NCBI RefSeq assembly: GCF_030295405.1
Contig: NZ_AP027080.1
Coordinates: forward strand, 3,704,001 to 3,768,000
DNA: 64,000 bases
Origin: Mesoterricola silvestris
Lineage (GTDB): Bacteria > Acidobacteriota > Holophagae > Holophagales > Holophagaceae
Direction of reading: 5' to 3'
The position numbers were made by a program, and so were the translations under genes. The notes under the pieces were generated by a model that saw nothing but the letters and a program-made list of their open reading frames with translations, made no database searches and had not been told where the DNA came from. This document shows, piece after piece, positions 1 to 64,000 of the stretch (its first letter is position 1; each line of letters begins with the position of its first letter).

Positions 1-457
1 CCCGCAGGACCCGCACCCAGGTGTAGCCGCAGGACGCAAGGACATCGGCCGCCAGGTGGGAGACCCGGTCATCGTAGTCCACCAGCACCACCAGCTGGCG
101 CTTGTCCTTGGCGATCTCGGCCAGGGCCTTGGGGAGATGGTTGAAGGGCAGGTTGAAGGCGCCCCGGATATGACCCGACGAACCGTTGAAATCCTCAGGC
201 CTCCGCAGGTCCACCACCACCGGCGGGTCCCCGTGCAGGACCTGCTCCAGTTCGATGGGCCGGAACACCTCCTTGTGGCGGGCCCGCCGCCAGCTCTTGA
301 AGTCCGGCCATTTGAGGATCAGGATCGCCAGCAGGGCCACCAAGCCGCCAGCCAATGGATACGCCACTTCGGGCCGCGAAACCCAGCCTGCGAAGCCGCC
401 CGGCCCGGCCAGGACGGCGGGCGTGAAGGCCTGGAGCAGGGCATGGGAATCAAACAT
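1..457 (-). CDS. membrane-anchored rhodanese-like protein (3' end outside window)
   Basis: Reading the minus strand from an ATG at 455-457 gives an open frame that runs off the window edge. Residues about 34-50 form one membrane segment (VAYPLAGGLVALLAILIL), followed by a short basic linker and a rhodanese-type domain with VVVDLRRPEDFNGSSGHIRGAFNLP, the usual substrate-entry part of the fold. Where sulfurtransferases carry the catalytic Cys loop (CxxGxR), this protein reads VDYDDRV, so the Cys is missing and the domain is probably a non-catalytic binding module. Family assignment is good; function is unknown. It is divergent from the lipoprotein gene at 581. Confidence 0.75.
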   Translation of the reverse strand, partial: MFDSHALLQAFTPAVLAGPGGFAGWVSRPEVAYPLAGGLVALLAILILKWPDFKSWRRARHKEVFRPIELEQVLHGDPPVVVDLRRPEDFNGSSGHIRGAFNLPFNHLPKALAEIAKDKRQLVVLVDYDDRVSHLAADVLASCGYTWVRVLR

Positions 458-580
458 GGTTCGCCTCCGGTGCTGGTTTCTGCCTACCCTGGAGGTGCCG
501 CCATGTCGAGGAGCCCTCCAGGAGCGGAATCCAGGCCATTATATACACGTGGGATGATCGAACCGATGCAAGAAGCCGCA

Positions 581-1144
581 ATGTCACTGGGAAAAGGAAT
601 GCTTTTCGCCGCCGTCGCGCTGATGGCCGCCTGCGGCGGGGGCCGGGACCCCCGGCAGTTGGTGGTGGAGCCCGAGGCCCCCGCCGTGCTGGTGGGCGAG
701 ACCCTGGCCCTTACCGCCCGCGCCCCGGGCGACGGGGCCGCGGACGCGGAGTGGGAGGTGCAGGAGCCCTACGGGGGCGGCCTCCTCCACAGCCAGGGCT
801 CCCGGGTCACCTACGTGCCTCCCGAGGCCGCCGGCACCTACCACCTGGTGCTGCGGACCCCGGGCCACAAGCAGACCGTGGAGGTCCAGGTGCTGCCCAG
901 CCCCGCGCTGGAGCCCCTCTCGCCGCGCATCGCCCCGGGGTCCTCCGTCACCTTCCGGGTCCGCATGCGCGGCCTCCCCCGGGACACCGCGGTGTGGACC
1001 GTGGCCGAGGCGGAGGGCGGCGAGATCACCGCCGACGGCCGGTACACGGCCCCCCGCAGGCCGGGGGTCTACCACGTCACCGCCACCTCCACCTCGGACC
1101 CCTCGGCCTCGGCCCGCGCCACGGTCACCGTGGGAGCCGATTGA
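581..1144 (+). CDS. lipoprotein with Ig-like domains
   Basis: Predicted 187-residue exported lipoprotein. The N-terminus MSLGKGMLFAAVALMAAC is a type II signal peptide with lipobox LMAAC, followed by GGG, which should be processed by the Lgt enzyme encoded in the same window. The rest shows two beta-rich, bacterial Ig-like stretches: PEAPAVLVGETLALTARA and, towards the C-terminus, a segment ending YHVTATSTSDPSASARATVTV, the typical tail of Big_2-like domains. The open frame extends upstream, but the start at 581 places the signal peptide at the N-terminus; 566 and 599 are alternatives. It lies 8 bases upstream of the YihY-type gene and may be co-transcribed. Function unknown; surface or periplasmic. 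Confidence 0.7.
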   Translation: MSLGKGMLFAAVALMAACGGGRDPRQLVVEPEAPAVLVGETLALTARAPGDGAADAEWEVQEPYGGGLLHSQGSRVTYVPPEAAGTYHLVLRTPGHKQTVEVQVLPSPALEPLSPRIAPGSSVTFRVRMRGLPRDTAVWTVAEAEGGEITADGRYTAPRRPGVYHVTATSTSDPSASARATVTVGAD

Positions 1145-1152
1145 GGCCGCCC

Positions 1153-2400
1153 ATGGGGGAGCGCCGGACCCGCATCGCGGACCTGGCCCACCACGGCTGG
1201 GAGACGGCCCTGGAGGCCCTGGCGGGCTTCCGCGCCAACGCGGACCTGCGCCAGGCCTCCAGCCTCGCCTTCTACAGCCTGCTGGCCCTGATCCCCGCCC
1301 TGCTCCTCCTCACCTACCTCCTGGGCCTGATCATCGGCAGTTCCGCCGCGGCCCACCAGCGGGTCACGGACTACCTGGCCCGCATGGTGCCGGACCAGGC
1401 CGAGCGGGTCCTGCAGGACGTGGCCGGCCTCACGCGCCATCCCGGCACCGCGGGCTGGCTCAACCTCCTGGTGCTGGCCTGGTCCGTGTCGCCGCTGGTC
1501 TCGGCCCTGCGGGAGATCGTCCGGGGCATCTACAAGGAGCGGGAGACCCGCTCCCTGTGGCTGGTCAAGCTCATGGACCTGGCGGGGGGCGTGGCCTCCC
1601 TCACGGCCCTGGCGGCCCTGGCGGGGGCGGGGGTCTTCCTGCACTTCCTCAACGCTTCCTTCCTGGGCGCCCGCACCGTGTCCCCGGGCCTCGTCCTGCC
1701 CTTCGCGGTGAGCACGGCCCTGGTCATGGGCCTGGTGTCGTTCTACGCCCCCCGGGACGCCCGGCGCGGCCACCTGCTGGCCGGGGCCCTCACCACCACG
1801 GTGCTGTGGTTCCTGCTGCGCCCCGCCTTCACCTGGTTCCTCGCCGTGGACCCCACCTACGGCGTGGCCTTCGGTTCGTTCAAGTCCCTCTTCCTCATCG
1901 TCATCTGGATCTACGTGTCCATGGCGACCCTGCTCCTGGGCGTGGAGGTGGCCGCGGCCTGCCATCGAGGGGACGCCGTGGCCATCAAGCGGCTCATGGA
2001 GGGCCGGGCCCGCCGCGGCTATCCCGGCCACCGGCGCCTGATCCTGGACGCCCCCGGGGGCCACGCCTTCTTCCGGGAGGGCGAGCCCGGCGGGGAGATG
2101 TTCTACGTCCTTTCGGGTTCCGTGCGGATCCTCAAGGGGGACCGGGAGATCGCCCGCATCGGCCCGGGCAGCTTCCTGGGGGAGATGACCTTCCTCCTGG
2201 GCCTGGACCGCTCCGCCACGGCGATTGCCGCCGAGCCCTGCCAGTGCGTGGTGATCCACGCCCGCAACTTCGCGCAGCTCCTCCGGGAATACCCCGATAC
2301 GGTGCGGGTGATGCTGGTGGGCATGGCCACGCGCCTGCGCGCGACCAGCGAGAAGTCCGCCGGGAACCCCACGGCGGAGGACGTGGCGGCGCTCAGCTAG
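1153..2400 (+). CDS. YihY/UPF0761 membrane protein fused to a cyclic nucleotide-binding domain
   Basis: A 415-residue protein. Residues about 20-285 match the YihY/RbnBN-type family: an amphipathic start, LAFYSLLALIPALLLLTYLLG, and several further helices ending SLFLIVIWIYVSMATLLLGVEVAAA. The last ~115 residues look like a Crp/PKA-type cyclic nucleotide domain (FREGEPGGEMFYVLSGSVRIL, then GPGSFLGEMTFLLG and RSATAIAAEPC, resembling the phosphate-binding cassette). Family members normally end after the membrane part, so the C-terminal sensor suggests ligand control of a membrane protein. The ligand is not determined. The TAG stop is part of the CTAG target duplication of the element at 2401-2665. 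Confidence 0.85.
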   Translation: MGERRTRIADLAHHGWETALEALAGFRANADLRQASSLAFYSLLALIPALLLLTYLLGLIIGSSAAAHQRVTDYLARMVPDQAERVLQDVAGLTRHPGTAGWLNLLVLAWSVSPLVSALREIVRGIYKERETRSLWLVKLMDLAGGVASLTALAALAGAGVFLHFLNASFLGARTVSPGLVLPFAVSTALVMGLVSFYAPRDARRGHLLAGALTTTVLWFLLRPAFTWFLAVDPTYGVAFGSFKSLFLIVIWIYVSMATLLLGVEVAAACHRGDAVAIKRLMEGRARRGYPGHRRLILDAPGGHAFFREGEPGGEMFYVLSGSVRILKGDREIARIGPGSFLGEMTFLLGLDRSATAIAAEPCQCVVIHARNFAQLLREYPDTVRVMLVGMATRLRATSEKSAGNPTAEDVAALS

Positions 2401-2665
2401 GAGCCTGTCCAAGTAATATTCGGCCCCGCGATGGTGGCACCGGCCATGGCAAGACAAGGCCCGCGAGGAGAGCGATTAGGTTAATCGTTCGACGAGCGGA
2501 ACGCGGGATTGCCGTGGCCGCTGCCACCACCGGAGGCGGCGTCTGGAGGCCCGCCTATCGTGCGCAAGTCCCTTGAAAATATGACCTATATTTCCCGCGG
2601 GCCTTGCGCTCGATAATCGGGCCTCCAGACGCCGTCGCGGGGCCGAATATTACTTGGACAGGCTC
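2401..2665. mobile_element. 265-bp MITE-like element with 31-bp perfect terminal inverted repeats
   Basis: Bases 2401-2431 (starting GAGCCTGTCCAAGTAATA) are a perfect inverted copy of 2635-2665. CTAG at 2397-2400 and 2666-2669 flanks the element and fits a 4-bp target duplication. Inside are two hairpins of equal length: 2432-2450 pairs with 2511-2529 (17 of 19), and 2537-2560 pairs with 2611-2634 (22 of 24), so the whole unit is symmetrical about 2533 and can fold as a three-way junction. No transposase is encoded, so it must have been mobilised in trans, probably by an insertion sequence with CTAG target preference (IS701-type elements are known for this). The parent element is not in the window. 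Confidence 0.88.
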
Positions 2666-3654
2666 CTAGGCGTGGCGATGCCCAGCAGCCCGAGGACCGC
2701 GGCGAAGGCCTCCGGCACCGGCGCCTTCAGGTCCAGCCGCCTTCCGTCCGCGGGGTGGTCCAGGGACAGCTTCCAGGCGTGGAGCATGGGGTGGGGGCAG
2801 GCGAAGTGGCGCTTGTCGGCGTCGAGCCACGCGCTGGCGCCGCCGTACACGGGGTCGCCCAGGATGGGCGCGCCCACGTGGGAGAGGTGCAGGCGGATCT
2901 GGTGGGTCCGGCCCGTGAGCAGTTCGCACTCCACCAGGGCGAGGCCGCAGGCCTTGGCCAGGACCTTCACCCGGGTCTGGCTGGGGCGGCCCGCGGCGTT
3001 GACGGTCATCTTGAGGCGGTCCACCCGGTGCCGGGCGATGGGCTCGTCCACCAGGAGGCTGCCCACGTCGGGGAGCTTGCGGCTCATGCGCACCACCGCC
3101 AGGTAGCGCTTCTCCACGGAGCGTTCCTTGAACTGGGCCTGCAGGGCGGCCTGGGTGGGCTGGTCCTTGGCCATGGCCAGGCAGCCCGTGGTGTACCGGT
3201 CCAGGCGGTGCACGAGGCCGGGCCACAGCGGCGCGGGGATCTCGTCCTCGCCCTCCTCGGGCAGTTCCTCCACGGGCGCCACGGCCGCGCGCAGGCGCCC
3301 CAGGAGCGCGTTCAGGACGGTGCCGCCGGCGTGGCCCGGGCCGGGGTGCACCACCATGCCCGCGGGCTTGTCGATGATCCAGAGGTGCTCGTCCTCGAAG
3401 AGGGTGGGCAGGTCGATGGCCTCGGGCTCCAGGAGGAGCGCTGGGGGGACCAGGTCGGGCAGGACGGTCTCCACCGTGGCGCCGCTGCGCACCCGGGTGC
3501 CGCCCTTGGTTACCACCACGCCGTTGACGGTGACGTTGCCGGCCCGCACCCAGGCGTCCCACCTGGAACGGGCGATCTCGGGGTGGTTCTCCGTGAGGAA
3601 CCGGTCCAGGCGCGGCGCGCCGGCGGGAAGGAAGTGGGAGACGGGACCGCTCAT
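2650..3654 (-). CDS. rluD: RluA/RluD-family 23S rRNA pseudouridine synthase
   Basis: Isomerises uridines in 23S rRNA. The 334-residue protein has an N-terminal S4 RNA-binding domain (about residues 14-70; RLDRFL, then VRAGNVTVNG) and a catalytic domain with HRLDRYTTG at 149-157, Asp152 being the expected catalytic residue, and later GRTHQIRLHL. The ATG overlaps the lgt stop (ATGA at 3651-3654), which fixes the start and indicates translational coupling. The last five codons and the TAA stop lie in the terminal repeat of the mobile element at 2401-2665; without the insertion the frame would end two codons after the same point (ATPS then TGA). RluD versus RluC/RluA specificity is not settled. 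Confidence 0.9.
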   Translation of the reverse strand: MSGPVSHFLPAGAPRLDRFLTENHPEIARSRWDAWVRAGNVTVNGVVVTKGGTRVRSGATVETVLPDLVPPALLLEPEAIDLPTLFEDEHLWIIDKPAGMVVHPGPGHAGGTVLNALLGRLRAAVAPVEELPEEGEDEIPAPLWPGLVHRLDRYTTGCLAMAKDQPTQAALQAQFKERSVEKRYLAVVRMSRKLPDVGSLLVDEPIARHRVDRLKMTVNAAGRPSQTRVKVLAKACGLALVECELLTGRTHQIRLHLSHVGAPILGDPVYGGASAWLDADKRHFACPHPMLHAWKLSLDHPADGRRLDLKAPVPEAFAAVLGLLGIATPRSLSK

Positions 3655-4448
3655 GACGCCACCTCGGCCCGGGGGGCCCTCGCGTACCAGAACCACAGGA
3701 AGGCGCCGAAGGCCACGAAGGCAAGCGCCGTGAGCCGGCCGGTGGAAAGCCAGGGGATCCCCAGGAGGAAGCCCCGGTCCAGGTCGGCGCGCCAGATCTC
3801 GGTCACGATGCGCCCCACCCCTTCCAGCATGAAGTAGAGGGCCCCCACCTGCCCCGCGAAGCGCCGGCGCCGCCCCGCCAGGAGCAGCACGCCCAGGACC
3901 AGGGCGTTGGCGGCCAGGGTGTAGAGCTGCACCGGGTGCAGCGGCACGTTCAGGGGCGTTCCCGAAAGCCAGTGGGCGTCGCCGTTCGTGAAGGTCACGG
4001 CCCAGGGGAGGTGGCATTCGGTGCCGTAGCAGCAGCCCGCGGAGAAGCACCCCATGCGGCCGATGGCCTGGCCCAGGGCCACCGCGGGGGTGAGGGCGTC
4101 CAGGGTCCCCGCCAGGGGCAGCTTGAGCTTGCGCATGCGCCAGAAGAACACCGCGAGCCCGCCGATGACGCCCCCGTGGATGGCGCCCCCCGCCCTGAGG
4201 TAGCCCAGGTCGAAGATCTGCGCCGCGGGCACGCCGCTGAAGAGATCCACGATGATCATGAGGAGCTTGGCGCCGATGATCCCGCCCAGCAGGAGCCAGA
4301 TGGCCAGGTCCGCGATGGCGTCGCCGGAGATGCCGTCCCGGCGCCCCAGGTGCTTGGCCAGGGCCAGGGCAAGGAAGAACCCGATGGTGAGGATGAGCCC
4401 GTAGGTGCCCACGGGAAAACTGCCTATCTTGAAGAGGATCGGATGCAT
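3651..4448 (-). CDS. lgt: prolipoprotein diacylglyceryl transferase
   Basis: Transfers diacylglycerol from phosphatidylglycerol to the lipobox cysteine of prolipoproteins in the inner membrane. The 265-residue length is normal. The Lgt signature region is present: GGAIHGGVIGG at 87-97, the conserved His91, then GQAIGRMGCFSAGCC around 126-140 with Arg131, and a C-terminal GRIVTEIWR. Seven hydrophobic segments are visible. The start ATG lies one base after the TAA of the upstream gene and is preceded by AAGGA, and the end overlaps rluD. Several substrates with clear lipoboxes occur in this window (581, 18898, 22606). Confidence 0.95.
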   Translation of the reverse strand: MHPILFKIGSFPVGTYGLILTIGFFLALALAKHLGRRDGISGDAIADLAIWLLLGGIIGAKLLMIIVDLFSGVPAAQIFDLGYLRAGGAIHGGVIGGLAVFFWRMRKLKLPLAGTLDALTPAVALGQAIGRMGCFSAGCCYGTECHLPWAVTFTNGDAHWLSGTPLNVPLHPVQLYTLAANALVLGVLLLAGRRRRFAGQVGALYFMLEGVGRIVTEIWRADLDRGFLLGIPWLSTGRLTALAFVAFGAFLWFWYARAPRAEVAS

Positions 4449-4449
4449 C

Positions 4450-4890
4450 TTAGTCCTTGGGCAGGGGCCGGAGCCGGGCCGGGGGGAGGTCCAGGGCCGC
4501 GATGTCGAAACTGAGGATCTCCCCGTAGGGCCGCAGGAGCGGCATGAGGCGGTCCGTGATGGCGGGCCTGAACCCCGCGTAGAATTCCTGGGCCAGCGGG
4601 GCCCGGGACCGGCCCCGCACGTGGAACTCCCGCACGGGCCCCTGGCGCACCTCCTCCAGGACGGCGCCTTCCAGGTGCTGGTCCAGGACGGCCATCACCC
4701 GCGACCGCACCTCCCCGGGCAGGGGCCCGTGGTCCACCGGCCCCTGGGGAAGGGCCGCGAGCCTGCGCAGGTGCACCACCGCCGGAACGGAGGCGGCCAC
4801 CACCAGGACCCCCAGGACCAGGGCGGACCGCCCCCAGCGGCGTTCGCGGCGACGGTCGGATTCCGGTGGGGGGCTTTCCAGGGAGGGCAT
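4450..4890 (-). CDS. single-pass membrane protein of unknown function
   Basis: I do not recognise this 146-residue protein. It has a charged cytoplasmic N-terminus (PPPESDRRRERRW), one membrane helix at about residues 22-40 (SALVLGVLVVAASVPAVVHL) and a ~100-residue outer part ending LDLPPARLRPLPKD without cysteines. It lies between fliK and lgt in the same transcription unit, one base before lgt, so co-expression with both is likely. A role in the envelope or flagellar assembly is possible from position only. The ATG at 4888-4890 is preceded by a purine-rich stretch of modest strength. Confidence 0.7.
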   Translation of the reverse strand: MPSLESPPPESDRRRERRWGRSALVLGVLVVAASVPAVVHLRRLAALPQGPVDHGPLPGEVRSRVMAVLDQHLEGAVLEEVRQGPVREFHVRGRSRAPLAQEFYAGFRPAITDRLMPLLRPYGEILSFDIAALDLPPARLRPLPKD

Positions 4891-4940
4891 GGGTTTCCTA
4901 GGAACGAATGAACTAACAGCATGCCATCAAACGCATCCGT

Positions 4941-6823
4941 TCAGCCCAGGACCTGCAGGCTGGACCCGGCCGCGAGGCTCCGGATCGTCGGAACGGGCCC
5001 GGGCCCGAGGCCCTGGATCCGGAGATCCACCGGCATCCCCAGGGCCCTCAGCTCCTCCTCCATCCCGGCCTGGGCCGCCACCAGCGCCTCCGGGTGCTGG
5101 GCCCACACGCGCACCCGGAGCCCGCCGGCCCCCTTGGCGACGCCCAGGCGGGTCTCCCCCAGGCGGGAGAAATTCAGCCCCAGGAGCACCCGGGTGGAGG
5201 CCGACTCCGGATTCCCCCTTCCCTTCCCCCCGCCGTCGGACTCCACCCACATCTGCAGGGGCGCCTGGGCCGCCCAGGGCAGCGGAAGCTCGTAGAAGGC
5301 GGTTCCCTCCCGGGCCTGGGCCGCGTGGAAGGGCGCCTCCCGGGGCGAGATGGACGGATCCGACAGGGCCCTGACGCTCTCCTTGATCCAGGACTCCCAG
5401 GCTTCCGGCGCGGCGGCCGGGCTCTCCGGGGCCCGCCCCGGCCCGCGCAGCGCCTGGGACACCGCGTCCAGCATCCCCTGGGGCAGGTCCGCCCTCTTCG
5501 CCAGGCCCGTCAGCACGCGCGCCGTGGCCTCCTGGGCCGCCGGTTCAGGGCCGCCGCCCCGCACCTGGGCGCGCAGGGCCAGTACCTGGGATTCGGGAAG
5601 GTCCCGCAGCGCCGCCCGCAGGGCCTCCTGGGATCCGGGCGCCCGGGCCTGCACCAGGGCCACCAGATCCCGCACCGCCGGGGCGACGGCTGGATCCAGG
5701 GAGGGGGCCGGGGCGGCGGTGGACGCGGATTCCGGCGCGGACGGAGGGGGCGTGGCCGGGGGACCCCCGGGCTGCCCGGAAACCGGTCCGGGGGTTGGCC
5801 CGGCGGGTTGGGCCGCCGGGGCCGGGGAGGGTTGTGCGGTGGGCGGCCCCAGGGGTTGGGGGTTGGCCGGATCCGGCGTTTGGGCTGCCGGCTGTCCGAG
5901 GGATGGGGGGGTCGACGGCACGGTCGTTTGGCCCATAGGCTGCTCGATAGGCTGTTCGACTGGTAGGCCAACGGGTTGTCCGGCAGGTTGCCCCGTGGAC
6001 GGCGCCGCGGGTTGACCCGCCTGTGGGGCCACCGCTTGCGCCGCGGGCTGCGCCGTGGGTCGCCCAACGGGCTGCGCCGTGGGTTGCCCATCGGGTTGCC
6101 CCGTCGGCTGGGCTGCCGGTTGGGGCGAGGAGGCTGCCGTGGCGGGTGCCGCAGGGGCTGCCGAGGGCGGGGCCGACCCTTGTCCGGCTGTCTGTCCCAG
6201 GCCCGGCTCCGGGGGGGAACCGGCGGGGGACCCAGGCGCCGGTGTGGCCGTCGGGAGGGTTGGCGGTGGGGTGGTCTGGGCGGTGGATGCGGGGCCGGGG
6301 CGGGGCCGGGGGCCGGGGCGGGGGCCGGGGGGGTCGGGGCCGCCGGGCCGGCCTGGGCGGGGGCCTGACCCGCCGGCGTGGCGGGCGGCTCCGCGGGCGG
6401 GGCGCCGCCCAGGAGGCGGAAGAGCTGCACCAGGGGCTCCAGCCCGGGGGCGGGCTCGGGCTGGGTGAGGCGGGCCTGGAGGAGCTGGGCCTCCCCCTGG
6501 AGGAGGGGGGCCAGGATGGCGGGGGGGGCGGGGGGCTGGGCCTGGAGGGTCTGGAGGCGGAGGGTTCCGCCGTCGGAGGCGGCCACCCGCACCAGGAGCC
6601 GGGTTCCGTCGGGGAAGGGGAAATCGCCCTGGGCGGTGAGGGTCTGGCCGGAGGGCAGCGTGAACTGGAGGCCGGCGCTGGTTCTGCCCTGGAACAGCAG
6701 GTTCACGTCCTGGCCCAGGAGGGCGTTGAGGACCGCCTGGGGGGCCGCGGGGAGTTCGGGCAGGGGCTGGGAGGCCTGGACGGCGTTCAGGAAGGCGGTG
6801 ACGGCGCTCTGGACGGGGTCCAT
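4941..6823 (-). CDS. fliK: FliK-type flagellar hook-length control protein, apparent frameshift
   Basis: The N-terminal ~175 residues start at ATG 6821-6823 (MDPVQSAVTAFLNAVQ) with GAGGAG seven bases upstream. The C-terminal ~450 residues are in a different frame and end at 4941 with a FliK C-terminal domain (VLLGLNFSRLGETRLGV, VRVWAQHPEAL). Frame one is sensible down to about 6290-6340, then turns Arg-rich; frame two is sensible (Pro/Gln/Ala-rich, many GQP and AQP units) from about 6300 onward but Arg-rich upstream of that. The switch lies in a run of G and C homopolymers, and the total length is one base short of a multiple of three. This is either a real slippage mutation or a sequencing error. 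FliK measures hook length and switches export specificity of the flagellar secretion system. Confidence 0.75.
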
Positions 6824-6834
6824 GGCCCGGCTCC

Positions 6835-7926
6835 TCAGATCTGGAAGTGCCTGCGCAGGATCCCGGCCATGTCCTGCAGGGGGGCCACCTGGTCCACGCA
6901 GCCCTTCTCGAAGGCCGCCCGGGGCATGCCGTAGACCACGCAGGACTCCTCGGCCTCGGCCAGGGTGTGGGCGCCCTTGGCCTTGAGGGACACCATGCCC
7001 CGGGCCCCGTCGCTGCCCATTCCCGTGAGGATCATGGCGAACACCTGGCGGGTGCAGGTGTCGGCGATGCTCTGGAAGAGCACGTCCACGCTGGGGCGGT
7101 GGAGGCTGGAGGCGGGCTCGGCGCTCAGCTCGATGGTGCCCCCCAGGCCCCGCTGGCGGTAGAGCATGTGGTGGCCGCCGGGGGCGATGTACACCACCCC
7201 GGGGCGCGCGGTCTCGCCGTGCTCGGCCTCCTTGACCTCCACCTGGCAGAGGCCGTTGAGGCGCTCGGCGAAGGCCCGGGTGAAGGTGCCGGGCATGTGC
7301 TGGACGATGAGGCAGGGGACGGGAAGGGTCCGGGGGATGCCGGGCAGCAGGTCCTGGAGGGCCTTGGGGCCGCCGGTGGAGCACCCGATGGTCAGCAGTT
7401 CGGCCATGGGGCCGGTGATGCCCCCCACCCTGCCCAGGTGGGCCGGAGGGGCGGCGGGCGCGGCGGGGGCGGGCGCGAGGCCGGGGCGCGGCGGGGCCGG
7501 AACGGGGGGCCGGGCCTTCTGGAAGCGGGGGCTCCGGGCCAGCTTGCGCACCTTCTCCTGCAGGTCCTGCTGGATCTGAAGGATGCTCGAACTGGCGAGG
7601 CTGCTTTCCTTGGGGATGAAATCCAGGGCGCCCAGGGCCAGGGCGTCCAGGGTGGCGGCGGCGCCCTCCTGGGTGAGGCTGGAGACCATGAGCACGGCCC
7701 GGGGCATCTCCGCCATGATCCGCTTGAGGCAGCCCAGGCCGTCCAGGCGCGGCATCTCCACGTCCAGGGTGACGATGTCGGGGTTGAGCTGGGGGATCTT
7801 CTCCAGGGCGTCCAGGCCGTCCCGGGCGGAGCCCACCACGGCGATGTCCGGGGCCTGGAGCATGCGCTCCAGGGCCTTGCGCATGAAGGGGCTGTCGTCC
7901 ACGATCAGGACGCGGATGGGGTCCAT
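6835..7926 (-). CDS. cheB: CheB protein-glutamate methylesterase/deamidase
   Basis: Removes methyl groups from chemoreceptor glutamates when phosphorylated by CheA. Residues 1-120 are a receiver domain (LIVDDS; phospho-acceptor Asp55 in TLDVEMP; Lys in FIPK). A Pro/Ala-rich linker (about 137-165) leads to the methylesterase domain with the catalytic triad Ser183 (GCSTGG), His210 (QHMP) and Asp306 (GMGSDG). The frame also opens at a TTG three codons earlier; ATG at 7924-7926 with AGGA upstream was preferred. It lies between an HDOD gene and fliK and shares the operon with cheR. No cheA, cheW or receptor gene is in the window. Confidence 0.95.
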   Translation of the reverse strand: MDPIRVLIVDDSPFMRKALERMLQAPDIAVVGSARDGLDALEKIPQLNPDIVTLDVEMPRLDGLGCLKRIMAEMPRAVLMVSSLTQEGAAATLDALALGALDFIPKESSLASSSILQIQQDLQEKVRKLARSPRFQKARPPVPAPPRPGLAPAPAAPAAPPAHLGRVGGITGPMAELLTIGCSTGGPKALQDLLPGIPRTLPVPCLIVQHMPGTFTRAFAERLNGLCQVEVKEAEHGETARPGVVYIAPGGHHMLYRQRGLGGTIELSAEPASSLHRPSVDVLFQSIADTCTRQVFAMILTGMGSDGARGMVSLKAKGAHTLAEAEESCVVYGMPRAAFEKGCVDQVAPLQDMAGILRRHFQI

Positions 7927-7931
7927 GGCGA

Positions 7932-8780
7932 TCAATCCTGGAAGGCGAGTTTCACGAAATTCACGGCGTGCTCCAGTTCATCGTCGATGCTGAAGGTGAG
8001 GCGCTCGGCGTCGAAGTCGCCGCCGCCGAAGACGACGGGGTAGGCGGGCTGCTCCTCCAGGGAGAACATCAGGGTCTCGTCGGCGGGCCCGTTGGGGATG
8101 CGGGTGCGCACCAGGAGGTCGGCGATCTGCACCAGGGCCGGGAGGAAATCCGTGAGGTGGTCCTGGTGGTGGTCCCGGATGGCCGCGACCATGGCCGCGG
8201 GGAAGCTCCAGTGCTCGGCCACCATGGCCCCCACCTCCGCGTGGGTGATGCCCAGGTTCCCGAACTCCGCGTCCAGGCAGGCGTCGCCCTGCTCGATGGC
8301 CTGGACCACGGGGGCGTATTCCTCCGTGAAGCAGCGGTCCAGGGCGATCTTGCCAATGTCGTGCAGGAGCCCCGCCAGGTAGGCGGACTCGTCCATGTGG
8401 TTCATCTTGATGAGCCGGCAGATGCCCTTGGACACCAGGCCCACCGCCACGGAATGCTGCCAGAGGCGGAAGGGGTCCAGGTGGTTGGAGCCCCGGAAGC
8501 TCCGGATGATGGCGGCGGTGCGGCCCAGGTTCAGCAGGGCCTCGAAGCCCAGGCGCATGACGGCGGTGCGCAGGTCCATGACGCGCTGGTCGCCGGCGTA
8601 CATGACCGAATTGGCCAGGCGCAGCATGGTGGCCGAAAGGGCCGGGTCCTTGGCCAGGATGTTCAGGATCCGGTCCACGCTGCACCGGTCGTCCGCCACG
8701 GCCTGCCCCAGGGAGACCACCGTGGTGGGGAGGCTGGGCAGGGTCCTGACCCGGGTGCGGACGAGATCGGAGGTGATCAT
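7932..8780 (-). CDS. HDOD-domain signalling protein (copy 2)
   Basis: A 282-residue HDOD protein, a class that serves as a signalling output or scaffold module in bacterial motility and regulation. The domain covers most of the chain: LPSLPTTVVSLGQAVADD, LAKDPALSATMLRLANSVMY, LLHDIGKIALDR and THAEVGAMVAEHW followed by IRDHHQ. The HD-like motif HDIGK is kept, but HDOD proteins generally lack phosphodiesterase activity. It has the same length as its neighbour at 8782, only one base apart, so the pair looks like a tandem duplication that has since diverged. It ends 5 bases before cheB, pointing to a chemotaxis or motility role. Confidence 0.9.
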   Translation of the reverse strand: MITSDLVRTRVRTLPSLPTTVVSLGQAVADDRCSVDRILNILAKDPALSATMLRLANSVMYAGDQRVMDLRTAVMRLGFEALLNLGRTAAIIRSFRGSNHLDPFRLWQHSVAVGLVSKGICRLIKMNHMDESAYLAGLLHDIGKIALDRCFTEEYAPVVQAIEQGDACLDAEFGNLGITHAEVGAMVAEHWSFPAAMVAAIRDHHQDHLTDFLPALVQIADLLVRTRIPNGPADETLMFSLEEQPAYPVVFGGGDFDAERLTFSIDDELEHAVNFVKLAFQD

Positions 8781-8781
8781 T

Positions 8782-9630
8782 TCAGAAGTCCCGGATGAGG
8801 TTCTTGTCGGTCTCGAGGGCCTCCACCACCTGGAGCTGGTAGCCCTCCAGGTCCCCGGGGGCGACGTTGAGGAGCTCCAGGGCCTGCTGGGTGCTGCGGG
8901 CCAGGGACTCGGGGCGGCCGAGCCCCACCTTGCGGTCCATGGCCATCTGGTTGCCCAGGGCCACGAAGGCGGTGAGGGCCTGGTCCTCGGCGGGGGCGTG
9001 GCCGGGATCGTGGTGCCAGCGCACGGCGTGGACCATGCTCGCCGGGAGGTTCCAGGAGATCAGGAGGGCCTCGCCCACCATGGTGTGGTCGAAGCCGAAG
9101 AGGTCCAGTTCCGATTCCAGGCAGTCGGCGTCGCCGTTGTAGATGCTGCGCACCAGGGCCGAGTACCGGTCGATGAACTTGATGCCCATGACGGACTTGC
9201 CGATGTCGTGCATGAGGCCGCCCAGGAAGACCTCCTCCACCCGGGGGCTCCGGAAGGCCTTGGCGTAGGCCCGGCCCGCCATGGCGGTGACCAAGGCGTG
9301 CTCCCAGAGCACCCGCTCCTGGAGGCCGGTGCCTCCGCGGCTGTAGAGGTTCTTGGCGCTGGAGGCGATGACGACGCTCTTGATGGTGGAGAAGCCCAGG
9401 GTCATGATCGCCTGGGTGAGGGTCTTGACCTCGCGGACCATGCCGAACATGGCGGAGTTGGCGATCTTCAGGATCTGGGAGGTGAGGGCCGAGTCGGAGG
9501 AGATGACCCGCCGGAGCTCGTCCGTGGTGGAATCCGGATCCGCGGCCAGGCGCAGAACCTGCGCGGCCACCTGCGGAAGCGGGGGCAGGTCGCCGAGGTT
9601 CGAGATCAGTTCCTGGGGTGTGATGGGCAT
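8782..9630 (-). CDS. HDOD-domain signalling protein (copy 1)
   Basis: A 282-residue HDOD protein and paralogue of the next gene downstream. Visible signatures are LGDLPPLPQVAAQVLRLAAD, SSDSALTSQILKIANSAMFG, GGLMHDIGKSVMG and DHTMVGEALLISWNLP with RWHHDPGH. HDOD domains usually regulate through protein contacts; no catalytic or DNA-binding domain is attached here. It lies 18 bases after cheR. The GGAGGGTTCACCC stretch upstream of the ATG supplies a ribosome site. Because cheR and cheB sandwich the two HDOD genes, they may couple a cellular state to receptor methylation, which is inference from context. Confidence 0.9.
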   Translation of the reverse strand: MPITPQELISNLGDLPPLPQVAAQVLRLAADPDSTTDELRRVISSDSALTSQILKIANSAMFGMVREVKTLTQAIMTLGFSTIKSVVIASSAKNLYSRGGTGLQERVLWEHALVTAMAGRAYAKAFRSPRVEEVFLGGLMHDIGKSVMGIKFIDRYSALVRSIYNGDADCLESELDLFGFDHTMVGEALLISWNLPASMVHAVRWHHDPGHAPAEDQALTAFVALGNQMAMDRKVGLGRPESLARSTQQALELLNVAPGDLEGYQLQVVEALETDKNLIRDF

Positions 9631-9648
9631 CTGGGTGAACCCTCCGTG

Positions 9649-10503
9649 TCAGCGCTTCCTGTAGCCCATGGCCTTGCTGAAGTGAAGCAGCTCGAAGCCG
9701 ACGTTGAAAGAGTGGATGGATTCGCTGTGACCCACAAGGAGAAAAGACTTGGGCTGCAGGACCTCGTGGAAGCCCTTGATGACCTTGCCCTTGACCGCCT
9801 CGTCGAAGTAGATGAGGACGTTCCGGCAGAAGATGACGTCGAAGGATCCCAGGCTCTTGTAGTTGGCGTAATCCACCAGGTTGAAGTTCCGGAAGCTGAT
9901 GAGCTGCTGGAGCTCGGGCTTCACGAGGAAGCTGTCGGGCCCCTGCTGGTTGAAGTGCTGCTTGATCTGGGCGGGCGTGAGGTTGCGCAGGGTGTAGCTG
10001 CCGTAGTTCCCCTCCCGGGCCATGGCCAGCACCTTCTCGGAGATGTCCGTGGCGATGATCTCCACCTGCATGCCCCGCAGGAGGCCGTCCCGGGCCTCGG
10101 CGCAGATCATGGCCAGGGTGTAGGGCTCCTCCCCCGAGGAGCACGCCGCGGACCAGAGCCGGACGCGGTTGGCCCCCCGGGCCTTGGCGAGGGCCACGGC
10201 GTCGGGAAGGACGATCTTCTGGAAGGCCTCGATCTGGGGGGGGTTCCGCCAGAAGCTGGTCTCGTTGGTGGTGATCTCGTTGAAGAGCTGCTTCAGCTCC
10301 TCCTTGCCGGCGTGCCCCTGCAGGTGCCCCAGGTAGTCCCGGTGGCTGCCCATGTTGAGCTCCTGGATGCGCCGGTTCAGGCGGTTCTCCAGGAAGTACT
10401 GCTTGGACTCGTTGAAGAAGATCCCCGTCCTGGCGTAGATGAACTCCCGGATCGCCAGGAAGTCCTGGACGCTCATCTGGGGGCTGGTGGGGAGGGCGGT
10501 CAT
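9649..10503 (-). CDS. cheR: CheR chemotaxis protein methyltransferase
   Basis: Methylates receptor glutamates using S-adenosylmethionine. The chain has the small N-terminal helical domain (FLAIREFIYARTGIFF, ENRLNRRI) and a Rossmann methyltransferase core with NETSFWRNP, LWSAACSSGEEPYTLAM (SAM-binding loop), IIATDIS and FDVIFCRNVLIYFD, all typical of CheR. ATG at 10501-10503 was chosen; the frame is open 20 codons further upstream but that part is Pro-rich and unlike the family. No TPR extension is present. It is the first chemotaxis gene of the operon, 66 bases after acpS. Confidence 0.94.
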   Translation of the reverse strand: MTALPTSPQMSVQDFLAIREFIYARTGIFFNESKQYFLENRLNRRIQELNMGSHRDYLGHLQGHAGKEELKQLFNEITTNETSFWRNPPQIEAFQKIVLPDAVALAKARGANRVRLWSAACSSGEEPYTLAMICAEARDGLLRGMQVEIIATDISEKVLAMAREGNYGSYTLRNLTPAQIKQHFNQQGPDSFLVKPELQQLISFRNFNLVDYANYKSLGSFDVIFCRNVLIYFDEAVKGKVIKGFHEVLQPKSFLLVGHSESIHSFNVGFELLHFSKAMGYRKR

Positions 10504-10569
10504 CGGGGTTCCGGTTGGGGCGTGGGGGAGGGTCCTATCATGCGGGATCGGCGGGAATGGCAAAAGGCA

Positions 10570-10950
10570 TTAATCGCGGTCATCTTTCTTCTCGAGGATC
10601 ACCACGGCGAAGGCGATCCCCCCGTCGTGGGTGACGCTGCCGTGGATGGGACCGATGCCCCGCTCCTGGATCATCCGGGCCAATTCTCCCTCGGCCCAGA
10701 GCTTTCCGTCCAGGAACCGGAGCTGCTTCCAGGACCAGCCGTCCAGGCCAACCCCCAGGGCCTTGCCGAAGGCCTCCCGCAGGGCCCAGCGGCCCGCGGC
10801 CCGTTCCGGGAGGCGCTGGCGGTTGCCCCGCAGCAGGTAGTCCGCCTCCTCCGGGCCCAGCACCCGCCGGAGGGCCTTCTCCCCGAAGCGGTCCAGGAGG
10901 TGGGCCCACCGGGTGGCGGGGCAGATGTCGGTGCCCAGGCCCAGGATCAT
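10570..10950 (-). CDS. acpS: holo-[acyl-carrier-protein] synthase
   Basis: Transfers 4'-phosphopantetheine from CoA to the serine of acyl carrier protein. The 126 residues carry the AcpS signatures: LGLGTDI at the N-terminus with the metal-binding Asp, and RWALREAFGKALGVG, equivalent to the family (W/R)xxKEAxxKAxG motif with the metal-binding Glu, then SVTHDGGIAFAVVIL near the end. The start at 10948-10950 overlaps the stop of the GNAT gene (ATGA), so an upstream in-frame ATG at 10980 was rejected. It is co-directional with, but functionally unrelated to, the chemotaxis genes downstream. Confidence 0.9.
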   Translation of the reverse strand: MILGLGTDICPATRWAHLLDRFGEKALRRVLGPEEADYLLRGNRQRLPERAAGRWALREAFGKALGVGLDGWSWKQLRFLDGKLWAEGELARMIQERGIGPIHGSVTHDGGIAFAVVILEKKDDRD

Positions 10951-11447
10951 GGGTTCCCCTCCAGATCGAGCATAAACCACTTATCGCACCCGTGGTGCCC
11001 CGTGGCCCCCAGGGGGCCGCAGATGGGCCTGAACCCGACCCGGGCGTAGAGCCGCATCGCCGCGTCCATGCCGGTGAGCGTCTCCAGGTAGCAGGCGCGG
11101 AATCCCAGTTCCCGGGCCCTGGCCAGGCAGGTGCGGATCATGCGCTCCCCCAGGCCCCGGCCCCGGGCCGCGGGCAGGAAGTACATCTTCCGCAGTTCGC
11201 ACACGCCCTCGGGGCCGTCCTCCAGGGGCGCCACGCCGGCGCCGCCGGCCACCTTCCCCTCCACCTCCAGCACGAAGTAGGCCGCCCGTGGACCCGCGTA
11301 GGCGGAGGCCATGTGGTCGACCTCGGGATCATGGATGGCGAACCCGGGGCCGCCGGCTCCGAACTCGGGCATGACGGCGCGGATGATGGCCGCCACCGCC
11401 CCTTCATCGGCCGCACAGATGGGTCGGATCACGGAATCGGGAATCAT
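10947..11447 (-). CDS. GNAT-family N-acetyltransferase
   Basis: A 166-residue acetyl-CoA-dependent acyltransferase. The GNAT fold is shown by IRPICAADEGAVAAIIRAV at the start, the beta-bulge strand ELRKMYFLPAARGRGLGERM (acetyl-CoA loop, here ARGRGLG) and CYLETLTGMDAAMRLYARVGF near the end. The substrate cannot be told from sequence; the closest general pattern is the small-molecule or ribosome-unrelated GNATs often annotated only as family. It is the first gene of the minus-strand operon and overlaps acpS by four bases. About 140 bases separate it from the divergent oxidoreductase operon. Confidence 0.9.
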   Translation of the reverse strand: MIPDSVIRPICAADEGAVAAIIRAVMPEFGAGGPGFAIHDPEVDHMASAYAGPRAAYFVLEVEGKVAGGAGVAPLEDGPEGVCELRKMYFLPAARGRGLGERMIRTCLARARELGFRACYLETLTGMDAAMRLYARVGFRPICGPLGATGHHGCDKWFMLDLEGNP

Positions 11448-11586
11448 GCGGGCTCCGGTCTACATCATGACAAAGGTGGCGTCCAAATGTGACCCCCTGC
11501 ACTGGGGCCGCGTTTGATACTTCAGCGTCGAGTTGGCTAGATCCCTTAATTTCCAATACGTCCACCCTGCCCTGAGGAGTGTGAAA

Positions 11587-12987
11587 ATGGCTCAGCTGAA
11601 GGAAAGACCCAAACCGTTCCTCTTGCCGGACTACTGCAAGGGCTGCGGCAGGTGCATCAGCGCCTGCGCCAAGCACTGCATCAGCTTCGACAAGGAGATC
11701 GACGCCGCCACGGGCTTCGTGCCGGTGGTCATCGACCTGGAAGCCTGCAACGCCTGCGGCCTGTGCATGGACGCCTGCCCCGAGCCCTACGGCCTGCGGG
11801 AGACCCCCCAGGACGTGGACTTCGAGCTCCAGGACCCCGCCAAGCTCTTCGGGAGCAAGAAGGCCCGGCCCGAGCCCAAGGCCATCCCCAACACCCTGAT
11901 CCCCCTCCCGAAGACCGAGCCCCTGGTCATCAAGGGCAACTACGCCTCGGCCCTGGGCGCCCTGCTCGCGGGCTGCCGCCACGTCTTCGGCTACCCCATC
12001 ACCCCCTCCACCGAGGGCGCCGAGCTCATGGCCAAGCTCCTTCCCAAGCTCGACGGCACCTTCCTGCAGGCCGTGAGCGAAGTGGCCACGGTCAACCACA
12101 TGTACGGCTCCGGCGGCGCCGGCTACCCCTGCATGACCTTCACCTCGTCCCCGGGCTTCAGCCTCATGCTCGAGGGCGTCTCCTACATGATCGGCGCGGA
12201 GGTCCCCGGGGTCTTCGTGAACGTCATGCGCGGCGGCCCGGGCCTGGGCAACATCGCCCCCGAGCAGTCCGACGTCAAGCTCTGCTGCCGCGGCCTCGGC
12301 CACGGCAACACCCACGCCATCACCCTCATGCCCAGCACCCCCCAGGAGATGCTCGACCTGACCATGCTGGCCTTCGAGCTCACCTTCAAGTACCGCAGCC
12401 CCGTGGTCCTCCTGGGCGACGGCTACCTGGGCCAGATGACCGGCAAGGTCAACCTGCCCTCCGCCATGATCAAGCCGGGCATCCCCACCTGGGCCGTGAA
12501 CGGCGACCCCGACCACCGCGGCAACCTCATCAGCTCCATCTACCTGAGCGAACACGACCTGGAGATGCACAACATCTACCTGAACGACAAGTACCGCCAG
12601 ATGGAGGAGAACGAGACCCGCAGCGAGTCCTTCATGGCCGAGGACGCCGAGGTCCTCATCGTCGCCACCAACACCCCCGCCCGCGCCTCCAAGGGCGCCG
12701 TGCAGGACCTGCGCAGGCAGGGCATCAAGGCCGGCCTCTTCCGTCCCATCACGGTGTGGCCCTTCCCCGTCAACCAGCTCATGAAGGACCTGGCCCACGT
12801 CAAGCACATGGTCGTGGTGGAGGCCAGCAACGGCCAGCTCGAGGACGAGATCCGCCTGGCGCTCTCCAAGGCCGGGGTCACCAAGCTCCCCTCCATGACC
12901 CACGTCCGCCACTTCGGGGGCATGCTGCCCCAGCAGACCGAAGTCCTTGCCCACGTCAAAGCCATCATGGCGAAGGAGGTCCGCTAA
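11587..12987 (+). CDS. 2-oxoacid:ferredoxin oxidoreductase, ferredoxin-alpha fusion subunit
   Basis: Alpha subunit of a CoA-acylating 2-oxoacid:ferredoxin oxidoreductase with the delta (ferredoxin) part fused at its N-terminus. Cys17/20/23/27 and Cys54/57/60/64 form two CxxCxxCxxxC motifs for [4Fe-4S] clusters. Residues ~110-466 are the pyrimidine-binding alpha domain (GNYASALGALLAGCRHVFGYPITPSTE; then the transketolase C-terminal-like part). Start at 11587 follows GAGGAG with good spacing; an upstream ATG at 11533 lacks one. It overlaps the next gene by one base (TAATG). 2-Oxoglutarate or branched-chain 2-oxoacid is the likely substrate, since both enzyme types resemble each other. Confidence 0.93.
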   Translation: MAQLKERPKPFLLPDYCKGCGRCISACAKHCISFDKEIDAATGFVPVVIDLEACNACGLCMDACPEPYGLRETPQDVDFELQDPAKLFGSKKARPEPKAIPNTLIPLPKTEPLVIKGNYASALGALLAGCRHVFGYPITPSTEGAELMAKLLPKLDGTFLQAVSEVATVNHMYGSGGAGYPCMTFTSSPGFSLMLEGVSYMIGAEVPGVFVNVMRGGPGLGNIAPEQSDVKLCCRGLGHGNTHAITLMPSTPQEMLDLTMLAFELTFKYRSPVVLLGDGYLGQMTGKVNLPSAMIKPGIPTWAVNGDPDHRGNLISSIYLSEHDLEMHNIYLNDKYRQMEENETRSESFMAEDAEVLIVATNTPARASKGAVQDLRRQGIKAGLFRPITVWPFPVNQLMKDLAHVKHMVVVEASNGQLEDEIRLALSKAGVTKLPSMTHVRHFGGMLPQQTEVLAHVKAIMAKEVR

Positions 12988-14411
12988 TGTCCGTCTTCTA
13001 TGACAAGTTCGAGCGCCATTCCCAGGGCGCGGGCCTCAAGGGCAACTCCACCCACTACTGCCCCGGCTGCGGCCACGGGCTGGCCCACAAGTACCTGGCC
13101 GAGGCCATCGAGGAACTGGGCATCCAGGACAACACCGTGCTGGTGTCCCCCGTGGGCTGCTCCGTGTTCGCCTACTACTACTTCGACGTGGGCAACACCC
13201 AGGCCGCCCACGGCCGCGCCGCGGCCGTCGCCCTGGGCCACAAGCTCAGCAACCCCGAAGCCAACGTCATCAGCTACCAGGGCGACGGCGACCTGGCCTC
13301 CATCGGCCTGGCCGAGACGGTCTCGGCCGCGCAGCTCGGCGCCCCCATCACCGTCATCTTCATCAACAACGCCATCTACGGCATGACCGGCGGCCAGATG
13401 GCCCCCACCAGCCTCATGGGCCAGTCCACCGCCACCAGCCCCGACGGGCGGAGCATGTACAACGGCCAGCCCATGCGCATGGCCGAAGTCATCGCGGGCC
13501 TGGACGGCCCGGTGTACGTGGAGCGCGTGGCCCTCTTCGACGCCAAGAACCGGCGCCTGGCCAAGAAGGCCATCAAGAAGGCCGTGCAGTGCCAGGTGGA
13601 AGGCCGCGGCTACGCCTTCGTGGAAGTGCTGGCCGAGTGCCCCACCCACCTCAAGATGAGCCCCGAGGACACGGAGAAGTGGGTCAAGGAGTGCATGGTC
13701 CCCATCTACCCCCTGGGCGTGAAGAAGGACCTGGCCACCGAGAGCTGGTGGAAGCGGCCCGCCCCGAACTTCAAGGCCGAGGACTTCCTCCACGCCGTGG
13801 GCGCCTCCAGCGAGACCACCAACCGCCACTGCGAGACCTTCCCCACCCACCTGAACCCCACGGACATCTCCCTGAAGCTGGCCGGTTCCGGCGGCGACGG
13901 CGCCCAGACTGCGGCCATGCTCATCGCGCGCGCCGCCATCAACGAGGGCTTCGACGCCACCCACATCCCCAGCTACGGCCCCGAGAGCCGCGGCGGCACG
14001 TCCTACGCCGACGTGCACGTGGCCAAGGACGAGGTGCTCAACCCCGCCAGCCCGCACCCCGACGTGCTCATCGCCTTCAACGCCCCCAGCCTGGCCAAGT
14101 TCGGCCCCACCGTCGTCAAAGGCGGCACGATCATCTACGACAGCTCCATCGTCAAGGACGTGCCCCCGGGCCTGGATCCCGGCGTCAAGGTGGTGGGCGT
14201 GCCCTTCACGGAGATCGCCGTGGACCTGGGCAAGGCCGTGGTCAAGAACATCGTGGCCCTGGGCGCCCTCCAGGCGGCCACCGGCATCTTCCCCAAGGCG
14301 ACCCTCACGGCCGCCATCAGCCAGATGCTCAAGGACAAGTGCGCCCTGATCCCCCTCAACGAGGAGGCCTTCGCCTGGGGCGTCAAGGCCGTGGAAGAAC
14401 TGGGCAAGTAG
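12987..14411 (+). CDS. 2-oxoacid:ferredoxin oxidoreductase, beta-gamma fusion subunit
   Basis: 474 residues. The N-terminal ~265 residues are the thiamine-diphosphate-binding beta subunit: CPGCGHG at 25-31, GDGDLASIG from 99 with the ThDP/Mg motif, and INNAIYGMTGGQMAPTS. Residues from about 285 on are the gamma subunit (LKLAGSGGDGAQTAA, SYGPESRGGTSYADV). In many bacteria and archaea these are separate genes, so with the upstream ferredoxin-alpha fusion the four-subunit enzyme is compressed into two polypeptides. GGAGG lies nine bases before the ATG at 12987. The enzyme links 2-oxoacid oxidation to reduced ferredoxin, or runs in reverse for carboxylation. Confidence 0.93.
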   Translation: MSVFYDKFERHSQGAGLKGNSTHYCPGCGHGLAHKYLAEAIEELGIQDNTVLVSPVGCSVFAYYYFDVGNTQAAHGRAAAVALGHKLSNPEANVISYQGDGDLASIGLAETVSAAQLGAPITVIFINNAIYGMTGGQMAPTSLMGQSTATSPDGRSMYNGQPMRMAEVIAGLDGPVYVERVALFDAKNRRLAKKAIKKAVQCQVEGRGYAFVEVLAECPTHLKMSPEDTEKWVKECMVPIYPLGVKKDLATESWWKRPAPNFKAEDFLHAVGASSETTNRHCETFPTHLNPTDISLKLAGSGGDGAQTAAMLIARAAINEGFDATHIPSYGPESRGGTSYADVHVAKDEVLNPASPHPDVLIAFNAPSLAKFGPTVVKGGTIIYDSSIVKDVPPGLDPGVKVVGVPFTEIAVDLGKAVVKNIVALGALQAATGIFPKATLTAAISQMLKDKCALIPLNEEAFAWGVKAVEELGK

Positions 14412-14427
14412 CCCTTCAGCAGCCCCG

Positions 14428-14467
14428 GGGGGCGCGGCCGGATTTCCCGCCCGCGCCCCCCGTCCCT
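14428..14467 (+). terminator. possible terminator after the oxidoreductase genes
   Basis: GGGGGCGCGG at 14428-14437 can pair with CCGCGCCCCC at 14451-14460, followed by CGTCCCTTT. The stem is strong but the T-tract is short and interrupted, so termination may be partial and the small gene at 14482 could be read through. Confidence 0.4.
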
Positions 14468-14481
14468 TTCCGGAGAGCCCC

Positions 14482-14733
14482 GTGGCCGAACCCATCCTCC
14501 TCACCGCCTCCGAACTGCGCATGATCACCACCCTCCGGGACATGCCCGAAAGCCCCCTGCGCACCCGCGTGGAAAGGCTCCTGGAGGACCTCCTGGCCTT
14601 CGCCCGGAACCCCCGGTGCCACGAGCTGCAGGCCGACGGCGTCCCCTGCGAGAATCCCGCCGCCGACTGCGACCAGTGCAAGGTCGTCCTGGACATGCTG
14701 GAAGCCATGGGGAAGAGGCTCCCCAGGGAGTGA
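14482..14733 (+). CDS. small cysteine-rich protein of unknown function
   Basis: An 83-residue soluble protein starting at GTG 14482, with GGAGAG upstream. The N-terminal half is helical (ELRMITTLRDMP, RVERLLEDLLAFA). The middle holds four cysteines in the pattern C-x8-C-x7-C-x2-C (RCHELQADGVPCENP, then DCDQCK), suitable for a metal or Fe-S site. I do not recognise the family. It lies 70 bases after the oxidoreductase genes on the same strand, so it may serve that enzyme, but a possible terminator separates them. Confidence 0.7.
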   Translation: MAEPILLTASELRMITTLRDMPESPLRTRVERLLEDLLAFARNPRCHELQADGVPCENPAADCDQCKVVLDMLEAMGKRLPRE

Positions 14734-14834
14734 TCCCCGGGGCGCCGCCCCTCCCGGTGGCGTCCACCCCTGAAATCGGTTCCTTCGCCCCTCGGGGGCT
14801 TGTGGGAGTCCGGTTTGGCCACCACCATGAAGGC

Positions 14835-15893
14835 ATGTTCAGGAAGCCTTCCCACGGTTTCATGTACGCCGGGATCTGGGCGCTCATGGGCCTCTACTAC
14901 GCCACCTGGGACGTGGTGGCCTACCGCATGCCCTTCCTGTCCGTCCTGCCCATGAACCTCCTGCAGAACGCGGTGTGGGCCCTGGAAGGGCTCGTCATCA
15001 TCCGCATCGCCGAGCGGTTCCCCATCACGTCCTTCTCCCGGAAGTCCCTGCCGGCCTGGATCATCAATCTGGGCGCGGGGTTCGTCCTGGCCTGCCTGGG
15101 GCTGGCCATCGCCTGGGTCATCTCCCTGGCCTTCCAGGAGCCGGCGATGCGGGCCAAGACCCTCCAGTGGCCCCTCGCCAACCTCCTGCGGTTCTTCTTC
15201 ACCTACCTCCACTCCACCCTCATCCTCATGTGGGCGGTGCTGGGCGCCTACCATGGGCTCCTCCTCTACAAGGGGATGAAGGTGCGGGAGCTGGAGGCGG
15301 CCCAGCTGGAGGCCTCCCTCACCCTGGCCCGGAACCAGATGCTCCTGGCCCAGTTCCAGCCCCACTTCCTCTTCAACGCCCTGAACTCCATCTCCGCCCT
15401 CATCCACACCGACCCCCTGGCCGCGGACCGCATGGTGGCGAGGCTCGGCGACCTCCTGCGCCTCAACCTGGACGCCGAGGCCTCCCAGGAGCTGCCCCTG
15501 GAAAAGGAGATGGCGCTGGTGGACGCCTTCCTGGCCATCGAGAAGGTGCGCTTCCAGGACCGCCTGGAGGTGGAGGTGGACATCCCCGCCGACCTGGCCA
15601 AGGCCCCCGTCCCCAAATTCCTCCTGCAGCCCCTGGTGGAGAACGCCCTGAAGCACGGCCTGGCCCCCCGGGCGAGGCACGGCAAGCTGCTCATCCGCGC
15701 CACCCGGGAGGTGCCCTGGCTGGTCCTCGAGGTGCAGGACAACGGCGCGGGCTTCGAAGGCAGCCGCGAGGGCATCGGGTTGCGAAATACCCGGGCCAGG
15801 TTATTGATGCTTTATCACGAAAACCATCAATTGGAGATATTCTCCGTTCCGGATAAGGGGACCCGCGTGGTTGTGCGTATACCCCTTCATTGA
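14835..15893 (+). CDS. LytS-type sensor histidine kinase
   Basis: A 352-residue membrane kinase of the LytS/YehU class. Four hydrophobic segments fill the first ~150 residues (MYAGIWALMGLYYATW; LPAWIINLGAGFVLACLGLAIAW; LRFFFTYLHSTLILMWAVLGAY). Then comes the His_kinase domain with the phospho-acceptor in QFQPHFLFNALNSISALI, followed by a HATPase_c with PLVENALKHGLAP and a shortened DNGAGFEG and GIGLRNTRARL. The LytTR regulator follows 20 bases downstream, a standard two-component pair. The start at 14835 has weak ribosome-site support; Met9 is an alternative. Confidence 0.9.
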   Translation: MFRKPSHGFMYAGIWALMGLYYATWDVVAYRMPFLSVLPMNLLQNAVWALEGLVIIRIAERFPITSFSRKSLPAWIINLGAGFVLACLGLAIAWVISLAFQEPAMRAKTLQWPLANLLRFFFTYLHSTLILMWAVLGAYHGLLLYKGMKVRELEAAQLEASLTLARNQMLLAQFQPHFLFNALNSISALIHTDPLAADRMVARLGDLLRLNLDAEASQELPLEKEMALVDAFLAIEKVRFQDRLEVEVDIPADLAKAPVPKFLLQPLVENALKHGLAPRARHGKLLIRATREVPWLVLEVQDNGAGFEGSREGIGLRNTRARLLMLYHENHQLEIFSVPDKGTRVVVRIPLH

Positions 15894-15913
15894 TCCCGAA
15901 GGCGGCCCCAACG

Positions 15914-16654
15914 ATGATCCGGTCCCTGATAGTCGACGACGAGATGCTGGCCCGTCAGCGTCTGCGCCGGCTGCTGGGGGACCACCCGGACCTGGAAGTG
16001 GTGGGGGAGTGCTCCGACGGCCTGGAGGCCGTGAGGGACATCGAGGCCCTGCGCCCGGACCTGGTCTTCCTGGATATCCAGATGCCCGAGCTGGACGGGT
16101 TCGGGGTCATCGAGGAGGTGGGCCCGGACCGGATGCCCCCCACCCTCTTCGTCACCGCCTACGACCAGTTCGCCCTGAAGGCCTTCGAGGTCCACGCCCT
16201 GGACTACCTGCTCAAGCCCTTCGACCCCGAGCGTTTCGCCGCGGCCCTGGCCCGGGTGCGCACCTGGATCCAGGGCAGCCCGCGCCCCTCCCTGGAACCC
16301 ATGCTCAAGCAGATCCAGGCGGACCGCCCCCCTCCGGACCGCCTCCTGATCAAGGAGGGCACCCGCTACGCCTTCGTGCGCCCCGCCACCATCCAGTGGG
16401 TGGAGGCCGAGGACAACTACGTGCGGCTCCACGTGGAGGGCACCAGCCACCTGGTGCGCCAGACCATGGGCGCCATGCTGGACAAGCTCAGCCCCAACCG
16501 CTTCCGCCGCATCCACCGCTCGGCCATCGTGAACCTGGACTTCATCCGCCACCTGGAACCCTGGACGGGGGGGGACTACCTGGTGACCATGAAGGACGGC
16601 AGCCAGCTGACCATGAGCCGGACCTACCGGAACCAGCTGGGCGAGTGGCTCTAG
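15914..16654 (+). CDS. LytTR-family response regulator
   Basis: A 246-residue regulator with an N-terminal receiver (SLIVDDEMLARQRLRRLL, phospho-acceptor Asp in VFLDIQMPELDG, Thr in VTAY, Lys in LLKPF) and a C-terminal LytTR DNA-binding domain (RYAFVRPATIQWVEAEDNYV, then FRRIHRSAIVNLDFI). It is the partner of the LytS-type kinase directly upstream. A TTG 24 bases upstream is in frame; ATG 15914 with GAAGG was preferred. Targets are not obvious in the window. The second LytTR regulator (49452) is a paralogue. Confidence 0.92.
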   Translation: MIRSLIVDDEMLARQRLRRLLGDHPDLEVVGECSDGLEAVRDIEALRPDLVFLDIQMPELDGFGVIEEVGPDRMPPTLFVTAYDQFALKAFEVHALDYLLKPFDPERFAAALARVRTWIQGSPRPSLEPMLKQIQADRPPPDRLLIKEGTRYAFVRPATIQWVEAEDNYVRLHVEGTSHLVRQTMGAMLDKLSPNRFRRIHRSAIVNLDFIRHLEPWTGGDYLVTMKDGSQLTMSRTYRNQLGEWL

Positions 16655-16704
16655 GTGCCGTGAAACCGTGATGAAGGGGCTGTTCCAGGTTGATCGGATC
16701 CCAG

Positions 16705-16841
16705 TTCATCCCATCCATCGGCGTTCATCCCGGTTTCCGCAGGGCTGACGCAGAGGTGGGTCGGAGCGCAGGTTACCCGACGGCCTTGACCGAAGGTGGC
16801 GACAACTCCCAGCGAAGTTCAAACGGGGATAAACAGGATCC
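16705..16841. repeat. degenerate copy of the long-hairpin dispersed repeat (copy A)
   Basis: This gene-free stretch starts with TTCATCCCATCC and ATCGGCGTTCATCCC, which matches the left end of the copy at 37976 at 26 of 27 bases, continues with a CGCAGGGC and GGTGGGTCGG core as in the copy at 56621, and ends with GGGGATAAACAGGATCC, like the copies' GGGATGAACAGG right end. The arms no longer pair well, so it looks decayed. Apart from this the 16655-16941 interval holds nothing I can identify. Confidence 0.55.
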
Positions 16842-16941
16842 AGGGGAAAGAGCAGGATAATGGACGCGTGGATTTCCGGGGTACATCGAAAAGCCCGCCC
16901 CTCCGGATCCATCCAGAGGAACGGGCAGGGCTGAACGCGAA

Positions 16942-17511
16942 TCAGCGGGAGGCCACCACGGAAATCGTGGCCACCCCCTGGCCGGACCCCCACGCCCGGC
17001 TGACGAACTTGGCCCTCTCGGGCAGGATCACGCCCACCGTGCCGATCATCTGGTCGGTGACCAGCAGGTTGTTCCCCGTGGCTTCGCCGATGGCGAAGAC
17101 GGCGCCCTGGGTCATGGCCTTGGGGGTGGTGGCGATGGTGGGGATGCCCTTGTATGCCAGGCGGTTCACCACCACGGTGGCGTCGAAGGCGCCGTCCCAT
17201 ACCAGGCGGTCATGGGGCAGCAGCACCAGGTAGTCGGGGCGCACCCGGTCGGTGAGGAGGGTGTGGGCCTTCTCGATGTCGAACCGGGACCGGGTGTCCA
17301 GGACCGTGATGCGGCTGCCTTCGCCGGCGGCTTCGGCCAGGGCCTGGATATCGCCGCTGGAGCGGCTGTAGTCCGCCACCACCGCGAGGTGGGTCTTGGC
17401 GGGCCAGGTGGAATGGGCGACCTCCATGAGGGGGCCGAAATCGGTGGCCTGGGCGGCGAAACCCGCCAGGGTCATGGCGGCGATGCCGGATAGTTGGACC
17501 AAGGTGCGCAT
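16942..17511 (-). CDS. exported protein resembling ABC substrate-binding proteins
   Basis: A 189-residue protein with a signal peptide (MRTLVQLSGIAAMTLAGFAAQA, cleavage near AQA-TD) and AGGAGGTAGC just before the ATG at 17509-17511. The mature part alternates beta strands and helices (THLAVVADYSRSSGDIQALAEAA; RPDYLVLLPHDRLVWD; YKGIPTIATTPKAMTQGAVFAIGEA), like one lobe of the ABC_sub_bind/TrpX-like periplasmic binding family (two lobes, about 300 residues), so this may be a half-size or degenerate member. No permease or ATPase gene is adjacent. Function unknown. Confidence 0.65.
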   Translation of the reverse strand: MRTLVQLSGIAAMTLAGFAAQATDFGPLMEVAHSTWPAKTHLAVVADYSRSSGDIQALAEAAGEGSRITVLDTRSRFDIEKAHTLLTDRVRPDYLVLLPHDRLVWDGAFDATVVVNRLAYKGIPTIATTPKAMTQGAVFAIGEATGNNLLVTDQMIGTVGVILPERAKFVSRAWGSGQGVATISVVASR

Positions 17512-17625
17512 GCTACCTCCTCCTGGTTGGGACGGGATCGTTCCCGTGCGAACCAAGATTCGGGCATTTCCGGGGGGCTCCCAGGGGTCTGGGGCGAACC
17601 CGGCGCTGGCGGGGGCGAAGACCTC

Positions 17626-18768
17626 CTAGCGCGCGGCGGACCGCAGGGCGTCCGCCTTGTCGGTGCGCTCCCAGCTGAAGCCGTCCCGGCCGAAGTGACC
17701 GTAGGCGGCGGTGGGGAGGTAGATGGGCCGGCGCAGGTCCAGGGTCTCGATCATGGCCTTGGGGGTGCAGCTGAAGACCTCCCGCACGGCCCGGACGATG
17801 GCGGCGTCGCTCACCGTCCCCGTGCCGTAGGTCTCCACGGCGATGGACACCGGCTCTGCCACGCCGATGGCGTAGGCCAGCTGGATCTCGCAGGTGCGGG
17901 CCAGGCCCGCGGCGACGATGTTCTTGGCGATGTACCGTCCCATGTAGGCCGCGGACCGGTCCACCTTGGAGGGATCCTTGCCGGAGAAGGCGCCGCCGCC
18001 GTGGTGGCCGCTGCCCCCGTACGAATCCACGATGATCTTGCGGCCCGTGAGCCCCGTGTCGCCCATGGGGCCGCCGATGACGAAACGGCCGGTGGGGTTC
18101 ACGTGGTAGATCGTGTCCGCGTCCAGGTACTGGGCGGGGAGGGCGGCCTGGATGACCTCCTTGATGATCCGCTCCCGGATCTCCTTGTTCCCCGCGGATT
18201 CCGCGTGCTGGGTGGAGATGACGACCGTGTGGATGCGGGCCACGCTGCGCCCGTCGTACTCCACGGTCACCTGGGACTTGCCGTCGGGCTGGAGCCAGGG
18301 GATCTGCTGGCTCTTGCGGACCTCGGCGAGGCGGCGGGTCAGGGCATGGGCGAAGTGGATGGGGGCCGGCATGAGTTCCGGCGTCTCGTCCGTGGCGTAG
18401 CCGAACATGAGGCCCTGGTCCCCGGCCCCCCCCGCGTCCACGCCCATGGCGATGTCCGGGCTCTGCTGGTCGAGGGTGACCATGACAGCGCAGGTGTTGC
18501 AGTCGAAGCCCTTGATGCTGTGGTCGTAGCCGATGCCCTTCACCGTGTCCCGGGCCAGCTGCGCCACCGGGATGTAGCACTCGGTGGTGATCTCCCCGGC
18601 CACCAGGATCAACCCGGTGGTGACCAGGGTCTCGCAGGCCACGCGGCTGCGGGGGTCCCCCCGCAGGGCGGCGTCCAGCACCGCGTCGGAAATCTGGTCG
18701 GCGATCTTGTCGGGATGGCCTTCCGTGACGCTTTCGGATGTGAAAAGGGCCCTGGAATCAGCTGACAT
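17626..18768 (-). CDS. metK: S-adenosylmethionine synthetase
   Basis: Forms S-adenosylmethionine from methionine and ATP. The 380-residue length is normal. The family signatures are clear: [20 protein letters not shown] near the N-terminus, the [12 protein letters not shown] loop, [20 protein letters not shown], and the P-loop-like [22 protein letters not shown] at 18766-18768 is preceded by GGAGGCG; an upstream in-frame start at 18840 would run into the opposite promoter region. It supplies the methyl donor for CheR and RsmE in this window. No riboswitch could be recognised in the ~130 bases upstream. Confidence 0.96.
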
Positions 18769-18897
18769 GACGCCTCCGCCGCGATGGGAGAATAATGCTA
18801 CCAGCAAACGGCGGGGCCCCTTCCTTGCCACCCGGACCAAGGCTGGCTATTCTGACGGGGCTAACCCACCCCCCGGCAACTCAACCATGGAGCTTTT

Positions 18898-20037
18898 ATG
18901 AACGCCTCTCGAATAGCACGTTTCCTGTTCGGAGCCCTGGCCGTCGCCATGCTGACGGTATCCCCTGCGTGCAAGAAGACGGGCGAGGACAAGGAGATCA
19001 ACGAACTCTCCCAGAAGGCCGCGGAACTGGACAAGATGAGCCAGAAGGCCAACGTGGCGGGCTCGGAGCAGACCCGAAACCTGAAGGCCGCCGGCGTCAA
19101 CGATATCCGCCCCAACGCCGAGACCCTCCAGCTGACGCCCGAGCAGAAGAGCGCCCTGGAAGAGCGCATCAAGGCCGAGAAGAACAGCTCGTACCAGGCC
19201 CTGCTCCAGGAGGTCCTGGACAAGGACAAGGAGATCAAGGACCTCAACGAGAAGATCGCCAAGCTCCGGTCCGTGCTGCCCAAGCCCGATATCGCCAAGG
19301 CCAACGACAGCCATTACGGCATGGCCATGCGCTTCCTCAAGCGCAAGGGCGTGAGCGAGGAGAAGGCCAAACAGCTCATCAGCCGCGTGCTGATCATGGA
19401 CAAGATGGCCGCCGGCTTCGAGGTCTACCACTTCTATAACAATGGCGTCTACGGCAGCTGGGTCTCCCAGGGCAAGGCCCACATCTCCCCCACCGAGCTG
19501 CAGGCCGAGGAGAAGGCCAAGATCGAAGGCGAGCGCGACGTGGCCCAGGCCGATTCCGCCAAGAAGACCGAGGAACTCACGGACCTCTCCGCCCAGAAGG
19601 CGAAGCTCCTGGCCGACATCGAGGGCCTCCAGGGCGAGAAGACCAAGATGATCAAGGAGCTGGAGAGCCTGAACAGCAGCAACGAAGCCGCCAAGGCCAA
19701 GCTCAATTCCCTCCACTACGTGGTGGGCGACCGCAAGGCCCTGGAAAAGGACGGCGTCGTGGTGGTTCCCATCTTCGCCAAGGACCGCGCCGGCTCCAAC
19801 TGGGCCGACGGCGTGTTCACCAAGTCCCTGGACCTGCGCTCCACCGACACCATCACCATCACGGCCGCCGAAGTGGGCCTGAAGAAGATCGGCAAGGTCA
19901 GCGTCATCCCCGGCTCCATCGAGCGCGACAAGCACTTCACCCTCACCATCGCCGAGGACAAGTCCACCGCGGTCATCAAGCTCATCAACAAGGAACGCTT
20001 CAAGAACGAGAAGGTCGTCTTCGCCGTCACCGACTAG
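18898..20037 (+). CDS. coiled-coil lipoprotein of unknown function
   Basis: A 379-residue exported protein with a signal peptide and lipobox (ALAVAMLTVSPACKK, Cys25). A long charged helical region (about residues 30-110 and 200-260, e.g. EEKAKIEGERDVAQADSAKK) is likely coiled coil; the C-terminal ~110 residues are beta-rich (VVGDRKALEKDGVVVVPIF, TITITAAEVGLKKIGKVSV, KHFTLTIAEDKSTAVIKL). I do not recognise the family. The central LKRKGVSEEKAKQL segment may be a small helical domain. It is divergently oriented to metK and followed by a clear terminator. Confidence 0.85.
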   Translation: MNASRIARFLFGALAVAMLTVSPACKKTGEDKEINELSQKAAELDKMSQKANVAGSEQTRNLKAAGVNDIRPNAETLQLTPEQKSALEERIKAEKNSSYQALLQEVLDKDKEIKDLNEKIAKLRSVLPKPDIAKANDSHYGMAMRFLKRKGVSEEKAKQLISRVLIMDKMAAGFEVYHFYNNGVYGSWVSQGKAHISPTELQAEEKAKIEGERDVAQADSAKKTEELTDLSAQKAKLLADIEGLQGEKTKMIKELESLNSSNEAAKAKLNSLHYVVGDRKALEKDGVVVVPIFAKDRAGSNWADGVFTKSLDLRSTDTITITAAEVGLKKIGKVSVIPGSIERDKHFTLTIAEDKSTAVIKLINKERFKNEKVVFAVTD

Positions 20038-20060
20038 GACGCGCCGCCTTCCATGGAACG

Positions 20061-20080
20061 GCCCCCGCGAGGGGGCTTTT
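20061..20080 (+). terminator. rho-independent terminator
   Basis: GCCCCC at 20061-20066, loop GCGA, GGGGGC at 20071-20076 and a TTTT run. It lies 23 bases after the stop of the coiled-coil lipoprotein gene and is a compact, convincing hairpin. Confidence 0.75.
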
Positions 20081-20087
20081 CCATGGT

Positions 20088-20576
20088 CGGGACCTCGGCC
20101 CCCTCGGGCCTGCCCTGCCGGGGGCTGCGGGTTTGGGCGGGGTTGTTCCGGGGGGAAGGGGCGGCCCATGGGGTCCCGATCCGGCGCGCCGACTCAACGG
20201 TAGCGCTCGCACAGCAGCAAGCTGCTGTGCGAGCGCTGGCCGTTGTCCATGGGGAGAGGTGAATGCGGGAGGGGGGCGCGCGCCTTTGGCAACCGGGCCA
20301 GGATGCTTCGACCTGGCAGCCGAGTGCTTTTGCCGAGACTCCCCATCCGCCTCCGGGGCCCACCATCCTGGCAGGCAGGGTCAAGGTTCCCCCCCCTGAC
20401 TCCACCACCTGAATCCATTGGATAACGGGCAGCGCTCGCACAGCAGCTTGCTGCTGTGCGAGCGCTACCGTTGAGTCGGCGCGCCGGATCGGGACCGCAT
20501 GGGCCGACCCCTCCCATGGGAACCTCGCCGTCGAAACACGCAGCCCCCGGCAGGGCATGCCTGGGCCGACCGAACC
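20088..20576. repeat. large inverted repeat with two 36-base palindromes
   Basis: The left arm (about 20088-20252) and right arm (about 20416-20576) are inverted copies, with long identical blocks such as GGTCCCGATCCGGCGCGCC and CTGCCGGGGGCTGCG. Each arm carries a nearly perfect palindrome: 20202-20237 and 20431-20466, both with 17-base arms AGCGCTCGCACAGCAGC around a two-base loop (AA or TT). The ~160-base centre is unrelated. No credible gene occupies 20038-20703. It could be a pair of diverged intergenic repeat units inserted tail to tail. Confidence 0.8.
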
Positions 20577-20703
20577 ATCCAAACCTCCGGCTCCCCCCCC
20601 TCGGCATGCCGCCCCCCCATCCAATTTTCCCGGCCCCGACGCCTAGGTTTTTTCCGGGCGGTGGGTATACTCGGATTGGTAAACCCAAGAAATGGAGGAT
20701 CCC

Positions 20704-21456
20704 GTGGTGACACGTCGAATGTTCGCGCTTTGCGCACTTTGCCTGCTCGCCTTGGCGCCCGCGGTTGCGGTGGTGCCCAAGAAGGACCGGCCCCGCGTCA
20801 TCGTCGCCCCCTTCCCCGTGGCCAAGGGCGCCTATGAGGGTTGGGGGGGCTGGGGTTACGGTTATGTCGGGGGGGAGACGCGCATCAGCGACGTGCTCCA
20901 GGATCTGTGCGTCACGACCCTCATCGAGGAGGGGAGCGACAAGGTGCGGGTCATGGACCGGACGCGCCTGGACGAGGTGCTGGCCGAGCAGAAGCTGAAC
21001 GCCAGCGGCCTGGTGGAGGAATCGGACGATCCCGCCGACCAGAAGAAGGTCGCCAAGATGGGCAAGCTCCTGGGCGTGCGCTGGATGATCACGGGCAAGG
21101 TGACGCGCTTCGCCTACAAGAAGAGCGGATTCGGCACCGGCTGGGCCGCGGGCGCCCTGGTGAGCAAGCTCACCGGCAGCGGCATCGCCGGGGGCGTGGC
21201 CGGCGACATCCACGTGCAGAAGGCCACCCTCACCGGCCGCCTGGATATGAAGCTCATCGACGTGCAGACCGCCGAGATCGTGGCCGTGGCCCACGACGAA
21301 TCCACCGTCAAGGACATGGGCGTCAAGGTCGCCGGCACCGGCAACCAGCTCCAGTTCGACCAGACCATGGTCAACCAGATCTTCGAGCCCATCATCCAGA
21401 AGCTGGCCAAACAAATGCTGAAAAAGATCACGGTCGCCCAGGCGGACGCGGACTGA
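20704..21456 (+). CDS. CsgG-family exported protein
   Basis: A 250-residue protein with a signal peptide (MFALCALCLLALAPAVA-V). The mature chain matches the CsgG-like family, which forms or supports outer-membrane secretion channels and related lipoproteins: RPRVIVAPF near the N-terminus, then ISDVLQDLCVTTLIEEGSDKVRVMDRTRLDEVLAEQKL, GKLLGVRWMITGKVTRF and a C-terminal amphipathic helix. GGAGG at 20694-20698 is five bases before GTG 20704, favouring it (or GTG 20707) over the ATG at 20692. There is no lipobox, unlike true CsgG, so it is a family member and not a curli protein for certain. Confidence 0.82.
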   Translation: MVTRRMFALCALCLLALAPAVAVVPKKDRPRVIVAPFPVAKGAYEGWGGWGYGYVGGETRISDVLQDLCVTTLIEEGSDKVRVMDRTRLDEVLAEQKLNASGLVEESDDPADQKKVAKMGKLLGVRWMITGKVTRFAYKKSGFGTGWAAGALVSKLTGSGIAGGVAGDIHVQKATLTGRLDMKLIDVQTAEIVAVAHDESTVKDMGVKVAGTGNQLQFDQTMVNQIFEPIIQKLAKQMLKKITVAQADAD

Positions 21457-21484
21457 AGGGGGACGCGCCGGTTCTGACGGGCGC

Positions 21485-21676
21485 CAGGGATTCCTTGACG
21501 CAGGCAAGCTGCGTCAAGGGAGGGATTGCGTCGTTGGATGTGGGAACGTGTTCGCACGCTCCGGCTTCGATGGAGGCCGGGTGGATGCGGGAAGAGCGGG
21601 GCTCCCCGGGGGGGCCTGGGGGGTTTAGGTACGCTTCAAGTGTTCCGGCGTGGAAGGGGCACGCGCCGACGTTGAT
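21485..21676. repeat. diverged intergenic repeat, copy 1
   Basis: This copy contains the hairpin CCTTGACGCAG-GCAAG-CTGCGTCAAGG (21493-21519), the block CGCACGCTCCGGCTTC, GGGGCTCCCCGGG and GCGCCGACGTTGA, all found in the same order but in inverted orientation at 22391-22579. It lies in a 468-base gene-free interval after the CsgG-like gene. Confidence 0.65.
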
Positions 21677-21720
21677 TTGTCGGGGGGTATCGATCCGGTG
21701 CGCGATGTCGCTTGAACCGA

Positions 21721-21900
21721 TCAGCGTCGGCGGGGATCCCGTTCCGCCCGGATCCACTCGAAGCGTGGCCCTGAAGTCCCAGGCCCACCGGAAGGGCTCG
21801 ATGATCCCCAGTCCCAACCCTTGGGGGAATCCGGAAGGTGCAACCCGACCCTATCGTCCCCTCCCGAATCCAACGAGGCCGGCTTGTCCGGCCGAGTAAC
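21721..21900. repeat. possible third copy of the diverged intergenic repeat
   Basis: TCAGCGTCGGCG at the start, ACTCGAAGCGTGGCC and AGGCCCACCGG follow in the same order as TCAGCGTCGGCG, ACTCGCAGCGTGCCC and AGGCCCACCCGG in the 22391 copy, in the same orientation. The remainder does not align by eye. It fills the gap before the YvlD-like gene. Confidence 0.45.
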
Positions 21901-21924
21901 CGGGGCGGAAGTCCGGGACACGTT

Positions 21925-22326
21925 CTAATTGATGATTTTGATGCGCCTGGGACCTTCCGGGCGGCCCTTGTCTTCCTTGCCGATGAGGACGGTCTCCAGG
22001 ACGGTGGCGCAGATGCTGGAGACCAGGGCCCCGAAGAAGCCCGCCCAGAATCCCGAAACCCGGAAATCCAGGCCCAGGCCCGTGGCCACCCAGCTCGCGG
22101 CCCAGAACACCAGCCCGTTGATGAAGAGCCCCAGGCAGCCCAGGCTGCACGCCAGCGGCACGAAGGCCACGAACCGCAGCAGCATCCCCAGCGTCGCGTT
22201 CAACGCCCCCAGGATGACCGCCACCGCCACCAGGTCGATGAAGGCCCCGTGATGGATCCCCCTCACGAAGTACGATGCGACGAGCAACCCCACCGCCGAA
22301 AACAGGAATCGAAGCAACGTCCTCAC
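21925..22326 (-). CDS. YvlD/phage-holin-4-like four-helix membrane protein
   Basis: A 133-residue membrane protein of the family annotated as phage holin family 4 / YvlD. Four hydrophobic segments are visible (LLRFLFSAVGLLVASYFV; FIDLVAVAVILGALNATLGMLL; LACSLGCLGLFINGLVFWAASW; FWAGFFGALVSSICATVLETVL), with the family pattern of Asn in ALNAT and LFINGLVFW. The C-terminus is a basic tail GKEDKGRPEGPRRIK. Members are widespread in bacterial chromosomes and are not evidence for a prophage. It is flanked on both sides by related inverted repeats. Confidence 0.85.
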   Translation of the reverse strand: MRTLLRFLFSAVGLLVASYFVRGIHHGAFIDLVAVAVILGALNATLGMLLRFVAFVPLACSLGCLGLFINGLVFWAASWVATGLGLDFRVSGFWAGFFGALVSSICATVLETVLIGKEDKGRPEGPRRIKIIN

Positions 22327-22390
22327 AAGCCGTCTCCTCCCCCCATTCTATCCTTACCCCACGCCGGAGATGGCGAGCCACCCAAACCAG

Positions 22391-22579
22391 TCAGCGTCGG
22401 CGCCCCCACACATCCATCCCCCACGACTCGCAGCGTGCCCCCCCGACCCTAGGCCCACCCGGGGAGCCCACCGCCCACCCACACCTCTTCCTCCCCCGAA
22501 GCCGGAGCGTGCCAACACCCCCGCCCCCCTCGTGCCGGGCTATCCGCTGACGCAGCTTGCCTGCGTCAGCGAATCCCTG
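22391..22579. repeat. diverged intergenic repeat, copy 3 (inverted relative to copy 1)
   Basis: The reverse complement of this stretch aligns with 21485-21676: it carries the hairpin CGCTGACGCAG-CTTGC-CTGCGTCAGCG (22545-22571), GAAGCCGGAGCGTG and CCCGGGGAGCCC. It lies between the YvlD-like gene and the LPP20-type gene. Confidence 0.65.
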
Positions 22580-22605
22580 ACGCAGGTCCGGAACCCGTAC
22601 TCCCC

Positions 22606-23217
22606 CTAATGCTGGTTGGGTTCGCTAGCCGCGATGGCCGCGTCCAGCTTGTCCAGCGCCGCGTTGAGGCTCTGCTCGCCCTGGGCGATCTCCTTGCGGA
22701 TCTGGCTCTGGGCCGCGCCGGCCAGGGCGCGGTCCATGGTCTCCTTGGTCATGACCACGAAGACGTAGAGGTTGCCGTCGGAGGGGTCGTTCCAGTAGTT
22801 GCGGGTGGTGGTGCCGGCGAGTTCCTGGTCCACCAGCTGGCGGGTGACGTTCTCGATGACCCGGTTCATGACGTCGGTCTTGATGGGCTTCTTGGTGTTG
22901 TCGGCCGCGGCGGTGGTGACCTGCTGGTTGAGCTGGCTGAACATGTTCTGCACGCGGACCTTGAGCTTCCCGGCCAGCTTGGTGCGGGCGTCGGCGACGG
23001 CCACGGTGCGCATCATGGACTTGTCGCCCATGGGATTGGGCTGGGCGATGCCCACGGCGGCGAGGCCGTCGGGGATCTCCTCGTTGTCGATCCAGCTGGG
23101 GGCGTTCTTGGTCTGGGTGGTGGTCACGGGCACCTTGTTGGGTTCGGTCTTGGGGCCGCCGCAGGCCACCAGGCCGGCCATGGCCAGGCCCACGGGGAGG
23201 TATCGGGAAAGACGCAT
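22606..23217 (-). CDS. LPP20-family lipoprotein
   Basis: A 203-residue lipoprotein: MRLSRYLPVGLAMAGLVACGG has a lipobox LVAC. The mature part follows the LPP20/FlgP-like pattern: NAPSWIDNEEIPDGLAAVGIAQ, then ADARTKLAGKLKVRVQNMF and a C-terminal YVFVVMTKETMDRAL region, as in Helicobacter-type LPP20 and related outer-membrane proteins. AAGGAG lies just upstream of the ATG at 23215-23217. It is divergent to the gene at 23412, which has a related N-terminal arrangement, so the pair may act together in the outer membrane. Confidence 0.85.
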   Translation of the reverse strand: MRLSRYLPVGLAMAGLVACGGPKTEPNKVPVTTTQTKNAPSWIDNEEIPDGLAAVGIAQPNPMGDKSMMRTVAVADARTKLAGKLKVRVQNMFSQLNQQVTTAAADNTKKPIKTDVMNRVIENVTRQLVDQELAGTTTRNYWNDPSDGNLYVFVVMTKETMDRALAGAAQSQIRKEIAQGEQSLNAALDKLDAAIAASEPNQH

Positions 23218-23411
23218 GGGGACTCCTTGGAGGGGAATGGGGGTGGACAGGTTCCTGAAGGTGCTCCCAGGGTGGGGCCGGAACGACCCGCGCGCCAGGA
23301 AGATTCGTACGCCGACGGCATTGTGCTGCAAACCATAAGCTGGCATATTTGCGGCATCAATCCTAGCATCTTTTCGCGAACGCCGAATGCCCCGCCCTAG
23401 GAGAAATCAAC

Positions 23412-24515
23412 ATGAAGATCGGAATCCTTCTTCTCGCTGGCCTTTGTTCCGGCGCCGGGTGGGCGCAGGCCCCCACGATCCGGCAGGGGCTCGTGAAACC
23501 CATGTGGATCACGGCCCTCCCCGACCAGGCCGGGCGGGTCTACGCCATGGGCCTGGCCCCCGTGGCGCCCAGCGAGGCCCAGGCCCTCACCCAGGCCTCC
23601 CAGAACGCCCGGGGCGAGGTGCTGAGCCGGCTCCGGGCCAGCGTCAAGTCCGAGACCAACGTCTCCACCAAGGCCACCATGACGCGGCAGACCGGGGGCC
23701 CCCTCACGGGCACCTCGGAACAGCAGGTCGGCCAGAACACCAGCATCCAGGCCTCGGCCACGGAACTGCCCGGGCTTTCCGTGGAGGAGACCTGGGTGGA
23801 CGTGAAGGGGGCCACGGCCTACGCCCTGGCGTACCTGGACGTGCCCGTGGCCGAGCGCGAGCTCAGGGCCCGGTTCACGGCCCAGAAGAACGATCTCTTC
23901 CAGGAATCCGAGACCCCGGGCGCCCCCCGGGAGCGCCTGCGCCAGCTCAATCGCCTCAAGAACGCCCAGGTGGAGCTGGCCAAGCTGGACGACATGGCGG
24001 CGCTCCTGGCCGCCGGCGGGGGGGATCCCCGCCTCCGGGGCGATATCCGCGCCGGAAAGCTGGCCGTGGATCGCCAGATGGACCAGCTGCGGGGTTCGCT
24101 CACCCTGAGCCTGGAAGGGGGCGCCGGGGCCAGCCAGATCGCGGCCATCCTGCGCAACGCCGCCCTCAGGACCGGCCTGGGCTGGGCCGAGCGCAACGGC
24201 GAATTCCAGCTGGTGCTGGACTACCGCTCCGACGCCAGGACCGCCAAGGTGGACGTGTCCCACGCCCAGTGGAACGGATGGTGGCGGGGCGGCTGGGTCA
24301 GCCACACCACCACCAAGGACACCGGCATCATCGTGGCCCGGGGCGTCCTCTCCATCACCCTCCGGGACCGCGCCGGCACGGAGTACGAATCCGTGGAGAT
24401 CGAGGCCAAGGGCCTGGGCGTCTCCGATTTCCAGGCCGAGAACCGCCTGAAGCAGGACTTCCGGGAGAAGGTCGAGCGCACCTTCACCAAGTGGCTGGAG
24501 AACCTCGTGAAGTAG
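23412..24515 (+). CDS. exported LPP20-like protein
   Basis: A 367-residue protein with a cleavable signal peptide (MKIGILLLAGLCSGAGWAQA). The N-terminal half has the LPP20-like pattern: MWITALPDQAGRVYAMGLAP, ALTQASQNARGEVLSRLRASV and later VEETWVDVKGATAYALAYLDV. The C-terminal half (about 215-367) is beta-rich and ends VERTFTKWLENLVK; I do not recognise it. The stop TAG is immediately followed by the kinase gene's stop on the other strand with no base between. A joint role with the neighbouring LPP20 and CsgG-like proteins in the outer membrane is inferred from proximity. Confidence 0.8.
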   Translation: MKIGILLLAGLCSGAGWAQAPTIRQGLVKPMWITALPDQAGRVYAMGLAPVAPSEAQALTQASQNARGEVLSRLRASVKSETNVSTKATMTRQTGGPLTGTSEQQVGQNTSIQASATELPGLSVEETWVDVKGATAYALAYLDVPVAERELRARFTAQKNDLFQESETPGAPRERLRQLNRLKNAQVELAKLDDMAALLAAGGGDPRLRGDIRAGKLAVDRQMDQLRGSLTLSLEGGAGASQIAAILRNAALRTGLGWAERNGEFQLVLDYRSDARTAKVDVSHAQWNGWWRGGWVSHTTTKDTGIIVARGVLSITLRDRAGTEYESVEIEAKGLGVSDFQAENRLKQDFREKVERTFTKWLENLVK

Positions 24516-26162
24516 CTACAGCCCCGCGAGGATCTTGGCCATCACATCATCCGGCAGGATCCCGGCGGGGGGCTTGGCCTTGCGGAGCCGGCTCTCCTGG
24601 GCCAGGGCCTCCCGGAACGCGGGGGCCGCGGCGAGCATTTTCTTGACGGTGACGCCCGAAGCCGCGGCCCGGGAGAGGGCGCGCTCGAAGTCCCAGGCGT
24701 TCCCGCTCCGGTAGAGGGCCGCGAGGTACAGGCCCTGCACCTCGGCATTGCCGGGCTCGTTGGCGGCCAGGGTCCGGGCCTGCGCCGCGGCCTGGCGGGG
24801 ATCCGCGTTCAGCAGGGCCGCGACGGCCTTGGCGCCGGTGGCCTCGGGTTTCGGGGGTTCGGGTTTGGCCGGGGCGGGCTTCACGGGCTCGGGCCTGGGG
24901 GGCTCCGCCTTAACGGCCTCAGCCTTGACGGGAACGGGCCGCGATTCGACCTGGGCCGCGGGCACGGGCCGGGGCGCCTCGGCCTGGGGGGCGGGAGCGG
25001 GGGCCGGGGGGGCGGCCTCGGCCCGGGGCGGGGCCTGGACGGGGGGCGGCGCTTCGGGCGCGGGCGCGGCCTTGGGGCGCAGGGCCAGGTAGCCCCCGCC
25101 GGCCAGGACCGCCAGGGCCGCGGCCCCCGCGGCGGCGAAGAGGCCGGTGCGGCCCCCGCCCTTCCCCGCCGGGACCGGCGCGAGGACCGCGGTGCCTTCG
25201 GCCGGCGCCACCCGCTCCACGACCGTGGGCGGGGCCTGGCGCGGCACGAGCCGGGTGTCGTCGGAGGGCGGCGGCGGGGCCTGGGCCAGGGCCTCCTGGT
25301 GCTTCGTGATCATGGCGGTGGCCTCGTCCAGGGTGCCGGTCCAGCTAGGGTCCTTGCAGGCCCGCAGGGCCTTGGCGAAGTCGTCCGCGGTCTGGAAGCG
25401 GTCCCCGGGCTCCTTGGAAAGGGCCTTGTCCAGGACGTTCCGGATGCTGGGGCTGATGCCGTGGATGGCGCTCAGGTCGATGGGGGGGGCGGTCTCGGAG
25501 ACGATCTTGAAGAGGATGGTGGTGGTGTTGTCCCCGGCGAAGGGCTTGCGCCCCGTGAGGCACTCGTAGAGCATCACGCCCACGGCGAAGAGATCGGACT
25601 GGGTCGTGGCGTGGCCGCTGCGGATGTACTCGGGCGCCATGTAGCTGACGGTGCCCATGACGATGCCGGTGGCGGTCATGTTGCTGTCCTCCACCCGCGC
25701 GATGCCGAAGTCCATGACCTTGGCCTGGAGGTGCTTGCCGTCCCGGATGACCCGCACGTTGGCGGGCTTGATGTCCCGGTGGATGATGCCGTTGCGGTGG
25801 GCGTGGCTGAGGCCGTCGCACACCTGGGCCAGCACCTCCAGGAACTGGGAGTGGGACAGGGCCTGGTGCTTGATGACGTCGTCCAGGTCGTCGCCCTTCA
25901 CGAACTCCATCACCAGGTAGAACGTGTCGCCGTCCTTGTCGAAATCGAAGATGGTCACCAGGTTGGGGTGGCTCAGCTTGCCGGCGGCCTCCGCTTCGCG
26001 GCGGAACCGGCCCTCGGCCTCCTCCCCCTTGGCCACGTTGGCGAGGATGGTCTTGATGGCCACCTCCCGGCCGATGGCCGCCTGCCGGGCGAGGAACACT
26101 TCGCCCATGGCCCCCGAACCGAGGGAGCGGATTATTTCATACTTGCCGATGGTCTTGGCCAT
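24516..26162 (-). CDS. PknB-type Ser/Thr protein kinase
   Basis: A 548-residue Hanks-type kinase. The kinase domain (residues ~8-270) has the glycine loop GSGAMGE (15-21), Lys37 in VAIK, HRDIKPAN with catalytic Asp130, DFG at 151-153 and the APE segment. The region from ~300 on is Pro/Ala-rich, interrupted by a membrane helix (GLFAAAGAAALAVLAGGGYLAL, about 340-360), and ends in a ~90-residue helical repeat-like domain (AVAALLNADPRQAAAQARTL), probably outside the cytoplasm. No PASTA or other known sensor is visible. The gene's end abuts the LPP20-like gene tail to tail. Confidence 0.94.
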   Translation of the reverse strand: MAKTIGKYEIIRSLGSGAMGEVFLARQAAIGREVAIKTILANVAKGEEAEGRFRREAEAAGKLSHPNLVTIFDFDKDGDTFYLVMEFVKGDDLDDVIKHQALSHSQFLEVLAQVCDGLSHAHRNGIIHRDIKPANVRVIRDGKHLQAKVMDFGIARVEDSNMTATGIVMGTVSYMAPEYIRSGHATTQSDLFAVGVMLYECLTGRKPFAGDNTTTILFKIVSETAPPIDLSAIHGISPSIRNVLDKALSKEPGDRFQTADDFAKALRACKDPSWTGTLDEATAMITKHQEALAQAPPPPSDDTRLVPRQAPPTVVERVAPAEGTAVLAPVPAGKGGGRTGLFAAAGAAALAVLAGGGYLALRPKAAPAPEAPPPVQAPPRAEAAPPAPAPAPQAEAPRPVPAAQVESRPVPVKAEAVKAEPPRPEPVKPAPAKPEPPKPEATGAKAVAALLNADPRQAAAQARTLAANEPGNAEVQGLYLAALYRSGNAWDFERALSRAAASGVTVKKMLAAAPAFREALAQESRLRKAKPPAGILPDDVMAKILAGL

Positions 26163-26272
26163 GGTTTTCCCATAGGAGGATCGAATTCATCATACATGGG
26201 TCGGGTCCTTCCGCCCCGGGGGTTAATGTAGGACAATCGGGTTTTCAGGCCCATCCCAGCGCGAGGTAGGAA

Positions 26273-26734
26273 ATGCCCCATTTCGATACGTTCAATCTGC
26301 TCCGGAGCCTCCACGTCATCGCCTTCGCCCTGGCCGGAGGCTCGGCTGCCGTGATCCTGCTCCTGGTGGGCTTCGAGGAAAGCCGCGAGGACCTCCAGGG
26401 CCTCACCTCCGTCCTGTGGAAGCGCACGGCCGCCTGGGGCTTCCGCATCGCCCTGCTCCTGGGCCTCGCGCTCCTGGGGATGAAGTTCAAGGCCGGGGCC
26501 GAGCCCTTCCAGGCCCTCTACCTCCACTGGAAGCTGGTCCTGGTGCTCCTGGTGATGATGTTCTCCGAGATGAGCCCCAAGGCCCTGGCCACCCGCAAGC
26601 GCGGCGCGCCCCTGCTGGCCTTCGTGCTGTTCCTGCTCACGGTGTTCGTGAGCGTGAACCACGACGCCTTCGGCTTCAAGGCCCCCAAGACGAACCTGGG
26701 CTCCTACTCGGGGACCCTGGAAAAGGGCAAGTAG
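26273..26734 (+). CDS. small four-helix membrane protein, HemJ/CopD-like
   Basis: 153 residues with four hydrophobic segments. The first helix includes a conserved-looking His (LLRSLHVIAFALAGGSAAVILLLVGF) and the third reads YLHWKLVLVLLVMMFSEMSP, which resembles the LHxKLxLVL segment of HemJ-type protoporphyrinogen oxidases (UPF0093) and the related CopD family. HemJ usually has further His and Lys residues that I could not confirm, so this is tentative. It ends one base before the stop of hemY on the opposite strand, next to the full heme cluster. A DUF-type membrane protein of unknown role is the alternative. Confidence 0.6.
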   Translation: MPHFDTFNLLRSLHVIAFALAGGSAAVILLLVGFEESREDLQGLTSVLWKRTAAWGFRIALLLGLALLGMKFKAGAEPFQALYLHWKLVLVLLVMMFSEMSPKALATRKRGAPLLAFVLFLLTVFVSVNHDAFGFKAPKTNLGSYSGTLEKGK

Positions 26735-26735
26735 T

Positions 26736-28028
26736 TCAGAGCGTTTCCAGCCAGGGCTCCAGGCCCTCGATGACGTCCCGCACGCCCGGTCCGAACCGGG
26801 CGTTGCTCAGCCAGTGCAGGCCCTGGGGCAGGCCCTCCAGGGCCCGGCGCACGCGGCCGCGGTGGCCCTTCTCGGCCCGGGGGATGGCGTTGGGGCTGAT
26901 CTCCTCCCGGGTCTGGAAGGCCTCGGAAAGCTCGGGCACCCAGTGGCGGAGCCGGCCCAGGGTCCAGGCCCAGTCCTTGGGGGTGGCGGGGTCGGGGTCG
27001 CCCCACAGCTGCGAATCGCCGATGAAGCTGCGCAGCTGCATGCGGTCCCCGGGGGCGCAGCCGGCGTCGATCCAGCTGGGCACCAGGGAGCCCAGGTAGG
27101 GGCGGCCCTCCTTGGGGTGGATGAGGAAGCCGAAGCCGTCCTTGAAGGGGGCCAGGTTCGCGTGGCGGCTGTGCCAGAGCTTCACGGAGGTGTAGGGGAT
27201 CTCCGAGAGGGCCCGGGCGGAGGTCTCCGCGTGGGGCGCCAGGAGCCGCGCGGCCTCGAAGGCGGGCAGCGCCAGGATGACCCGGTCGGCCACGCGCTCC
27301 AGGCCCTGGCCCTTCACCCGCCACGTGCCGTCGGCGGCGCGTTCCAGGGACTCGGCCCGCAGGCCCGTCTTCACCGCCGCCAGGCGCGAGGCGACGCGCA
27401 GGGGCAGGCTGCCCATGCCGCCCTCGGGCACCTGCAGGTGGCTGACGCCGCTCTTCATGATGCCCTGCAGGAGGCTGCCGTAGGACTCCCACTGGCGCAG
27501 CTTGGGGATGGCGTCCACGCTCAGGAGCTCGGCGGGGGAAGCCAGGATGCCGGCCACCATGGGCGGCAGCAGTTCGGTGGCGATGCCGGGGCCGGCGCGG
27601 CGGGCCATGAATTCCGAAAGGCCCTCCTCGGGCTCCTCGGGGCCCACGGGCATGAAGGGCTCGAAGCACATGCGGAACTTGGTGGACCAGGACATGAGGG
27701 GGGTGCCGAAAAGGCCCACGGGATGCGCGGGCACGGGCACCAGCCGGCCCCCGGTGCCCACCCACCGCGCGCCCTTGCCGGGGCTCTTGAGGGGCAGGTC
27801 CAGGGCCTTGAAGAGGGCGTCGGTGCGGCTTCCCGGGGTCACCAGGACCCCCTGGGGGCCCCGCTCGATGCGCCCGGGGCGGCCGTCCTCGGCGGTCCAG
27901 GGGAGGGTCTTCACCCAGCCGCCCACGGCCTCCTCGGCCTCCCAAACCTCCGCGGCCTCGCCCCGCTCCTGCAGGTAGTACGCCGCCAGCAGTCCGGTGA
28001 TGCCTCCGCCCAGGATCAAGGTGGTCAT
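26736..28028 (-). CDS. hemY: protoporphyrinogen oxidase (FAD-dependent, HemY type)
   Basis: Oxidises protoporphyrinogen IX to protoporphyrin IX, or coproporphyrinogen III to coproporphyrin III in some bacteria. The 430-residue flavoprotein starts with the FAD Rossmann motif LILGGGITGLLAAYYL followed by an acidic residue in VWEAEEAVGGW. Later HemY-like segments are MVAGILASPAELLSVDAIPKL and the C-terminal RARRALEG-like and GPGVRDVIEG block. The sequence lacks a flavodoxin HemG type. It is the last gene of the heme cluster, 13 bases after hemH. HemN upstream supports the protoporphyrin route. Confidence 0.9.
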   Translation of the reverse strand: MTTLILGGGITGLLAAYYLQERGEAAEVWEAEEAVGGWVKTLPWTAEDGRPGRIERGPQGVLVTPGSRTDALFKALDLPLKSPGKGARWVGTGGRLVPVPAHPVGLFGTPLMSWSTKFRMCFEPFMPVGPEEPEEGLSEFMARRAGPGIATELLPPMVAGILASPAELLSVDAIPKLRQWESYGSLLQGIMKSGVSHLQVPEGGMGSLPLRVASRLAAVKTGLRAESLERAADGTWRVKGQGLERVADRVILALPAFEAARLLAPHAETSARALSEIPYTSVKLWHSRHANLAPFKDGFGFLIHPKEGRPYLGSLVPSWIDAGCAPGDRMQLRSFIGDSQLWGDPDPATPKDWAWTLGRLRHWVPELSEAFQTREEISPNAIPRAEKGHRGRVRRALEGLPQGLHWLSNARFGPGVRDVIEGLEPWLETL

Positions 28029-28041
28029 GGATGCCTCGCTT

Positions 28042-28989
28042 TCACAGTACCGACAGGGTGCGCCGCGCCAGACAGCGTATGTAGGCGGGATCGGCGGCGG
28101 GGGCCGGCAGGCGCCGGTAGCTGCGCACGCCGGCCTCGCGGGCCACGTCCCTGAAGAGGATATCCAGTTCGTGGAGGGTCTCGATGTGCTCGGTGACGAA
28201 GCTCACAGGGAGGACGATGATGTCCCGGCCCCCCAGGGTCCGCAGCACCGAGCCCAGCTCCGGCTCCAGCCACTTGATGGGGCCCACCTTGCTCTGGTAC
28301 GCCAGTCGGAAGCCGCCGGGGACCGGCCCCACGCGGGCCTTGAGGGCCTCCACCGTGGCCTCGATCTCCCGCTGGTAGGCGTCGCCCTGCTCGATCTGCC
28401 TCACGGGAAGGCTGTGGGCGGAGAAGACCACGGTGGCGCCGGGGACCTCGCGCAGGGCGGCCTCCAGGGGAACCGCGAGGCTCTCCAGGTAGTCGGGGTC
28501 GGTGGCGTAGTGCAGGACGCCGGGCAGGACCTCCAGGCCCAGGGCCCGGGCCTCCCGCTCCAGCTCCACCAGGCTGGAGCCCGTGGTGGCGCGGCAGTCG
28601 TGGGGATAGAGGGTGACCGGCACGACGCGGCGGATGCCCTGGCCCTTCAGGGAGCGCAGCACCCCCGCGGCCCGGGGGGACGTGTAGCGGAAGGCGATCT
28701 TCACGGGCTCGGCGCGCCCGGCCTCGCGCAGTGCCGCGCGCAGGGCCGCGGCCTGGCGCGCGGTCTCCCGCAGGATGGGGCTGCCGCCGCCGATCTCGTC
28801 GTAGCGCCCCATCACTTCCTTCCGCCGCCCCTTGGACAGCAGGGTCGCGAACAGCGGCTGCAGGAACGCGGGGCCCGGGAACTTGATGATGTCCCGGTCG
28901 GAGAAGAGGCGGTAGAGGAAGCCCTCCACGTCCCGGGAACGCAGGGGCCCTCCCAGGTTCAGGAGGACGACGGCGGTGTCCGGCCTCAC
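28042..28989 (-). CDS. hemH: ferrochelatase
   Basis: Inserts Fe2+ into the porphyrin, the last step to heme. The 315 residues begin with GTG at 28987-28989, overlapping the hemN stop by GTGA. Family signatures: VVLLNLGGPLRSRDVEGFLYRLFSD, the YDEIGGGSPI loop, VFSAHSLPVRQIEQGDAY with the catalytic-site His, and SFVTEHIETLHELDILF with the second conserved His/Glu pair. Length is normal for a bacterial ferrochelatase without a C-terminal extension. The larger upstream open frame has no family similarity and was rejected as start. Confidence 0.95.
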   Translation of the reverse strand: MRPDTAVVLLNLGGPLRSRDVEGFLYRLFSDRDIIKFPGPAFLQPLFATLLSKGRRKEVMGRYDEIGGGSPILRETARQAAALRAALREAGRAEPVKIAFRYTSPRAAGVLRSLKGQGIRRVVPVTLYPHDCRATTGSSLVELEREARALGLEVLPGVLHYATDPDYLESLAVPLEAALREVPGATVVFSAHSLPVRQIEQGDAYQREIEATVEALKARVGPVPGGFRLAYQSKVGPIKWLEPELGSVLRTLGGRDIIVLPVSFVTEHIETLHELDILFRDVAREAGVRSYRRLPAPAADPAYIRCLARRTLSVL

Positions 28990-30356
28990 ACGGTTCTCGA
29001 GAACGGCGTGCTCGCGGCCAGCTTCTTGAGGTAGGCGTCGAAGGGCTGGACGATGTTGCGCACGAAGCGCCGGCCCAGGGGCGTGATGAAGATGCCCTCG
29101 TCGCGCACCTCCACGGTGCCGAAGGGGACCTCCTCCTTCAGTTCCTCGATGGCGCCGGCGAAGTGCGCCGGCCCGTCGATGCCGTAGCGTTTGGCCAGGT
29201 CCGCCCAGCGCAGCTCGAAGGTGCCCATGAGCTCGTGGATGAGCCAGCGGCGCATGAGGTCCTCGCCGTCCAGGCGGTGGCCCTTGTGCACGGAGAACCG
29301 GCCCTCGGCGATGTCCCGCTCCCACTTGGTGAGGATCTTCTCGTTCTGGGAGTAGACGCCGGCCACGTTGGAGATGGCGCTGGGCCCGAAGCCCAGGAGG
29401 TCGGAGCCCGCGGCCACGGCGTAGCCCATGAAGTTGCGGATGAGCCGGCCTTCCTTCACGGCCCGGGCCATCTCGTCGCCGGGGCGGGCGAAGTGGTCCA
29501 TGCCGATGGCGACGTAGCCGTGCTTCTCCAGGATGTCCACGGCCAGGAGCAGCAGGTCCAGGCGCAGCTCAGGGCTGGGCAGGGTCTCGGCGGGGATGCT
29601 GCGCTGGTAGGGCATGACCTTGGGCAGGTAGGCGAAGCCGTAGATGGCCATGCGGTCCGGGTTCAGCTCCAGCGTGCTCTCCAGGGTGCGCCGGAAGGTG
29701 GCCAGGGTCTGCCCGGGCAGGCCGTACACCAGGTCCAGGTTCACGCCGGGAAAGCCCAGGTCGCGGGCCTGGCGCACGGTGGTGAGGGTCTGGTCCCAGG
29801 TCTGGCCCCGGGTGATGAGTTCCTGCACGCGCTCGTCCAGGTCCTGCACGCCGAAGGACACGCGGTTGAAGCCCATCTCCCGCAGGGCGGGAAGCTGGTC
29901 GGGTTCCAGGAAGGTGGGGTCCACCTCGATGGACACCTCGGCCCCGGGCAGCAGCGGGAAGCGGTCCGTGATGAGCTTGAAGGTGCGCCTCAGGTCGGCC
30001 ACGTTCAGGTAGGTGGGCGTGCCGCCCCCCCAGTGGAGCTGGATGGCCTTGCGCCGGTTGGGGAGGTGGGAGGCCCACATCTCCACCTCGGTCTCCAGGG
30101 ACTTCAGGAAGCCGTCCACGGGCGAATAGTGGGGGCTCACCACCACGTTGCAGCCGCAGTAGGAGCAGCGGCGCTTGCAGAAGGGGAGATGCGCGTAGAG
30201 GGAGAGGGGCTCCGGGTCCGCGTCGGCGCGGGCCAGGGCCTCGGCCACCTCCTCCTGGGGGAAGCCCTCGGTCCACACCGGCGGCATGGGGTAGCCGGTG
30301 TAGCGGGGTCCGGGGCGGTCGTAGTGCTTGATCAGGTCGGAGAGGGACAGGGCCAT
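28986..30356 (-). CDS. hemN: oxygen-independent coproporphyrinogen III dehydrogenase
   Basis: A radical-SAM enzyme converting coproporphyrinogen III to protoporphyrinogen IX without oxygen. The 456 residues carry CKRRCSYCGC at 60-69 (Cys60/64/67 binding the [4Fe-4S] cluster, with the extra Cys69 typical of HemN), QLHWGGGTPTYL, SIEVDP and FGVQDLDERVQ. GGAGG precedes ATG 30354-30356. The long N-terminus (RPGPRYTGYPMPPVW) is the HemN 'trip-wire'-type extension that separates true HemN from HemW. It fits an anaerobic or facultative lifestyle. Confidence 0.95.
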   Translation of the reverse strand: MALSLSDLIKHYDRPGPRYTGYPMPPVWTEGFPQEEVAEALARADADPEPLSLYAHLPFCKRRCSYCGCNVVVSPHYSPVDGFLKSLETEVEMWASHLPNRRKAIQLHWGGGTPTYLNVADLRRTFKLITDRFPLLPGAEVSIEVDPTFLEPDQLPALREMGFNRVSFGVQDLDERVQELITRGQTWDQTLTTVRQARDLGFPGVNLDLVYGLPGQTLATFRRTLESTLELNPDRMAIYGFAYLPKVMPYQRSIPAETLPSPELRLDLLLLAVDILEKHGYVAIGMDHFARPGDEMARAVKEGRLIRNFMGYAVAAGSDLLGFGPSAISNVAGVYSQNEKILTKWERDIAEGRFSVHKGHRLDGEDLMRRWLIHELMGTFELRWADLAKRYGIDGPAHFAGAIEELKEEVPFGTVEVRDEGIFITPLGRRFVRNIVQPFDAYLKKLAASTPFSRTV

Positions 30357-30409
30357 CTTCGGAACCTCCAGATGCCATTTTCGCAGAGAAAGGGGATGCT
30401 TCAGGTCAA

Positions 30410-31396
30410 CTATCCCTTCACCGCGTCGATCACGGCCCCCACCACCGCCGGGTCCGTCTCCGGAAGGAGCCCGTGGCCGAGGTTGAACACGTGGGGGGCG
30501 CCCTTCATGACCTGCACGATGGCCTTGGCCTTGCGCACGGCCGTTTCCTCGCCCGCAAGCAGCGCCGTGGGGTCCAGGTTGCCCTGGAGCACCTTGCCGG
30601 GGAACTGGGCCCGGGCCTGGGCCATGGGCACCTGCCAGGACACGGCGAACCCTTCGCAGGGCAGGGTCCCGAGGCTGGAGGGCAGGATGCCCCGGGGGAA
30701 GTAGAGCCGGGGGGCCCCCTCCACCTGGGCCAGGGCCCGGTGGGCGGCCGGAAGGGCGAACGTCTCGTAGTCCTCCCGGTCCAGTTCCCCGGCCCAGGTG
30801 TCGAAGAGCTGCACGCCCTGGGCGCCGGCGCCGATGTGGAGGTTCAGGAGGCGCGCCGAGGCGTCCGCGAGGCGGTCCAGCCACAGGCGGGCCTTGGCGG
30901 GCTCCTGGTGCAGGAAGGACTTGGCCCGCACCCAGTTCTTGCTGCCCTTGCCTTCCAGGCCGTAGGCCAGGAGGGTCCAGGGGGCGCCGGCGAAGCCCAG
31001 CAGGGCCTTGTCCTCGGGCAGGGCGGCCCGCACCTTGCGCAGGGCGGCCTGGACGGATTCGAACACCTTCTCGTCCAGGAGCACGTCGGGGTCCACCTGG
31101 TCCAGGGTCCGGGTGAGGCGGGGGCCCCCTTCGGGGATGACCACGCCGCAGCCCAGGGCCTCCAGGATCACCAGGATGTCCGAGAAGATGATGGCGCCGT
31201 CCAGCTTGGGGAAGCGGCGCACGGGCTGGAGGGTCACCTCGGCGGCCAGGTCCGAATCGTAGAGCAGGTCCTCGAAGGAGGCCTTCTCGCGGATCCTGCG
31301 GTACTCGGGCAGGAACCTCCCGGCCTGGCGCATGAACCAGATGGGGGGCGTGGGCAGAACTTCACCCCGGAGGGCGCGTACGAGCTGAGGAGTCAT
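30410..31396 (-). CDS. hemE: uroporphyrinogen decarboxylase
   Basis: Decarboxylates the four acetate side chains of uroporphyrinogen III. The 328 residues include PIWFMRQAGRFLPEYRRIR, the family signature at residues ~18-37, then IIFSDILVILEALGCGV with the catalytic-site Asp, GFAGAPWTLLAYGLEG (second signature), and VLQGNLDPTALL and FNLGHGLLPETDP at the C-terminus. It follows hemL by 12 bases in the heme cluster, and its stop lies 53 bases before hemN, the widest gap in the cluster. Confidence 0.95.
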   Translation of the reverse strand: MTPQLVRALRGEVLPTPPIWFMRQAGRFLPEYRRIREKASFEDLLYDSDLAAEVTLQPVRRFPKLDGAIIFSDILVILEALGCGVVIPEGGPRLTRTLDQVDPDVLLDEKVFESVQAALRKVRAALPEDKALLGFAGAPWTLLAYGLEGKGSKNWVRAKSFLHQEPAKARLWLDRLADASARLLNLHIGAGAQGVQLFDTWAGELDREDYETFALPAAHRALAQVEGAPRLYFPRGILPSSLGTLPCEGFAVSWQVPMAQARAQFPGKVLQGNLDPTALLAGEETAVRKAKAIVQVMKGAPHVFNLGHGLLPETDPAVVGAVIDAVKG

Positions 31397-31408
31397 GGCG
31401 GTTCCGTT

Positions 31409-32674
31409 CTAGTCTTCGTTCTTGAGGGCGGCGGCGACCACGCCGATGGCGCGTTCCACGTGGGCCAGTTCCTCGTCGCCGTGGGCGGCGGAGAGGAAGG
31501 CCACTTCGTAGCCGGAGGGGGGCAGGTAGACGCCCTCCTTCAGCAGCAGGCCGTGCATCTTGTTGAACCGCGCGATGGCGCCGGATTCCACGCGGTCGGC
31601 GCGCTTGACGCCGGGCTGGAAGAGAGGCCACAGGAGGCTGCCCACCCGGGGAACGTGGAGGCCGGGCATCTTCTCGAAGGCGGCGGCCCACTGGGCCCCC
31701 TTCTGGTCCAGGCTTCGGTAGACGTTGGGCGTGAGGCGCTCGAGGGTGGCCAGGCCCGCGGCCATGGCCACGGGATTGCCGCTGAGGGTGCCGGCCTGGT
31801 ACACGGGGCCGTCCGGGGAGATGACGGCCATGATGTCCTTGCGGCCGCCGTAGAGGCCCACCGGCATGCCGCCGCCGATGATCTTGCCGTAGGTGACCAG
31901 GTCCGGGGTGATGCCCAGGAGCTCCGCGGCGCCGCCGGGGGCCACCCGGAAGCCGCTGATGACCTCGTCGAAGATCAGCACCACGCCGTAGGCGTTGCAC
32001 AGCTCCCGCAGGCGCCTGAGGAAGGTCGTGTCCTGCACCAGGAGGCCGTTGTTGGCGGGGATGGGCTCGATGATGGCCGCGGCGAGCTCGTGGCCCAGCT
32101 TGTCGAAGGTGGCCTCCAGGGCCTCCAGGTCGTCCAGGCTGATGACGGTGGTCAGGTCCGCGAAGCCCCGGGGCACGCCGGCGCTGCTGGGCTCGCCGAA
32201 GGTCACCAGGCCCGAGCCGGCCTTCACGAGCATCGCGTCGCTGTGGCCGTGGTAGCACCCGTCGAACTTCAGGATGCGCTCGCGCTTCGTGTAGCCGCGG
32301 GCCGCGCGCAGGGCGGACATCACGGCCTCGGTGCCCGAGGAAACGAACCGCATCTTGTCCAGGAAGGGCACCATCGACTTGATGCGCCGGGCCAGGGCCA
32401 GCTCGCGCCGGCTGGGGGCGCCGAAGGTGAGGCCCTCCTGCATGGCCTCCACGGCCGCGGAGATGATCTCGGGGACGGCGTGGCCGAGGATCAGCGGGCC
32501 CCAGGACATGCAGAGGTCCACGTAGCGGCGGCCCTCCTCGTCCTCGAAGCGGCTGCCCCAGGCCTTGCGGAAGAACTTCGGGGTCCCGCCCACGGCGCGG
32601 AATGCACGCACGGGGCTGGAGACGCCGCCAGGAAAGTGGGTGAGGGCTTCCTGGAACAGGGTGTCGTTGCTCAT
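31409..32674 (-). CDS. hemL: glutamate-1-semialdehyde 2,1-aminomutase
   Basis: PLP-dependent enzyme converting glutamate-1-semialdehyde to 5-aminolevulinate. The 421 residues show FPGGVSSPVRAFRAVGGTP, the aminotransferase III core with IFDEVISGFRV and TYGKIIGGGMPVGLYGG, where the Lys in GKIIGGG binds PLP. ATG at 32672-32674 was preferred; a GTG four codons upstream inside hemB is an alternative. It is two bases after hemB. With hemA it makes up the C5 route to aminolevulinate. Confidence 0.95.
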   Translation of the reverse strand: MSNDTLFQEALTHFPGGVSSPVRAFRAVGGTPKFFRKAWGSRFEDEEGRRYVDLCMSWGPLILGHAVPEIISAAVEAMQEGLTFGAPSRRELALARRIKSMVPFLDKMRFVSSGTEAVMSALRAARGYTKRERILKFDGCYHGHSDAMLVKAGSGLVTFGEPSSAGVPRGFADLTTVISLDDLEALEATFDKLGHELAAAIIEPIPANNGLLVQDTTFLRRLRELCNAYGVVLIFDEVISGFRVAPGGAAELLGITPDLVTYGKIIGGGMPVGLYGGRKDIMAVISPDGPVYQAGTLSGNPVAMAAGLATLERLTPNVYRSLDQKGAQWAAAFEKMPGLHVPRVGSLLWPLFQPGVKRADRVESGAIARFNKMHGLLLKEGVYLPPSGYEVAFLSAAHGDEELAHVERAIGVVAAALKNED

Positions 32675-32676
32675 GG

Positions 32677-33648
32677 TCAGATCCACTTCTTCTCAAGGGC
32701 CTCGCGGGCCACGTAGGTGACGATCCAGTCGGCGCCGGCGCGGCGGATGGCCAGCAGGTGCTCCCTGAAGAGGTTGGCCTCGTCCAGCCAGCCCATGCGG
32801 GCCCCGGCCTTGACGCTGCTGAATTCGGACGAGACGTGGTAGGCGGCGATGGGGCAGAGGGTCTTCTCCCTCAGGCGCCAGATCAGGTCCAGGTTGGGCA
32901 TGGCGGGCTTGACCATGAGGGCGTCGGCGCCCTCCTCCAGGTCCAACAGGGCGTCCCGCAGCCCCTCCCGGGCGTTGCGGGGATCCATCTGGTAGCTGCG
33001 GCGGTCGCCGAACTTGGGGGAGGAGTCCGCGGCCTCGCGGAAGGGCCCGTAGTAGGCGCCGGCGTGCTTGATGGCGTAGCTGAGGATGCCGGTCTGGGTG
33101 AAGCCCTGGGCGTCCATGGCCTCGCGCATGGCCCGGATGCGGCCGTCCATCATGTCGGAGGGGGCCACCATGTCGGCGCCGGCCTCGGCGTGGGCCACGG
33201 CCATGCGGGCCAGGATCTCCACGCTCCGGTCGTTGACGATCACCGGGCCCTCGTTGACGCCGCAGTGGCCGGTGTCCGTGTAGGCGCAGAGGCACACGTC
33301 GGTCATGACGATGACGTCGGAGCCGAACTCCTTCTTCAGGCGGCGCACGGTCACGGGCACGATGCCCTCGTGGTCGTGGGCGGCGTGGGCGTCGGGGGCC
33401 TTGTCGGAGGGGTCGGGCACGCCGAAGAAGAGGTGGCTGCGCAGGCCCAGCTTCAGGTCGGACTCCACCTGGCGCACCGTGGCCTCCACGCTGTTGCGGG
33501 AGATGCCGGGGAGACTGGAGATCTCGGTGGAATCCTTGCCGGGCTGCACGAAGTGGCCCTGGATGAGGTTCCGGGCCTGGACGGTGGTCTCGGCCACCAG
33601 GTCCCTCATGGCGGTGGTGGTGCGCAGGCGGCGGGATCGGATCAGCAT
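32677..33648 (-). CDS. hemB: delta-aminolevulinic acid dehydratase (porphobilinogen synthase)
   Basis: Condenses two 5-aminolevulinates to porphobilinogen. The 323 residues hold a zinc-type metal site DVCLCAYTDTGHCG (three Cys), the Schiff-base lysines in GILSYAIKHAGAYYGPFREA and DALMVKPAMPNLD, and the signature in between. ATG 33646-33648 with GAGGT at the expected distance was chosen over an upstream ATG at 33702 lying in hemD. The Cys-rich site implies zinc dependence, as opposed to the magnesium-only form with Asp-rich site. Confidence 0.95.
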   Translation of the reverse strand: MLIRSRRLRTTTAMRDLVAETTVQARNLIQGHFVQPGKDSTEISSLPGISRNSVEATVRQVESDLKLGLRSHLFFGVPDPSDKAPDAHAAHDHEGIVPVTVRRLKKEFGSDVIVMTDVCLCAYTDTGHCGVNEGPVIVNDRSVEILARMAVAHAEAGADMVAPSDMMDGRIRAMREAMDAQGFTQTGILSYAIKHAGAYYGPFREAADSSPKFGDRRSYQMDPRNAREGLRDALLDLEEGADALMVKPAMPNLDLIWRLREKTLCPIAAYHVSSEFSSVKAGARMGWLDEANLFREHLLAIRRAGADWIVTYVAREALEKKWI

Positions 33649-33650
33649 GG

Positions 33651-34286
33651 TCAACCTCGTGAAGACAGGAGTTGCTGCAGGGCGGGAAGCTGGGGCACGC
33701 ACCAGCCATGGGAAGGATATCCCACTTGGGCGAAAGCCCGGTCCGTTCGTTCACCCCAGGCCAGGCGCAGGCGGTCCCCGGAGAGGGGGCCCAGCACTTC
33801 GGCCTGCAGGGGGCTCAGGGCCAGGACGGCGTCCAGGGCGGGCGGGGCCGGCGGGGGGTCCAGGGGCACTTCCCGGTGGGTGATCCAGGGCAGCACCGAC
33901 CACACCGTGCCCCGGAGGGCGTCCTCCAGGTGCTCCCGGCTCCGTTCGGCCCGGGCCAGGAGGAAGGTCCCGCCCCCGGGGAAGCGGTCCTTGAGCAGCT
34001 GCACGAGGCCTTCGGCCTGGGGGAGGGCGCTGGTGAGCACCTCGCGGCCCTCCAGGGCCCGGGCGGTGGCGGCCCCCTGGGCCAGGCAGGGCACCCCCGG
34101 GGGGATCCGGGCGAGGCGGGCCGCGGTGGGGCTGAGGACGATGACGCCGTCGGGGCGCGGATGCGGAGCGGGGGCGCCCGTGGCCTCCATGGCGGTGACA
34201 TGGTAGGGGACGGGTTCCCAGCCTGCGGCCGCAACGGCCCGGCTCATCGCGTCTTCCTGGGCGCGGGCGAGGCCCACGCGTTTCAC
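33651..34286 (-). CDS. hemD: uroporphyrinogen-III synthase
   Basis: Cyclises hydroxymethylbilane to uroporphyrinogen III with inversion of ring D. HemD is poorly conserved; the call rests on the 211-residue length, alternating beta/alpha pattern in two halves (DGVIVLSPTAARLARIP; ALDAVLALSPLQAEVLGPL; RLRLAWGERTDRAFAQVG as the usual GxxTxxA-like C-terminal segment), and position between hemC and hemB. It starts at GTG 34286 inside the hemC stop (GTGA) and ends two bases before hemB. There is no fused CobA domain. Confidence 0.85.
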   Translation of the reverse strand: MKRVGLARAQEDAMSRAVAAAGWEPVPYHVTAMEATGAPAPHPRPDGVIVLSPTAARLARIPPGVPCLAQGAATARALEGREVLTSALPQAEGLVQLLKDRFPGGGTFLLARAERSREHLEDALRGTVWSVLPWITHREVPLDPPPAPPALDAVLALSPLQAEVLGPLSGDRLRLAWGERTDRAFAQVGYPSHGWCVPQLPALQQLLSSRG

Positions 34287-35152
34287 AGCCCCAGCCCCCG
34301 GAGGACCTCGGCGACGAGGGCATCCTCATCCGTGCCGCGGGATTCGGCCCAGCGGATGCCGTCGGGGCCCGCGAAGGCCGCCTGGAGATGGAAGCCGCCG
34401 GGCTCCTGGGTGCAGAGGGCGCCCAGGGGCTGCTGGCAGCCGCCGCCGATGCCCCGCAGGACGCCCCGTTCGAGGGTCACGCAGGTGCGGGTGAGGGGGT
34501 GGTGGAAATCCTTGAGGGCCTCGAGGATGGCCGTGTCCTCCGCCCGGCATTCCGCCAGGAGGGCGCCCTGGGCCGGGGCCGGGAGCAGCTCCCGGGGCCC
34601 GAAGGGCCGCACCGTGAGGCCCGTGAGATCCAGGCCCAGGCGGCGCAGGCCGGCGGCGGCCAGCACGGTGCCGTGCAGGGGCGCGTCCCGCAGCACGCCG
34701 TCCTTCACCCGCTGGAGCCGGGTGGGCACGTTGCCGCGGATCCAGGTGAAGGTGGCCTTGGGCAGGGCCTGGGAGAGGAACCTCAGGCGCCGTTCGGAAC
34801 TGGTGCCGATGACCGGGTTCTCCGGCGCGTCGGGCCGCATGACGAGCCAGTCGGCGGAATCCTCCCGCCGGGGCACGCAGGCCGTGACGATGCCCGCGGG
34901 GCGGTCCAGGGCCACGTCCTTGAAGGAATGGATGAGCAGGTCCACGTCCTTGGACAGGAGGGCGTCCTCCAGTTCCTTGGTGAAGAAGCCCGCGCCCTCC
35001 TCCTTGCCCAGGGGGCCGGCGAGCCACTGATCGCCGTGGGTGGTGAAGCGCTTCCAGAGGATTTCATGTCCGGCCGCCCGCAGATGGGCCACCAGGTCTT
35101 CCGATTGCTGCACGGCGAGGAGGGATCCCCGGGTGCCCAGTGTGATTTTCAT
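34283..35152 (-). CDS. hemC: porphobilinogen deaminase (hydroxymethylbilane synthase)
   Basis: Polymerises four porphobilinogens. The 289-residue length is slightly short of the usual ~310. It starts KITLGTRGSLLAVQQ, has LIHSFKDVALDRPAG (catalytic Asp in the KD pair) and a Cys239 within GGGCQQPLG, the residue carrying the dipyrromethane cofactor. The start overlaps the hemA stop (ATGA), the end overlaps hemD. The C-terminal domain is compact, with FHLQAAFAGPDG as last recognisable strand pair. Confidence 0.94.
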   Translation of the reverse strand: MKITLGTRGSLLAVQQSEDLVAHLRAAGHEILWKRFTTHGDQWLAGPLGKEEGAGFFTKELEDALLSKDVDLLIHSFKDVALDRPAGIVTACVPRREDSADWLVMRPDAPENPVIGTSSERRLRFLSQALPKATFTWIRGNVPTRLQRVKDGVLRDAPLHGTVLAAAGLRRLGLDLTGLTVRPFGPRELLPAPAQGALLAECRAEDTAILEALKDFHHPLTRTCVTLERGVLRGIGGGCQQPLGALCTQEPGGFHLQAAFAGPDGIRWAESRGTDEDALVAEVLRGLGL

Positions 35153-36285
35153 CGTCCTTCCAGGGCTGGCTCACGTTGAAGGTTGAGGGCCCGGAAGGCC
35201 AGGGTCCGGCCGCGCTTCAGGAGGGCCTCCAGGGCTTCCATCTGGGCGGGGTCGAGACCGGCGAGCACGCTTCCGGGCGCCACGGCTTCCGCCTCCATGG
35301 CCTCCCACGCGTCCGTGAGGCGGTCCGCGGCGGTGCGGTTGGCGTGCTTCTGGATCCGGGCGTCCGCGCGGCGGCGCAGGCGCTCCACGGCGCCGACGAT
35401 GAAGGGTTCCGCATGGACGGCGGCTTCCCGCCTCTTCATGCGCCCGCCTTCCGTCTCCGCCAGGAAGGTGGACAGATCCACCCGGGTGACCCAGGGGATA
35501 TCGTCCATTTCCGGTTCGGTGTCGTAGGGGAGGGCCAGGTCCACCAGCTTCACGGGCGGCCGGTCCAGGCGTTCCCAGTTCCCCTTGGTGAAGAGGGGGG
35601 CGGAGCTGGCGGTGGCGGTGACCACGGCGTCGAAGCCCTCCGGGTCCATCTGGAGCTGGGCCAGGGGCACCAGGGGCAGGCCGAAGGCTTCGGCCTTGGC
35701 CAGGGTGCGGTTGGACATGGTGATCTGGAAGCCGCGCTCGGGCAGGCGCTGGGCCAGGTACCGGCTCATGGGGCCCACGCCCACGATGGCCACCTTGGCG
35801 TTGGGGGCCAGGGTCGTCTCCAGGTGGCGCAGGGCGGCCGTGGCCACGCTGGCGCTGCCGTCGTCCAGGCCGATGCGGGTGCGCAGGCGCTGGGCCTCCC
35901 GCAGGATGTCCTCGAAGGCCGCCTGGGCCTCGTGGCCCGCGGTGCGGGTCTCCTTGGCCGTCTGCAGGGCCTGCTTCATCTGGCCCACGATCTCCCGGTC
36001 GCCCAGATTGGCGCTGTTGAGGCCGGTGGCCACTTCCAGCAGGTGCCGCCAGGCGGCCTCCCCCTGGAAGCATTCGATGTCCGGGTCGAAGCCCAGGGTG
36101 GTGCCGTCCCCGCCCCAGAACATGAAGATGACCCGCTGGCAGGTGGCGAGGTAGACCAGCTCGCAGGCGTCGGAGATGCGCCGCCACATGAGCAGGTGAT
36201 CAGCCAGATGCGCCCGCACCACGTTCCTGGCCACAACCTCAGGGTCATGCCTCGGTATGTAGTAGGAATAGAGCACAGGATCCAT
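35149..36285 (-). CDS. hemA: glutamyl-tRNA reductase
   Basis: First enzyme of the C5 heme route, reducing glutamyl-tRNA to glutamate-1-semialdehyde. The catalytic Cys49 is in VYLATCQRV, the counterpart of the usual LSTCNR. Other features: ANLGDREIVGQMKQAL, the NADPH-binding VAIVGVGPMSRYLAQRLPERG and a dimerisation helix from ~285. At 378 residues it is shorter than most (415-450). It is the first gene of the cluster; about 195 bases upstream are gene-free and include an AT-rich stretch (36310-36345) that could hold the operon promoter. Confidence 0.93.
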   Translation of the reverse strand: MDPVLYSYYIPRHDPEVVARNVVRAHLADHLLMWRRISDACELVYLATCQRVIFMFWGGDGTTLGFDPDIECFQGEAAWRHLLEVATGLNSANLGDREIVGQMKQALQTAKETRTAGHEAQAAFEDILREAQRLRTRIGLDDGSASVATAALRHLETTLAPNAKVAIVGVGPMSRYLAQRLPERGFQITMSNRTLAKAEAFGLPLVPLAQLQMDPEGFDAVVTATASSAPLFTKGNWERLDRPPVKLVDLALPYDTEPEMDDIPWVTRVDLSTFLAETEGGRMKRREAAVHAEPFIVGAVERLRRRADARIQKHANRTAADRLTDAWEAMEAEAVAPGSVLAGLDPAQMEALEALLKRGRTLAFRALNLQREPALEGR

Positions 36286-36481
36286 GGGCCGCCATTTAGT
36301 CTGTCTAAGGGATCAGAGTATCTTAAATTATTGAATCAACCGAACCGGAAAGTTCATTTTCGGACGGCGGCCCGGGGGGGTCGGGCAGGGAAAATCCCTT
36401 CCTTTCCTTTGTTTTCCCATCGACCGAAGGGCGGGACGGGAAAAGGCGAAAGAAAAGGAAATTGATGCCAATCACAGGATC

Positions 36482-37885
36482 CTAGGGTTCCAGGAGCCGG
36501 CCGGGGATGTCCGCCAGGGCGTACACCGCCACGGCGAGGATGGCGGAATTCTTCGCCAGGTCCTCCTTGTTGATCTTGTCGAAGGTGTCGGCCTTGGAGT
36601 GGTGGACCTCCCAGTACTTGGCGGTGTCGTGGCTCATGCCCAGGCCGGGGACCCCCACCATCACCGACGGTTCGATGTCCACGCCGCCGTGGCCCAGCAC
36701 CAGGTGTCCGGCCTCCAGGGGCTCCAGCATGGGGGCCAGGCCCGAGAGCACCGCCAGGGCCTTCTGGGCATCCGGGGCCTTCCCGCCCTCGGGGGCGTGC
36801 AGCTCCAGGGAGAAGCCCCGGGCCAGGCCGTTGCCCGAATCCGTCTCGATGGCCGCCACGTGGTCCTTCATTTCGGACCGGTGCCGGGCGAGGTAGGCCT
36901 CCCCGCCCCGGTTCCCGTTCTCCTCGTTGGCGAAGAACACCACCCGCACGGTGCGGGCCGGCCTCAGGCCCTGCTCATGGATGAGGTTCGCGGCGGCCAG
37001 GGACAGGACACATCCCACCCCGTCGTCCTGGGCCCCCTGCCCCACGTCCCAGGAATCCAGGTGCCCGCCCACGAGGACGATCTCCCCCGGCCTGGACGAG
37101 CCCGGGAGCTCGCCCACGACGTTGGCGGCCTCCACGTCGGGGAGGGTCTCGCAGTTCATCTCCAGGTGCACCCGGATGCGCTGGCCCCGGTCCCACTGGC
37201 GGCGCATCATCATGGCGTTCTCCACGCTCACGGCCGCCGCGGGGATGGCCGGGGCGTCGGCGTCGTAGTGGAGGCTGCCGGTGTGGGGCGTGTCGAAGCT
37301 CAGGGAGGCCACGGAGCGCAGGAGCATGGCCACCGCCCCCTTGCGCGCCGCCGCCGAGGCCCCCGAGAAGCGCATGCGCGCCCCCGGGCCGTAGCCCTTG
37401 AAGGGGGACTCGAAGAGGACGATGCGCCCCTTGACCTGGTCGTCCTTGAGGGTGGCCAGCTCCTCCAGGGAGGACACCACGACCACGTCGGCCGTGATGC
37501 CGCCCTTGGGGGTGGGCACGCTCATGCCCAGGCCCAGGATGCTGAGCTCCTGTGGCGTTGGCGCCTCCATGCGGGCCGATTCCCCGTTGCGCACCCAGTG
37601 GGGGACCATCACCTTCTCGGTGTGGACGTTCCGGAGCCCCGCGTCCCGCATGGCCTGGAGCCCCCACTGCACCGCTCTGCCGTAGCTGGCCGATCCGCTG
37701 AGCCGGTGCCCCACGTCGTCGCAAAGGGATCCCAGGTTGCGGTAGGCCTGGTCCGAGGCCAGGGCCCGGGCCGCCAGGGCCGAAGCCTGGGCGCGGACCT
37801 TCGCCATGGGCCCCTCCGGGGCCGGCCCCGCCAGGGCGGCGGCGCCGAACCCCAGGAAGAGAAGCAAGGACAGGGAACCGCGCAT
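36482..37885 (-). CDS. exported M28-family zinc aminopeptidase with PA domain
   Basis: A 467-residue secreted peptidase: signal peptide MRGSLSLLLFLGFGAAALA. Residues ~125-240 look like a protease-associated (PA) insert (GITADVVVVSSLEELATL). The M28 zinc site is visible as GGHLDSWDVGQGAQDDGVG (His and Asp), ANEENGNRGG (Glu), AIETDSG (Asp) and EVHHSKADTFDKI (last His). ATG at 37883-37885 follows GGAGG; an in-frame ATG five codons upstream has weaker support. It resembles carboxypeptidase Q-like M28 enzymes. Confidence 0.92.
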   Translation of the reverse strand: MRGSLSLLLFLGFGAAALAGPAPEGPMAKVRAQASALAARALASDQAYRNLGSLCDDVGHRLSGSASYGRAVQWGLQAMRDAGLRNVHTEKVMVPHWVRNGESARMEAPTPQELSILGLGMSVPTPKGGITADVVVVSSLEELATLKDDQVKGRIVLFESPFKGYGPGARMRFSGASAAARKGAVAMLLRSVASLSFDTPHTGSLHYDADAPAIPAAAVSVENAMMMRRQWDRGQRIRVHLEMNCETLPDVEAANVVGELPGSSRPGEIVLVGGHLDSWDVGQGAQDDGVGCVLSLAAANLIHEQGLRPARTVRVVFFANEENGNRGGEAYLARHRSEMKDHVAAIETDSGNGLARGFSLELHAPEGGKAPDAQKALAVLSGLAPMLEPLEAGHLVLGHGGVDIEPSVMVGVPGLGMSHDTAKYWEVHHSKADTFDKINKEDLAKNSAILAVAVYALADIPGRLLEP

Positions 37886-37975
37886 GGGGCCTCCGGACAT
37901 GCCTCACTATACGCTGCACTCCCCCTCCGGGGCGATGCCCTTCCAATTTGATTCCCGAAAGAAGGCTCCATCCCC

Positions 37976-38122
37976 TTCATCCCCTCCATCGGCGTTCATC
38001 CCCGTTACCCAGGGCCAAGGCTTGGTTGGGTAGGCCCATGCGGGTAATGCGCGCGCCGACCCAACCCATCGCCGGCCCTGCGGAACAGGGATGAAAACGA
38101 TGAAAAGGATGAACAGGATGGG
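37976..38122. repeat. long-hairpin dispersed repeat, copy B
   Basis: About 147 bases nearly matching the copy at 56621 over the whole length. Inner arms 37995-38016 and 38074-38095 pair at 19 of 22 positions, and TTGGGT/ACCCAA pairs inside. The core GGGTAATGCGCGCGCCGACC is shared with copy C except for small changes. The interval 37886-38180 otherwise holds no gene. Confidence 0.8.
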
Positions 38123-38180
38123 AACCCTTGACCCCCAGCACCACGGCCCCTGCCAAGGTCCGGACGCAAATCCCCTCCAT

Positions 38181-38531
38181 CTATTCGGATTTTCCCTCGG
38201 GTTGACGCCCGCCCCACCCGCAGCCATGCCGGTGCATCCCCTGCCGGAAGGCCTCGCGCTCCTCGGGGGTCATGGCCTCCCAGCGGCGCATGAGGTGGTG
38301 CCGCCGGTGCCAGGCCCCGCCGTGGCTCCGGTGGAACCCTCCGAAGAGGATCCTGGACAGCACCAGGAGGCCCAGCCCCTGCCAGAACCCGATGGCCTTC
38401 AGCCCGAAAGTCATCGGCATGATCCCGTTCCAGAGGGCCATGACCACCCAGCCCAGCACCGCCACCGCCGCCACGCCCAGGACGGCGATGCCGATCCCCT
38501 TGCGGACGTTCATTCCCCTATGCCTGAACAT
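38181..38531 (-). CDS. small membrane protein paired with the sigma factor
   Basis: 116 residues with two membrane segments (GIGIAVLGVAAVAVLGWVVMALW; GFWQGLGLLVLSRILFGGF) and a His/Arg-rich tail with RRWEAMTPEEREAFRQGM. This arrangement, a short two-helix protein ending in a 'MTPEER' motif right after an ECF sigma gene, is common in several phyla; it may anchor or modulate the sigma factor, though no anti-sigma activity is proven. GAGGAG seven bases upstream supports ATG 38529-38531, which overlaps the sigma gene by 14 bases. Confidence 0.85.
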   Translation of the reverse strand: MFRHRGMNVRKGIGIAVLGVAAVAVLGWVVMALWNGIMPMTFGLKAIGFWQGLGLLVLSRILFGGFHRSHGGAWHRRHHLMRRWEAMTPEEREAFRQGMHRHGCGWGGRQPEGKSE

Positions 38532-39075
38532 CGACGTACTCCTCGTAGATGGCCCGCAGCCGCTTGCGCAGGTGCAGGACCGCGTATCGTTTCCTCGAAA
38601 GCAGCGTGTTCACGGGCACGCCCGTGGCCGCCGCCAGTTCCTTGAAGGTCCGTCCTTCCAGTTCGTGGGCCACGAAGACCCGGCGCTGGTCCTCGGGCAG
38701 TTCCTCCAGAGCCGCGTCCAGCTCCTCCAGCAGCACCCGCCTGGCGAAGGCCGCTTCGGGGCCCGCGTCCCGGGAGGGCAGCCATTCCTCCAGGGCCAGC
38801 GCCTCGCCGTCCAGGTCCCGTTCGAAGGGGGCCCGCGCCTCCCGCCCCCGGCGCCGGAAGAGGTCGGTGATGCGGTTGCGGGCCACCCGGAACATCCAGG
38901 CTCCCGCCTCGCGCAGCGGCGTCATGAGCCGCTGGGCCTCCACCAGTTCGAAGAAGACCTCCTGCAGGACGTCCTCCGCGTCGGCCTCGTCCGGCACCCA
39001 CCGCCGGATGAAGTTCCGGAGCCTGGAGCCCTCCCGGGCGACGGCTTCGGTGATCTGGCGATCCTGTTCATACAT
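38518..39075 (-). CDS. ECF-type RNA polymerase sigma factor
   Basis: 185 residues with sigma region 2 (EADAEDVLQEVFFELVEAQR, AGAWMFRVARNRITDLFRRR) at ~30-80 and region 4 (LPEDQRRVFVAHELEGRTFKELAAATGVPVNTLLSRKRYAVLHLRKRL) at ~125-175. No region 3 is present, as expected for extracytoplasmic-function factors. It is translationally coupled to the small membrane protein downstream, which may control it. Regulon unknown. Confidence 0.93.
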   Translation of the reverse strand: MYEQDRQITEAVAREGSRLRNFIRRWVPDEADAEDVLQEVFFELVEAQRLMTPLREAGAWMFRVARNRITDLFRRRGREARAPFERDLDGEALALEEWLPSRDAGPEAAFARRVLLEELDAALEELPEDQRRVFVAHELEGRTFKELAAATGVPVNTLLSRKRYAVLHLRKRLRAIYEEYVDVQA

Positions 39076-39142
39076 CCGGGCGGCTTCCAGGGTTTCCTCC
39101 TTCTACCCCTGAAGACGGGCGAAGGCGGGAAATATTGTGGGC

Positions 39143-40609
39143 CTATTTCAGAACGACCCGGATCCGGAGCCGGCCCGAGGCGTCGGCCTCCAGAACGTCC
39201 CAGGCCAGGGGCCCGTCCCGGCCCGCCGGGACCTCGCCGGGGCCCAGGTTGTAGGCGGCGTCGTCCAGCTGCCACCGGCCCCCGGGGTAGCTGGGCGCGG
39301 GCGGCTCGGGGGTCCCGGGGTGGGCGTCGAGGATGCGCACGGGGCCCTTCGGCTCGCCTCGGGTGAGGAGCCCGGGGTCGACCCGGGCCACCACGAGGCC
39401 TTCGAAGCCCGGGCCCCAGCGGCCCCCCACCCGGCCCCGGTCGAAGCCCAGGGGGCGGCGCACGTCCAGCTCCCAGAACCGGCCCCGGCGGCGGGGGTCG
39501 GGGATGACCAGGCGCTGGGGCAGGTCCCGGGGGGCCCGCTCCAGGGGGTCCATCCACCCCTCCCAGGTCCGGCGCACCACCCGGGTGGCCACGGTGTCCC
39601 GGAAGGCGCCGTGGTACCAGAGGTCCGTGCGCACCCAGCCCATGGGCTGGGAGGGGCTGTAGGCCGTGTCCTCCTGCCAGGGGCCCGCCCCGGGGTGGAA
39701 ACGGTCCCAGCCCCGGAACATCCCGGCGTCCATCACGTCCCAGGCGCCGGCGGTGAGGGGGTGCCGGGAATCCAGGTAGAAGTCGTCCACGCGGTTCTCC
39801 CCCATGGCGTGGAGGGCCTCGTGCACGACGAAGCCCAGGGGCGTCTCGTCCGTGAAGAAGACCGCGGGCCACTGCACGGAGCGGTTCCAGGGGAGGGGCT
39901 CCAGGAGGCAGATGGCGGTGAGCTCCTTCCGGCTCTGGGTCACGGTGCCGGGGGGGCCGGGGGGGACGATCCAGAGGTGATCGGGCTTGCCGTCCGGAAC
40001 CGGGAGGCCGGTGCGGTTGTTGACCCGATCGAAGGGCTTCAGGTCCAGGGTCTTGAGCCGGGCCAGGACCCAGGCGACGAGCTCCCCCCGCTGGGCGTCC
40101 GTGCGGGGCGCGGGGTGGACGGTGTCGGCCAGGTGGAGGAAGGCGCCCTCCTCCAGTTCCAGGCTCCCCTTGCTGATCTCATAGAAGTAGTTGGCGGCGG
40201 TGGCCTCCCCCGGCCCCCGGCCGAAGAAGAGGGCCCGCAGCTCCGCGTCGGTGCGAAGGGGGGCCTGGTCCGGGAAGTCCAGGCGCACCACCAGGACTTT
40301 CTCCTTCCGGTGGGCCGGGGCCCGGCCCAGGACCACGGGCGAGCCCAGCTCCCCCCGGGGGACCAGGTCCCGCTGGAACCCGGGCTTCTCCACCACCACG
40401 TCGGTGTCGGCGGGATCCAGGTCCAGGGTGAAGTCCCCCCCGGCCCCCGTGAAGGCCACGGGCGGGTGGGCCCCGGGCCGCACCCGCACGGGGCGGTCGG
40501 GGTAGACCCGGACCCCCTCCAGGCCCCGCTCCCCGTCGGTGACCCGGCCCGTCACGGGCCCGGCCAGGGCCGGCAGGCACAGGAGGAGGGTCAAGAGCAG
40601 ACGTACCAT
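39143..40609 (-). CDS. secreted M6-like zinc metalloprotease
   Basis: A 488-residue exported protein (MVRLLLTLLLCLPALAGPVTG signal). Residues ~22-90 look like a carboxypeptidase-regulatory-like Ig domain (VTGRVTDGERGLEGVRVY, FTLDLDPADTDVVV). The catalytic part has VVRLDFPDQAPLRTDAELRALFF and ANYFYEISKGSLELEEG, as in M6 proteases, and the zinc motif HEALH at 263-267 with VVHEALHAMGE. The extended metzincin motif has no third His, as in M6. A C-terminal beta domain follows. Substrate unknown. Confidence 0.82.
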   Translation of the reverse strand: MVRLLLTLLLCLPALAGPVTGRVTDGERGLEGVRVYPDRPVRVRPGAHPPVAFTGAGGDFTLDLDPADTDVVVEKPGFQRDLVPRGELGSPVVLGRAPAHRKEKVLVVRLDFPDQAPLRTDAELRALFFGRGPGEATAANYFYEISKGSLELEEGAFLHLADTVHPAPRTDAQRGELVAWVLARLKTLDLKPFDRVNNRTGLPVPDGKPDHLWIVPPGPPGTVTQSRKELTAICLLEPLPWNRSVQWPAVFFTDETPLGFVVHEALHAMGENRVDDFYLDSRHPLTAGAWDVMDAGMFRGWDRFHPGAGPWQEDTAYSPSQPMGWVRTDLWYHGAFRDTVATRVVRRTWEGWMDPLERAPRDLPQRLVIPDPRRRGRFWELDVRRPLGFDRGRVGGRWGPGFEGLVVARVDPGLLTRGEPKGPVRILDAHPGTPEPPAPSYPGGRWQLDDAAYNLGPGEVPAGRDGPLAWDVLEADASGRLRIRVVLK

Positions 40610-40671
40610 GGATTCAACGATACAATGGACGGTTCTAGGAAACCCCCGCACTGAACCTCAAAAGGCCACGC

Positions 40672-42489
<1,818 letters not shown>

Positions 42490-42492
42490 GCC

Positions 42493-42735
42493 GTGTTCCA
42501 GCCGTCCATGGAAGTCACCCAGCAGGCCCCGAAGACCGGGGTGAAGAGCCTCACCGGCTTCGTGCTCACGGGGCCCCAGAAGGGCGTGATCCTCTGCGTG
42601 CTGCTGGGGCTCATGTACCTGCGCCTCTACCGCCGGAAGCGGTCCCAGGACAAGATCTGCTCCCACTGCGGCACCCGGAACCCCCCGCACCAGACCAACT
42701 GCAAGCAGTGCTCGGCCCCCCTGTTCCATAAATAG
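42493..42735 (+). CDS. small membrane protein with C-terminal zinc ribbon
   Basis: 80 residues starting at GTG 42493 (GGAGGG within the end of lepA serves as ribosome site). One membrane helix (about residues 29-46, GVILCVLLGLMYLRLY) is followed by a basic linker and a zinc-ribbon: CSHCGTRNPPHQTNCKQCSAP, with Cys pairs at ~57/60 and ~70/73. Such tail-located ribbons occur in many small membrane proteins of unknown role. Three bases from the lepA stop, so probably co-expressed. Confidence 0.85.
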   Translation: MFQPSMEVTQQAPKTGVKSLTGFVLTGPQKGVILCVLLGLMYLRLYRRKRSQDKICSHCGTRNPPHQTNCKQCSAPLFHK

Positions 42736-42761
42736 CGGCTATCATCGACCCGGGTGGGCCC

Positions 42762-43655
42762 ATGAGCAAGATCCGAGTCCTGGTCGCCGACGACGATTCC
42801 ACGAACCTCGCGCTCCTGGTGCGGGTGCTGAGCAGGGCCGGCATGGAGACCGTGGCCGCCGAGGACGGCTCCGAGGCGCTGGCCCACCTGCGCAAGGCCC
42901 CGGAATCCTTCGACGTGGTCCTCATGGACCTGGTGATGCCCCGCATGAACGGCTTCCAGGTTCTCAAGCGCATGAAGGCCAACGCCCAGCTCAAGGACCT
43001 CCCTGTCATCCTCCAGACCGCCTCCAGCGCCCCCGAGGACATCCAGCGGGGCATGGAGGCCGGGGCCTACTACTACCTCACCAAGCCCTTCACCCAGCGG
43101 GTGGTGCTGGGCATCGTGCGCACCGCCGCCCAGGACATCGCCCGCATCCGGGTGCTCCACGCCGAGGTGGAGCGCCTGGGCACGCCCCTCTCCATGATGA
43201 TGACGGGACGCTTCCGCTTCCGCACCCTCCTGGAATGCCACGAACTCACCAACCTCCTGGCCAAGGCCTGCCCCGACCCCGCCCGCATCGTCACGGGCCT
43301 TTCGGAGCTGCTCGTCAACGCCCTGGAGCACGGGAACCTGGGCATCACCTACAAGGAGAAGGGCGATCTCCTGGAGAGGAACGGCTGGAAGGCCGAGATC
43401 GTCCGCCGCCAGGCCCTCCCCGAGAACCAGGACAAGTGGGTGGAGGTGGAAGTCACCCGCCATCCCGACCGCATCGCCTTCGAGGTGCGGGACCAGGGCA
43501 AGGGCTTCGACTGGCAGACCTACGTGAAGCCGAACCCCACCCGGCTCTTCGACAACCATGGCCGGGGCATCTTCATGGCGAAGATGGACAGCTTCGACCG
43601 GCTGGAATACCTGGGGGACGGGAACCATGTGCGGGCCGAGGTGAAGCTGTCGTAG
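42762..43655 (+). CDS. response regulator with C-terminal HATPase (anti-sigma-kinase-like) domain
   Basis: 297 residues. Receiver domain: VLVADDDSTNLALL, phospho-acceptor Asp in VLMDLVMPRMNG, Lys in LTKPF. From about 140 a HATPase_c_2/RsbW-like ATPase follows: LSELLVNALEHGNLG (N-box), VRDQGKGFDW and HGRGIFMAK. No His phospho-acceptor or DNA-binding domain exists. The combination suggests a phosphorylation-switched anti-sigma or serine-kinase output. It lies 26 bases after the zinc-ribbon gene; partner kinase or sigma target is not adjacent. Confidence 0.88.
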   Translation: MSKIRVLVADDDSTNLALLVRVLSRAGMETVAAEDGSEALAHLRKAPESFDVVLMDLVMPRMNGFQVLKRMKANAQLKDLPVILQTASSAPEDIQRGMEAGAYYYLTKPFTQRVVLGIVRTAAQDIARIRVLHAEVERLGTPLSMMMTGRFRFRTLLECHELTNLLAKACPDPARIVTGLSELLVNALEHGNLGITYKEKGDLLERNGWKAEIVRRQALPENQDKWVEVEVTRHPDRIAFEVRDQGKGFDWQTYVKPNPTRLFDNHGRGIFMAKMDSFDRLEYLGDGNHVRAEVKLS

Positions 43656-43658
43656 GTT

Positions 43659-44531
43659 CTACATCTGCCGGATCGACGAAACGTTCCTGGACGCCATGTG
43701 CGCCCACACCACCTGGCAGAACCACAGCGTCGAGCGGAAGCGTTCCATGTAGTTCACGCGGGCCATCAGCCTCAGGGCCTTTAGGGCGGGGTCTTCCGTG
43801 GGCGGGGCGGTGCGGTCCAGGTCCAGGAGGGCGGCGGCCTCCTTCTTCAGGTGGGCGGTGAGGGGGGTCCAGGCTTCGGCCAGGAGCGTGGCCTGGGCGT
43901 CGGCGTAGGCGGTGGCGAGCTTCCCGAACTCGGTGTTGGCGCCGTAGGGCATCCGGTCCACGGCCAGGACCTCCACCCACCGCACGTTGGGGGGGAGGCG
44001 CAGCACCGTGCGGTCCTGGCCCGCGGGGTCCTCGCAGAGGACCTCCAGGGTGCCGCCCGCGGCGGGGACCCGGTCCCTGACCTCGGCCTTGCTGGAGGAC
44101 AGGAGCCGCATGGCGTCGGCCATGCGCTGGGCCTCGGCGGGCCGGGCCAGGCCCTGGCGGAGGAGGGTGGTCTGCCATTCGTTCCAGCGCTGGAGGAGGG
44201 GCTCCTCCAGGGCCAGGAAGGCCCCGTCGAACAGGAATCCCGAAAGGGTCCGGGCCTCGGGGGCCAGGGAGGCGGGAAGGGTGAACGAGGTGCCGGTGCG
44301 GCCCAGGGCGGCCAGCTCCCGGGAGCCCGCGGCCAGGTAGGCCTCGGCCTCCCGGTACGCGGCGTCCAGCTCCTTGCGGACCCGGCCGTAGCCCTTGCGG
44401 GCCTCGGCCACGCTGGCCGGAAGGGGCGGGATCCCCGTGGTGGCGGCCTCCAGGACCACGACCTTCCCGGGGGGCTCGCCCTGGAGGGCCCCGGCCAGGA
44501 GGACCGCGGCCGCGGCCCGCCTATTCCACAT
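43659..44531 (-). CDS. exported helical protein of unknown function
   Basis: 290 residues with an N-terminal signal-like segment (RRAAAAVLLAGALQG). The mature chain is mostly helical and charged (ARKGYGRVRKELDAAYREAEAYLAAGSRELAAL; LLSSSKAEVRDRVPAAGG). It ends in WFCQVVWAHMASRNVSSIRQM. I do not recognise a family. It overlaps the VOC gene by 11 bases and converges on the receiver/ATPase gene with a three-base gap. The GTG/ATG start has little ribosome-site support. Confidence 0.65.
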   Translation of the reverse strand: MWNRRAAAAVLLAGALQGEPPGKVVVLEAATTGIPPLPASVAEARKGYGRVRKELDAAYREAEAYLAAGSRELAALGRTGTSFTLPASLAPEARTLSGFLFDGAFLALEEPLLQRWNEWQTTLLRQGLARPAEAQRMADAMRLLSSSKAEVRDRVPAAGGTLEVLCEDPAGQDRTVLRLPPNVRWVEVLAVDRMPYGANTEFGKLATAYADAQATLLAEAWTPLTAHLKKEAAALLDLDRTAPPTEDPALKALRLMARVNYMERFRSTLWFCQVVWAHMASRNVSSIRQM

Positions 44532-44871
44532 CGGTGCAGACGGCGAGCACGTTCCCGCTGGGATCGGCGAAATGAAAGCGGCGGCCGCCGGGGAACCCGA
44601 AGATCTCCTTCACGATCCGGCCCCCGCCCCGGACGACCCGCTCCCTCGCGGCCTCCAGGTCCTTGTTGAAGATGACGGCCAGGGGCGCGCCGCCCGGGCC
44701 CGGCTCGTCCCGGGTGAAGCCTCCGGCCATGTGGCCGTCCTCGAAGGCCGCGTAGTCCGGGCCGTAGTCCGTGAAGGTCCAGCCGAAGACCCCGTGGTAG
44801 AAGGCCTTGGTCGCCGGCAGGTCCGTGGCGGGGAATTCCAGGTAGAAGATGGCGTTCTCGGGGTTGGCCAT
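44521..44871 (-). CDS. VOC-family (glyoxalase-like) protein
   Basis: 116 residues with two beta-alpha-beta-beta-beta repeats of the vicinal oxygen chelate fold: AIFYLEFPATDLPATKAFYHGVFGW and, in the second half, EAARERVVRGGGRIVKEIFGFPGG with RFHFADPSGNVLAV. It belongs to the dimeric small-VOC group that includes antibiotic-resistance and glyoxalase-like proteins; metal ligands are not obvious, so substrate and activity are unknown. It lies 19 bases after the LytS kinase. Confidence 0.88.
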   Translation of the reverse strand: MANPENAIFYLEFPATDLPATKAFYHGVFGWTFTDYGPDYAAFEDGHMAGGFTRDEPGPGGAPLAVIFNKDLEAARERVVRGGGRIVKEIFGFPGGRRFHFADPSGNVLAVCTDVE

Positions 44872-44890
44872 GGTCGGACCTCCGCCTCCA

Positions 44891-46570
44891 TCATTCCACC
44901 AAGCCGCCGTCCAGGGGCACCCGAAGGGTCATGCGCGTGAGGGCGCCGGGCTCGCAGTGGATCTCCGGCCCCGCGCCGGGGCCGAAAAGGCTCGCCAGGC
45001 GCTTCCGGACGATGGGCAGGCCCAGGCCCTCCCGGGAGCGCCGGGCCTCCTCGTAGGCCCCCGCGTCGTCCTCCACGTCGATGCGCAGCGCCCCGCCCTC
45101 GGGGAAGGCGAGGATCCGCACCGTGCCCGGCCCGGCCATGCGGGAGACGCCGTGGCGGATGGCGTTCTCCACGAGCGGCTGCAGGGTGAAGGTGGGCACC
45201 TTCACCCGCCGGAAGGCCGGGGCCACGTCGATCTCCACCCGGAGCCCCTCGAAGCGGGCCTTCTCGATCTCCAGGTAGGCCCGGATGTGCTCCAGCTCCT
45301 CCTCCAGGGTGCTCAGCTCGCCGTGGCGCTGGAGGTTCTTGCGGAAGTACCCCGAGAGGTGGCCCACCAGCTCCCGGCCCCGGGCCGCGTCGCTGCGGAG
45401 GATGGCCATGATGGTGTTCAGGGAGTTGAAGAGGAAGTGGGGGTTCACCTGGGCCCGCAGGAGCCTGAGTTCGCTCACGACCAGGAGGTTCTTCTGCTCC
45501 TCGTACTTGGCGATGAGCAGCTGGCTGGAGAGCAGGGCCCCGATGCCCTCCCCCAGGCGGCGGTTCATGTGCAGGAACCGCCGGTTCTTGGGCTCGAAGA
45601 GCTGCACCGTGCCCAGCACCGTGCCGTCCACCTCCAGGGGCACCACCAGGGCCGAGTGCAGGGGGCAGTCGCCGGAGACGCCGCAGGTGAAGGCCTGGTG
45701 CACGCCGTCGGCGAAGACCACGGCCCGGTCCTGCATGGCCTGCCGGGTGAGGGCCGAACTGATGGGGCCCCCGGGCCGGTGGTGGTCCGCCCCCAGCCCC
45801 ACGAAGCCCAGCACGTGCTCGTTGTCGGTCACCGCCACGGCCCCGACCCCGGTCTCCTCCTTGACGATGGCCGCCATCTCCCCCGCCGTGGCCGGGCCGA
45901 AGCCCCGGCCCAGGAGGCCCAGGGCGCGCTCGGCCACGCGCAGCGCCGCGGCCGAGGACGCCGCGGCCACCCGGTCCAGGTCCCGCTGCCGGTGCATCAG
46001 CACCGCCATGAGCAGGGCCGCGCCCACGGGGTTGAGGAAGACCATGGGCGGGGCGATGACCTTGACGATCTCCACGGCGTCGGGGAAGGGCCGGGTCAGC
46101 AGCAGCACGATGCCCATGTGCAGCACCTCCCCGGCGAAGGTGGCCAGGAGGGCGGTGCGCATGGTGATGAGCACCTCCGGCCGGTCCCGCAGCCTGCGGT
46201 TCAGGAATCCCGCCAGCAGCCCCTCCAGGGTGGTGGCCACCGCCCCCGACAGGGCGGCGATGCCCCCCAGGCTCATGCGGTGCACCCCGGCGGTGGCGCC
46301 CACCAGGCCCCCCAGCGCCGGTCCCCCCAGGAGCCCCGCCAGCACCGCCCCCACGGCCCGGGCGTTGATGATGGCCCCGCCCTTGAGCACCGGGGTGCCC
46401 AGGTAGTTGCCCAGGATGGTGATGCCCGTGAACACCAGGAACAGGCGCACCCTCCCCCGCGGCCGGGCCCAGTCCGAGGACAGGGGCCGGAACGCGGGGG
46501 ATTCGCAGTAGAGGTAGAACAGAACCAGGAAGGCCGAGATGGTCTGGAAGAGCGTCACCAGCGATCGCAC
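44891..46570 (-). CDS. LytS-type sensor histidine kinase with 5TMR and GAF-like domains
   Basis: 559 residues starting at GTG. Five to six membrane segments at ~1-190 match 5TMR-LYT (ARAVGAVLAGLLGGPALGGLVGATAGVHRMSLGG is the family core). A GAF-like region follows (about 210-345), then the His_kinase domain with the acceptor in QVNPHFLFNSLNTIMAIL and a HATPase (PLVENAIRHGVSRM; REGLGLPIVRKRL). It follows the lut genes on the same strand, 16 bases after lutB. The likely response regulator is the LytTR gene at 49452, divergent from lutC. Confidence 0.93.
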   Translation of the reverse strand: MRSLVTLFQTISAFLVLFYLYCESPAFRPLSSDWARPRGRVRLFLVFTGITILGNYLGTPVLKGGAIINARAVGAVLAGLLGGPALGGLVGATAGVHRMSLGGIAALSGAVATTLEGLLAGFLNRRLRDRPEVLITMRTALLATFAGEVLHMGIVLLLTRPFPDAVEIVKVIAPPMVFLNPVGAALLMAVLMHRQRDLDRVAAASSAAALRVAERALGLLGRGFGPATAGEMAAIVKEETGVGAVAVTDNEHVLGFVGLGADHHRPGGPISSALTRQAMQDRAVVFADGVHQAFTCGVSGDCPLHSALVVPLEVDGTVLGTVQLFEPKNRRFLHMNRRLGEGIGALLSSQLLIAKYEEQKNLLVVSELRLLRAQVNPHFLFNSLNTIMAILRSDAARGRELVGHLSGYFRKNLQRHGELSTLEEELEHIRAYLEIEKARFEGLRVEIDVAPAFRRVKVPTFTLQPLVENAIRHGVSRMAGPGTVRILAFPEGGALRIDVEDDAGAYEEARRSREGLGLPIVRKRLASLFGPGAGPEIHCEPGALTRMTLRVPLDGGLVE

Positions 46571-46586
46571 GGGCCCCCTGCTCCGT

Positions 46587-48719
46587 TCACTTCAGACGTT
46601 TCGCGAGCCTCACGGCGGTGTGCTCGACCTTGATGCCGGACCCCAGCTTATCCAGTCCGCCCCGGATCTGCATCACGCACCCCGGGCAGTCCATGGCCAC
46701 CGAGGTCGCCCCGGTGTCCTTGATGTTCTCGAGCTTGCGCTCGAGGATGGGGGCGCTCAGTTCGGGCAGCTTGAGGGAGTAGGAGCCCGCCATGCCGCAG
46801 CAGGTGTCGCACTCCTTCATCTCGGTGACGGTGAAGCCGGCCTTCTTCAGGAGGTCCCGGGGGGCCTGCTGGGCGTTCAGGGTCCGCTTCAGGTGGCAGG
46901 AATCGTGGTAGGTGATCGTCTCGGCCTGCTGGCCGTCCTTGAACTCCAGCCGGCCTTCGTCCACGAGCTTCTTCACCAGGGTGGCGAAGTCGATGGTCTT
47001 GGCGGAAAGGACGCGGGCCCCCTCCAGGTCGTCCCCCATGCCCAGGCTCTCGAAGGTGGAGATGAAGTCGTCCCTCAGGGCCACGGTGCAGGTGGGGCAG
47101 GCCGATACCACGTACTGGACGTCCTCCTCCAGCAGCGCCTTGATGTTCTCCCGGGCGTTGCCCGCGGCGGTCTCGTAGGCGCCGTTGTACCGGGCCGGGG
47201 CGCCGCAGCAGGTCTGGCCCTCGGGGAAGACCACCCGGATGCCGGCCTTGTTCAGCACCCGCACCACCGCCTCGCCCATCTCGGGGTAGGCGAAGTCGAT
47301 GAGGCAGCCCGCGTAGATGGCGGCCTTCTCCTTGCACTCGGGCTGGACGATCTCCTTGAAGGTGTCCCGGAAGGGCCGGGGCGCGATGGCCGGCAGGCTC
47401 CGGAAGTCCGTCATGCCGGAAAGGAAGAGCGGCAGGTGCCGGATGAAGCCGCCCTTGGCGAAGGGCTTCTGGGCCACGGAGGCCGCGCGCAGCAGGGAAT
47501 GGAAGAGCCGCCGGTTGTTCACCACCGCGAAGATGCCCTTCTGCACCAGCGGCATGCCCTTCTCCACCGCCAGGCGCCGGCGCAGTTCCAGGATGAGGTC
47601 GGGGATGTCGATGCGCCCGGGGCACACGTCCTTGCAGGCCCCGCACTGGATGCAAAGGCCCTGGATGTCGTCGGACTGCTTGAGCTCGTCGAACCAGGCC
47701 GTGAGGATGGTGCCGATGCCCCCGGTGTAGACCTTGCCGAAGACGTGCCCGCCCACGAGGCGGAACACGGGGCACACGTTGAGGCACGACGCGCAGCGGA
47801 TGCACTGGAGGGCCTGGCGGAACTTGGGGTCCGCGGCCATCTCGGTGCGCTTGTTGTCCATGAGGATGATGTGCAGTTGCTTGGGGCTGCCGTCGGTGTT
47901 GGGGACCTGGCCCGTGATGATCGACACGTAGCTGGTGAGGAGCTGGCTGGTGGCGTTGCGCGGAAGGGCCTGGAGGATGGGCTGCACGTCCTGGAAGCTG
48001 GCCACCAGCTTCTCGATGCCCACCACCGCCACGTGGATCCGGGGAAGGGTCGTCACGAGCCGGGCGTTGCCTTCGTTGGTGACCAGCACGAGGCTGCCGG
48101 TCTCGGCCACGGCGATGTTGGCGCCGGAGATGCCCATGTCCGCGTCCAGGAACCGGTTCCGCAGCTTGCCCCGGGCGAACTTCACCAGCTTGGGGATATC
48201 GGGCTGCTGGCCCTCCTCCACCTTGGTGGAGAAGACCTCGGCCACCTCCTCCTTGGTCATGTGGATGGCGGGCATCACCATGTGGGAGGGGGTCTGGTGG
48301 CAGAGCTGGATGATCCATTCGCCCAGGTCGGTCTCGTACACCTCGATGCCCGCGGCCTCCAGGTGCTTGTTGAGGTGGATCTCCTCGGTGGCCATGGACT
48401 TGGATTTGACGATGGAGCGCACGCCGTTCTCCTTGGCCAGGGCCAGGATGTAGGCCTTCACCTCGGCGGGGTCCGAGGCCCGGTAGACCTTGGCGCCCGC
48501 GGCCTCGGCCTTGGCCTTGAAGGCCTCGGCCAGTTCCTCGAGATGGGAGGCGCCGTGGGCCTTCACGTCCCGCACCGCGTCCCGCACCGCCTGGAAGTCC
48601 ATGCCCGCGTAGGCCTTCTCCCGGCTGATCTTGTAGGCTTCGGAAAAGCGCCCCAGGGCGCCCCTGAGATTGGGGTTGGCCAGGGCCTCCTGGATGGATT
48701 CCTTGAACGTCGCGGTCAT
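46587..48719 (-). CDS. lutB: LutB-LutA fusion, L-lactate oxidation iron-sulfur protein
   Basis: A 710-residue protein. Residues ~60-300 are the LUD domain (KSMATEEIHLNKHLEAAGIEVYETDLGEW). Then two [4Fe-4S] motifs CIRCASCLNVCP and CIQCGACKDVCPG, and a C-terminal ~250-residue part with two CCG motifs (GQTCCGAPARYNG and CDTCCGMAGSY), i.e. LutA. In Bacillus these are separate LutA and LutB; here they are fused. ATG 48717-48719 overlaps the lutC stop. Together with LutC it oxidises L-lactate to pyruvate. Confidence 0.93.
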   Translation of the reverse strand: MTATFKESIQEALANPNLRGALGRFSEAYKISREKAYAGMDFQAVRDAVRDVKAHGASHLEELAEAFKAKAEAAGAKVYRASDPAEVKAYILALAKENGVRSIVKSKSMATEEIHLNKHLEAAGIEVYETDLGEWIIQLCHQTPSHMVMPAIHMTKEEVAEVFSTKVEEGQQPDIPKLVKFARGKLRNRFLDADMGISGANIAVAETGSLVLVTNEGNARLVTTLPRIHVAVVGIEKLVASFQDVQPILQALPRNATSQLLTSYVSIITGQVPNTDGSPKQLHIILMDNKRTEMAADPKFRQALQCIRCASCLNVCPVFRLVGGHVFGKVYTGGIGTILTAWFDELKQSDDIQGLCIQCGACKDVCPGRIDIPDLILELRRRLAVEKGMPLVQKGIFAVVNNRRLFHSLLRAASVAQKPFAKGGFIRHLPLFLSGMTDFRSLPAIAPRPFRDTFKEIVQPECKEKAAIYAGCLIDFAYPEMGEAVVRVLNKAGIRVVFPEGQTCCGAPARYNGAYETAAGNARENIKALLEEDVQYVVSACPTCTVALRDDFISTFESLGMGDDLEGARVLSAKTIDFATLVKKLVDEGRLEFKDGQQAETITYHDSCHLKRTLNAQQAPRDLLKKAGFTVTEMKECDTCCGMAGSYSLKLPELSAPILERKLENIKDTGATSVAMDCPGCVMQIRGGLDKLGSGIKVEHTAVRLAKRLK

Positions 48720-49240
48720 GCCGCACCCCCTTCGACGAAGACGATGACGAGCCGCTCCGGCCCGTGGACGCCGATGGTGAGGACCCGCTCGATGTCCGCG
48801 GTGCGGCTGGGCCCGGTGATCATGGAGAGGTAGCAGGCCTTTTCCGGCTTGATGCGGCCCAGGACGGAGGCCATGTCCGGCAGGAGCCGGTCCGCCCCGA
48901 TGAGGGCCACGTGGATCTGGGGCAGGGTCGACACCAGGCGGGACCCCACTTCGGTGGCGTCCACCACCAGGGTTCCCGTGTCCGCCAGGGCCCATTCCAT
49001 CTGGCTGATGCCCACCTTCGCCTGGGCCGCGCCCTCGCGGGTGACGTCGTAGGAGAGGCCCGGGAAGGCCGGGCGGCCCTGGGCCTCCAGGAAGGCGCAG
49101 GGGGCCCAGAGGGCCGTACCGCCTACCTCCCTCAGCAGCCCGTGGACGAAGTCCCGGGCCTCGGCGGCCGTGCCGCAGCGGTGCACTTCGGCGCTGACGG
49201 CCTCGGCGCGTTCCTTGAATGAAGCGAACAGGTTGTCCAT
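48716..49240 (-). CDS. lutC: LutC-type lactate utilization protein
   Basis: 174 residues of the LUD domain alone: GISQMEWALADTGTLVVDATEVGSRLVSTLPQIHVALIGADRLLPD is diagnostic, with PEKACYLSMITGPSRTADIERVLTIGVHGPERL. It is the first gene of the lactate operon and overlaps the next by four bases (ATGA). The divergent LytTR gene at 49452 starts about 210 bases upstream and may control it. Confidence 0.92.
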   Translation of the reverse strand: MDNLFASFKERAEAVSAEVHRCGTAAEARDFVHGLLREVGGTALWAPCAFLEAQGRPAFPGLSYDVTREGAAQAKVGISQMEWALADTGTLVVDATEVGSRLVSTLPQIHVALIGADRLLPDMASVLGRIKPEKACYLSMITGPSRTADIERVLTIGVHGPERLVIVFVEGGAA

Positions 49241-49451
49241 GGCTCACCCTGCCTTCTGGCTGGAGGTTGAATGAAATGCGGTAGGACGATCATAGGGAAT
49301 CCCGCCCCTCTCGTCCCGGGGCTCCGGAAGGGAATCTTGCCCACCGGTTTCAATTCGGACCCAGGCGGTCCAAAACCCGCCCCGACCGGCGGCGGGAAAC
49401 CCGGGAAATGCTATAGTCAACCGGGATTGTCATGATTCTGGGAGGCCGGGG

Positions 49452-50165
49452 ATGCTGCGGGCGGTGCTGGTGGACGACGAGCTCCACGCCAGGGAGGAGC
49501 TCGAGGCCCTGCTGGCCGAGACCGGCGAGGTGACCGTGGTGGGCACCTGCCCCGGCGCCGTCCAGGGCCTGCGCACCCTGCGGGAGACGCGGCCCGACGT
49601 GCTCTTCCTGGACATCTCCATGCCCGGGGTGGACGGCATGCAGATGCTCAGCATGATCGAACCCGACGCCATGCCCTGCGTGATCTTCGTGACCGCGTAC
49701 GACGAGTACGCCCTCAAGGCCTTCGACCGCAACGCCGTGGACTACCTCCTCAAGCCCGTGGAGCCCGCGCGCCTCGCCCAGGCCCTGGAGCGGGTGAAGC
49801 GGTTCCTGGGCGAGGGCCGCCGCCCCGCCAACGCGGGCCCCCCCATCGACCGCATCCCCTGCCTCGCCGGCCCCAACATCAAGCTCGTGGACACCGCCGA
49901 GGTGGAATGCGTGCGCTCCTCCGAGGCCGGCGTCCACGTGGTGACCCCCCGGGGCGAGTTCCTCACCGAACTCACCCTCACGGTCCTGGAGGCCAAGGGC
50001 GCCAACCTGGTGCGCTGCCACAAGCAGTACCTGGTGAACCTGGCCTGCATCGACGAGATCGACCGCCGCGACCCCGCCGCCGCCTTCATCCGCACCCGCA
50101 CGGGAAGGACGGTGCCCGTGAGCCGGAGGTACCTGGCCCCGCTCAAGGAGCGGCTGGGCATCTAG
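49452..50165 (+). CDS. LytTR-family response regulator
   Basis: 237 residues: receiver (RAVLVDDELHAREELEALL; Asp in LFLDISMPGVDG; VTAYDEYALKAF; LLKPVEP) and LytTR DNA-binding domain (NIKLVDTAEVECVRSSEAGVHV, LVRCHKQYLVNLACIDEI). GGGAGG lies upstream of the ATG. It is divergent from the lutC operon, whose last gene is a LytS kinase, so the pair plus the lut genes form a likely sensing and control unit for lactate or a related carboxylate. Confidence 0.92.
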   Translation: MLRAVLVDDELHAREELEALLAETGEVTVVGTCPGAVQGLRTLRETRPDVLFLDISMPGVDGMQMLSMIEPDAMPCVIFVTAYDEYALKAFDRNAVDYLLKPVEPARLAQALERVKRFLGEGRRPANAGPPIDRIPCLAGPNIKLVDTAEVECVRSSEAGVHVVTPRGEFLTELTLTVLEAKGANLVRCHKQYLVNLACIDEIDRRDPAAAFIRTRTGRTVPVSRRYLAPLKERLGI

Positions 50166-50339
50166 ACCCCTTCCGTCCCGTTCATCCCCCGTTTTGCACC
50201 GTTCAGGGGGAAAACATAGCCCGATCCGGGTTTTTGAATATATTTCTGGAAGGTTAATCCTCAGCTCGCTGCTGAATTCAAAAGATCTAAAGGTCAGAAA
50301 ATTCCATGCTCGGCGGACTCCCAGGGGAGGGCCCAGGCC

Positions 50340-53300
50340 ATGGCAAGCGACCCGCAATCCAAATCCCTTCTCGGCATGCTCCTGGTTGGCCTGCTGGGGG
50401 TCGGCTATGTCTCGACCCAGAAGGCGCCCCCGGAGGCGCCCCCCCAGGCGGGGACGGTTCCGGGGGAAAAGCAGGGGACCGAGGTGCAGAACCCACTCCT
50501 GGACAGGACGACCCTGAAGCCGTATCTGGACTTCATCCAGGGGAGCGTCGGGCGTCCCCAGGTGCTGGGAGCCGAGACCTACCTGTTCCGCGGCGCCCAG
50601 GGTCCGCCGGGCATCGCGGTCCGGGGCGAAAAGGGGGGCGACAGCCGCAGCCTCTGGGAGGCCCTGGGGGCCAGGAACGAGGGGCCCCGGGAGGCCAGGC
50701 CGGATTCCCGGGCCCTCCTGGCCCAGGACCCCCACCTGCGCATCCTCCTGGCCACCATTCCCGATCCGGACCACTCGGACCTCACGTACGATTTCGACCA
50801 GGGCGTCCAGGCGGTGGAGGCGGCCTTCCACGACATGAAGTGGTACCTGGCGGGGCAATGGATCCCCGAACAGGACGGGGATTCCAAGGGCAGGGCCCCG
50901 GACATGCCCAGGAGCCTCCTCTTCGTGAAGCCGTTCATGGCGGCCATCGATCCGGAGGAGGGCGAGATCCCGCTTCCCTGGGTCCAGGCCTACGACAAGC
51001 GCCTGGTGCTCCTCCTCCCGGAATCGCCGCGGCTGGGGCTCCGGCGCGCGCCCCTGCTTCATGCCATGAACCTGGTCAAGGGCAGGGAGCTCGGCCCCCT
51101 CTCGAAACCCGGCCTCGACCGGAAGGCCCTGCAGGTGCTCCATGCGAAAAGGGTCGCCGAAACCCTGCTGGGTGACTTCCTCATCTTCGTGCAGGGGCTG
51201 GACGGGGCGGACGCGGCGGAGAGGACCGCCCTGCGGGAATTCGATACCGGAGCCCAGGCCCTTCGCGAACGGTGCCTTGCCATCATCGATGGGGCCGGGC
51301 CCGACATCGGCCAGGACGCCATCCGGGGATCGCTCCTGGCGGGGTCCGCCCCGGGCGCAGGTCCCGGCCTCCTCGTGCTCCAGTGGAGCAGGCTTCCGGA
51401 AGCCAAGGCCCTCCTGGCGGCCCACGCCGGGATGGGCCCCAGGCTGAAGCGGCTCCTGGAGCCCGGCCTGCGCCGCCTGCAGGAGGCGCTCTGGGAGACC
51501 CTGGGGCGGCTGGACCGGGAGCGCGCGCCGTTCCTGACCATCCTGGGTCCCAGGTACTCCGGGAGCGCCGGGGATCTCGGATGGGCGATCCGGCAGATCT
51601 GGGGGGAGGAGAGGAAGGTGCTCATGCTGAGCACCGGGAGCACGAATGAGAGCCTGCGGGGCTGGACCTTCAGGCCGAACGGCGTTCCCGGGGCGGAGGA
51701 CAGGAGCGAATGGAAGCCATCCCTCCCTTCCTTCGTGGCCTTCCACGGCCTGATTCCCGACGACAGGGCCTACGACGCCGCGCTGTGGGAGACCCTCGAA
51801 TCCTGCCTGGGGCAGGATCGGAGGTTCTGGGCCGAGTGCGTGGAAAGCGACACCCTGTTCGGGAGCCTGGCCTCCGGAGGCGCTTTCGGGCGGGAGTCGC
51901 TGACGCCGGATCCCGGGGAGATCCGGAGCTATCCGGTGCCCTCGCACCTGGCCGTCCTCCGGAGGGCGAGGGCGGACCAGGGGGAACCCGGCGGGCTGGA
52001 ACTCGGCAAGCCCCTGAAGGAGACCCTGGGCCGCATCGGGAACCTGGAACTCAAGGGCGAGTCCACCGGCCTGGACCGGGGACTCCATTTCCTGAACCCG
52101 AACAGCGCGGTGGACGCCGACCTGTCCCTTTCGAACCTGATCCAGGACGTCAAGCGGCGCCACCTCCTGGGGGTGCGGATCCGCATGAGCTCCTTCTCCA
52201 ATACGCTGTTCCTGGCCACCTGGCTCCGGTCGCACCTCACCGGGGCGAGCCTGGCCATGGATTGGACCAGCCAGCTGTTCCTGCACCCCAAGCTGTCCGC
52301 GGACCTGGATGGGGTCTTCTGCATCGGGCCGATGCCGCCCTACCCGGGCCTGGTGCGGGGAACCACGGGCCTGCCGTCCCGGGGGAGCGCCCTGCGGGAA
52401 CCGGGGTACTGGGAAGAAACGACCGTCCTGACCCGGGACGCCCTTTGGCTGCTCGAGAACGTGGTTCCCAACGGACTCCGGCCCCGGAAGCACAGGGGCC
52501 TCCAGGACTGGCTGCTCCTGGCGCCCGAGCTGGACACCCGGGCCCTCGCCTGGGAAACCGACCCGGCGGACCCCGGCCTGAGGACCCTGCGGCACCAACT
52601 GTGGATCACCCAGCTGCACCAGGGGCGAAGCGAGCCCGTGCGGGCCGTCCTGGTGCCCCCCCAGGCCCGGGGCGAGGACTTCCGGGAATTCCCCTTCCGG
52701 GTCCACGCCTTCCCGCTTTCGGGCCCGGTACCCGGAGGCGCCCCTCCCGCGGACCTCGGGAAGGTCCAGAACCTGCCCCTCAAGGTGTTCCACCCTGCCC
52801 TTTCCCAGGGGGCGATCCAGCGCCTCGCCCATGCTCTGCTGCTGGGCGCCAGCCTGGCCATGGCCCTGGGGTGGCGCACCTGCGCCAGGCTTCTCCTGGG
52901 GGGTGCCCCGCACCGGGAATGCCGCTTTTCCAAGGGCGGGTCCTGGCTGGTCGCATGGCTCATGGCCCTCCTTCCGCTCCAGGTGCTGCTGCCCCTGGGC
53001 GCGCAGGGGTGCCTCTTCGCCCTGCTCGAGGACCGCGGAAGCCTGGATGGCCTGGCCACCCTGAGCCTCCTCGCCGGGGCCCTGGGCTCGATCGGGGTGG
53101 CGGGGATGGTGTTCCGGGTTTCCTGGAAGTTCCTGGCCCGGACCCCGGAGTTCTGGCCAGGCGGCAGCAGGACCGTCAGCCTCGGGATTCTGGTCGCGGT
53201 CTGGTCCGGCGCCCTGGTGTATGCGGCGATCCTTGCGGGGCGAGGCTGGCTGGGCGCCCGGGGAGCCGTGGACACATCCGCCTTCTTCCTCCTGCGCCGG

Positions 53301-54467
53301 CTCCAGATGCCCCTGACCGGGTCCGGCCTGGCATCCCTTCTCGGCCTTTCCTACCTTTTGTCCTTCGCGAGCCTCGTGCTGGAGGCCAAGGCCTTCCATT
53401 CCATACGGGCGAGGGGGCTCTCTCTGGTCTGCCTGGCCCGGGAGGGGTGGTTCGAAGGGAAGGGCGCCACCCGGTGGATGGAATCGCTGCACCGGGAGGT
53501 CACGCGGCCCATCAACGTGTGCCCAGCGGGGCCGTGGCCGCGTTTCGCAGCGGCGTCCGGGGGCGCGCTGCTCGTCCTGGGCGGGCTCCTGGTGGGGGTG
53601 GCGCGGCCCGAAGGCCCGGCGCCCTGGGGCGAGGAGACCTTCCTGCTGCTCGCCTATCTCGTGGGATCCGCCCTGGTGGCGGGCCTGGGCTACCGGGCGG
53701 TCCGGATCTTCCTGAAGGTGGAAGGGGCCTCCAGACTCCTGCTCACGGCGCCCTTCATGAACGGTTTTGCCATAGCGGGGAAAGCCTATGGCTGGCTCCC
53801 CCCGTGGGGTCTCCATTGGCTGGGCGAACGCCATTCCCTCGAGCCCCTCCAGGCGGTGCGCGAACTCGCCGCCCGCATCGGGAGGGAATCCGGGGACACC
53901 CGCTTCAAGGCCATCACGACCCGGCTGAAGGTCCTCGTCGGCCAGGCCCAGCGCGCCGCCTCGGAGACGGGCCATGGGAGGCCGGGAATGGCATGCCAGC
54001 GGTCGGGGGAGGTCAAGCTCGCCCTGATGCTGGATATCACCTTGCGGCACCTGGTCCATTGGGCCAAGGGGATGGTCCGGCAGGACGGGGACCTTCAGGG
54101 CCTCCAGGCCCTGGTGGCCTACATGTGCCTCCGCCGGGCCCTCGTCCAGGTGCGCCAGGCCCTGCTCGGGATGTTCGTGATCACCCTGATGCTGGTCTTC
54201 ATCGCCTCCACGCCCATCCACGACCGCTCCCTGGCTCCGGCCCTGGTGGTGGTGCTGGCCGTGGAAGTGGCCCTGGCCATGGTGATGATCGCGCGCCTGG
54301 AACGGAATCCGCTTTTCAGCCTCGTCGCGGGTACCACTCCGGGGAAGATGGACTGGAACAGCGGCGTGGTGCTTTCCCTCGCCCAGCCCGCCCTCGTCCT
54401 GGGCCTCGGGTTCCTGCTCACCCGATTCCCCGCGGCCGCGACCTTCTTCCAGACCCTGATGCCATGA
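50340..54467 (+). CDS. giant membrane protein with periplasmic-binding-protein-like region
   Basis: 1375 residues. An N-terminal helix (10-27) would export residues ~30-815. This part repeats the layout of a type-I periplasmic binding fold: LLATIPDPDHSDLTYDFDQ at ~136, FLTILGPRYSGSAGDLGWAI at ~399, VESDTLFGS at ~500, and IRMSSFSNTLFLATWLRSHL at ~614 followed by SQLFLHPKLSADL. About ten membrane helices fill 826-1365. I know of no named family; the binding-fold link is inferred from motif order and resembles large proteins I have seen in environmental bacteria. A 1813-residue antisense ORF is a composition shadow. It is followed by two hydrolase genes on the same strand. Confidence 0.75.
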   Translation: MASDPQSKSLLGMLLVGLLGVGYVSTQKAPPEAPPQAGTVPGEKQGTEVQNPLLDRTTLKPYLDFIQGSVGRPQVLGAETYLFRGAQGPPGIAVRGEKGGDSRSLWEALGARNEGPREARPDSRALLAQDPHLRILLATIPDPDHSDLTYDFDQGVQAVEAAFHDMKWYLAGQWIPEQDGDSKGRAPDMPRSLLFVKPFMAAIDPEEGEIPLPWVQAYDKRLVLLLPESPRLGLRRAPLLHAMNLVKGRELGPLSKPGLDRKALQVLHAKRVAETLLGDFLIFVQGLDGADAAERTALREFDTGAQALRERCLAIIDGAGPDIGQDAIRGSLLAGSAPGAGPGLLVLQWSRLPEAKALLAAHAGMGPRLKRLLEPGLRRLQEALWETLGRLDRERAPFLTILGPRYSGSAGDLGWAIRQIWGEERKVLMLSTGSTNESLRGWTFRPNGVPGAEDRSEWKPSLPSFVAFHGLIPDDRAYDAALWETLESCLGQDRRFWAECVESDTLFGSLASGGAFGRESLTPDPGEIRSYPVPSHLAVLRRARADQGEPGGLELGKPLKETLGRIGNLELKGESTGLDRGLHFLNPNSAVDADLSLSNLIQDVKRRHLLGVRIRMSSFSNTLFLATWLRSHLTGASLAMDWTSQLFLHPKLSADLDGVFCIGPMPPYPGLVRGTTGLPSRGSALREPGYWEETTVLTRDALWLLENVVPNGLRPRKHRGLQDWLLLAPELDTRALAWETDPADPGLRTLRHQLWITQLHQGRSEPVRAVLVPPQARGEDFREFPFRVHAFPLSGPVPGGAPPADLGKVQNLPLKVFHPALSQGAIQRLAHALLLGASLAMALGWRTCARLLLGGAPHRECRFSKGGSWLVAWLMALLPLQVLLPLGAQGCLFALLEDRGSLDGLATLSLLAGALGSIGVAGMVFRVSWKFLARTPEFWPGGSRTVSLGILVAVWSGALVYAAILAGRGWLGARGAVDTSAFFLLRRLQMPLTGSGLASLLGLSYLLSFASLVLEAKAFHSIRARGLSLVCLAREGWFEGKGATRWMESLHREVTRPINVCPAGPWPRFAAASGGALLVLGGLLVGVARPEGPAPWGEETFLLLAYLVGSALVAGLGYRAVRIFLKVEGASRLLLTAPFMNGFAIAGKAYGWLPPWGLHWLGERHSLEPLQAVRELAARIGRESGDTRFKAITTRLKVLVGQAQRAASETGHGRPGMACQRSGEVKLALMLDITLRHLVHWAKGMVRQDGDLQGLQALVAYMCLRRALVQVRQALLGMFVITLMLVFIASTPIHDRSLAPALVVVLAVEVALAMVMIARLERNPLFSLVAGTTPGKMDWNSGVVLSLAQPALVLGLGFLLTRFPAAATFFQTLMP

Positions 54468-54561
54468 ACCGCCATCCCTGCCCTTAACCCGCTCCCGGCC
54501 GGCCGCATCGAGGCCGCCGGCCCGGGGCCTTTCCAGGCCGAGGCCTGCTGAGGAGGTTCCC

Positions 54562-55866
54562 ATGCCCCTTCCGGTTGGGATCATCATCTCGGACATCCAT
54601 CTCGGGGACCCCAGGGGGGTCGTCCCCGACCCGCCCATGGCGGGATGCGCGACCCTGAACGGGGTCTCGGTCCGCCAGGGCTGGGTGGACTGGATGGACC
54701 GCGTGGACCAGCAGCTCGCCGCCCAGGGTGAGGGGGCCCGCATCCCGTACCTCGTGCTCAACGGCGATTTCTGGGATATCGCCATCCGCAACGTGGATGA
54801 GGCCGCGGCCCTGTCCCTGGACTTCTTCCGGGCCGTGGAGGTGGAGAAGCGCTTCTCCTCGATCCTGTTCCTGCCGGGGAACCACGACCACTACCTCTGG
54901 AGCCTGGTCCAGATCGAGACGTCCATCCTCCGCCCCCTGGAGAACCTGCGCCAGCAAGGGACCGGGACCCAGACGAGCGGCGTCTGGAAACTGCCCCATT
55001 CCCAGTGCGCCACCCTGGACTTCCGCAAACCGGGCGGCCCCGAGCTGTCCCTCTGGAGGGTGAAGCCGCCCTACGTGGGCAATGTGTTCGCGGGGGGGCT
55101 CACCGGCGGCCGGATTCCCGTGAATGTGGCCTACCCCAACCTGCACCTCCTCCGGCCCAGCGGCGGCGCGTGCGTCGTCACCCACGGCCATTTCTTCCAG
55201 CAGGCCTGGACCCTCATCAGCGATCTGCTCCGCTCCTCCCTCGGGCCCCACATTCCCGGCGGCATGGATCTCTACTGCCTGGAGCTCCTGGATGCGGGGC
55301 TGACGGATTTCATCAACTACTCCCTGGGGCAGGTGGGCCCGCTCAGTTCCGTCGTCCAGGGCATCTACGATCAGGTGCGCATGGGGAAGGAACCCCCCGA
55401 AATCGCCAAGATCCTGAGCGCCCTGAGGAAGGTGCTGGATGACGCGGTCTCCTTCACGGACGAGCCCTGGTGGAAGGCCGGGCCCCTGGAGTGGGGCAGC
55501 GACCGGTTCATCGATTTCGAGCTCCTGGTGGCCCGGAAGCTCCTGGAGTCGGCCATCAAACGGGCGGGTGGGGGCAACGTGCTGCCCAAGGGCCGCAATG
55601 TCACGAATTTCCTGAAGGACCCGGAGAATTGTGCCAAGATCGCCGATTACCTGGACTGCACCCAGCGGGACCCGTCCGTCCAGGGCGTCCGCTTCGACGA
55701 GATGGTGTTCGGCCACACCCATGAAACCATTTCCGGCGACGTGCTCACCCTGGACGGTGGCCGGACCCTGAAGTGCTGGAACACGGGCAGCCTGGTTTCC
55801 CAGAGCGACCGGACCGACTTCATGCCCCTGGCCATCGACGCGGCGGGCCTCATCAGCCCCTTCTGA
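54562..55866 (+). CDS. calcineurin-like metallophosphoesterase
   Basis: 434 residues. All five metal-binding blocks are present: SDIHLG (Asp11, His13), NGDFWD (Asp69), GNHDH (107-110), VVTHGHFF and GHTHET. The N- and C-terminal blocks are separated by a large ~180-residue helical insertion without known motif. The layout recalls LpxH-like and UshA-unrelated cytosolic phosphoesterases, but no signal peptide is present and the substrate is unknown. AGGAGG just upstream of ATG 54562 gives strong initiation. It sits 94 bases after the giant membrane protein gene. Confidence 0.92.
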   Translation: MPLPVGIIISDIHLGDPRGVVPDPPMAGCATLNGVSVRQGWVDWMDRVDQQLAAQGEGARIPYLVLNGDFWDIAIRNVDEAAALSLDFFRAVEVEKRFSSILFLPGNHDHYLWSLVQIETSILRPLENLRQQGTGTQTSGVWKLPHSQCATLDFRKPGGPELSLWRVKPPYVGNVFAGGLTGGRIPVNVAYPNLHLLRPSGGACVVTHGHFFQQAWTLISDLLRSSLGPHIPGGMDLYCLELLDAGLTDFINYSLGQVGPLSSVVQGIYDQVRMGKEPPEIAKILSALRKVLDDAVSFTDEPWWKAGPLEWGSDRFIDFELLVARKLLESAIKRAGGGNVLPKGRNVTNFLKDPENCAKIADYLDCTQRDPSVQGVRFDEMVFGHTHETISGDVLTLDGGRTLKCWNTGSLVSQSDRTDFMPLAIDAAGLISPF

Positions 55867-55894
55867 ATCCGGAACCCAGCGGGAGGAACGGACC

Positions 55895-56488
55895 ATGAAC
55901 ACCGATTCCGTGAAGGACGTGACCACCTTCGCCCTGGAGGGCCTGGCCCTCAGGACGGGCGATCTGATCTGCACCACCGACGGGGAAGGCCCCGGCGAAA
56001 AGGGCCAGTTCTGGTGGCTCCTGGGCCGGCTCATCCCCGGCGACGTGGACCATATCGTCATCTACGTGGGCCCGGGCGGCCGATGCGTGGAGGCGGCGGC
56101 CAAAGGAAGCGTGGTCGCCTTCGAACTATCCGGCCCCACCTGGGATGCCCCGGCCATGTTCGACCAGCGGGGCGTCCGGGACCTGCTGTACGGCATCGGG
56201 GACCCGGTGGCCGGTCGCGGCCTGGACTCCGAGGACCCGATCCGCCTGGCGGCCGCGAACTACTGCCTGGACCAGGCCCGGCAAGCCAAGCCCTACAACC
56301 TGAACTTCCTGGATTCCGGGACGGACAAGGCCTTCTACTGCAGCCAACTCGCCTACAAGGCCTACCTGCCGCTGGGGATCGACCTGAACTCCGGGGTCGG
56401 GGTGCCGTCCATTCCCGGGACGGGGTCCATCATCTTTCCGCAGGAAGTTTGGAATGCCTGCAGGGTGAAGCGGAGGGCGAAACCCTGA
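55895..56488 (+). CDS. permuted papain-like hydrolase (YiiX/NlpC-P60 type)
   Basis: 197 residues. The permuted NlpC/P60 arrangement is visible: the His comes first (LRTGDLICT then VDHIVIYVGPGGRCVEA, His53) and the Cys last (DKAFYCSQLAYKAYLPLGI, Cys149), as in YiiX/YebB and related proteins that cleave peptides or act on acyl groups. No signal peptide is seen, so a cytoplasmic or lipid-facing role is possible. GGGAGGA precedes the ATG. It lies 28 bases after the phosphoesterase gene; the three genes appear to form one unit. Confidence 0.85.
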   Translation: MNTDSVKDVTTFALEGLALRTGDLICTTDGEGPGEKGQFWWLLGRLIPGDVDHIVIYVGPGGRCVEAAAKGSVVAFELSGPTWDAPAMFDQRGVRDLLYGIGDPVAGRGLDSEDPIRLAAANYCLDQARQAKPYNLNFLDSGTDKAFYCSQLAYKAYLPLGIDLNSGVGVPSIPGTGSIIFPQEVWNACRVKRRAKP

Positions 56489-56620
56489 TAGAACCAGGAA
56501 ATCTGCCCACGCGCTGGCTCCTAACCGAGCGTTCGAGGTCGGCCCCCAACCGGCCTTTCTCCCCTTGGATGTGGTGACAAAACCGCCTATCTTCGCCGGG
56601 GACCCGTAGGCCTCATCTCC

Positions 56621-56759
56621 TTCATCCCAGACATCACTGTTCATCCCTGTTCCGCAGGGCCAAGGCTTGGATGGGTCGGCGAATGTGGGTAATGCGCGCG
56701 CCGACCCGACCCATCGCGGGCCCTGCGTAACAGGGATGAACAGTGATGCCTGGGATGAA
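56621..56759. repeat. long-hairpin dispersed repeat, copy C
   Basis: Arms 56621-56661 and 56719-56759 are inverted copies at 39 of 41 positions (TTCATCCCAGACATCACTGT and the rest of the arm). Inside, ATGGGTCGG pairs with CCGACCCAT, so the unit can form one ~139-base hairpin. It resembles copy B at 37976 closely and copy A weakly. No gene lies in 56489-56828. Confidence 0.85.
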
Positions 56760-56828
56760 CAGGGATGGGTTTCGGTGCCCTTTGCGGGTAGCGCTTTACC
56801 AGCTCGATAGCATCCAGGGCAACCCAGG

Positions 56829-57143
56829 TCAGCATTCCGGGTCGAATGGGAACGTGCCCGGGCCAATCGCTTCCTCCTGCCGGTGGACATAGGTTATTGC
56901 CAAGGATGTACCGTGGTCCTCGTAGAGGATCCGCAACGGCCGAACGAGGATCTCGCGATAGAATCCGGGTCCAAATTCAGGCACCCAGCGGCCCCTTTCA
57001 GGATGTTCCAGAAGCCGCCTGAGGCTTGCATCCACCTTTCTTCGCAGGGCTCGGGCGGCGTCGGGATTGAAGGCGCCGATGTGATCCAGGCGCTCGGCGA
57101 ATTGCTCGGCGGCCGGCTCCGTCCAGACCACCTTCAATCCCAT
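56829..57143 (-). CDS. RelE/ParE-family toxin
   Basis: 104 residues beginning MGLKVVWTEPAAEQFAERL, the usual ParE/RelE N-terminus, then AFNPDAARALRRKVDASLRRLLEHPERGRWVPEFG and FYREILVRPLRILYE, ending with VHRQEEAI. ParE members poison gyrase, RelE members cut mRNA; the sequence alone does not decide, but REILVRPLRILYE fits ParE best. ATG 57141-57143 lies inside the antitoxin gene's end (10-base overlap), the classic coupled arrangement. Confidence 0.87.
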   Translation of the reverse strand: MGLKVVWTEPAAEQFAERLDHIGAFNPDAARALRRKVDASLRRLLEHPERGRWVPEFGPGFYREILVRPLRILYEDHGTSLAITYVHRQEEAIGPGTFPFDPEC

Positions 57144-57394
57144 TTCCGGGTCCTGGCCATGACGTCCTCGTGGCTCAAGGTTCGCCCTTCCGCAAGGGCC
57201 CTCTGCCCGTTGATGATGCCTTCCAGCAGCGCAATCTTTCGCTCCTGCATCCGGTAGGTGGCCACATCCATGAGAATGGCGGCCTCCCGGCCGTGTTCCG
57301 TTATCAACAAGGGCTCCTGCGCCTGCTGAAGAGCCTCTATGATCTCCGTGGCTTTGCGCTTGATGTCGGTCACCGGCACGAGCTTGGGTAGCAT
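57134..57394 (-). CDS. Phd/YefM-type antitoxin
   Basis: 86 residues: MLPKLVPVTDIKRKATEIIEALQQAQEPLLITEHGREAAILMD is the Phd/YefM DNA-binding and dimer fold, and the acidic C-terminal part (ALAEGRTLSHEDVMARTRKWD) should wrap the toxin. GAGAGG upstream supports ATG 57392-57394. The complex normally represses its own promoter, expected in the ~110 AT-rich bases upstream. The upstream part of the frame was rejected as start. Confidence 0.87.
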   Translation of the reverse strand: MLPKLVPVTDIKRKATEIIEALQQAQEPLLITEHGREAAILMDVATYRMQERKIALLEGIINGQRALAEGRTLSHEDVMARTRKWD

Positions 57395-57577
57395 GGTTGA
57401 GGCCCTCTCCTGGACACCTTGTATCAAAATTGTAGTCTTTTGATGATACATGTCCACCTCTGCCCAGGGGGCCGCATTCGCGCGACCTGCCCCGCAACCG
57501 ACGTCTCGTGTCCATCCCGGCGGAGCCGCTCGCCAAGGGCGCGGTGGCCATGCACCCCCGGCGCGCGTTGACCGGAA

Positions 57578-58738
57578 TCAGGCCTGGCGCCGCGCCAGCC
57601 CCCCCTGCCCCCGCAGGCCCTCCAGGATTCCCGGCAGGACGGCTTCCACCCGGGCCACCTCCGCCTCCGTGGTGTAGCGGCTCAGGGAGAACCGCACGGC
57701 GCCCAGCGCGTCGGGAGCCCCCATGGCCCGGAGCACGTGGCTGGCCTCCTTCTGGCCGGTGGTGCAGGCGCTGCCGGTGGAGACGCAGATGCCGGCCTCG
57801 TCCAGGCGCAGGAGGACGGCCTCGCCCTCCACGTCCGCGAAGCTGATCATGGAGGTGTTGGGCACGCGGGGCGCCTGGGCGCCGTGCACGGTGGATCCGG
57901 GGATGTGGTCCAGGATGAAGGCCTCCAGGCGGTCCCGCAGGGGGCCCACCCGGGAATCCCCGGCCAGATGGGTGCGGGCCAGGTCCGCGGCCACGCCCAG
58001 GCCCACGAGGCCGGGCACGTTCTCGGTGCCGCCGCGCCGGCCTCGCTCCTGGCCGCCGCCGATCATGAAGGGGCGCAGGCGCAGGCCCCGCCTCAGGAAG
58101 AGGCCGCCCACACCCTTGGGGCCGTGGAACTTGTGGCCGCTGAAGTTGAAGAGGTCCGCGGGGATCCGGGCCAGGTCCACGGGCACCTTGCCCAGGGCCT
58201 GGGTGCCGTCCACGTGGAAGAGGATGCCCCGGGCCTTCACGAGGCCGCCGATCTCCTCCAGGGTGAAGCGCACGCCGGTCTCGTTGTTGGCGGCCATGAC
58301 CGAGACCATCGCGGTGTCGGGGGTGAGGGCCGCCTCCAGGGCGGCCAGGTCCAGGCGGCCCTGGGCGTCCACGCCCAGGATCGTCACCTGGGCGCCCTGC
58401 CTGCGCAGCCAGTCCACGCAGGCCAGCACGGCGCTGTGCTCCACGGCGGTGGTGACGAAGTGGCGCTTGGCCGGAAGGGCCTCGAAGACGCCGCGGAAGG
58501 CGTGGTTGATGCCCTCCGTGCCGCCGCTGTTGAAGACCAGTTCGGCCGGGGCGCAGCCCAGGAGGGCGGAAACCCGCTCCCGGGCCACCACCACCGCCCC
58601 CTCCGAGAGCCGGCCCAGGGTGTGGCCGCTCCCGGCGTTGCCGAACTGCTCCCCCAGGTAGGGCAGCATGGCCTCCAGGGCCTCGGGGGCGAGGCGGGTG
58701 GTGGCGTTGTTGTCAAGGTACACGGCGGCTTCCGGCAT
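57578..58738 (-). CDS. cysteine desulfurase (NifS/IscS family)
   Basis: 386 residues, PLP-dependent, supplies sulfur for Fe-S clusters and thio-modifications. Signatures: YLDNNATTRLAPEALEAM, FNSGGTEGINHAFR, HVDGTQALGKVPVDL, SGHKFHGPKG (PLP Lys) and CVSTGSACTTGQKEASHVL with the catalytic Cys, typical of class I enzymes. No scaffold gene (iscU/nifU) is adjacent, so IscS-like versus NifS-like is not decided. Isolated downstream of the toxin-antitoxin pair; nine bases separate it from the glycosyltransferase. Confidence 0.92.
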   Translation of the reverse strand: MPEAAVYLDNNATTRLAPEALEAMLPYLGEQFGNAGSGHTLGRLSEGAVVVARERVSALLGCAPAELVFNSGGTEGINHAFRGVFEALPAKRHFVTTAVEHSAVLACVDWLRRQGAQVTILGVDAQGRLDLAALEAALTPDTAMVSVMAANNETGVRFTLEEIGGLVKARGILFHVDGTQALGKVPVDLARIPADLFNFSGHKFHGPKGVGGLFLRRGLRLRPFMIGGGQERGRRGGTENVPGLVGLGVAADLARTHLAGDSRVGPLRDRLEAFILDHIPGSTVHGAQAPRVPNTSMISFADVEGEAVLLRLDEAGICVSTGSACTTGQKEASHVLRAMGAPDALGAVRFSLSRYTTEAEVARVEAVLPGILEGLRGQGGLARRQA

Positions 58739-58747
58739 CCGCCTATG

Positions 58748-60421
58748 CTACCTCAGAACCGCCAGGAGGTTCTTGTCGGTGCGGGCCGTGACGGCGAAGG
58801 CGGCCTTCTGGTCCTCGGGCAGGTCGCGCCAGGCCCAGCGGTCGATGAGGGCCGCCACGGGGCGGGAGGGGTCCTCGGCCCGCAGGCGCCGGGCCATGGG
58901 GAGCAGCTGGTCCAGGTCCTCCTGGAACCACCGGCCGCGGGTGGCGGGGTCCAGGTGATCCCTGCCGTAGGCCAGTTCGCCGGTGCCCGCCACCACCACC
59001 ACCCGCTCCCCGGTGAGGAAGGGCAGGATCTGGTAGTAGTCGCCGCAGCTGATCCATTGGGCGCCGGCGGGGGCCTTGCGGATGAGGGCGCTGGCGTCCT
59101 TGGTGGGGGGGGCCACCCGGGAGGCGGAGAAGGTGAGCAGCAGCAGGGCCGCCCCCAGCCCCGCCATGAACCGGGGCCCCGTGAGGCCCCGGGGGCGCAT
59201 CCCCCAGAAGCCCATGCCCAGGAAGGCCAGGCCCAGGGCCAGGACCCACCCGGGGCCCGTGAGGTCCTTGATGATGAACGGCGCGGCCAGGAACAGGAGG
59301 CCCAGCACCAGGAGCTCCCGGCCGGCCCGGGCCAGGGCGGTCCATTCCTCCCCTTCCTTCTCCAGGGCGCAGGCCAGGGCGAGGAGGGGGACGATGGCGG
59401 GGTGGATGTAGGGGGGCAGCTTGGAGCCCGAAAGGCTGTAGAAGGCCAGGGGCACCGCGGCGCCCAGGATGGTGGCGGCCACGGTCCACCGGTGCAGGGG
59501 CGCCCCTTCGGACACGGGGCCGGAGGCCCGGCGCAGGAAGGCCAGGCCCCGGCGCAGGCCCGCAACACAGGCGCTCAGCCAGGGCAGGACGCCCACCGCC
59601 AGGAAAGCGGTGAAGTAGAACTTGTCCAGGATGGGGTTCTTGGAGCCGGCCCGGTCGTGCACGTGGCTGGTGTACCGGGCGAAGTGCTCGTGGATGAAGA
59701 AGAAGTTCGCGTGGCCGGGGTTGGCCCGCTCCACCAGGAGGAACCAGGGGGCGGCGAGGGCCGCGAAGAGGAGCCAGCCCAGGGGGTCCACCAGGGTCCG
59801 CACCAGGGCGCTTCGCATGCGGGGCGCGGACCAGGCGAAAGGCAGGGAGCACAGGAGGGTCGTGCCCACCAGCACCGGCGCGGCCAGGCCCTTGGTGAGC
59901 ATGGCCAGGGCCAGGGCGCCGAAGGCCAGGAGGGTCCACCCGGTGGCGGGCCTCGCCTCGAACCGCGCCGCCACCGCCTCGATGCCGGCCACCAGGGCCA
60001 GCACCTGGAAGGCGGAGAACAGCGCGTCCAGGGTGAGCACCTGGGCGCACACGTAGGCCAGGATGGCGGTGGCGGCCATGAAGGCCGCCCAGGTGCCCTG
60101 GCGCGCCCCCAGGCGCGTGGCCAGCTTCCAGGCGCACCACAGGGTGATGAGGGTGGCCAGGGCCAGGGGCAGGCGCGCCGCGAAGGCATGCAGGCCGAAG
60201 GCCTTCATGGACACCGCGGAGAGCCAGTACTGGAGGGGCGGCTTCTCGAAGTAGAGGACGTGGTTGAGCCGGGGCGTGAGCCAGTCCGCGCTGGCCAGCA
60301 TCTCCCGGGGGATCTCGGCGTAGCGCGCCTCGTCAGGTTCCCACAGGGGGCGCATGAAGAGCGGGATCAGCCCCAGGAAGAGCCAGATCCAGAGAAGGGT
60401 GCCCCGTTCCTTTTTCGTCAA
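58748..60421 (-). CDS. ArnT-like membrane glycosyltransferase
   Basis: 557 residues with about a dozen hydrophobic helices and the GT-83/39 first-loop motif EPDEARYAEIPREML at ~29-43 (the DE pair is catalytic), then LNHVLYFEKPPLQYWL, and the SLSGSKLPPYIHP box. These fit ArnT, which transfers aminoarabinose from undecaprenyl phosphate to lipid A, or related sugar transferases. Start TTG 60421 overlaps the stop of the upstream gene (TTGA); the lack of a downstream Met before the first helix supports it. Confidence 0.85.
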   Translation of the reverse strand: MTKKERGTLLWIWLFLGLIPLFMRPLWEPDEARYAEIPREMLASADWLTPRLNHVLYFEKPPLQYWLSAVSMKAFGLHAFAARLPLALATLITLWCAWKLATRLGARQGTWAAFMAATAILAYVCAQVLTLDALFSAFQVLALVAGIEAVAARFEARPATGWTLLAFGALALAMLTKGLAAPVLVGTTLLCSLPFAWSAPRMRSALVRTLVDPLGWLLFAALAAPWFLLVERANPGHANFFFIHEHFARYTSHVHDRAGSKNPILDKFYFTAFLAVGVLPWLSACVAGLRRGLAFLRRASGPVSEGAPLHRWTVAATILGAAVPLAFYSLSGSKLPPYIHPAIVPLLALACALEKEGEEWTALARAGRELLVLGLLFLAAPFIIKDLTGPGWVLALGLAFLGMGFWGMRPRGLTGPRFMAGLGAALLLLTFSASRVAPPTKDASALIRKAPAGAQWISCGDYYQILPFLTGERVVVVAGTGELAYGRDHLDPATRGRWFQEDLDQLLPMARRLRAEDPSRPVAALIDRWAWRDLPEDQKAAFAVTARTDKNLLAVLR

Positions 60422-61470
60422 CCCTCGGTCTCCACGATCTTCTCCATGGCCTTGTGCTCCTCCACGAAGAAGTCGATGGCCTTGCGCAGGGCCTCCTTGA
60501 TGCCGATCTTCGGGTCGAAGCCGAAGGTCTCGCGCATGCGCCGGATGCTGGGGGTGCGCACCAGGACGTCCTGGTAGCCCTTGCCGTAGAAGGCGCCGCT
60601 GGTCTCCTGCACGATCTGCGAGAGGGGGATGTTGCGCTCCAGGCGGAAGGGATGGTCCTTCCAGATCTCCAGCATGCGCTCGGCGATGTCCTGGACGCTG
60701 TGGTCATTGGCGGGGTTGCCGATGTTGAAGATCCTGCCGTCGGCCTTGCCGCCCTCGTTGCGCAGGATGCTCATGAGGCCGTCCATGGCGTCCTCCACGT
60801 CGCAGAAGCAGCGGCGCTGGGCGCCGCCGTCGACCAGCTTGAGGGGCTCGCCGTTGAAGAGGTTCCAGGCGAACTGGGTCACCAGGCGGCTGGAGCCCTC
60901 CTTGGCGGTGTTGAGGCTGTCGAGCTTGGGGCCCATCCAGTTGAAGGGGCGGAACAGGGTGAACTGGAGGTTGTCCCGGAAGCCGTAGCCCCAGATCACG
61001 CGGTCCAGGAGCTGCTTGGAGGTGGAGTAGATCCACCGCTGCATGGGGATGGGGCCCGTGACCAGGGCCGAGGTCTCCTCGTCGAACTCGGCGTCCGGGC
61101 ACATGCCGTAGACCTCCGAGGTGCTGGGGAAGACGACCCGCTTCTTGTACTTGACGCACTGGCGCACGACGCGGAGGTTCTCCTCGAAGTCCAGCTCGAA
61201 GACCCGCAGGGGATCCGTGACGTAGACCTTGGGGGTGGCGATGGCCACCAGGGGCAGGACCACGTCGCAGTTCTTCACGTGGTACTCGATCCACTCCTTG
61301 CTGATGCTGATGTCGCCTTCGCGGTAGTGGAAGCGGGGGTTGCCCAGGTATTCGGAGACCTTGTGGTTCCCGAGATCCATGCCATAGACTTCCCAGGTGG
61401 TGTCCCGCAGGATGCGGCCCACGAGATGGGATCCGATGAAGCCGTTGACGCCGAGGATGAGAATTTTCAC
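60418..61470 (-). CDS. ArnA-type NAD-dependent sugar-nucleotide decarboxylase
   Basis: 350 residues, SDR fold. Rossmann motif GVNGFIGSHL, the catalytic FPSTSEVYGMC and YSTSKQLLDRVIWGYG (Tyr-x3-Lys), and the ArnA-specific FRPFNWMGPKLDS with SSRLVTQ and LVDGGAQRRCF. In Escherichia the same domain is the C-terminal half of ArnA that decarboxylates UDP-glucuronate to a 4-keto pentose. The formyltransferase half is absent. GGAG precedes GTG 61468-61470. With the ArnT-like gene this suggests lipid A or glycan pentose modification. Confidence 0.9.
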   Translation of the reverse strand: MKILILGVNGFIGSHLVGRILRDTTWEVYGMDLGNHKVSEYLGNPRFHYREGDISISKEWIEYHVKNCDVVLPLVAIATPKVYVTDPLRVFELDFEENLRVVRQCVKYKKRVVFPSTSEVYGMCPDAEFDEETSALVTGPIPMQRWIYSTSKQLLDRVIWGYGFRDNLQFTLFRPFNWMGPKLDSLNTAKEGSSRLVTQFAWNLFNGEPLKLVDGGAQRRCFCDVEDAMDGLMSILRNEGGKADGRIFNIGNPANDHSVQDIAERMLEIWKDHPFRLERNIPLSQIVQETSGAFYGKGYQDVLVRTPSIRRMRETFGFDPKIGIKEALRKAIDFFVEEHKAMEKIVETEG

Positions 61471-61524
61471 AATGAACTCCGTTCGCAAAAACAGTCCAGT
61501 CTATCAGGTCGGCCTGGGCCGGTC

Positions 61525-62229
61525 ATGAACCTCGTGCTCCTCCGGGAGGAGGACTTCACCGCCCCGGGCCGGGCGCGCCTCACCGGGCGCCGCCAGCGCC
61601 ACGTCCTGGAGGTCCACCGGGCGGAGGTGGGGGACGAGCTGGTGGTGGGCCTCCTGGGCGGTTCCGTGGGCCGCGGCCGGGTGACCTCCCTGGAGGACGG
61701 CCTCCACCTGGAGGTGGTCCTGGACCAGCCCCCGCCCCCCAAGCTCCCCCTGACCCTGGTGCTGGCCCTTCCCCGGCCCAAGGTCCTCAACCGCACCCTG
61801 GCGGCCGCCACGAGCCTCGGGGTGGCCAGCATCTACCTGGTGAACGCCTGGAAGGTGGAAAAAAGCTACTGGAAGAGCCCCCGCCTTTCCGAAGAGAACC
61901 TCCTGGAGCAGCGGATCCTGGGACTGGAGCAGGCCCGGGACACCGTCCTGCCCGCGCTGCACCTGCGCCGCCTCCTTCGGCCCTTCGCGGAGGAGGAGCT
62001 TGCCGGAATCGTCCAGGGGACCACCGCGCTCCTGGCGCATCCGGGCGTGCCCGGGCCCTGCCCCCGGGACGCCGGCGGCCCCGTGGTCCTGGTCATCGGC
62101 CCCGAGGGGGGCTTCATCCCCGCCGAAGTGGAGCTGCTCTCCCGGAGCGGATGCCGGCCCGTGAACCTCGGGGAGCGCATCCTCCGGGTGGAGACGGCGG
62201 TGGCCGCCCTCACGGGCCGCCTTTTCTGA
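61525..62229 (+). CDS. rsmE: 16S rRNA m3U1498 methyltransferase
   Basis: 234 residues, methylates U1498 of 16S rRNA. N-terminal PUA-like part (LTGRRQRHVLEVHRAEVGDEL) and a SPOUT knot with VLVIGPEGGFIPAEVELL and NLGERILRVETAVAALTG, both diagnostic of RsmE. The ATG at 61525 lies in a much longer open frame that has no other similarity. It is divergent to the decarboxylase gene by about 55 bases. Confidence 0.94.
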   Translation: MNLVLLREEDFTAPGRARLTGRRQRHVLEVHRAEVGDELVVGLLGGSVGRGRVTSLEDGLHLEVVLDQPPPPKLPLTLVLALPRPKVLNRTLAAATSLGVASIYLVNAWKVEKSYWKSPRLSEENLLEQRILGLEQARDTVLPALHLRRLLRPFAEEELAGIVQGTTALLAHPGVPGPCPRDAGGPVVLVIGPEGGFIPAEVELLSRSGCRPVNLGERILRVETAVAALTGRLF

Positions 62230-62289
62230 GGGACCCGGCCGGGGTTCCGATGCCAAGATGGGAGTGAATCCATCCGACAGGGAGAACTC

Positions 62290-63591
62290 ATGGCCACAGG
62301 CACGGGACCGCGCATCATCCAGGTGGAGGAGAAGCTCCCCTTCCTCGAAACGATCCCCTTGAGCCTCCAGCACCTCTTCGCCATGTTCGGGGCGACGGTG
62401 CTGGTGCCCTTCCTGCTCCACGTGGACCCCGCCACCTCCCTGCTCATGAACGGCGTGGGCACCCTGGTGTACCTGACGGTGACGCGGGGGAAGATCCCGG
62501 CCTACCTGGGATCGAGCTTCGCCTTCATCGCGCCGGTGCTGGCGGTGCTGGCCGTGCCGGCCCTGGGCGGCTACGCCGCGGCCCAGGGGGGCTTCATCGT
62601 CTTCGGCCTCTTCTTCATCCTGATCTCCTTCATCGTCCAGCAGGCCGGCACCCGCTGGCTGGAGGTGGTGTTCCCGCCCGCCGCCATGGGCGCCGTGGTG
62701 GCCATCATCGGCCTCGAACTGGCTCCCACCGCCGCGCAGATGGCCGGCCTCGTCCAGGGCCCCGCCACCTCCCCCCTGCCCCACGGGCTCAGCATGGTGG
62801 TCTCCCTCTCCACCCTGGCGGTGGTCATCCTGGTCTCGCTCTTCGCCCGGGGCTTCTTCAGCATCATCCCCGTGCTGGTGGGCGTCGTGGCCGGGTACGG
62901 CCTCTCCCTCTACCTGGGCCTTGTGGATATCGCCGCCATCCGCAGCGCGCCCTGGTTCGCCGTGCCCCACCTCTACCGGCCCGTGTTCAACCTCCAGGCG
63001 ATCATGATGATCTTCCCGGCCTGCTTCGTGGTGCTCGCCGAGCACATCGGCCACCTGGTCGTCACCGGCAACATCGTGGACCGCGAACTCATGAAGGATC
63101 CCGGCCTCCACCGCTCCCTCCTGGGGGACGGCCTCTCCAACGTGCTTTCCGGCCTCACCGGCGCCACCCCCAACACCACCTATGGCGAGAACATCGGCGT
63201 CATGGCCATCACGCGCGTGTTCAGCGTGTGGGTCATCGGAGGCGCGGCCTGCATCGCCGTGGTCATCTCCTTCATCGGCAAGATCGGCGCGGTGATCCGC
63301 AGCATCCCCGCCCCGGTCATGGGCGGCGTGTGCCTCCTGCTCTTCGGCGTCATCGCCGCCGCCGGCATCCGCATGATCATCGAGAAGAAGGTGGACTACA
63401 CCCGCCCCTCCAACCTGATCCTCACCGCCGTCACCTTCGTGGTGGGCATCAGCGGCGCGAAGATCACCCTGGGCCACGTGGCCCTGCAGGGCATGGCCCT
63501 GGCCACGGTGGTGGCCATCCTGCTGGGCCTGGTGGTGTGGGTCGGGGAGATGTGCGCCCCCGGCACCGCCGCGGCGGCCGAACCCGAGTAG
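62290..63591 (+). CDS. uraA: uracil/xanthine-type permease (NCS2 family)
   Basis: 433 residues with roughly 12-14 membrane segments. NCS2 signatures: IPLSLQHLFAMFGATVLVPFLL, AYLGSSFAFIAPV, ACFVVLAEHIGHLVVTGN (the substrate-binding Glu/His region of UraA) and GATPNTTYGENIGVMAITRV. These point to uracil more than xanthine (the TTYxENIGV segment is UraA-like). GGGAGA lies upstream of the ATG. It ends 13 bases before the next gene's stop on the other strand. Confidence 0.92.
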   Translation: MATGTGPRIIQVEEKLPFLETIPLSLQHLFAMFGATVLVPFLLHVDPATSLLMNGVGTLVYLTVTRGKIPAYLGSSFAFIAPVLAVLAVPALGGYAAAQGGFIVFGLFFILISFIVQQAGTRWLEVVFPPAAMGAVVAIIGLELAPTAAQMAGLVQGPATSPLPHGLSMVVSLSTLAVVILVSLFARGFFSIIPVLVGVVAGYGLSLYLGLVDIAAIRSAPWFAVPHLYRPVFNLQAIMMIFPACFVVLAEHIGHLVVTGNIVDRELMKDPGLHRSLLGDGLSNVLSGLTGATPNTTYGENIGVMAITRVFSVWVIGGAACIAVVISFIGKIGAVIRSIPAPVMGGVCLLLFGVIAAAGIRMIIEKKVDYTRPSNLILTAVTFVVGISGAKITLGHVALQGMALATVVAILLGLVVWVGEMCAPGTAAAAEPE

Positions 63592-63604
63592 CCGGAGGCC
63601 TCCG

Positions 63605-64000
63605 TCAGAAGGCCCTCCGCCGCAGGCCCATGGCCAGGTCGAGCTTGTAGATGCGGTACAGCAGGTCCTGCGCCGATCCCAACCTGCGGTTGGCCAGGAT
63701 GGACTGGGCGATGTAGTAGTCGTTGTTGTCGAAGGCGGGCTCCTCCACCACGTCCGAGGCCAGGTTGTCCTGGAACACCTGGGTGGAAAGGGCCTTGGCG
63801 AAGGCGTCGGACTGCGGATCCTTGTCGTCGTACCGGTAGATGAAGACCGCCCCGCCCTTGCCCATGCCGGGCTCCCCCCCCGTGCCGCCCAGGGCGCGGT
63901 TGCCGGTGAAGGTGCACCCCAGGAAGCTCAGGTCCCCCCCCCGGAGGAAGACCGCCCCCCCCATGCCGCCTCCCGCGCCCCCCATGCCCCCGGTGACCCC
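63605..64000 (-). CDS. beta-helix surface protein, C-terminal part (5' end outside window)
   Basis: The frame is open to the window edge, so only the last ~132 residues are seen. They begin with the Gly-rich repeat MGGAGGGMGGAVFLRGGDLSFLGCTFTGNRALGG, the pattern of polymorphic-membrane-protein or right-handed beta-helix repeats (GGAxxL, CTFxxNxA), and close with a short helical tail DLLYRIYKLDLAMGLRRRAF. It is probably a secreted or outer-surface protein. Function unknown. Confidence 0.7.
   Translation of the reverse strand, partial: GVTGGMGGAGGGMGGAVFLRGGDLSFLGCTFTGNRALGGTGGEPGMGKGGAVFIYRYDDKDPQSDAFAKALSTQVFQDNLASDVVEEPAFDNNDYYIAQSILANRRLGSAQDLLYRIYKLDLAMGLRRRAF

Follow-up and report, generated by a model that had tools for sequence, protein, structure and literature searches.

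The element at positions 20087–20584 of the window (the whole stretch of 64,000 nucleotides that was analysed) is probably one copy of a genus-restricted, non-autonomous family of mobile DNA that is moved in trans, as judged from comparison of sequences. Movement was never observed; we infer it from genome comparison, since copies are absent at the matching sites of a close relative. The family seems to be undescribed, in that nothing in the literature searched was recognised as the same family, and it adds to the repeats of the Acidobacteriota one with recent presence/absence differences and with hairpins that vary while still matching. To our knowledge, mirror-paired hairpin repeats have been studied mainly through RAYTs, and the family, with closely related genomes that have and lack it, could provide a second setting for testing how such repeats arise and move.

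The window element and its family

The window copy sits in a tandem gap, between a gene without a Pfam match (18949–20037, + strand, as delimited by the gene caller; the mechanical open reading frame starts at 18898) and an open reading frame with a CsgG domain (20692–21456, + strand; open reading frame list and Pfam). The terminator-like hairpin of the upstream gene (20051–20086, + strand) is also present at the empty sites of two relatives, G004 and G005, and belongs to the flanking DNA outside the element. Homology of the left flank with these empty sites stops at 20086, which places the start of the element at about 20087. The right end was put by eye at about 20584, from symmetry with the left end motif, and 20585–20611 are left unassigned. 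The original prediction of a large inverted repeat with twin 36-base palindromes at 20088–20576 was therefore nearly exact in its range.

The inverted repeat itself is real. A repeat search recovered arms at 20095–20249 and 20419–20573, 155 nt long and 87% complementary, with 169 nt between them (the spacer, 20250–20418), and in each arm a perfect hairpin of 36 nt with 17 pairs and a 2 nt loop. The arms, the fold and the flank homology together describe the whole element as two mirror-image units round the spacer; neither the element nor the spacer is assigned a strand. The left unit (+ strand) begins with a conserved outer part (20087–20201; model match 20104–20201), which in the unit alignment consists of a weak end motif and then CCCTGCCGGGGGC ... 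GTTCC ... GCGCCGAC, and continues with the hairpin (20202–20237) and the inner end of the arm (20238–20249), which reads GGCCGTTGTCCA where the usual form in the family is TTGCCGT.ATCCATTG. The right unit (− strand) comprises the inner end (20419–20430), a hairpin with the identical 36 nt palindrome (20431–20466) and the conserved outer part (20467–20584; model match 20467–20564, extended by the outer motif). Folded as single-stranded DNA, positions 20087–20580 give a predicted energy of −231 kcal/mol, compared with −122 kcal/mol (s.d. 4.9) for 100 dinucleotide-preserving shuffles of the same stretch (z = −22). No gene was called inside the element by a codon-usage gene caller, the open reading frames listed there being mechanical, and the earlier description of a structure that is bigger than a terminator and free of genes is thus borne out.

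A paralogue of the upstream gene, 74% identical in its DNA, lies at 1894559–1895606 of the carrier genome (G000; 4,994,678 bases). For the flanking gene, 31 loci were found in genome_contigs. Most are labelled Holophagaceae, Geothrix or Holophaga, besides one Deltaproteobacteria and a few Acidobacteria, and the best match, at 93% identity, comes from DBMS01000265.1 (Holophagaceae bacterium UBA692).

As a DNA query, the region of the element gave 96 matches in G000. We aligned 63 units and built a covariance model (R1) from 47. The model finds at least 83 units in G000 at E ≤ 0.01, a lower bound since scoring covered 150 of the 11,645 first-look candidates. With a profile of the outer part, 82 units are found at 48 sites in the G000 stretches read and, counting the sites at 4340161 and 4596702 from the R1 search, the genome holds about 50 sites. 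The inverted repeat is therefore not an isolated single occurrence; it belongs to a non-coding repeat that is scattered through the genome and missing from matching sites of relatives, as the suggestion of a repeated unit had it.

A typical copy consists of two units of about 140 nt that face each other. From the outside inwards, each unit has a weak end around TTGGAC.TTCCGG (about 24 nt), then a conserved outer part of about 100 nt, a hairpin and the tail TTGCCGT.ATCCATTG. Head-to-head pairs are present at 31 of the 48 sites read in G000 (the pair at 1602161 is weak), and 37 pairs were found over all genomes (31 in G000, five in G005 and one in G002). By eye, at least one single site, at 1529691, resembles a pair with one decayed arm. 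Measured between model ends in 23 pairs, the element is 327–528 nt long and its spacer varies from 67 to 336 nt, the figures for the second hairpin type including the hairpins. Separately, a degenerate outer part with the end motif lies at 2813680–2813757 of G000 (L032) without a recognised unit.

No match to the element was found in a plasmid collection in distant DNA mode. The type-I hairpin pattern was absent from genome_contigs and viral_contigs in its exact form, although close relatives may be lacking from these collections. Rfam gave no match at the gathering score: the element reached 34 bits with mir-H11 (cutoff 70) and 22 with MIR2950 (cutoff 76), and elsewhere in 18000–23000 DUF3800-XI scored 18.7, below the cutoff of 37.8.

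Hairpins with variable letters and matching sides

Among the matches listed, the hairpins take the form AGCGC..CAGCAGC-GCTGCTG..GCGCT, the TCGCAGGC form or a bulged form around CCAGTCCTCGC..GCTGCGGGCTGG; the stem in G003 has only its tip in common with the bulged form. A search for the palindrome of the window element upheld the hairpin in both arms. As a literal sequence, however, the 36-mer is not a mark of the family, since among the 98 units tested it occurs solely in the two arms of the window element and other copies carry other stems. The foot of the hairpin also varies (GTAG, GGAG, TGAG, TGGC and TACC), with GTAG preceding many of the type-I hairpins.

The two sides of a stem stay matched while the letters vary. 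This was assessed without any selection of hairpins in 98 units, after six of the 104 had been excluded because they were truncated or contained Ns. On average, the left side scored 10.5 against its own right side and 6.4 against the right sides of other sites; relative to the median of those others, the own-side score was higher in 76 of the 98 units, equal in 15 and lower in seven. The mean was reached by none of 2000 permutations, and again by none of 2000 with the 65 distinct left sides. Many of the stems are modest or bulged, as just 13 of the 98 hairpins had a gapped score higher than that of any of 500 random stretches. By an ungapped palindrome score, 61 of the 98 lay above the 95th percentile of 300 random stretches and 51 above their maximum.

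Two-sided changes were counted in the 42 units whose hairpins leave no more than two positions unpaired (four lengths, with 17, 8, 13 and 4 units), and the paired percentages from this count are biased upwards because the hairpins were preselected for pairing. In the 13 distinct hairpins of 36 nt, 17 cells were changed on both sides, compared with 4.5 after shuffling, and none of 500 shuffles was equally paired. Equal pairing was reached in two of 500 shuffles for the nine distinct hairpins of 30 nt, in 36 of 500 for the four of 29 nt and in 161 of 500 for the three of 27 nt, the last two sets being unconvincing alone. RNA covariation in the outer part is nearly nil: RNAalifold predicts seven pairs, one of which is changed on both sides, and a consensus RNA structure of this part is unsupported.

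Presence and absence in relatives

In G004, both flanks of the window element have matches (94 and 92% identical) that lie 30 nt apart, compared with 565 nt in G000. In G005 the flanks are separated by 23 nt and the element is absent; in G001 both flanks are likewise present without it. Both flanks were found in the G004 stretches for 11 of the 48 sites (the other 37 are not comparable), and the element is absent at all 11. At five of these sites the flank matches are at most 30 nt apart in G004. At the other six they are separated by 85–807 nt of other DNA, and those insertions are not clean. One of these six, at 474919, has a loose right flank in G004, with a match that starts 1461 nt away. 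Units at E ≤ 1 were not detected by nhmmer in the 749,502 bases of G004 read, nor did R1 find a unit in the whole of G001 or G004, with 81 candidates scored in each.

A search of 77 genomes of the taxonomic family, including the carrier's own, with stricter filters and 43 candidates scored in each, gave hits in four genomes of one genus: G000, G005 (13), G002 (five) and G003 (one). In a search of 41 relatives the hits numbered 13 in G005, six in G002 and three in G003. Of the 22 hits in these three drafts, eight have a contig end no more than 300 nt away; the repeat family may thus break draft assemblies.

Two copies in G005 occupy places common with G000: 4135064 (both flanks) and 478772 (one flank; the G005 contig ends). 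At both places G005 has one unit, the outer parts of which still align with G000 while the hairpins differ. It is possible that these copies are independent insertions at the same place in the two genomes. Instead of having been gained in the carriers, all copies could also have been lost from G004 and G001.

Candidate movers and competing explanations

For a family moved in trans, the hairpins or the entire folded-back strand would be the structure recognised by the enzyme, which would move or copy the element as a folded strand, as has been proposed for REPINs. The pair would be the moving entity, single units would come from the decay of one arm, and survival behind gene ends would reflect the sparing of promoters and reading frames. 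No autonomous copy of the repeat family was recognised.

Among known repeats, a REPIN is formed by two REPs in inverted orientation and is proposed to be moved by a RAYT (PMC3116915); the element shares with REPINs, as described there, the mirror hairpin units round a spacer, the fold-back of the whole and the many copies, including the head-to-head pairs at the G000 sites. It differs in the size of its unit (about 140 nt with a conserved outer part of about 100 nt, compared with 20–40 bp for REP units in PMC3733652), in a hairpin sequence that varies widely, in a terminal GTAG tag that is not constant and in that no RAYT (Y1_Tnp) gene was found in G000. The profile search behind this last result detected Y1_Tnp in five of 14 genomes, E. 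coli included. At E ≤ 0.01, Y1_Tnp was not found in the carriers G000, G002 and G005 (the assemblies of G002 and G005 are 81–83% complete); it was found in G003, which carries the repeat, and in G004, which does not. A RAYT or Y1 protein is thereby ruled out as the present mover in G000, and the mover is not among the IS200/RAYT-type proteins that this genome now encodes.

Such a protein might have been lost. The family would then be the remnant of an IS200-type RAYT or TIRYT system (a REPtron or TIRtron), with hairpins that served as REP-like or TIR-like targets of the tyrosine transposase. The pairing of mirror units recalls REPINs, and the second hairpin type has bulged-T stems, which presumably resemble those of IS608. 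The variant GGAG of the REP tag also occurs at the hairpin foot. GTAG itself, which precedes many type-I hairpins, is given as the tag of REPs in PMC3733652, where TIR-associated tyrosine transposases are reported to form a sharply delimited group in Acidobacteria and a repeat family is described in Koribacter for one of three genes. The element is similar to TIRtrons, as described there, in its inverted repeats, some of them self-complementary, its dimers and its occurrence in Acidobacteria, a likeness of the TIRs that is by description only. However, neither foot is kept throughout the family, no TIRYT gene was found in G000, Y1_Tnp was not found in three of the carriers and was found in a non-carrier, and beside the eight Y1 loci read, two of them from the genus of the element, there was no unit better than E = 1.2. 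We regard this origin as unlikely.

A second alternative is retention for a function between convergent genes, as a bidirectional terminator, an insulator or a structured 3′-end RNA. According to the codon-usage gene caller, 30 of the 48 sites lie in convergent gaps, 16 in tandem gaps and two in divergent gaps, although 29 is a safer figure than 30 because the site at 1514455 was wrongly classed as convergent after the caller missed a neighbouring low-GC permease gene. The background comprised 391 gaps no shorter than 30 nt, of which 314 came from G004 and 77 from the window and control stretches of G000. Of these 391, 49 are convergent (12.5%; p = 6 × 10⁻¹⁶ for the difference) and 27.6% are divergent (p = 3 × 10⁻⁵), and the outer end faces the 3′ end of a gene in 64 of 82 units. 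This strong bias, like the matched sides of the variable stems, would suit a function at gene ends. Against it, the window copy lies between tandem genes, some copies by eye lie beyond the terminator-like hairpin of the neighbouring gene, the G004 gaps compared manage without the element, and the outer part has the single two-sided change among its predicted RNA pairs. A scan for T-run terminators found none at 19900–20800, where shuffles average 0.9, although it also missed the hairpin at 20051–20086. Taken together, these points make a retained function appear improbable.

The permease gene near the misclassified site, an 854-residue MacB_PCD/FtsX gene in a stretch where G+C is about 60% (L021:12466–16063; G000 1514465–1518063), is bracketed by two direct copies of the unit with flank, and the matching place in G004 lacks it.

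The element can also be compared with bacterial MITEs (NEMIS/Correia, RUP and ERIC), which are likewise non-coding and mobile and form a long stem-loop (PMC2229807). It is non-coding with terminal inverted repeats, its mobility being deduced from the empty sites alone; it differs from them in its length (327–528 nt compared with about 100–200 bp), in its inner hairpins and in that a search for a fixed duplication found none. As neither a mover nor a fixed duplication was found, the element is described as working like a REPIN or a MITE and is filed as neither. The Caulobacter CIR, compared by description only, is similarly intergenic with two stem-loop arms and a linker; it differs in being about 110 bp long, in occurring in α-proteobacteria and in having a GANTC site (PMC2229807).

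Derivation as a plain MITE from a DDE insertion sequence whose terminal repeats match those of the element would explain a small, non-coding, dispersed repeat with a long inverted repeat and empty sites. Over 37 pairs, however, there is no fixed target-site duplication, and the candidates of 4–5 nt seen by eye at single sites are weak and inconsistent. The internal hairpins with their matched variation would not be expected of a plain MITE, and the two DDE_Tnp_1 elements, from the only transposase family compared, lack matching ends. This origin is accordingly doubtful. As a source of the ends these two elements were ruled out, their own ends lying around TAGGGGCTGTCGGCAAACC, unlike the element. 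The end motif of the repeat had 27 hits with at most three mismatches, compared with 14 for a reversed control.

Rather improbable, in our estimation, is a new type of mover that would read the conserved outer part of about 100 nt together with the presence of a hairpin, and would also serve other inverted-repeat families bearing the word GCGCCGACCCA. Stems would then be exchangeable, since such an enzyme would need the outer part and any hairpin; signs of exchange are the several stem types at one unit position and the different stems at the two places common to G000 and G005.

Within a pair, the arms share on average 77% identity (in 35 of the 37 pairs, those with enough columns), compared with 65% for other pairs of units. 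None of 2000 permutations gave a likeness as high, and the partner was the nearest unit in 30 of 74 tests. Since identity falls below 70% in nine of the 35 pairs, the likeness holds for part of the family. In some pairs, by eye, the flanking terminator-like hairpin is also present as an inverted copy. Movement as pairs, correction between arms or both would fit these values. Expansion in place through template switching, which would turn a lone unit into a mirror pair or correct one arm against the other without movement of the pair, would account for the likeness and the inverted flanking hairpins, but it fits poorly with the divergent arms of the nine pairs and with the whole pair or unit being extra DNA at the five compared sites with at most 30 nt in G004, and we give it little credence.

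Other palindromic repeats were noted in the same genomes. A second long family, TTCATCCC...CAGGGCC...GGGTCGG / CCGACCC...GGCCCTGC...GGGATGAA, occurs in the window at 56621–56759 and near 38053, at L043:13230–13380 and L045:12596–12752, and in G004. The word GCGCCGACCCA of the arms of the element is present in the copies at L043:13230 and window 38053, and the copy at 56621 ends in CCCG there. In 164 kb made up of the window and control stretches of G000, this word occurs five times (permuted words average 0.5, maximum 4), and in 749,502 bases of G004 it occurs three times (average 2.4, maximum 17). Copies of an IS200-type Y1 transposase lie in G004 at 699313, 424350, 1080445 and 4306524, three of them with an in-frame TAG, and upstream of the G004 Y1 copy read (L165) there is a CTGTTTCAGCAGGGC hairpin like that of the second family. 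A third inverted repeat, 513 nt long and bearing the hairpins CATCGCCGG/CCGGCGATG, lies at L043:1165–1677 (G000 2301165–2301677); it has ten match places, itself included, in the G000 loci read and none in the G004 stretches. Further palindromic families are represented by the CCCAGCGCCCC type at L045:7111–7290 in G000 and by the CTCGGCGATCCTCGG type, with several copies in the G004 stretches L125–L161.

Follow-up and report, generated by a model that had tools for sequence, protein, structure and literature searches.

The 64,000-nucleotide stretch of Mesoterricola silvestris DNA analysed here (contig NZ_AP027080.1; hereafter the window) carries three adjacent genes, for a giant membrane protein and two hydrolases. 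Do these three genes form one system, and what might the giant do? The features of the locus are as follows.

49452..50165, + strand: LytTR response regulator, conserved left border (Pfam; synteny in two congeners)
50340..54467, + strand: giant membrane protein, 1375 aa (ORF, homologues, hydropathy, model)
50727..52679, + strand: DNA of the giant's ectodomain, ~aa 130-780 (AF2 model, Z of 20.3 to 3td9; in-register profile match)
54562..55866, + strand: calcineurin-like metallophosphoesterase (MPE), 434 aa (PF00149 above cut-off; five metal motifs)
55895..56488, + strand: C92 (YaeF/YiiX-like) permuted papain-fold hydrolase, 197 aa (PF05708 weak; orthologue above cut-off; triad)
56621..56759, no strand: dispersed palindromic repeat with 61-nt arms (one of ~40 genomic loci; REP- or MITE-like)
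56829..57457, - strand: ParE-type toxin and Phd/YefM antitoxin, within the variable site
57578..58738, - strand: IscS/NifS-like aminotransferase, conserved right border (in all six genus genomes; synteny; named from sequence)

The three co-directional genes described in the initial annotation were present and intact at these coordinates, separated by intergenic gaps of 94 and 28 bp. Shine-Dalgarno-like sequences (GGGGAGG, AGGAGG and GGAGG, respectively) preceded the three ATGs, and the GC3 values of 0.89 to 0.91 were those expected for coding DNA in a GC-rich genome. Long ORFs in other frames competed with the block genes, as anticipated at such GC. The reading frame of the giant is nevertheless secure, because a 1370-aa homologue with ~30% identity exists in genome G066 and more than 20 proteins form a family sharing its motifs. 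A search for promoter or terminator consensus sequences between the three genes found none, which is weak evidence. The three genes likely form an operon.

We compared the giant with the models of Pfam, NCBIfam and PADLOC, and no match was obtained. Hydropathy analysis showed one N-terminal membrane segment (anchor helix at ~aa 9-27) and, in agreement with the initial annotation, approximately ten C-terminal segments from aa 825 to 1370, with a cytosolic helical stretch at ~aa 1125-1275 within the predicted membrane-helix region. The giant itself has no catalytic output domain. Between the anchor and the membrane helices lies an ectodomain (~aa 130-780) with the motifs LLATIPDPD, ILGPRYSGS, AECVESDTLFG and SFSNTLFLA, and some of its polar residues, such as D153, E502 and R541, are invariant across the family. 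A large helical insertion at ~aa 255-395 distinguishes the window protein and the member at locus L032 from other family members.

An AlphaFold model of aa 1-838 built with 21 sequences had a mean pLDDT of 58.9 and a pTM of 0.62; in its core, many strands and helices lay at pLDDT ~75-90. In a Foldseek search with the giant model, the list consisted throughout of solute-binding proteins and of the ectodomains of ionotropic glutamate receptors (iGluR) and GABA-B/mGlu receptors, with a best E of 0.003 and probabilities reaching 1.00. The closest solved folds were solute-binding proteins of ABC importers, and VIA-align superimposed the model on LivK (3td9) with a Z of 20.3 and an rmsd of 3.4 Å over 310 residues spanning 133-775. 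The full-length model of a divergent homologue (L049) also matched the binding-protein fold, with a Z of 21.3 and a Foldseek probability of 1.00. Independently of AlphaFold, the family profile aligned in register with Peripla_BP_6 proteins of the same phylum, placing ILGPRYSGS on GPxxSG and AECVESDTLFG on a later strand motif (AxxxExxTxFG). This profile-profile match is weak but consistent, since its E value of 0.001 comes from a single comparison; at the sequence level, the ectodomain had no match at E≤1 to the Peripla_BP_6 or ANF_receptor models of Pfam/NCBIfam. The models of two divergent members together with the in-register profile match give good support to the assignment, first suggested in the initial annotation and now reached by both structure prediction and fold search, that the ectodomain is a type-1 periplasmic binding domain (LivJ/ANF type, two-lobed α/β). 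Such a domain may capture a small molecule.

The membrane domain was modelled poorly, with pLDDT of ~50-70 over most of its first half, but the helices in this low-confidence model agreed with the roughly ten C-terminal segments given by hydropathy. No permease or other Pfam model matched it at E≤1. The models used for fold searching included the ectodomain, whose binding-protein matches filled the lists, and no known fold appeared there for the membrane part. Matches of this part to the β2 adrenergic receptor and LMBD1 (E of 0.002 to 1) were rejected as hydrophobic composition.

Both hydrolase assignments of the initial annotation were borne out. MPE scored 23.0 bits against PF00149 (cut-off 21.5) and possesses all five metal motifs, DIHLGD (11), NGDFWD (67), GNHD (106), THGH (207) and FGHTH (383), which are kept in the orthologues of G001 (54% identity) and G002 (70% identity). 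Relative to other calcineurin-like metallophosphoesterases, it shares the five motifs but is longer, with family-specific insertions. The third gene product has the permuted order of a C92 enzyme, with His53, Glu66, Cys149 and the Tyr in 'KPYN' as the catalytic set, all of which are kept in a 52% identical orthologue in G009. The window protein reached 21.1 bits against PF05708, below the cut-off of 27, whereas the G009 orthologue scored 32.6 bits. The His-Glu-Cys order and the Tyr are those of the C92/YaeF-YiiX permuted NlpC/P60 enzymes; in work on the YiiX type, a fatty acid was found bound in YiiX, and lipid-like or lipid-amide substrates were proposed (PMC3142127). No signal peptide was seen in MPE or in the C92 protein. 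Against PADLOC, MPE had a trivial match only (E of 0.002) and the C92 protein had none.

The site occupied by the block differs among congeners. In G002, the distance between LytTR and iscS is only 73 bp. G004 shares most flanking genes with the window at 89-97% identity, and there the gap holds a BlaI-like repressor and a BlaR1/M56-like peptidase (both in L177:2268-4883) as well as a small ABM-domain protein. The corresponding neighbourhood in G001 likewise lacks the block. This variation of the LytTR-iscS site marks the block as an accessory insert. The toxin-antitoxin pair which the initial annotation had placed at one border is real (ParE and Phd/YefM); the repeat at 56621-56759, however, occurs in ~40 copies in the genome and is thus not a boundary, the true borders being LytTR and iscS. 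At the left border, LUD-domain genes (46587-49240) stand between a LytS-like sensor kinase (44891-46570) and the LytTR regulator (49452-50165); insertions aside, this gene order is kept in G004 and G002.

We then searched for relatives of the giant among the sampled genomes. A first screen of 60 relatives with a single-sequence query gave the window giant as the sole match. A profile search found members in no fewer than 24 of the 396 Acidobacteriota genomes sampled, representing 13 of 210 genera; the figure of 24 is a lower bound, few candidates having been scored per genome and G082 having been found separately. None was found in other sampled genomes of the genus. Members are ~1060-1435 aa long, share motifs and are patchily distributed. 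G066 contains two deeply different ones (L032 and L087), and broken-looking copies occur in G166 and G277 (one in-frame stop each) and in G243. A genome-contig scan with patterns from the window and L032 gave no further members, and an alignment of twelve family members was too divergent to serve as a search query. No close relatives were found among viral contigs and plasmids. The family tree tracks host families more than chance allows, although its branches are long and its deep nodes unsure; the agreement with host families fits old presence with many losses better than recent spread. We found no description of this family in open-licence papers, and it is apparently unnamed.

The trio of giant, MPE and C92 hydrolase occurred together in no other sampled genome. 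A genome-contig scan for MPE gave one locus, that of the congener UBA706 (G002; L010:51-4230), where a polytopic 356-aa membrane protein with no Pfam match is encoded before the orthologue and a PLD-family enzyme after it, a further case of a membrane protein grouped with hydrolases. The G001 orthologue stands alone, outside such a group. The giant is absent near both, and the G009 orthologue of the C92 gene has neither the giant nor MPE beside it. These orthologues without the giant, and the other neighbours of family members elsewhere, argue against the three-gene system envisaged in the initial annotation. That annotation took homologues lacking both hydrolases as counter-evidence; their occurrence tells against a fixed cassette and leaves the receptor idea standing.

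Other hydrolases do adjoin the giant at several loci. In Holophagaceae, a C1 papain-type peptidase lies 9-18 bp upstream of it (L040, L049 and L088); a C39/C70-like peptidase is upstream in L034, and an N-acetylmuramidase-papain fusion is 4 bp downstream in L097. In total, papain-fold enzymes of four kinds were found near homologues in four lineages. As a control, 139 genes lying further out in these loci were examined, and their 25 most frequent families, a listing that would omit single matches, included no papain-fold family. A patatin lies 31 bp from the giant in L096 and 269 bp from it in L033. Many loci have no adjacent hydrolase, for example L036, L043, L090 and L091. A Ser/Thr kinase gene is directly upstream of the giant in L046, with a related kinase gene in L097; sigma-54 activators adjoin some members, and a response regulator is found in L092. 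Across the 24 giant-bearing genomes, 5 of 12 PF00112 (C1) matches are neighbours of the giant and come from two independent lineages; these are small counts, and four of the five giant-adjacent matches are mutually orthologous. The C1 gene is often present in Holophagaceae without the giant; in G067 (L124), the order of sigma-54 activator, C1 and SnoaL is intact and the giant is missing. As the C1 gene persists without the giant, the hydrolase link is recurrent but loose. The hydrolases beside other members hint at a link from receptor to hydrolase.

Several of these loci have further features of their own. In the fusion protein of L097 (6544-9135, 863 aa), an N-acetylmuramidase is joined to a papain-like part and perhaps also to an α/β-hydrolase part; its papain-like middle was read from motifs, Pfam giving the muramidase and a sub-threshold PF00112 match. 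In L096 (5699-13489), the giant is followed by a 1071-aa protein of the patatin-DUF3376 type, a protein of 1047 aa that matches no Pfam model and a membrane protein, a relative of which also adjoins the giant of L039. L033 (10538-13366) carries a homologue of animal haem peroxidases (942 aa) downstream of the giant, the patatin being upstream. L088 (G070) and L124 (G067) are two states of one locus: the giant stands between C1 and SnoaL in the former and is missing from the latter.

Considering these data, we tentatively favour the reading, somewhat short of even odds, that the giant is an accessory sensor-type inner-membrane protein with changing enzyme partners. The N-terminal helix would anchor it, and the external type-1 binding domain would capture a small molecule. 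The membrane domain of about ten helices and the cytosolic helical part may then relay the state of the binding domain inward, where MPE and the lipid- or amide-type C92 hydrolase, both soluble, would be the local outputs or partners of the giant. The block itself is an accessory element inserted at a variable site, and other family members have other partners. The tight co-directional spacing is suggestive, as are the hydrolases, Ser/Thr kinases and sigma-54 activators adjacent at other loci. Several points weaken the sensor reading: MPE and C92 accompany the giant in one genome, several relatives keep C1 but lack the giant, many loci have no hydrolase next to it, the giant carries no catalytic output domain, and its membrane domain was modelled at low confidence. 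That the giant belongs to a new receptor class, widespread though patchily distributed in Acidobacteriota, whose LivJ/ANF-type domain is fused to a ten-helix domain with direct control over exchangeable hydrolases in the cytosol (papain-fold, patatin, phosphoesterase), appears unlikely.

The strongest rival, which we consider rather doubtful, is a chance assembly of three unrelated accessory genes in one variable site, at most co-transcribed. The variability of the site among congeners, the MPE orthologues found with a membrane protein and PLD (G002) or alone (G001), the solitary C92 gene of G009 and the lack of a second sampled genome with the trio are all consistent with it. However, the short gaps of 94 and 28 bp, the common strand and the similar GC3 argue against it, as does the recurrence of hydrolases, mainly papain-fold, beside the giant in independent lineages. 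A transporter, in which fused binding and permease-like domains import a phosphorylated or acylated compound for processing by the enzymes inside, would agree with the ABC-importer proteins as closest solved folds and with ten membrane helices, and fused binding protein-permease proteins are known. It is improbable, as neither the window nor the individually inspected neighbours of family members showed an ABC ATPase gene next to the giant, and the membrane domain lacks a Pfam permease match at E≤1.

A conflict or defence role, in which the giant senses an envelope insult (phage, toxin) and sets free hydrolases in the cytosol to attack the lipids, wall or nucleotides of the cell itself, has a low probability: the patchy accessory distribution, the locus with and without the giant, the changing hydrolytic partners (patatin, muramidase-papain, C1, C92 and MPE) and the toxin-antitoxin pair in the same variable site would suit it, but PADLOC gave nothing for the giant and C92 and a trivial match for MPE, no defence family was recurrent among 92 neighbours of the giant's relatives, and the tree points to old vertical descent with losses rather than rapid transfer. 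The defence reading offered in the initial annotation thus found no positive evidence in PADLOC or among the neighbours of relatives. Among the neighbours, PADLOC also gave kinase-type matches (PD-T4-6); given the Ser/Thr kinase of L046, these probably reflect kinases in general and were set aside.

In bacteria, binding-protein ectodomains work with ABC importers or signalling proteins; in eukaryotes, they belong to ionotropic glutamate receptors and class C GPCRs. Compared with type-1 periplasmic binding proteins and ANF receptors (Peripla_BP_6; LivJ, LivK and AmiC; iGluR and class C GPCR ectodomains), the giant shares the two-lobed fold and GPxxSG in register. However, its identity to the periplasmic binding proteins is ~10%, it does not reach the Pfam threshold, and its domain, anchored in the membrane, leads into about ten helices. 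Like class C GPCRs, it has an ANF-like ectodomain followed by membrane helices, but these number about ten C-terminal segments rather than the seven that define the class. The favoured reading, a sensor with enzymatic partners, would be analogous in logic to GlnH-GlnX-PknG of Corynebacterium, in which a periplasmic binding protein acts via a polytopic protein on a cytosolic enzyme (PMC9769921). GlnH, GlnX and PknG are separate proteins, GlnX having four helices and a CHASE3-like domain (PMC9769921). Two members of the giant's family likewise adjoin a Ser/Thr kinase gene, a likeness of logic. The giant's family adds an architecture to the known uses of such ectodomains, a binding-protein ectodomain joined to about ten membrane helices in a separate bacterial family. 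If the hydrolase link is true, this architecture would provide a membrane sensing route to the breakdown of lipid, wall or nucleotides in Acidobacteriota, where signalling is little studied.
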